Origin: Promethearchaeota archaeon | GTDB taxonomy: Archaea; Asgardarchaeota; Lokiarchaeia; Sigynarchaeales; SOKP01 | Length of the DNA: 16,904 nucleotides | Direction of reading: 5' to 3' | NCBI GenBank assembly: GCA_014729315.1 | Contig: WJKD01000559.1 | Location: forward strand, 1 to 16,904 | Shown: one piece after another, positions 1 to 16,904 of the stretch | Numbering within the stretch: position 1 is the first letter of the stretch | How the letters are laid out: the number at the start of each line of letters is the position of its first letter | The notes under the pieces: model-generated | The model's database searches: none | The model's input: only the letters and a program-made list of their open reading frames with translations | Told to the model about the DNA's origin: nothing | Position numbers and translations under genes: made by a program

Positions 1-2
1 AA

Positions 3-1988
3 TTTAATGAACGCCTCTCTAAACTCAATTCTGAAGTTCAAAAAAAGAAGATCTATTTAGACGAAATATCTAAAAAAATTGAAAAAGTCAGTCTAAAAGA
101 AGGAAATATAACTCAAGAATTAGAGAAGTATTTAGAAAAATTTGGCAATGCTATAAAACATCAAAATCCAAACGAAAATGGATATAATAAAAATGAAATG
201 CCTCCCACCTCTGAAGATAGTAGCATAGCATCTAAAAATAAATTCGCTAACGAAAACGGAATAAACTTTATTACGAAAATTGAGGATCTACTATTAAAAT
301 TGACCAGAAGGAAAAATCGCAAGGAGGTTAAATTAAGAATAATCTTGAATAAATATATTGAAAAAAAAAATATTATTAAAAAGCAAATTCAAGAATCGTC
401 TGAAGAATTAGTAAAGTTATACCATCATAAAAATTCAGAGATTAAAAAAACGATTAAACAGCAATTAGAAGAAAATTATCTCTACCATAAATCTTTAATA
501 GAAAAGAGAATAGTTGGTCTGTTTGAACAGAAATATAATAAATACACCGGGTCCTTAGAGAAAAACAAAAAAAGATTAGAAAGGATAAAAAAGAAAATTA
601 GCGATTTAGCCGATGAAGCGAGCTTAGTGAAAAATCATATTAAGAAAAATAAAAGAAGATTAAAAGAAAAATTAATAAACGAATTAAATCAGAAAAATCA
701 GGTTAAAGGAGGATATTCGAAAGAACTAATTAAACAAATCACTGAAACTAGCTTATCTCAACTGGACGATGAAATCAAAAATGAATTATCGATTGAAATA
801 AAGGCAATACATTCTGAATTGAGATTAAAAAAGGATAGGTTAAATTTCTTAACTGAAAAAATAAATTTAGATAGGAATAACATAAAAGATATTCGCAAGA
901 AAATTCAAGACTTAATTTCTAAATATCAATCAGTAATTAATCAGTACACTATTGAATGGCAAAAAAAATTTCAAAAAAAAGACAGTAAAAAGCTCGAAAT
1001 GCATCTCGAAAATAAAAATCTCAATAACCTATTGATCAGTATCGAAGAAAAAATTGCAAAAGAGCATGATAATCTGAAAATGGCATCAGAATCTGTTAAC
1101 GAGCGAAAAAAAAAGCTCAGTTTAATTAAAGAAACCATTAAAAATTTAGAAATGGATCTAGACATCATGCAACAAGAAAGATTGCAAGAATCAAATTCAT
1201 GTTTAGAATTAAATCATAATTATTACCAACTTAAAGATACAAAAGGAGTAAAGCAAAAACTAAACTTTTCAAAAAATTCTAAAATAAAGAAAATCGAATC
1301 TATCATCAAAACTGAGAAATTAAAACTTCAAAAAATAGGAATAAAGTTAAAATCATTAAGATCTGAAGAGAAATCTCTAATAAATATTATCAAAATGGTT
1401 GAATCTAAGGCTGAACCAATAAATAAATTTGAACAAAAAATCAAAGATATAAAACTGGATGATCTAAAAAAGATTTACAAAGAAAAACAAGAATTATCTT
1501 TTGAACAAGAAAACGCTATAAGAATGGATATAAATAATCAATTTAAAAACAAATTTTATCTTTTGAAAAAAAGGATATTAAAACAGAAAAAATATTTAAG
1601 CCAAATTAATAGTCTCGTCTTAGCTCATATCAATTCTTTAAAGAAACTTAAACTTAGGATTGAAATAATTCGGCAAAAAGTGGCTGAGAATATAAGTGAA
1701 ATGATTTCCAGAAAAACTATTATTTCTAATTCCCAACTTAAAGACTTACTTTCAGATTTAATCAAAAACATTAAAAAAAATGCATTTCTAACTTCAAATA
1801 AAAAAAGAATTGAGAAAAATATCGCTAATTTAAAATCAACTCATTCAAGAATAATTGAAGAAGAAAATTCCCAGCTAAAGAAAATTATTATGAAGCTTTA
1901 CGAAGAATACGAAGCAAGAATGGTTAAATTATCAAAGGAAATCGATTGGTTGAATAACGATTTCAAGCTGATAGAATCCGTATTTTAA
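3..1988 (+). CDS. Long coiled-coil protein, 5' end outside the window
   Basis: The frame is open from base 3 to the stop TAA at 1986-1988, giving 661 visible codons. The first in-frame ATG is at 198, but 65 uninterrupted codons of the same Lys/Glu/Ile-rich composition precede it, so 198 is very probably internal and the gene is partial at its 5' end. The protein is almost wholly charged and helical (runs of Lys, Glu, Asn, Leu, Ile; almost no Gly, Pro, Trp or Cys), typical of a long alpha-helical coiled coil. A short Pro/Ser-containing break lies at the ATG region (around 180-235), so it may join two rods. No Walker motif, membrane helix or signal is visible. A structural or SMC-like rod role is conceivable, but coiled-coil composition alone does not identify a family. 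Function unknown. Confidence 0.8.
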   Translation, partial: FNERLSKLNSEVQKKKIYLDEISKKIEKVSLKEGNITQELEKYLEKFGNAIKHQNPNENGYNKNEMPPTSEDSSIASKNKFANENGINFITKIEDLLLKLTRRKNRKEVKLRIILNKYIEKKNIIKKQIQESSEELVKLYHHKNSEIKKTIKQQLEENYLYHKSLIEKRIVGLFEQKYNKYTGSLEKNKKRLERIKKKISDLADEASLVKNHIKKNKRRLKEKLINELNQKNQVKGGYSKELIKQITETSLSQLDDEIKNELSIEIKAIHSELRLKKDRLNFLTEKINLDRNNIKDIRKKIQDLISKYQSVINQYTIEWQKKFQKKDSKKLEMHLENKNLNNLLISIEEKIAKEHDNLKMASESVNERKKKLSLIKETIKNLEMDLDIMQQERLQESNSCLELNHNYYQLKDTKGVKQKLNFSKNSKIKKIESIIKTEKLKLQKIGIKLKSLRSEEKSLINIIKMVESKAEPINKFEQKIKDIKLDDLKKIYKEKQELSFEQENAIRMDINNQFKNKFYLLKKRILKQKKYLSQINSLVLAHINSLKKLKLRIEIIRQKVAENISEMISRKTIISNSQLKDLLSDLIKNIKKNAFLTSNKKRIEKNIANLKSTHSRIIEEENSQLKKIIMKLYEEYEARMVKLSKEIDWLNNDFKLIESVF

Positions 1989-2055
1989 GGAAAGGTCCAT
2001 TTGGATAAGCTTTAGCATATCAACATTTTTCAAGAAAGTTCAAGTAATTGAGATC

Positions 2056-2093
2056 TTTTTTGTCCTCAATAATTCAAAAACTAGATTATTGAG
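2056..2093 (+). terminator. Possible terminator region of the coiled-coil gene
   Basis: About 70 bases after the stop there is a T6 run (2056-2061), followed by a 9-bp perfect inverted repeat CTCAATAAT (2065-2073) / ATTATTGAG (2085-2093) around an 11-base loop. Archaeal termination needs mainly the T run. The hairpin may be incidental or may stabilise the 3' end between two convergent genes. The rest of the 1989-2254 gap shows nothing else that I can name. Confidence 0.35.
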
Positions 2094-2240
2094 AATTATT
2101 AATAATTTGAATATAATTTCCGTTTCAGAAAATAAAACTTAAGGTTAGAAAATTCATAATTTAATAGTTCTTACATTATTTATTCACAGTAGATTGAAAA
2201 TATCTCTGATTTATTCTTATTTAGTCCAAAATAAAATTTT

Positions 2241-2250
2241 AAAAAAAAAA
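2241..2250 (-). terminator. Oligo-T terminator of the collar-domain gene
   Basis: A run of ten A on the + strand is read as ten T on the minus strand, starting four bases after the stop codon at 2255-2257. An uninterrupted oligo-T directly behind a stop is the usual archaeal termination signal. Confidence 0.6.
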
Positions 2251-2254
2251 GAAT

Positions 2255-3994
2255 TTATTCGAGCAATTTATCGATTAATTTGTCTTGTTTTTTACTAGAT
2301 TTTCTCTTTTTAATTGCGACTCCCACAATTAAAGAAGTAGTTCCTCCGACTCCTGCTAATATGAAGAGTCCGGGTATCGAAATTAAATTCGATTCCTTAT
2401 CATCATCGTTACTATTATCTGTGTCGTCGTCTCCACCGTTATCCGGACTTTGTACGGGAGGGATATAGGTATAGTCGCTCAAAATAAATGCCACTTTATA
2501 ATACGGCGGAAGATGTGAAGCGTCTTCAGTTTGGCAATTTACTTGTCCCTCTTCTATTATGCTAATTCCTGTTAAAGAATCTTCAGTATCTTGATCTGAT
2601 GTCCCTGTTCCACATCCATGAGGATAATCGCCCCATGATGGTATATCTATACTAACTGTAGTACCGGTTATAACATCACAATTATGTTCATGTCCTGGAT
2701 CGTTTACATCGTGATTATGCTTCGGTAAATCGGTGTATGTATGATAATGCGTTAAAGTACCACCAAATTGACCTGGATCCTCCCCCCCACTAACACTACG
2801 TAAAAATTTTCCGGAAAGATTAGGTGTAAGACTATTTGCTCCATTACAAAAAATCCAATCGTCTGGGATAGAATCAATTGTGTTCGCCCATATGGTAATA
2901 ATTCCCTTCGGAATAGGGGAAATACCGGGCACATCGCTTTTTTTCATGATAAAAGCTATCTTGTAATATGGAGGTAAAATATTTTCCGCTTTGTCAGTCT
3001 CACAGTTTTCTACACCTTCATCGTTAACAGTTATACCTGTATATGCCGTTTCAGAAGTTACAGATGACCATGTGTTTTTTCTCTTAGCTTGGTCATTACC
3101 TGCGTCTCTATCAGTGATTTTTGTTCCTCCCCATGTTTGAATTGCGTGTTTATGTCCTGGATCGACTATAGGATGCGAATGCTTAGGTATATCACCATAA
3201 GAATGTTCATGTAAAGTATTTCCGCCAATTTCTCCTGGAACTTGACCTTCCTTAACTCCATAAATAAAGCGATCGAGTAAAAGTGGTGTTCCATTGCTCC
3301 CATCACATAATTCCCATCCTTCGGGAATCTCATCAATTTTATCAGACCACATGACGATGCTACCAATAGGAAGGGAAGAGCTGGTTTGATTATTCATGAT
3401 AAAACTTAATCTATAATATGGTGGAATGTTGCTTGTTTCATCAGTTTGACAATTATCTAAACCTTCTTCTTCAATAGTAATATCCGTATAACTATTTTGA
3501 TCGTCGCAATCCTTATTTTGAGTACCTTCTTTTGCAATGGTTAGGCCTGTACCCCAACCATCATCATCAGCCTCATCTGAGGCTTTATCAAGATTCCACG
3601 CTCCAAATTCATGAGAATGGCCTGGATCGGTTATTGTGTGAGTGTGTTCGGGAAGTTCACTATATTCATGGGTATGTGTTTCACTTCCTCCTTTAATACC
3701 TGGTTGTTCACCGTTATTTAATACTCCATAGACGAAAGTATTATTCAACTCTGGAGTTCCATTACTACCGTTGCATTTCACCCATGTGTTTGGTATATTT
3801 AAATCGTTCCACAAAACGATTAATCCTTTCGGTACACAGTTTAAAGCCGAACTATTAAGATTAATATTTTCAGATATGTCATTGTTTTCTTGATTGATCC
3901 TTGTAGTTTCAGTTTTAAATAAAGCGATAGTCAGTATCAACAATAAAAACACTAAAAAAAAGTGGAGTTTCCTAATTTTCAAAATTGTATTCAC
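2255..3994 (-). CDS. Membrane-anchored surface protein with three tandem phage-tail-collar-like domains
   Basis: 579 residues. An N-terminal hydrophobic segment (about 10-26) is a likely signal peptide or anchor. Three homologous domains follow (about 54-200, 208-350, 360-505). Each opens with a PxGxIxxW...W..C.G strand, then TP.L...F..(G/S)V, a GG...H.H segment, and closes with PPYY(R/K)..FI. This is the layout of the phage tail collar / microcystin-dependent protein family. Each domain carries three histidine pairs (HTH, HTH, HSH / HEH, HSH, HKH / HYH, HNH, HEH) and DPGH. After an acidic Asp/Asn linker (about 518-536) comes IPG, a hydrophobic helix (about 541-562) and KKRK, a tail like an archaeal surface-anchor signal. 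The start is GTG: a TAG lies in frame three codons upstream, and a TATA box sits about 23 bases before it, so the mRNA is probably leaderless. Ligand unknown; possibly adhesive. Confidence 0.85.
   Translation of the reverse strand: MNTILKIRKLHFFLVFLLLILTIALFKTETTRINQENNDISENINLNSSALNCVPKGLIVLWNDLNIPNTWVKCNGSNGTPELNNTFVYGVLNNGEQPGIKGGSETHTHEYSELPEHTHTITDPGHSHEFGAWNLDKASDEADDDGWGTGLTIAKEGTQNKDCDDQNSYTDITIEEEGLDNCQTDETSNIPPYYRLSFIMNNQTSSSLPIGSIVMWSDKIDEIPEGWELCDGSNGTPLLLDRFIYGVKEGQVPGEIGGNTLHEHSYGDIPKHSHPIVDPGHKHAIQTWGGTKITDRDAGNDQAKRKNTWSSVTSETAYTGITVNDEGVENCETDKAENILPPYYKIAFIMKKSDVPGISPIPKGIITIWANTIDSIPDDWIFCNGANSLTPNLSGKFLRSVSGGEDPGQFGGTLTHYHTYTDLPKHNHDVNDPGHEHNCDVITGTTVSIDIPSWGDYPHGCGTGTSDQDTEDSLTGISIIEEGQVNCQTEDASHLPPYYKVAFILSDYTYIPPVQSPDNGGDDDTDNSNDDDKESNLISIPGLFILAGVGGTTSLIVGVAIKKRKSSKKQDKLIDKLLE
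2480..3835 (-). repeat. Three tandem copies of a collar-like protein domain
   Basis: Coding repeats of about 430-440 bases lie at 3835-3395, 3373-2945 and 2917-2480 (minus-strand order). They are diverged in sequence, but share the Trp/Cys-Gly opening, the three His-x-His pairs with identical spacing, an (E/D)EG...NC(Q/E)T(D/E) motif near the end, and the closing PPYY. The divergence argues for old duplication rather than recent expansion. Confidence 0.8.
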
Positions 3995-4012
3995 CTTAAA
4001 CTATATTTTTCA

Positions 4013-4020
4013 AATATAAA
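4013..4020 (-). promoter_or_regulatory. TATA box of the collar-domain gene
   Basis: The minus strand reads TTTATATT here, centred about 23 bases before the GTG at 3994. That is the distance at which archaeal transcription would begin at or next to the start codon. The remaining part of the 3995-4374 gap is AT-rich. I see only a weak 5-bp hairpin (4099-4112) and no gene there. Confidence 0.5.
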
Positions 4021-4342
4021 CTGTATCTAAACATCGCTAGTTTTAAAATTAGATCTCATTGCTATAAAAACATTTTGTCAGTAGCAAGCCTTTTTGCCCT
4101 TCCACATGGAAGTCCTATGGTGTAAATAACATATGGATTCTTTAGATATACATATTTATCTTATTAGTAAAATTGAAGATGAAGGAAATTTTTCTAGTCT
4201 CTTTTGGTAACTCTTTTTTATGTATTGAAAATTCTTAGGCAATTTCAATTTAATTTAAATCAAAACATTTAAAATTGTATTTTTTAGCGAAATTTTATAA
4301 ATAATATATTCGAGAATTGTTTTAATTCCAGTTAAAATAAGG

Positions 4343-4353
4343 AAAATAAAAAA
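4343..4353 (-). terminator. Possible oligo-T terminator of the CD36-family gene
   Basis: Read on the minus strand, a T6 and a T4 run separated by one base lie 22-32 bases behind the stop codon at 4375-4377. It is a weak but normally placed archaeal termination signal. Confidence 0.35.
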
Positions 4354-4374
4354 TATATAATGATATTGAATTAT

Positions 4375-7278
4375 TTAATGTTCTTTCTTTTTCTTAATAT
4401 CGTAGCTATTTATCCAATATTTAAGACTTAGTCTTCTTGCTTTGACTTTTTTTAATTTATTTATTTGGTAGGAAAAGAGAATCATTGCTGCGATTGAAAG
4501 AATAGTTCCGATAGCCATAGTAGATGTAATTATTAGTTTTTTGAGTTTTAACGCAGTATACAAAGATTCTTTAAATTCATTAGCTTTTTCTTCGGTAATT
4601 TCAGCCTCTTTATCGAACCATAAAATCGGTATAATAACTTCCGTATTATTAGGGTACCATTTATCGGTTGGTGTTGCTCTAAAGTTGATTTGAATTCTTT
4701 GTCTAGCCCTCATAGTCATACCGGTAATCGGCTCTACATCGATATATGTTTCGTGTTTTTCCGTGTTAGGATGCATTCCAATAGTATCGTTCTTTAAAGA
4801 TTCATCAGCGTAAAGAAGATGCGGGTGACTAAGATAACAAGGGATCCCATACTCCGGATACATATTTAGAAGCCCCTTAGTGTCCATAAAAAAAGTAGGA
4901 TTAGGCTCAAATACATCTTCTTTGAAATTGAATCTAAAAAGATTAATTCCATAGATATCCGTTTTCTTTCTAAACTTAAACTCAGCAGGACGTTTCAAAT
5001 CAGATATACAAATGTCAAGATCGTCATGTTTAGAGATACCTGGAGCAAATTGTGTGCCGTCTGTGCCGCTTACAGGAACAGGCTTTGCCCATATTAAATA
5101 CTTTTCTTTACCGTTATAAGAAACAAATTCTTTAGATTCTTTGTAATTTCCTTTTCCGGTCTTTATGGTAAATCGGTCTGTACCAATTTTTCTTGCTTCA
5201 GAGTCGGTGGTACAATTAGAAAAAATATTTACATTGGCTAATTCGGGGTCGATATCCTTTATAAAACCATCTACGGCGGTAAATAGCCATTCCTCAACGG
5301 TTCGCGTAGTAATTAACCCGCTATTCAGATCATTAATTACTTCAAATAAGATGTTGTTAATCCAACTTTTTTTCGATGTGTCTAGCCAAGAACATATCAT
5401 ATTTATCTCACTGTCATCAAGTCCAAATTCAAGCTTCAAGGTCTCTTTTATTTGCTGATCACCCGAAGCAGCAAGAAACCACTTTAAGACACCATCTGAA
5501 GTTAGAGAATACTTATTATTTTGATTCCATAGTGCTTTAGCAGTTGAATGAGAGGTTGATACGCCGCAGTATAAATCATTTTCAGCACCGTAATTAATTC
5601 CTGTCCTATTTTCTAAATATATTCGATCGATATCAATATCGTACACTGCCTCGTCTAAGGCGTCGTAAACAGACTGATGTATTAATGGTTCAAATTGTTG
5701 ATTAAGTTCATAAAATTCGGGAAAAACTCGATATTCTGTCCATATATTGGTAGAATGTTCAATCCAATCTAAGACAAGTTCAAGATCGTCCTCTCGATTT
5801 CCCCCAAAATATGTATTCAATAGATTTTGTCGAGACTGTGAATTTCCTTCTAATGCTTGAATCCAAAGGGAAAAATCGCCGCCATTTAACGAATATGAAT
5901 CTGTTTCGTCCCATAAATTTTCAAAAATATAATTATTATAACTCATTCCATTAGTATCTATATCTGTTAGAGATATTTCTGTCATTGTAGGTCGTCCTTC
6001 AAGTTGGATTCCACTTAACACATCGTCCCCTGCTTCTTGAACTTGAGCAGTTATTTCCTCAGGGGGTAAGTCTTCGTCATATACCGTTCTCTGAAACGGT
6101 CTAACCCCCCAATAAAGCGTCATATGGATATTTTCAAAATCCTGTGGATCCATAGTCGGGAACCTTCCTTCCCCCCACCAATAATGAAAGGCTTCGGTAG
6201 CAAATCCTTCTCTGTTTACAGCATCCTTGATTCTGTCTTTAATCTCGTTAGCGGCATTTGAAATCTGAGCCCTATTATCATCTCTATTGACATTAAGTCT
6301 ATCATCAACTTCTAATATGTAATCTACTAATGCTTCTCTGATAGTACTATAAATATCATTCCAAAAATCATTATTCGATGGTGCGACAGTATCTGATAAT
6401 TTCTGGTTAAAAGTCTCAAGTATTTCTTTATAAACGATTGGTGTAACCATTTTCAAATTCTCTGTAGTATTTTCAAAAAGACGATGATTTGGTACGTCTA
6501 TTAAAGGTGTGCCCACATTCCATTCACTTACAAAAATCTCATCAGAGGCAGGTACAGTTTCTCTAATATAATCTTTAACTACTTCCAGCAATCCAGAATC
6601 TTCTAACATACTGTAATTTCCGGGATCTATCTGATCGCTGATTAAGGTTTCAAGAGCCTCGTCATTCAACAAAGTCTCTTTTTCTTCGTTAAAAATTTCG
6701 TCGAACATTTTATGTACCTCTGATAACACTGTAGAAGTTCCCGTTTCAGTAATATTATCTTCTGTATTAGCGATATCCAATACGCCTAAATACCCCGGAT
6801 TGATATTGGTTATTTTATCATTTAATCTGAGAGGTGACGAATGTCCTTCTTTAAATTCGTATGTATTATACTTATTATAAGAAACAAGTTCTTTGTCTTC
6901 GCTAAAAGCAACATCATATTTGGTTTCGTATACTCGAAAAACAAACGGTCCAACTTCTGCTAAAATGGGCTTTTCTCCCTCCAAATATTCTTCTGGATTC
7001 GTTAAATTCCACATATAAAAGCTAGTATATGCAGGAATGGAACTTTCTTTTGAAGAAACCCATTCGTCATAATCTTCGTCATCTGGGTCTGGAACTGTAA
7101 TTTGTTCTTCAATCGCCTGGTCAATCTCATCTTGAATTAAATTATTGACCAGAGGGGTACTAAGCAAAAAACTAACTCCCAAGAGAAAGAGAAAGCAAGT
7201 TGCTATGTATTTTTTTCTACTTGGCTTATATAACAGAGACTTATGTGGCAATATATTTGCATTCTTATTTTTTTTCAT
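4375..7278 (-). CDS. CD36 / LIMP-2 / SR-B family membrane protein with a large insertion
   Basis: 967 residues, about twice the length of animal CD36 (about 470). Topology matches the family: short basic N-terminus, first membrane helix (about 25-45), long ectodomain, second helix (about 914-936), short basic tail. Family signatures are clear: W73 followed by IPAYTSFYMWNLTNPEE (81-97), GEKPILAEVGPFVFRVYE (101-118), SYNKYNTYEF (133-142), TDGTQFAPG (739-747), LSHPHLLYAD (816-825), GMHPNTEKH (834-842), EPITGM (849-854) and PILWF (884-888). Between the two conserved blocks lies an extra region (about 190-690) containing an internal duplication. At least seven N-x-S/T sites are present (for example N91, N175, N270, N557, N688). 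Eukaryotic relatives bind or move lipids and lipoproteins or act in lysosomes; the ligand here is unknown. The ATG has GGAG at 7289-7292, ten bases upstream. Confidence 0.9.
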   Translation of the reverse strand: MKKNKNANILPHKSLLYKPSRKKYIATCFLFLLGVSFLLSTPLVNNLIQDEIDQAIEEQITVPDPDDEDYDEWVSSKESSIPAYTSFYMWNLTNPEEYLEGEKPILAEVGPFVFRVYETKYDVAFSEDKELVSYNKYNTYEFKEGHSSPLRLNDKITNINPGYLGVLDIANTEDNITETGTSTVLSEVHKMFDEIFNEEKETLLNDEALETLISDQIDPGNYSMLEDSGLLEVVKDYIRETVPASDEIFVSEWNVGTPLIDVPNHRLFENTTENLKMVTPIVYKEILETFNQKLSDTVAPSNNDFWNDIYSTIREALVDYILEVDDRLNVNRDDNRAQISNAANEIKDRIKDAVNREGFATEAFHYWWGEGRFPTMDPQDFENIHMTLYWGVRPFQRTVYDEDLPPEEITAQVQEAGDDVLSGIQLEGRPTMTEISLTDIDTNGMSYNNYIFENLWDETDSYSLNGGDFSLWIQALEGNSQSRQNLLNTYFGGNREDDLELVLDWIEHSTNIWTEYRVFPEFYELNQQFEPLIHQSVYDALDEAVYDIDIDRIYLENRTGINYGAENDLYCGVSTSHSTAKALWNQNNKYSLTSDGVLKWFLAASGDQQIKETLKLEFGLDDSEINMICSWLDTSKKSWINNILFEVINDLNSGLITTRTVEEWLFTAVDGFIKDIDPELANVNIFSNCTTDSEARKIGTDRFTIKTGKGNYKESKEFVSYNGKEKYLIWAKPVPVSGTDGTQFAPGISKHDDLDICISDLKRPAEFKFRKKTDIYGINLFRFNFKEDVFEPNPTFFMDTKGLLNMYPEYGIPCYLSHPHLLYADESLKNDTIGMHPNTEKHETYIDVEPITGMTMRARQRIQINFRATPTDKWYPNNTEVIIPILWFDKEAEITEEKANEFKESLYTALKLKKLIITSTMAIGTILSIAAMILFSYQINKLKKVKARRLSLKYWINSYDIKKKKEH
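5329..5955 (-). repeat. Internal duplication inside the CD36-family insertion
   Basis: Residues about 442-530 and 560-650 can be aligned by eye: LW(D/N)...(S/K)YSL, then (L/K)W..A..G, L...FG, about ten residues, W(I/L)..S...W and a following Phe/Val-rich helix. They are strongly diverged but keep the spacing of the Trp, Gly and Phe residues. The unit is about 90 residues. Confidence 0.6.
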
Positions 7279-7342
7279 CTCATTTTTTCTCCAAACTTTT
7301 TTGTTTAATAATATAAGCGTTGCGGTTCTCTAGCCAAACGCA

Positions 7343-7352
7343 TTTTTTAAAT
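7343..7352 (-). promoter_or_regulatory. Possible TATA box of the CD36-family gene
   Basis: The minus strand reads ATTTAAAAAA here. A start about 26 bases on would give a leader of roughly 40 bases carrying the GGAG ribosome site. A second AT box at about 7306-7313 would give an almost leaderless message, so the choice is open. Confidence 0.3.
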
Positions 7353-7568
7353 GATAATCTCAGAATACCCATCAACAAATTTTTAGAATATATTTCATTT
7401 TTCCTTTATTAAAATTTTCAATTACAAACCATGAGGAGATCGTCTAATTCTTAATACTCCCTATTTAAATACGGAAATCATAACAAATGTATCAGATATT
7501 CCTTGGAAAATCGTAAATTAATCTCCTCTTTTCGAATCATAACATTGAATGGGCTTTTTACGACTTCT

Positions 7569-8147
7569 TTAATTAATTGATTTTGATATGGAAGACCTCT
7601 TTTTCTCAACGAGAGATAAAGAGAATTTAATAATAATAGCAATAGATATCAAAATGGTTGATATTACTGCTAAATAAAATCCAATCCCCAAACCCCACGA
7701 TAATTCTCCTTTCCGGCCGCAAAATAAACTAGCTTTTTTAATATGTGTCTCTGTATTTTCCACAATAGCATTATAGATAAATCTTGAATTAAACAAAATG
7801 ATAAGAAATGAAGTCAAACCAGATAACATTAATAATACCGAAAATAGACTTAAGACGATTCTCCTTTTAATTGAAGAAATAAGAGCTAAAGAAACCCCTA
7901 TTGTGTATATTAATCCGGAATATAAACTAAATGATTTTAAGACTTGTATATTTTTATTATATCCAAAAGCATTGATGTTGATGTCAAATTGACCATTAGA
8001 CCTTTCCCAAGATAAATTCCACCAATTTCCAAAAGATGGAGATAGATAATAGAAAAATATACTAAAAAAGCCAATCATGCTTCCAATTAGGATCAAGTCA
8101 TAGACCGTATAATTTGTATCCCTCATTTTGTTAAACCATTTTATCAA
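7569..8147 (-). CDS. Four-helix integral membrane protein, unknown function
   Basis: 192 residues with four hydrophobic helices at about 15-34, 71-92, 97-119 and 151-175 and a Lys/Arg/Ser-rich C-terminus (about 181-192), which should face the cytoplasm. The loop between helices 1 and 2 is Trp/Asn-rich (NWWNLSW at 41-47); the loop between 3 and 4 holds one Cys and several Lys. I recognise no family. The start is uncertain: TTG at 8147 is the longest choice, and the next is ATG at 8126 (residue 8). The TATA box at 8171-8180 places transcription near 8149, which would make TTG leaderless or give the ATG a leader of about 22 bases. Either choice keeps all four helices. Confidence 0.7.
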   Translation of the reverse strand: MIKWFNKMRDTNYTVYDLILIGSMIGFFSIFFYYLSPSFGNWWNLSWERSNGQFDININAFGYNKNIQVLKSFSLYSGLIYTIGVSLALISSIKRRIVLSLFSVLLMLSGLTSFLIILFNSRFIYNAIVENTETHIKKASLFCGRKGELSWGLGIGFYLAVISTILISIAIIIKFSLSLVEKKRSSISKSIN

Positions 8148-8170
8148 ACATGGATAAGATTTTATGTATA

Positions 8171-8180
8171 TATTTAAATA
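8171..8180 (-). promoter_or_regulatory. TATA box of the four-helix protein gene
   Basis: TATTTAAATA, a perfect archaeal TATA element, lies with its centre about 28 bases before the TTG start. It is self-complementary, so direction is set by the adjacent gene. Confidence 0.55.
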
Positions 8181-8185
8181 CTAAG

Positions 8186-8200
8186 TGGCAGAATCTGCCA
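8186..8200. promoter_or_regulatory. Palindromic candidate operator next to the TATA box
   Basis: TGGCAGAATCTGCCA is a perfect inverted repeat (seven-base arms, one central base). It lies six bases upstream of the TATA element of the four-helix gene, in a stretch much richer in G and C than its surroundings. The position fits an activator site or a repressor that blocks TBP/TFB loading. Confidence 0.5.
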
Positions 8201-8398
8201 TATGGTCTTATTTTTTTTTTTAAAAATAATCTCTATTAGAGACGCAACATAATATTCGTGTATCTTTAACCGATTAAGATATATCTATTGTTGGATTGAA
8301 ATATTTAAATAAATCCCTTGTATTTATGGAGTTATTTATTAAATGGGCTTCTCTCTTTAACTTTTTATAACGAAGATTTTTTTTGTTTTTAGCAATTT

Positions 8399-8484
8399 TG
8401 TTCGATTCCGTGATAGATCTTGTATGTTCGATTTTATAATATTTACTATATGTTCGAACGCTTATAAATGATTCGAATGTTCAG
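8399..8484. repeat. TGTTCGA motif repeated with 26-base spacing
   Basis: TGTTCGA occurs at 8399-8405, 8425-8431 and 8451-8457, exactly 26 bases apart. A degenerate TGTTCAG follows at 8478-8484, 27 bases on. One inverted copy (TCGAACA) lies at 8654-8660. The bases between the motifs are not conserved, so this looks like spaced binding sites rather than a duplicated unit. Confidence 0.5.
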
Positions 8485-8840
8485 AATCAATAAATCTGAT
8501 CCAATTGAGTATAAGCTAAATAAAATTATCTCTCTAGTTTTTATTGGGTTGGAGATGAAAAAAATCCCCATATTCTTTAAATAAAATCTTTAAAGAACTA
8601 TTTTCGTTTAATCTAATCACAAAGTAGTATTTTAAATTATATATTCTATCAAATCGAACAAATATTAGTATTGACCTTTTAGTCGCTAAGCATTAAGGTT
8701 TAATTAAATTAGCTCATTAAACCTAACAAAAGAGTTTAATAGAAGAACTTTAAGATATAAATAGAAGAAAATAATATTCAAATTAAGAAATAGAAATTGG
8801 TTATTAGAATTTTTTTTAATGTGTTGAATTAAGAATTATT

Positions 8841-8855
8841 TTTTTAAAAAAAATA
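8841..8855 (-). terminator. Oligo-T terminator of the seven-helix gene
   Basis: On the minus strand a T8 tract (8846-8853) begins about 19 bases after the stop codon at 8872-8874. It is followed by an A run, so the site can also fold as a short A/T hairpin. Confidence 0.5.
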
Positions 8856-8871
8856 AGCAGTATTTTACAAT

Positions 8872-9642
8872 TCAGTTTTTTTCTTTAATTAACCAATTTG
8901 CTAACTTCTCAGGTAGAAAAAAACCTAAATAATATTCAAACACGCTTGATATCATCAAAATTCTGAAAACAATAATCAGAGGAACAGTGAGAAGCGAAAT
9001 TTCTTCAAAAAATAAACCAACATAAACTACTTCAATTAGACTTATCGAAAAAGAAACAAAAGCTAATAATAAAAAACGTCCTTTCCATTCTATGTCTGGA
9101 TAACCCGAATTTAAGGCTCTTTTAGCTAAAATAATACCGGTAAATAAGACTACTAAAACTGCAAACATTTTAAATATAACAGCAAATAATTGAGGAACTA
9201 TGAAGTAGATTCCGGAAATTGTAGCGACTAATTCAGGAGATGAAAAAATTAAAATCCACAATAATATCTCATATATTATGCAAACAGTTGAGAAAATTGA
9301 GACTATTATTTTTTTTTTCTCTGGGCAAATAATGAGACAATAAGTATAAATCCAGAATATCAAAGAAAGAGGGATCGTAGCATTATAAATAATTAAATAT
9401 AAAATATAGTTTAATCTTATCTTGAACAAGACATACATAATAAATGAAAGCGAAACACCCCACCACGCTACGCTCAGAAGTAGCCAAGCAATGGGAGCTG
9501 TTAAAAAAACCGTTTTTCTAAATTTTACATATTTTAAAAGTAGTTTTATCCCGATGATTGAAGAAACAACAACGAATATGGTATCACAAATTCCAAAAGT
9601 AATTTCAATTGTAGACAAATTTTCAATTCCGATTTTCCACAC
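8872..9642 (-). CDS. Seven-helix integral membrane protein, unknown function
   Basis: 256 residues, almost entirely hydrophobic, with seven helices at about 13-36, 45-70, 77-105, 110-134, 145-174, 187-211 and 217-240 and a basic C-terminal end. No conserved Lys in the last helix (so no rhodopsin chromophore site), no transporter motif and no kinase or GGDEF domain attached. The helix count and the Asp/Glu/Tyr spacing resemble uncharacterised seven-helix sensor-like proteins, but I cannot assign a family. The start is GTG at 9642: an in-frame TAG lies directly before it and the next in-frame ATG would delete most helices. A TTTATAAA box at about 9706-9716 would give a leader of roughly 40 bases. 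Confidence 0.7.
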   Translation of the reverse strand: MWKIGIENLSTIEITFGICDTIFVVVSSIIGIKLLLKYVKFRKTVFLTAPIAWLLLSVAWWGVSLSFIMYVLFKIRLNYILYLIIYNATIPLSLIFWIYTYCLIICPEKKKIIVSIFSTVCIIYEILLWILIFSSPELVATISGIYFIVPQLFAVIFKMFAVLVVLFTGIILAKRALNSGYPDIEWKGRFLLLAFVSFSISLIEVVYVGLFFEEISLLTVPLIIVFRILMISSVFEYYLGFFLPEKLANWLIKEKN

Positions 9643-9705
9643 CTATTCAGTCAAAAATGAACACAAGTTAGATTAGAATCTACTATAATTATTAGGGTTA
9701 ATATA

Positions 9706-9716
9706 GTTTATAAATT
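9706..9716 (-). promoter_or_regulatory. Probable TATA box of the seven-helix gene
   Basis: The minus strand reads AATTTATAAAC. The expected transcription start is about 26 bases further on, near 9685, and the GTG start is at 9642. Confidence 0.4.
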
Positions 9717-9729
9717 TCTATTCATATTT

Positions 9730-9759
9730 ACTAATTTTTCTTAAATAACAAAAATTAGT
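9730..9759. promoter_or_regulatory. 10-bp inverted repeat between two divergent promoters
   Basis: ACTAATTTTT (9730-9739) and AAAAATTAGT (9750-9759) are perfect complements around a ten-base loop CTTAAATAAC. It lies in the 303-base gap between the seven-helix gene (minus) and the glycyl radical enzyme gene (plus), so it could act on either promoter. A self-complementary TATTTAAATA follows at 9770-9779. Confidence 0.4.
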
Positions 9760-9841
9760 GTTTTGTTGTATTTAAATACGCAGTTAAGGGTTCTTATTAA
9801 TCGTTGTTATCATGTTTAATTAAAACGGTATTTACCTAAAG

Positions 9842-9866
9842 TTTGATGAATCTCAATTCTATCAAA
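9842..9866. promoter_or_regulatory. Possible operator before the glycyl radical enzyme promoter
   Basis: TTTGAT (9842-9847) and ATCAAA (9861-9866) form a six-base inverted repeat with 13 bases between, ending four bases before the TATA box. The arms are short, so chance is a real alternative. Confidence 0.25.
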
Positions 9867-9870
9867 TATG

Positions 9871-9878
9871 TTTAAATA
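9871..9878 (+). promoter_or_regulatory. TATA box of the glycyl radical enzyme gene
   Basis: A perfect TTTAAATA. Transcription should start near 9900, leaving a leader of about 45 bases that includes an AGGAG ribosome-binding site at 9932-9936, nine bases before the ATG. Confidence 0.6.
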
Positions 9879-9945
9879 ACGTTAAAAACATAATAAAATA
9901 TATTCACGTAAAAAATAAATTTTAATATTTTAGGAGTTCAAAATC

Positions 9946-12522
9946 ATGGAAATTTTGGATAAAGCAAGCGAAAGGATTAAAAATATCCGTAGAAGGTTTC
10001 TCGATGATAAAACATTAATTTCGGTGGAAAGAGCAAAGTATTACACCGAAAAATGGTCTGAAACTGAAGAAAGAGATTTACCTATTGGAGTTCGAATCGC
10101 TCTATCTATGAAAAATGTCTACGAAAATATGACAATGTACATTGATCCGGACGATCGCATAGCGGGGAAATGGACTGAAGGTTTTCTTGGGATTCCAATT
10201 GACATAGAGAGAGGTATATGGAACAGGATTCTTGAAACTGAAATCGATAAAAAATCAATGAAAAAATTTGCGAGAAAATTTAATAAAGCTTTTATAGAAT
10301 ATATGAGCGCTAAAGGAATAGACCTTATCAAGTATGTAGAAAAAATAAAAAATTTGGGCGCTGCGATACCAACTATGGGCGATAAACCGTTAGACCAGAG
10401 GAAGATAAATTCATTTCAAATAGAAGAAGAGGATAAGAAAACGCTATTAAACGAGTTGTTGCCATTCTGGAAAGGAAAAACCGTCGCAGAATTAATAGAA
10501 GAAACCTACCTAGAAAACCATATCTATAAGGGAGAATTTTATGATTTTATTAAGCACGTACCAATAAAGAAATCCCAAGATCAGCCAATCATTTCAAGCA
10601 ACGCTGTAATTGGAGGATGGCAAGGACATATAATTCTTGATCATGAGAAAGTAGTACAAAAGGGATTATTAGGTCTACGAAATGAAGTTCAAGAAGAAAT
10701 TAAAAAGAATAATAATTTTTCAAAAGAAGAAATGGGATTTTTAAATTCTCTTGATATAGCTCTTGAAGGAATAATGATTTACGCAAAAAGACTTTGTGAG
10801 AAACTTCACGAGGAATTGATTAACACCGACAATTTAGAAAGAAAAGCAGTATTATCTGAGATGTACGAAATTTGTAAAAATATTAAGTTTAAGCCCGCAA
10901 AAACCTTTCGGGAGGCTGTTCAATTATATTGGATTATTAAAACCACTGTTGATTTAGCGCTTCCATTTAATGTACATGGACCAGGACGACTTGATCAAAT
11001 TTTTTATCCTTACTACAAACGAGATTTTGAAGATGGGAGAATTACTTCAGAAGAAGCTTGCGAATTATTAGAAGAATTGATCTTAAAAGTGATGAGTCAT
11101 AATATTCGCCCTTATCCGGACGCTCTATCAGATTTCAGTCAAAGATACGAGGGTTCAGAGCCAATTACTTTAGGTGGTCTAACTGAAACCGGACAGGATG
11201 CTACAAACGATCTCACTTATATTTTGTTAGATGCTGCTGAACGGTCAAAAGCTTGTCTTAATTTCGCTGTACGACTGCACGATAACACGCCCGAGGAATT
11301 ATACTTAAAACTCGCTGATCTCAATTCTAGAGGTATATCGAGTATTTCTATGTTAAACGACAACATCTCTAAAAAAGCGTTAATCAAAAGAGGAGTCTCA
11401 GAGAAAGATGCCCAAGGTTATTGTATAACTGGTTGCGTCGACATGTCTACTCCTGGAAAAACAGGGGGGATTGGGTTTTCAGCTATTTTATTATGCCAAA
11501 CTCTCGATACAACTCTTCGAAATGGTAATTCAAAGACTTTAGTTGGAGTAATAAAAGACATAGGTCCTAAAACTGGAGATCCCAATTCTTTTAAAACATT
11601 TGATGAATTTCTTAGCGCATTTTATAAACAATCTGAGTATGTAATCAACCATATCGTGGAAGGGGCTTATCTCCGAGATCAAGTATACGCTAAGAATTTA
11701 CCCTCTCCATTTTTGTCTGCTTTTGTCCAAGGTTGTTTAAAAAATAGAAAAGATGTCACTCAAGGAGGAGCGAAGTATGACGCCGAAGGTATTCTTTTTA
11801 TCGCAAGTATTGCAAATTTAGTCGATTCAATATATGTAATAAAAAAATTGGTATTTGAAGTAAAAAAGTTTTCCTTAAAAGAACTCGTTGACGCTATCGA
11901 CAATAATTTTAAAAACGGATACGAATGGATTCACGAATTGATTATCAAATTAGAAGGAAAATGGGGAAACGGAAATCCAGAATGCGATAACTTAGCCCGA
12001 GAAATCACCACTCATCTATTTGAAGAAACTTATAAGTACAAGACTTACAAGGGAGGTATTTACGCCCCTTTCATCATTAGTATGACTACGCACACCTACG
12101 TAGGACGAATTTCCTTAGCAACTCCGGATGGAAGATTGGCGGGTAAACCATTTGCAGCAAGCTGTAATCCATATAATGTTGAGAAAAATGGTCCAACTGG
12201 CGTTTTAAGATCCGTTTCTACGCTCAATTTCGAACATGTATGTGGTTGCGCTGTTAATATTCGAATGCATCCATCAGGAATTGGGAAAACCGAAGAAGCT
12301 AAGAGAAAATGGATTTCGTTGATAAAAACTTACTTTCAATTAGGTGGTGAACAACTTCAACCAACTGTTGTTTCTGAAGAAACCTTGAGAGCGGCTCAAA
12401 AAGATCGCGATAAATATCGAAATGTTATAGTAAAAGTAGGAGGCTATAGTGCCTATTTCGTCGATCTAGGAAAGGAAATCCAAGAAGAAGTAATTTCTCG
12501 AACTGAACATATGTTAGTATAA
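9946..12522 (+). CDS. Glycyl radical enzyme (pyruvate formate-lyase superfamily), substrate unassigned
   Basis: 858 residues, the usual length of the dehydratase/decarboxylase branch of the family. The C-terminal radical loop reads VIVKVGGYSAYF (827-838), placing the glycyl radical at Gly833. The thiyl cysteine is Cys497 in ITGCVDM (494-500). Other family features are PAKTFREAVQLYW (317-329), HGPGRLDQ (344-351), PDGRLAGKPFA (727-737) and NIRMHPSG (771-778). Dehydratases and hydroxyphenylacetate decarboxylase have Cys-x-Glu at the active site; here it is Cys-Val-Asp, and PFL itself has Cys-Cys, so this is not a plain PFL. Candidate reactions are C-C or C-O cleavage of a small organic acid, polyol or arylacetate; the sequence alone does not decide. 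Oxygen-sensitive, hence anaerobic. The radical-SAM activase it needs is not in the window. The AGGAG site at 9932-9936 supports the ATG. Confidence 0.9.
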   Translation: MEILDKASERIKNIRRRFLDDKTLISVERAKYYTEKWSETEERDLPIGVRIALSMKNVYENMTMYIDPDDRIAGKWTEGFLGIPIDIERGIWNRILETEIDKKSMKKFARKFNKAFIEYMSAKGIDLIKYVEKIKNLGAAIPTMGDKPLDQRKINSFQIEEEDKKTLLNELLPFWKGKTVAELIEETYLENHIYKGEFYDFIKHVPIKKSQDQPIISSNAVIGGWQGHIILDHEKVVQKGLLGLRNEVQEEIKKNNNFSKEEMGFLNSLDIALEGIMIYAKRLCEKLHEELINTDNLERKAVLSEMYEICKNIKFKPAKTFREAVQLYWIIKTTVDLALPFNVHGPGRLDQIFYPYYKRDFEDGRITSEEACELLEELILKVMSHNIRPYPDALSDFSQRYEGSEPITLGGLTETGQDATNDLTYILLDAAERSKACLNFAVRLHDNTPEELYLKLADLNSRGISSISMLNDNISKKALIKRGVSEKDAQGYCITGCVDMSTPGKTGGIGFSAILLCQTLDTTLRNGNSKTLVGVIKDIGPKTGDPNSFKTFDEFLSAFYKQSEYVINHIVEGAYLRDQVYAKNLPSPFLSAFVQGCLKNRKDVTQGGAKYDAEGILFIASIANLVDSIYVIKKLVFEVKKFSLKELVDAIDNNFKNGYEWIHELIIKLEGKWGNGNPECDNLAREITTHLFEETYKYKTYKGGIYAPFIISMTTHTYVGRISLATPDGRLAGKPFAASCNPYNVEKNGPTGVLRSVSTLNFEHVCGCAVNIRMHPSGIGKTEEAKRKWISLIKTYFQLGGEQLQPTVVSEETLRAAQKDRDKYRNVIVKVGGYSAYFVDLGKEIQEEVISRTEHMLV

Positions 12523-13233
12523 CTAACCTAAAAAATCGACTATTCTTTTTCTTTCAAAATCAAACTCTGATAAATCCTTTAGAGGAAGTAGAAGATGGAG
12601 GATACAGTAAGGTCGTTCAATTAATCCTCCCTTCTTGTTATCTTCATTAATAATTTTATTAATTTGTTCTTTGAATTGCGACAAGGCTTTGAGGTAATTC
12701 TCTCTTCCTTCTTCGGTAATAAACCAAAGATCGTAATCAATTGGGCTCTTGAAATAGAAATCTTGAGTTTTCTTCATAAATTTTTTATCTTCGCTAAGAT
12801 ATTTTTCGTCTATTTCGCGATAGAATTGGTTTGCAAAAATAAGAATATTTTTAAAAGTTTCAAGCATCCATTTATCCCTCAAAAGGATGTGGTGTAGAAT
12901 TTCCTTACTTTCCTTTTTTTTAAGGTTCTGAAAGTTCTTAATGTTTAATTCGGCTAAATTAAAAAATTCGGGATCTAATTCATAGACTTTCGCGTCAATC
13001 GAACCTTGTGATTCTTCTCTGGAAGTATTTATTATATTCGATTTCTCAAATTTTTTTAAATGATGAATAACCGTAGCCTTAGTCCTTCCTAGTAAATCAC
13101 TCAACTGTGTAAGGCTTAGTTTTCTAAATATAAGTAGTAACAACATAATTCGAAGTCGGGGAATGCTTGATAAGAGTTTTAAAACCTCAATCCTTTGGTT
13201 TATTTTCTTTTTTAGTTTTTCAACGTCTATCAT
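12523..13233 (-). CDS. Winged-helix (ArsR-like) transcriptional regulator
   Basis: 236 residues. Residues about 14-78 form a helix-turn-helix with wing: RIEVLKLLSSIPRLRIMLLLL, then LSLTQLSDLLGRTKATVIHHLKKFEKSNII, the usual ArsR/MarR-type recognition pattern. The region after about 85 is long and mostly helical, with charged heptad-like stretches (108-165) and an end containing RPYCILHLLLPLKDL (207-221), probably for dimerisation or sensing; I do not recognise it. No metal-binding Cys cluster is visible. The gene is convergent with the glycyl radical enzyme, its stop directly abutting that gene's stop, and divergent from the D-2-hydroxyacid dehydrogenase gene. It is therefore a candidate regulator of one or both. 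The start ATG at 13233 is the only good choice; no clear ribosome site. Confidence 0.8.
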   Translation of the reverse strand: MIDVEKLKKKINQRIEVLKLLSSIPRLRIMLLLLIFRKLSLTQLSDLLGRTKATVIHHLKKFEKSNIINTSREESQGSIDAKVYELDPEFFNLAELNIKNFQNLKKKESKEILHHILLRDKWMLETFKNILIFANQFYREIDEKYLSEDKKFMKKTQDFYFKSPIDYDLWFITEEGRENYLKALSQFKEQINKIINEDNKKGGLIERPYCILHLLLPLKDLSEFDFERKRIVDFLG

Positions 13234-13464
13234 TTTTTAATAAGTATTCTTCAATTTTTTAGCATCTTAAGGTAAAAATGAAATATTATTATAGTATTAT
13301 TCTCTCATATATATCTTATTCAGAAAAATACAAAATTATATGGATTACAAACAATATACCTTGAATAATTATACAAAAACGGGAAAATTTTTAATTTTAT
13401 TTCAAATTTGCAATTAACAGATCTTAGCTATAAATCAATTTACTTAATAAAATAACAAAGAAAC

Positions 13465-13472
13465 TTTTAAAA
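13465..13472 (+). promoter_or_regulatory. TATA box of the dehydrogenase gene (leaderless)
   Basis: TTTTAAAA preceded by a purine-rich BRE-like AAAGAAAC. Its centre is about 29 bases before the ATG, so the transcript should start at or within a few bases of the start codon. The rest of the 13234-13497 gap is AT-rich without other clear elements. Confidence 0.5.
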
Positions 13473-13497
13473 TTAAGTCGAATGTACTTATAGCATT

Positions 13498-14631
13498 ATG
13501 ACCGGAAAACCTAGGGTTTTCTTTACATCAAACGTATTTTTGGAAATTGGTGAAAACGATAAGATCAGCGAGGAAGTTAAAACCCAGATTAAATCATTGT
13601 GGAGCGAGTTAAGATCTCTAGCAGAAATAAAAATTTTTGACGGACGGTTTCCTAAGGACGAAGAAATTGAAGAAGAAATCAAAAAGTTTGATCCACAATT
13701 AATCGGGTGTCATTTGAGTCATCCAATCAAATCTAGCGCACTTGAGGGATCTAATGTAGTTGCTGTTCTAACCTCAACAGCGGGCTATAACCACATTCAG
13801 AGAACCAGTGAAGATAATATTATTATTACTCACACACCTGGGGTACTACATCAAACAGTTGCAGATTATACTATAGCGCTCATTATGGCTAACTTAAGAA
13901 ATATTATTGACCTCCATTTCTACGTTTGGAACGAGGAATGGAAGTCTGGAGATAAGTGGGACTTAGACCAAGATTTGTCTTCTGTCATAGATAACAAAAC
14001 TCTCGGAATAGTGGGATTGGGTGAAATCGGAACCGAACTGGTCAAGAGGGTTTATCCTTGGGGTCTCAAAATTATTTATTACGATAAAAATAGATGTCGA
14101 CATACAGAAGAGGAATTTCCGGGTTTAGAATGTAAAGCGAGTCTAGAAGAATTGTTTAAAGAATCCGACATCGTGAGCTTACATATACCTCTAAATAAAC
14201 ACACCAAGCATCTAATTAATAAAGATTTATTAAAACTAATGAAACAAAACGCCTTACTTGTCAATACGGCAAGAGGAGGGGTGATTAACTTTGGAGATCT
14301 CTTGTCATTGATCGAAAATGGGGAAATTAAGATACATCTAGCGTTTGATGTGTATCCCGAAGAACCAATCGAGAAAGAAATGTTAGAACGGTTTAAGAAG
14401 ATAAAGAAGTCTCAACCCTCAATAAGAATGGTATTAATGCCACACAACGCTTCTGCTGACGCCGATACGCGGGGAAAGATGGATATCCTTTTTCTTTCCG
14501 ATCTAATTAGTATTATCAAGTCATCAAACTTACGTGATCTAAAGGATGTTCATATAATTCCAGAGCATCAGAATATTCTAAATGAAAAGGATTGGAAGAT
14601 ATTAGAATATTGGAATAAAAAAAATCAATAA
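13498..14631 (+). CDS. D-isomer-specific 2-hydroxyacid dehydrogenase, NAD-dependent
   Basis: 377 residues. The nucleotide-binding fold shows GLGEIG (173-178), followed by the strand end YYD (194-196), whose Asp favours NAD over NADP. Catalytic residues of the family are all present: Arg259 in NTARGG (256-261), Glu288 in FDVYPEEP (283-290) and His316 in LMPHNASADADTR (313-325). The substrate-binding half contains STAGYNHI (93-100) and the TPGVLHQTVADYTIALIM segment (113-130). It reversibly reduces a 2-keto acid (glyoxylate, hydroxypyruvate, 3-phosphohydroxypyruvate or similar); the exact acid cannot be read here. It lacks the ACT domain of long SerA forms and has about 45 extra C-terminal residues. 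It lies divergent from the regulator, so it may be co-controlled with the glycyl radical enzyme, but this is inference. Confidence 0.9.
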   Translation: MTGKPRVFFTSNVFLEIGENDKISEEVKTQIKSLWSELRSLAEIKIFDGRFPKDEEIEEEIKKFDPQLIGCHLSHPIKSSALEGSNVVAVLTSTAGYNHIQRTSEDNIIITHTPGVLHQTVADYTIALIMANLRNIIDLHFYVWNEEWKSGDKWDLDQDLSSVIDNKTLGIVGLGEIGTELVKRVYPWGLKIIYYDKNRCRHTEEEFPGLECKASLEELFKESDIVSLHIPLNKHTKHLINKDLLKLMKQNALLVNTARGGVINFGDLLSLIENGEIKIHLAFDVYPEEPIEKEMLERFKKIKKSQPSIRMVLMPHNASADADTRGKMDILFLSDLISIIKSSNLRDLKDVHIIPEHQNILNEKDWKILEYWNKKNQ

Positions 14632-14741
14632 GATTTAATTATTCGATATTTTTTATATGTGGAGGAGAGATCATAAGTTTTATTATTTCCAGAACACTAA
14701 CTGCATTAGAAAGCAATTTCAATTGTTAGTATTCCAATAAG

Positions 14742-15335
14742 ATGAAAATGATAAGAAGCTTTATCGCCTTCGACTTAGAAGACAAAGACACAAAGGAAAA
14801 TATTCAAAAATTTACAAATCGTTTGAAGCAAAACCAACCTAGGATCAAGTTAGTAGAGCCTGAAAATCTTCACATCACTGTGAAGTTCCTTGGAGATATC
14901 CCCGACCATATGGCGCCTAAAATTTATAAGATATTACAAGAGAAAGTTAACGATGAATATTTTAAAGATAATTTTTATAAATACGAATTACGCGGCGTTG
15001 GGGAATTTAGAAAATACTCCGTTATTTGGATTAGCATGCAAGGGGATACGCAGGTTTTACAAGAAATAAAAGACATAATCGAGTTCGAATTGAAAAAGGA
15101 ATTAGGGATTAAAAAAGACAAACGAAAAAAGTTAACACCACACCTCACAATTGCAAGATTAAAATCAAAGCGTATAGACTACAACACTTTTAGCTCATTT
15201 AAGAATTTAATAAACAAAAATAAAGATACATCTTTTGGTAACTTCACTATCGACGAGATTAAGCTGAAAAAATCTGTTCTAACTCCAAAAGGACCAATAT
15301 ACTCAAATTTTACTGAAGATGGTTTTAAGGATTAA
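14742..15335 (+). CDS. thpR: RNA 2',3'-cyclic phosphodiesterase (LigT / 2H family)
   Basis: 197 residues, the normal length. Both catalytic histidine motifs of the 2H phosphoesterase fold are present: HITVKFLG (44-51) and HLTIARL (134-140). The N-terminus MIRSFIAFDL is characteristic of ThpR. These enzymes hydrolyse 2',3'-cyclic phosphate ends of RNA to 2'-phosphates and are widespread in archaea. Their physiological role in RNA repair or turnover is not settled. Two in-frame starts exist, ATG 14742 and ATG 14748; the family consensus begins at the second, so the true start may be two codons shorter. A TATA-like TTTTTTATATG at about 14649-14659 would give a leader of some 60 bases. An unlinked GGAGGAG lies at 14661-14667, too far from the start to serve it. 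Confidence 0.9.
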   Translation: MKMIRSFIAFDLEDKDTKENIQKFTNRLKQNQPRIKLVEPENLHITVKFLGDIPDHMAPKIYKILQEKVNDEYFKDNFYKYELRGVGEFRKYSVIWISMQGDTQVLQEIKDIIEFELKKELGIKKDKRKKLTPHLTIARLKSKRIDYNTFSSFKNLINKNKDTSFGNFTIDEIKLKKSVLTPKGPIYSNFTEDGFKD

Positions 15336-15393
15336 GATTTTTCATTAAACGGAAGGACTCCCTAAAAATCAATTTAAATTAATTGCGGAAACT

Positions 15394-15413
15394 GTTTTTC
15401 TTTTCTTTTTCTT
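15394..15413 (+). terminator. Pyrimidine-rich terminator of thpR
   Basis: Three T runs (T5, T4, T5) interrupted by single C, about 60 bases behind the stop, are typical of archaeal termination. Confidence 0.45.
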
Positions 15414-15504
15414 AATAATTATCGATTAGAATGTTTTTATACCCGCTTTAAAGCATCAATAATTTTATTTATATTCGTACAATTTCTAAGTTAACCTTAT
15501 GATA

Positions 15505-15516
15505 TTTTTTTAAAAA
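15505..15516 (+). promoter_or_regulatory. Possible TATA box of the HAD phosphatase gene
   Basis: TTTTTTTAAAAA is centred about 22 bases before the ATG, slightly close for a leaderless start. A second candidate, TTTATATT at 15468-15475, would give a leader of about 35 bases. One of the two is probably the promoter. Confidence 0.3.
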
Positions 15517-15532
15517 TCGAAGCTATTGAGTA

Positions 15533-16228
15533 ATGAGTAAAACGAATATCAAAGCAGTGATATGGGATTTGGACGGAACACTTATTCATTTTAAAATAGA
15601 CTGGTTACGAGCTCGGAGAGAAGCTTTAAAAATTTTGAGAAACCATGGTGTCCCAAAATCGCTATTAACGGCTAGGAATAGTATTTTGGATAATGTCGAA
15701 AAAGCAAAGGAATATTTTAAATCAATTAAACTCGATCCCGAAGAAGTTATTTCCATCTTCAAATTAGTAGAATCATCTGTCAACGAAATTGAATACGAAG
15801 CTGCATTAAACGCAACGCCCATTGATGGAATAAAGAAAGTGCTCGATTTTGTGAAATCTCGGAACCTTAAACAAGCGATATATACCTTTAATACCACAAA
15901 AAACGCAGAAATTTCCTTAGATAAAGTTGAGTTTTTAAGTTATTTTGACGTTATTGTTGGACGCGACCAAGTAGAAAACGCCAAACCTCATCCCGAGCAT
16001 TTAAGTACCATATGCGAGAAACTAAATGTAAATTGTCAAGAAACTATCGTGATAGGAGATACGTCAAGAGATATTGAAGGGGCTATGAATGTTCAAGCTA
16101 ACTCGATTGCATTAAAAACAAAACTCTCAAATTTTTCTAACATAAGGGTTTTACAGAAAGCAGATGTGTTAGTTAAAGAGATTGACGTGCCAGAGAAATT
16201 AATAAAAGCAATTAAGGGATTTTTATAA
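15533..16228 (+). CDS. HAD-superfamily phosphatase (phosphoglycolate phosphatase-like)
   Basis: 231 residues, the size of the beta-phosphoglucomutase/Gph type. All four HAD motifs are present: I, WDLDGTL (11-17) with nucleophile Asp12 and acid/base Asp14; II, Thr118 in IYTFNTT (116-122); III, Lys151 in NAKPHPEH (149-156); IV, GDTSRD (175-180), which binds Mg. Residues about 20-95 form the helical cap (C1 type) that selects the substrate. It should hydrolyse a small phosphomonoester such as phosphoglycolate or a sugar phosphate; the substrate cannot be told from sequence. No operon partner is evident: spacing is 197 bases upstream and 105 downstream. Confidence 0.85.
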   Translation: MSKTNIKAVIWDLDGTLIHFKIDWLRARREALKILRNHGVPKSLLTARNSILDNVEKAKEYFKSIKLDPEEVISIFKLVESSVNEIEYEAALNATPIDGIKKVLDFVKSRNLKQAIYTFNTTKNAEISLDKVEFLSYFDVIVGRDQVENAKPHPEHLSTICEKLNVNCQETIVIGDTSRDIEGAMNVQANSIALKTKLSNFSNIRVLQKADVLVKEIDVPEKLIKAIKGFL

Positions 16229-16297
16229 TTAATTATTAAATGGAAAAAATATTTAAATAAAAACCATCCTATTATTGAATATATTTCTATGGAACCA

Positions 16298-16307
16298 TAT
16301 ATTTAAA
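16298..16307 (+). promoter_or_regulatory. TATA box of the DUF211 gene
   Basis: TATATTTAAA is centred about 31 bases before the ATG, giving a leader of only a few bases. A second perfect TATTTAAATA lies 48 bases further upstream (16250-16259); if used, it would include the GAGGT at 16315-16319 in the leader. Confidence 0.45.
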
Positions 16308-16333
16308 CTGAATCGAGGTAAACAATTATAAGT

Positions 16334-16600
16334 ATGAATATTGAGTATTTCTTAGATGTTTTAAAGCCCCATCATCCCTCCAATGATCTTCTCGCTCGGA
16401 CGCTAAGTCAATTAACTGGTGTAACATATGTGAGAGTTAAAGTGGATGAGATAGATCAGCGAACAACTTCAATTTTTATTACCATTCGAGGTACCGAAGA
16501 AATGTCTCTGGAGAAAATAACCCAAACCTTAGAAGAATATAACTGCTCGCTCCATTCGGTAGATACAGTATCTATTCAAAAAAACGAAGATAAAGGATAA
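16334..16600 (+). CDS. DUF211 family protein
   Basis: 88 residues, matching the roughly 90-100 residues of this archaeal family. The pattern VLKPHHPS (9-16), then an alternating strand/helix fold with TGVTYVRVKVDEIDQRT and IFITIRG, is that of DUF211, a small ferredoxin-like (ACT-type) fold. Structures of archaeal members form ring-like oligomers, but no biochemical function is established. The stand-alone gene with its own promoter gives no functional context. The ATG is supported by the family's usual N-terminus and by the TATA box position. Confidence 0.8.
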   Translation: MNIEYFLDVLKPHHPSNDLLARTLSQLTGVTYVRVKVDEIDQRTTSIFITIRGTEEMSLEKITQTLEEYNCSLHSVDTVSIQKNEDKG

Positions 16601-16614
16601 CTATTTCTCCAGAA

Positions 16615-16621
16615 TTTTTTT
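16615..16621 (+). terminator. Oligo-T terminator of the DUF211 gene
   Basis: A T7 run 15 bases behind the stop codon at 16598-16600, ending the short transcript before the next promoter. Confidence 0.45.
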
Positions 16622-16678
16622 ATATTAAAATTATCTTCTTTATTAATAACTATTAAAATTATGACGACTTCAATTAAC

Positions 16679-16690
16679 TATATTTTTAAT
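16679..16690 (+). promoter_or_regulatory. TATA box of the last, truncated gene
   Basis: TATATTTTTAAT is centred about 32 bases before the ATG at 16717, so the transcript should begin within a few bases of the start codon. Confidence 0.4.
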
Positions 16691-16716
16691 AAATAACCAA
16701 ACCTTAAGGATTAAAA

Positions 16717-16904
16717 ATGGGAGCACCAAATGTTGTAAATATTATACAGAAGGATGGTGAAATTTCTGACGAAGTTGATTACGCCCTAATGAATTTCTTG
16801 CTGAAAAACAGAGGAGCAGGATATACCGCATGTCAGCCATCTCTAGTTGAACTTGATGATGGACGAAAAGTTATAAAGATGGGTATTGATCGCACCTTCA
16901 TAAG
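16717..16904 (+). CDS. Unidentified protein, 3' end cut by the window edge
   Basis: 62 codons are visible from ATG 16717 to the edge with no stop. The N-terminus MGAPNVVNIIQKDG is followed by a soluble, mixed alpha/beta-looking sequence (DEVDYALMNFLLKNRGAG, ACQPSLVELDDG, IKMGIDRTFI). It shows one Cys and no recognisable motif. Codon use and composition match the neighbouring genes, and the near-leaderless promoter supports it as a real gene. I cannot name a family from this fragment. Confidence 0.65.
   Translation, partial: MGAPNVVNIIQKDGEISDEVDYALMNFLLKNRGAGYTACQPSLVELDDGRKVIKMGIDRTFI

What the first reader, a model, noticed from the sequence alone, without database searches (positions are those of the whole stretch)
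4375..7278. Full-length CD36/LIMP-2/SR-B family protein in an archaeal genome
Seen directly: two terminal membrane helices and nearly the whole set of CD36-family signatures, including NPEE...GEKP...EVGPFVFR near the N-terminus and LSHPHLLYAD, GMHPNTEKH, EPITGM and PILWF near the C-terminus. The family is known chiefly from eukaryotes, where members bind and transfer lipids (CD36, SR-BI) or serve in lysosomes (LIMP-2). If the contig is Asgard, the gene is either a pre-eukaryotic surface lipid receptor or transporter, or a transfer from a protist. Both would matter for how eukaryotic membrane trafficking arose.
Basis: partly seen in the sequence, partly recalled or inferred. Interest (0 to 1): 0.88.

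Follow-up and report, generated by a model that had tools for sequence, protein, structure and literature searches.

The report
Archaeal CD36-type lipid receptor protein
An Asgard archaeon carries an intact gene for a CD36/LIMP-2-type membrane protein, a family of lipid-handling receptors known from animals and protists, which suggests that this part of eukaryotic lysosomes and phagosomes may be older than eukaryotes.

Summary

New here: a ~470-aa helical apex insert holds two copies of a ~60-aa module that dictyostelid proteins share (reciprocal profile hits, none in 2,500 shuffles). This argues against the published view that long apices arose independently. Some Asgard members also match the bacterial PorA/LmcA family, whose fold resemblance to CD36 is in print; they form a sequence bridge.

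Most likely a surface lipid-tunnel receptor that predates eukaryotes. Function is inferred; early transfer from a protist is not excluded.

The parts
4375..7278 (-). CD36-family membrane protein, 967 aa
   Evidence: Intact ORF; PF01130 301 bits; LIMP-2/CD36 by sequence and predicted fold
7135..7212 (-). N-terminal membrane helix, residues 23-48
   Evidence: Hydropathy peak, tail with 8 K/R and 0 D/E; helix 21-60 in the models
6763..7146 (-). N-terminal part of the CD36 barrel, residues 45-172
   Evidence: First LIMP-2 stretch; pLDDT mostly above 90
5356..6762 (-). Helical apex region, residues 173-641, most of it without a counterpart in animal CD36/LIMP-2
   Evidence: Gap in the PDB alignment between query 164 and 632; helical, with low-confidence parts 257-467 and 508-566
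5737..5922 (-). Apex module copy 1, residues 453-514
   Evidence: Profile of the other copy finds it at E 2.8e-11; blastp between the two copies E 6e-7 in a very small search space
5356..5550 (-). Apex module copy 2, residues 577-641, next to the C-terminal core
   Evidence: E 1.6e-21 (its own row is in the profile); dictyostelid-only profile E 2.2e-7
4543..5337 (-). C-terminal part of the CD36 barrel, residues 648-912
   Evidence: Second PF01130 stretch 636-935; pLDDT about 95
4462..4539 (-). C-terminal membrane helix, residues 914-939
   Evidence: Hydropathy peak, tail with 11 K/R and 2 D/E

Best explanation
A genuine CD36-family protein of a Lokiarchaeal Asgard archaeon. Two membrane helices anchor an ectodomain outside the cell; the ectodomain is the asymmetric CD36 beta-barrel, which in solved relatives encloses a lipid-binding cavity. 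A long helical apex with two copies of a module shared with amoebae sits where animal CD36 and LIMP-2 recognise ligands. Most likely the apex captures a lipid, or a particle or protein that carries one, and the barrel passes the hydrophobic molecule to the membrane. The family was most likely present in the Asgard-eukaryote ancestor and lost in most Asgard lineages. Shown: family, fold (predicted), anchors (predicted), archaeal contig, spread, shared apex module. Inferred: orientation in the living cell, tunnel, ligand, direction of inheritance.
Against: Only 11 of 227 Asgard genomes hold PF01130 (completeness not told, so misses are not proof of absence), and of the two genomes with the closest copies of the neighbouring PFL gene, G114 has no PF01130 match at all and G005 has its gene on another contig. 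Ancestry therefore needs many losses or transfers among Asgards. No root. Eukaryotes in the core tree come from dictyostelids, one heterolobosean, fish and one unnamed short protein. With one very long unnamed row added, eukaryotes need 2 changes. AU tests do not reject Heimdall-type grouping with the long protist proteins (p 0.104) or with the animal-type ones (p 0.077). The apex module was not found in the Asgard protein L038 or in Percolomonas. Tunnel and ligand untested; AlphaFold2 was trained on structures that include this family (recalled).
Confidence: 0.6

Rival explanations
1. Early transfer from a protist: an Asgard ancestor received a long-apex CD36 gene from a eukaryote and it then spread among Asgards.
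For: Patchy spread, 11 of 227 genomes; CD36 is old and widespread in eukaryotes (PMC10715195, sections 5 and 11 read); the unrooted tree cannot tell direction, and Asgards attach between the animal-type and protist-type eukaryotic proteins.
Against: No nesting inside a sampled eukaryotic group; Percolomonas+Asgard and dictyostelid+Asgard clades are only just rejected (p 0.047, 0.043); two deep Asgard types that differ in apex architecture, and PorA-like sequence signal more on the Asgard side (12 of 36, best 7.3e-8) than the eukaryotic one (1 of 18, E 0.031).
Confidence: 0.27
2. It binds a protein or particle, like LIMP-2 carrying a hydrolase, or acts as an adhesin or sensor; the barrel is a scaffold and lipid passage is not its job.
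For: The variable part is the apex, with 2 module copies here and tandem module-2 copies elsewhere, as expected of a recognition surface; the closest fold match is LIMP-2.
Against: The barrel core is the conserved part, and CD36, LIMP-2 and LmcA are reported to enclose central cavities (PMC8972800, passages).
Confidence: 0.25
3. Eukaryotic contamination or misassembly.
For: The contig is only 16,904 bases and no reads were seen.
Against: Uninterrupted ORF with base and codon make-up like its neighbours; core identity 59.5% and 40.0% to the two other Loki-type proteins compared, 24-29% to the 11 eukaryotic rows; relatives in 8 genomes of the contig scan, three of them on contigs of 114-504 kb, and one near an archaeal EF-2 gene (L037, EF-2 by recalled motif).
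Confidence: 0.01

Closest known systems
LIMP-2/SCARB2 (human; 4f7b, 4q4b)
   Different: Archaeal; about 470-aa apex insert; ectodomain has 5 cysteines, too few for the three disulfides of animal members
CD36 (human; 5lgd)
   Different: As above; ligand unknown
Dictyostelium LIMP-2/CD36 homologues (about 750-780 aa)
   Same: Long apex; share the ~60-aa module
   Different: 24-27% core identity; the window protein has two detectable copies of the module
Mycobacterium smegmatis LmcA/PgfA, PorA family (PF11271, DUF3068; 7n3v, 7shw)
   Different: About 10% identity; no three-helix apex bundle (PMC8972800, passages); the window protein itself has no PF11271 match

Membership tests
CD36 family (PF01130) | Profile match over the curated cut-off | tested here: met
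   301 bits against 26.5
CD36 family (PF01130) | Ectodomain between two terminal membrane helices | tested here: met
   Hydropathy 23-48 and 914-939, K/R-rich tails; model helices. Prediction only
CD36 family (PF01130) | Asymmetric beta-barrel core | tested here: met
CD36 family (PF01130) | Intramolecular tunnel | not testable with these tools
   No model coordinates were available for a cavity calculation
CD36 family (PF01130) | Lipid or ligand binding | not testable with these tools
   Needs an experiment
Metazoan SR-B subfamilies (CD36, SR-BI, LIMP-2) | Three ectodomain disulfides (reported for several mammalian and insect members, PMC10715195 passage) | tested here: not met
   Ectodomain Cys at 571, 629, 689, 757, 814 only; filed in the family, not in these subfamilies
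Metazoan SR-B subfamilies (CD36, SR-BI, LIMP-2) | Short apex (three-helix bundle) | tested here: not met
   About 470 extra residues at the apex; modelled as many helices, partly at low confidence
PorA/LmcA (PF11271) | Profile match over the curated cut-off | tested here: not met
   No match for the window protein; its relative L023 (same gene as in L038) does pass, 32.5 bits against 29.5

The most novel reading that the evidence does not exclude
A CD36-type lipid-tunnel receptor with a modular helical apex existed in the common ancestor of Asgard archaea and eukaryotes, shares descent with the bacterial LmcA/PorA lipid carriers, and passed vertically into the eukaryotic endolysosomal and phagocytic system. 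The long apex of protist proteins would then be ancestral and the short animal apex a reduction, the reverse of the published hypothesis.
Probability: 0.45. Interest if true: 0.92.

Novelty: new variant of a known kind. Interest (0 to 1): 0.82.

Why it matters
CD36/LIMP-2 proteins have been traced to the last eukaryotic common ancestor and linked to the phagosome (PMC10715195, passages and sections 5 and 11). A stable archaeal branch, with an apex module shared with amoebae, makes it testable whether a lipid receptor of endocytic membranes predates eukaryotes and phagocytosis. Archaeal membranes differ in lipid type (recalled), so what such a receptor carries bears on how the change of lipids could have happened. 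It also links the bacterial LmcA/PorA carriers and the eukaryotic receptors by sequence and not by fold alone.

Tried and rejected
Contamination or misassembly: rejected on independent loci, archaeal neighbours and codon make-up.

First tree with apex columns and all long rows (593 columns, 46 rows): poorly resolved, with groups split (Asgard 3 changes, eukaryotes 3, Heimdall-type 2). It was replaced by core columns without two very long unnamed rows, P0024 (unk643) and P0121 (unk856); P0121 was put back and then eukaryotes need 2 changes; P0024 was not put back. The trees used a chosen subset: 30 Asgard-type proteins and 3 loci, and 13 eukaryotic or unnamed proteins, out of 122 proteins and 40 loci then held; further Asgard proteins, most fish LIMP-2 near-copies, other dictyostelid copies and partial proteins were left out before building.

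Viral contigs: 71 stretches matched a pattern, none a relative. Plasmids were searched only with PorA-type proteins, not with the CD36 protein, and gave one Legionella adelaidensis gene. The phage collection was not searched. Rooting with PorA sequences was not attempted: two very distant outgroup sequences would be placed by long-branch attraction. The solved LmcA was not found by sequence from the Asgard PorA-like protein, from the compact Asgard CD36 protein or from a 13-row CD36 profile, each up to E 10. Module 2 (Heimdall-type) hits only Percolomonas outside its seeds, E 2.5e-4; it is kept as a hint, not used as proof. The Muramidase, ToxT_N, DUF3185 and similar single matches were taken as chance and not followed.

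Not in print, by searches of the open PMC library only: Asgard+CD36 (6 papers, unrelated by title), CD36 family+archaea+prokaryot (unrelated by title), CD36 family/evolution/protist/LIMP-2, any three (17 papers, 15 listed; one eukaryote-wide survey on the family's evolution, no archaeal title), scavenger receptor+Lokiarchae, PF01130 (judged by titles: the same survey, the rest insects, mites, a salmon louse and an insect database), Asgard archaea+eukaryotic signature proteins+scavenger (listing only), Heimdallarchae+CD36, Promethearchae+CD36. For the PorA link: DUF3068 (4 papers) and LmcA+CD36 (8 papers, two of them on LmcA/PgfA). Supplementary tables were not searched; subscription papers and preprints are not held. 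Sequence databases already label these archaeal proteins PF01130 automatically.

Full report
What is there. Window 4375-7278 (-) encodes 967 aa from ATG to stop. Pfam finds one family, CD36 (PF01130), E 1.6e-89, in two stretches. By sequence alone it matches solved LIMP-2 (E 1.2e-39) and CD36 (E 1.4e-32), colinear at about residues 47-164 and 632-935. Hydropathy shows one membrane segment at each end with K/R-rich tails (8/0 and 11/2 K+R/D+E), so both tails are probably inside and the 868-residue acidic ectodomain outside (inference from the positive-inside rule).

Whose gene it is. DUF211 (COG1888, archaeal by recall) lies at 16334-16600; an RNA 2',3'-phosphodiesterase-like gene is up to 63% identical to one in G002, the genome of the Lokiarchaeota locus L002; the pyruvate-formate-lyase-like gene is 81% identical to one in G114 (no name given) and 76% to one in G005, the genome of the Lokiarchaeota locus L005. 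Only genomes of the Asgard phylum could be compared. The contig is most likely Lokiarchaeal. Core identity is 59.5% to P0002, 40.0% to P0019, 31-38% to the four Heimdall-type proteins, and 24-29% to the 11 eukaryotic rows.

Spread. A scan of one genome per species found 9 loci in 8 Asgard MAGs: 7 loci labelled Lokiarchaeota, 1 Heimdallarchaeota, 1 unclassified archaeon; contigs 6.7-504 kb. Of 227 genomes of the phylum, 11 hold a match over the cut-off and 216 do not (completeness is not told, so some misses may be gaps); 0 of 14 control genomes do. Protein searches returned 24, 89 and 28 hits, with candidate lists capped; where a source names the organism, it is an Asgard archaeon (Promethearchaeota, Hermodarchaeota, Hodarchaeota, Lokiarchaeota) or a eukaryote, but many hits are unnamed. 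Among close relatives, G114 keeps the PFL, ArsR-type and hydrophobic-protein genes together but has no CD36 gene in the 19.5 kb inspected and none in its genome; G005 has none beside its PFL gene but has one on another contig. The gene is accessory within Asgards.

Tree. On 391 core columns and 44 rows (33 Asgard-type, 11 eukaryotic), Loki-type (29 rows) has support 100/98, Heimdall-type (4 rows) 99/95, eukaryotes (11) 97/90. Three quick re-runs keep Loki-type and Heimdall-type each on one side; eukaryotes stay on one side in 2 of 3 and need 2 changes when the very long row unk856 is added. AU tests: Percolomonas+Asgard p 0.047, dictyostelid+Asgard 0.043, dictyostelid+animal 0.047, Heimdall+protist-long 0.104, Heimdall+animal 0.077. 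Thus no nesting inside one sampled eukaryotic group, but borderline p values, no root and few eukaryotes. 'Heimdall-type' names the clade of L008, L037, P0059 and L038; none of the four is named so by its source. L009, a partial near-copy of L008 with the same gene order, bears the name Heimdallarchaeota.

The apex. About 470 residues between the two core halves have no counterpart in LIMP-2 by sequence. They hold two copies of a ~60-aa helical module (453-514 and 577-641). A profile made from 20 Loki-type rows (copy 2 in the window protein) finds copy 1 at E 2.8e-11, Heimdall-type L008 and L037 at about 1e-8, P0059 at 1.9e-5, and 13 of 14 dictyostelid-type proteins (two of them without species name) at 1.8e-7 to 3e-3; it finds 73 of 125 proteins in all and 0 of 2,500 shuffled sequences. 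It misses the Asgard protein L038, dictyostelid P0023, Percolomonas P0022, the unnamed P0024, P0121 and P0122, fish P0061 and fish-like P0062; after one round of rebuilding, P0023 (9.9e-6) and part of P0121 (8.8e-5) are found as well. The window protein is the only one of the 125 with two detected copies. Conversely, a profile of 14 dictyostelid segments alone finds 52 of the 111 other proteins, best L037 at 8.6e-15, and 0 shuffled (the segments had been located with the first profile). The 52 are Asgard-type proteins, some only by similarity because their source gives no organism; none is a named animal or protist protein. A second module, tandemly repeated 1, 2 and 4 times in L008, L037 and P0059, was found elsewhere only in Percolomonas, at E 2.5e-4. 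[quoted passage not shown] outline, passages and sections 5 and 11 read; 'archaea' and 'prokaryot' occur 0 times). The shared module does not fit an independent origin in dictyostelids.

Mechanism. By analogy with solved relatives the barrel should enclose a hydrophobic tunnel and the apex should select ligands; I infer capture of lipids or lipid-bearing particles outside the cell and delivery to the membrane. No call tested tunnel or ligand. A LIMP-2-like cargo role is the main functional rival.

Verdict. Pre-eukaryotic ancestry is favoured but not shown.

Noticed in passing
L038 549-2372 (same gene as L023 535-2358): A compact 607-aa Asgard CD36 protein that passes the curated cut-offs of both CD36 and PorA, a possible bridge between the two families.
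   Followed up: partly
L033 618-1574 minus: A 318-aa PorA-family protein in a genome of the Asgard phylum (45 bits, cut-off 29.5); a passage of PMC9678360 calls the family exclusive to actinobacteria.
   Followed up: partly
L036 1225-3114: Legionella adelaidensis plasmid protein with a PorA domain fused to an ABC transporter substrate-binding domain.
   Followed up: no
P0059, L037, L008: Heimdall-type CD36 proteins carry 4, 2 and 1 tandem copies of a ~120-aa apex module.
   Followed up: partly
L001 9183-9920, L003 9253-9945, L008 2218-2913, L009 1983-2678: A PIG-L (GlcNAc-PI de-N-acetylase) family gene lies within about 3 kb of the CD36 gene in 4 of 9 loci, of two Asgard types (by blastp; Pfam run on L001 and L008 only); not seen in the window.
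   Followed up: no
L004 and L007 (one contig); P0011 and P0017 (contigs of one length, neighbouring locus numbers): Apparent local duplicates of the CD36 gene in Asgard genomes.
   Followed up: no
window 2255-3994 minus: Predicted surface protein with a phage-tail-collar match and repeats, a 35-base unit in three copies 450-465 bases apart, and hydrophobic ends.
   Followed up: no
window 9946-12522: Pyruvate-formate-lyase-like glycyl radical enzyme; no activating enzyme seen in the window, but a radical-SAM gene of that look (recalled motif) lies near the copies in L049 and L050.
   Followed up: no
window 8872-9642 minus: Hydrophobic protein without a Pfam match and with homologues in other Asgard loci, including one near a CD36 gene in L007.
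   Followed up: no
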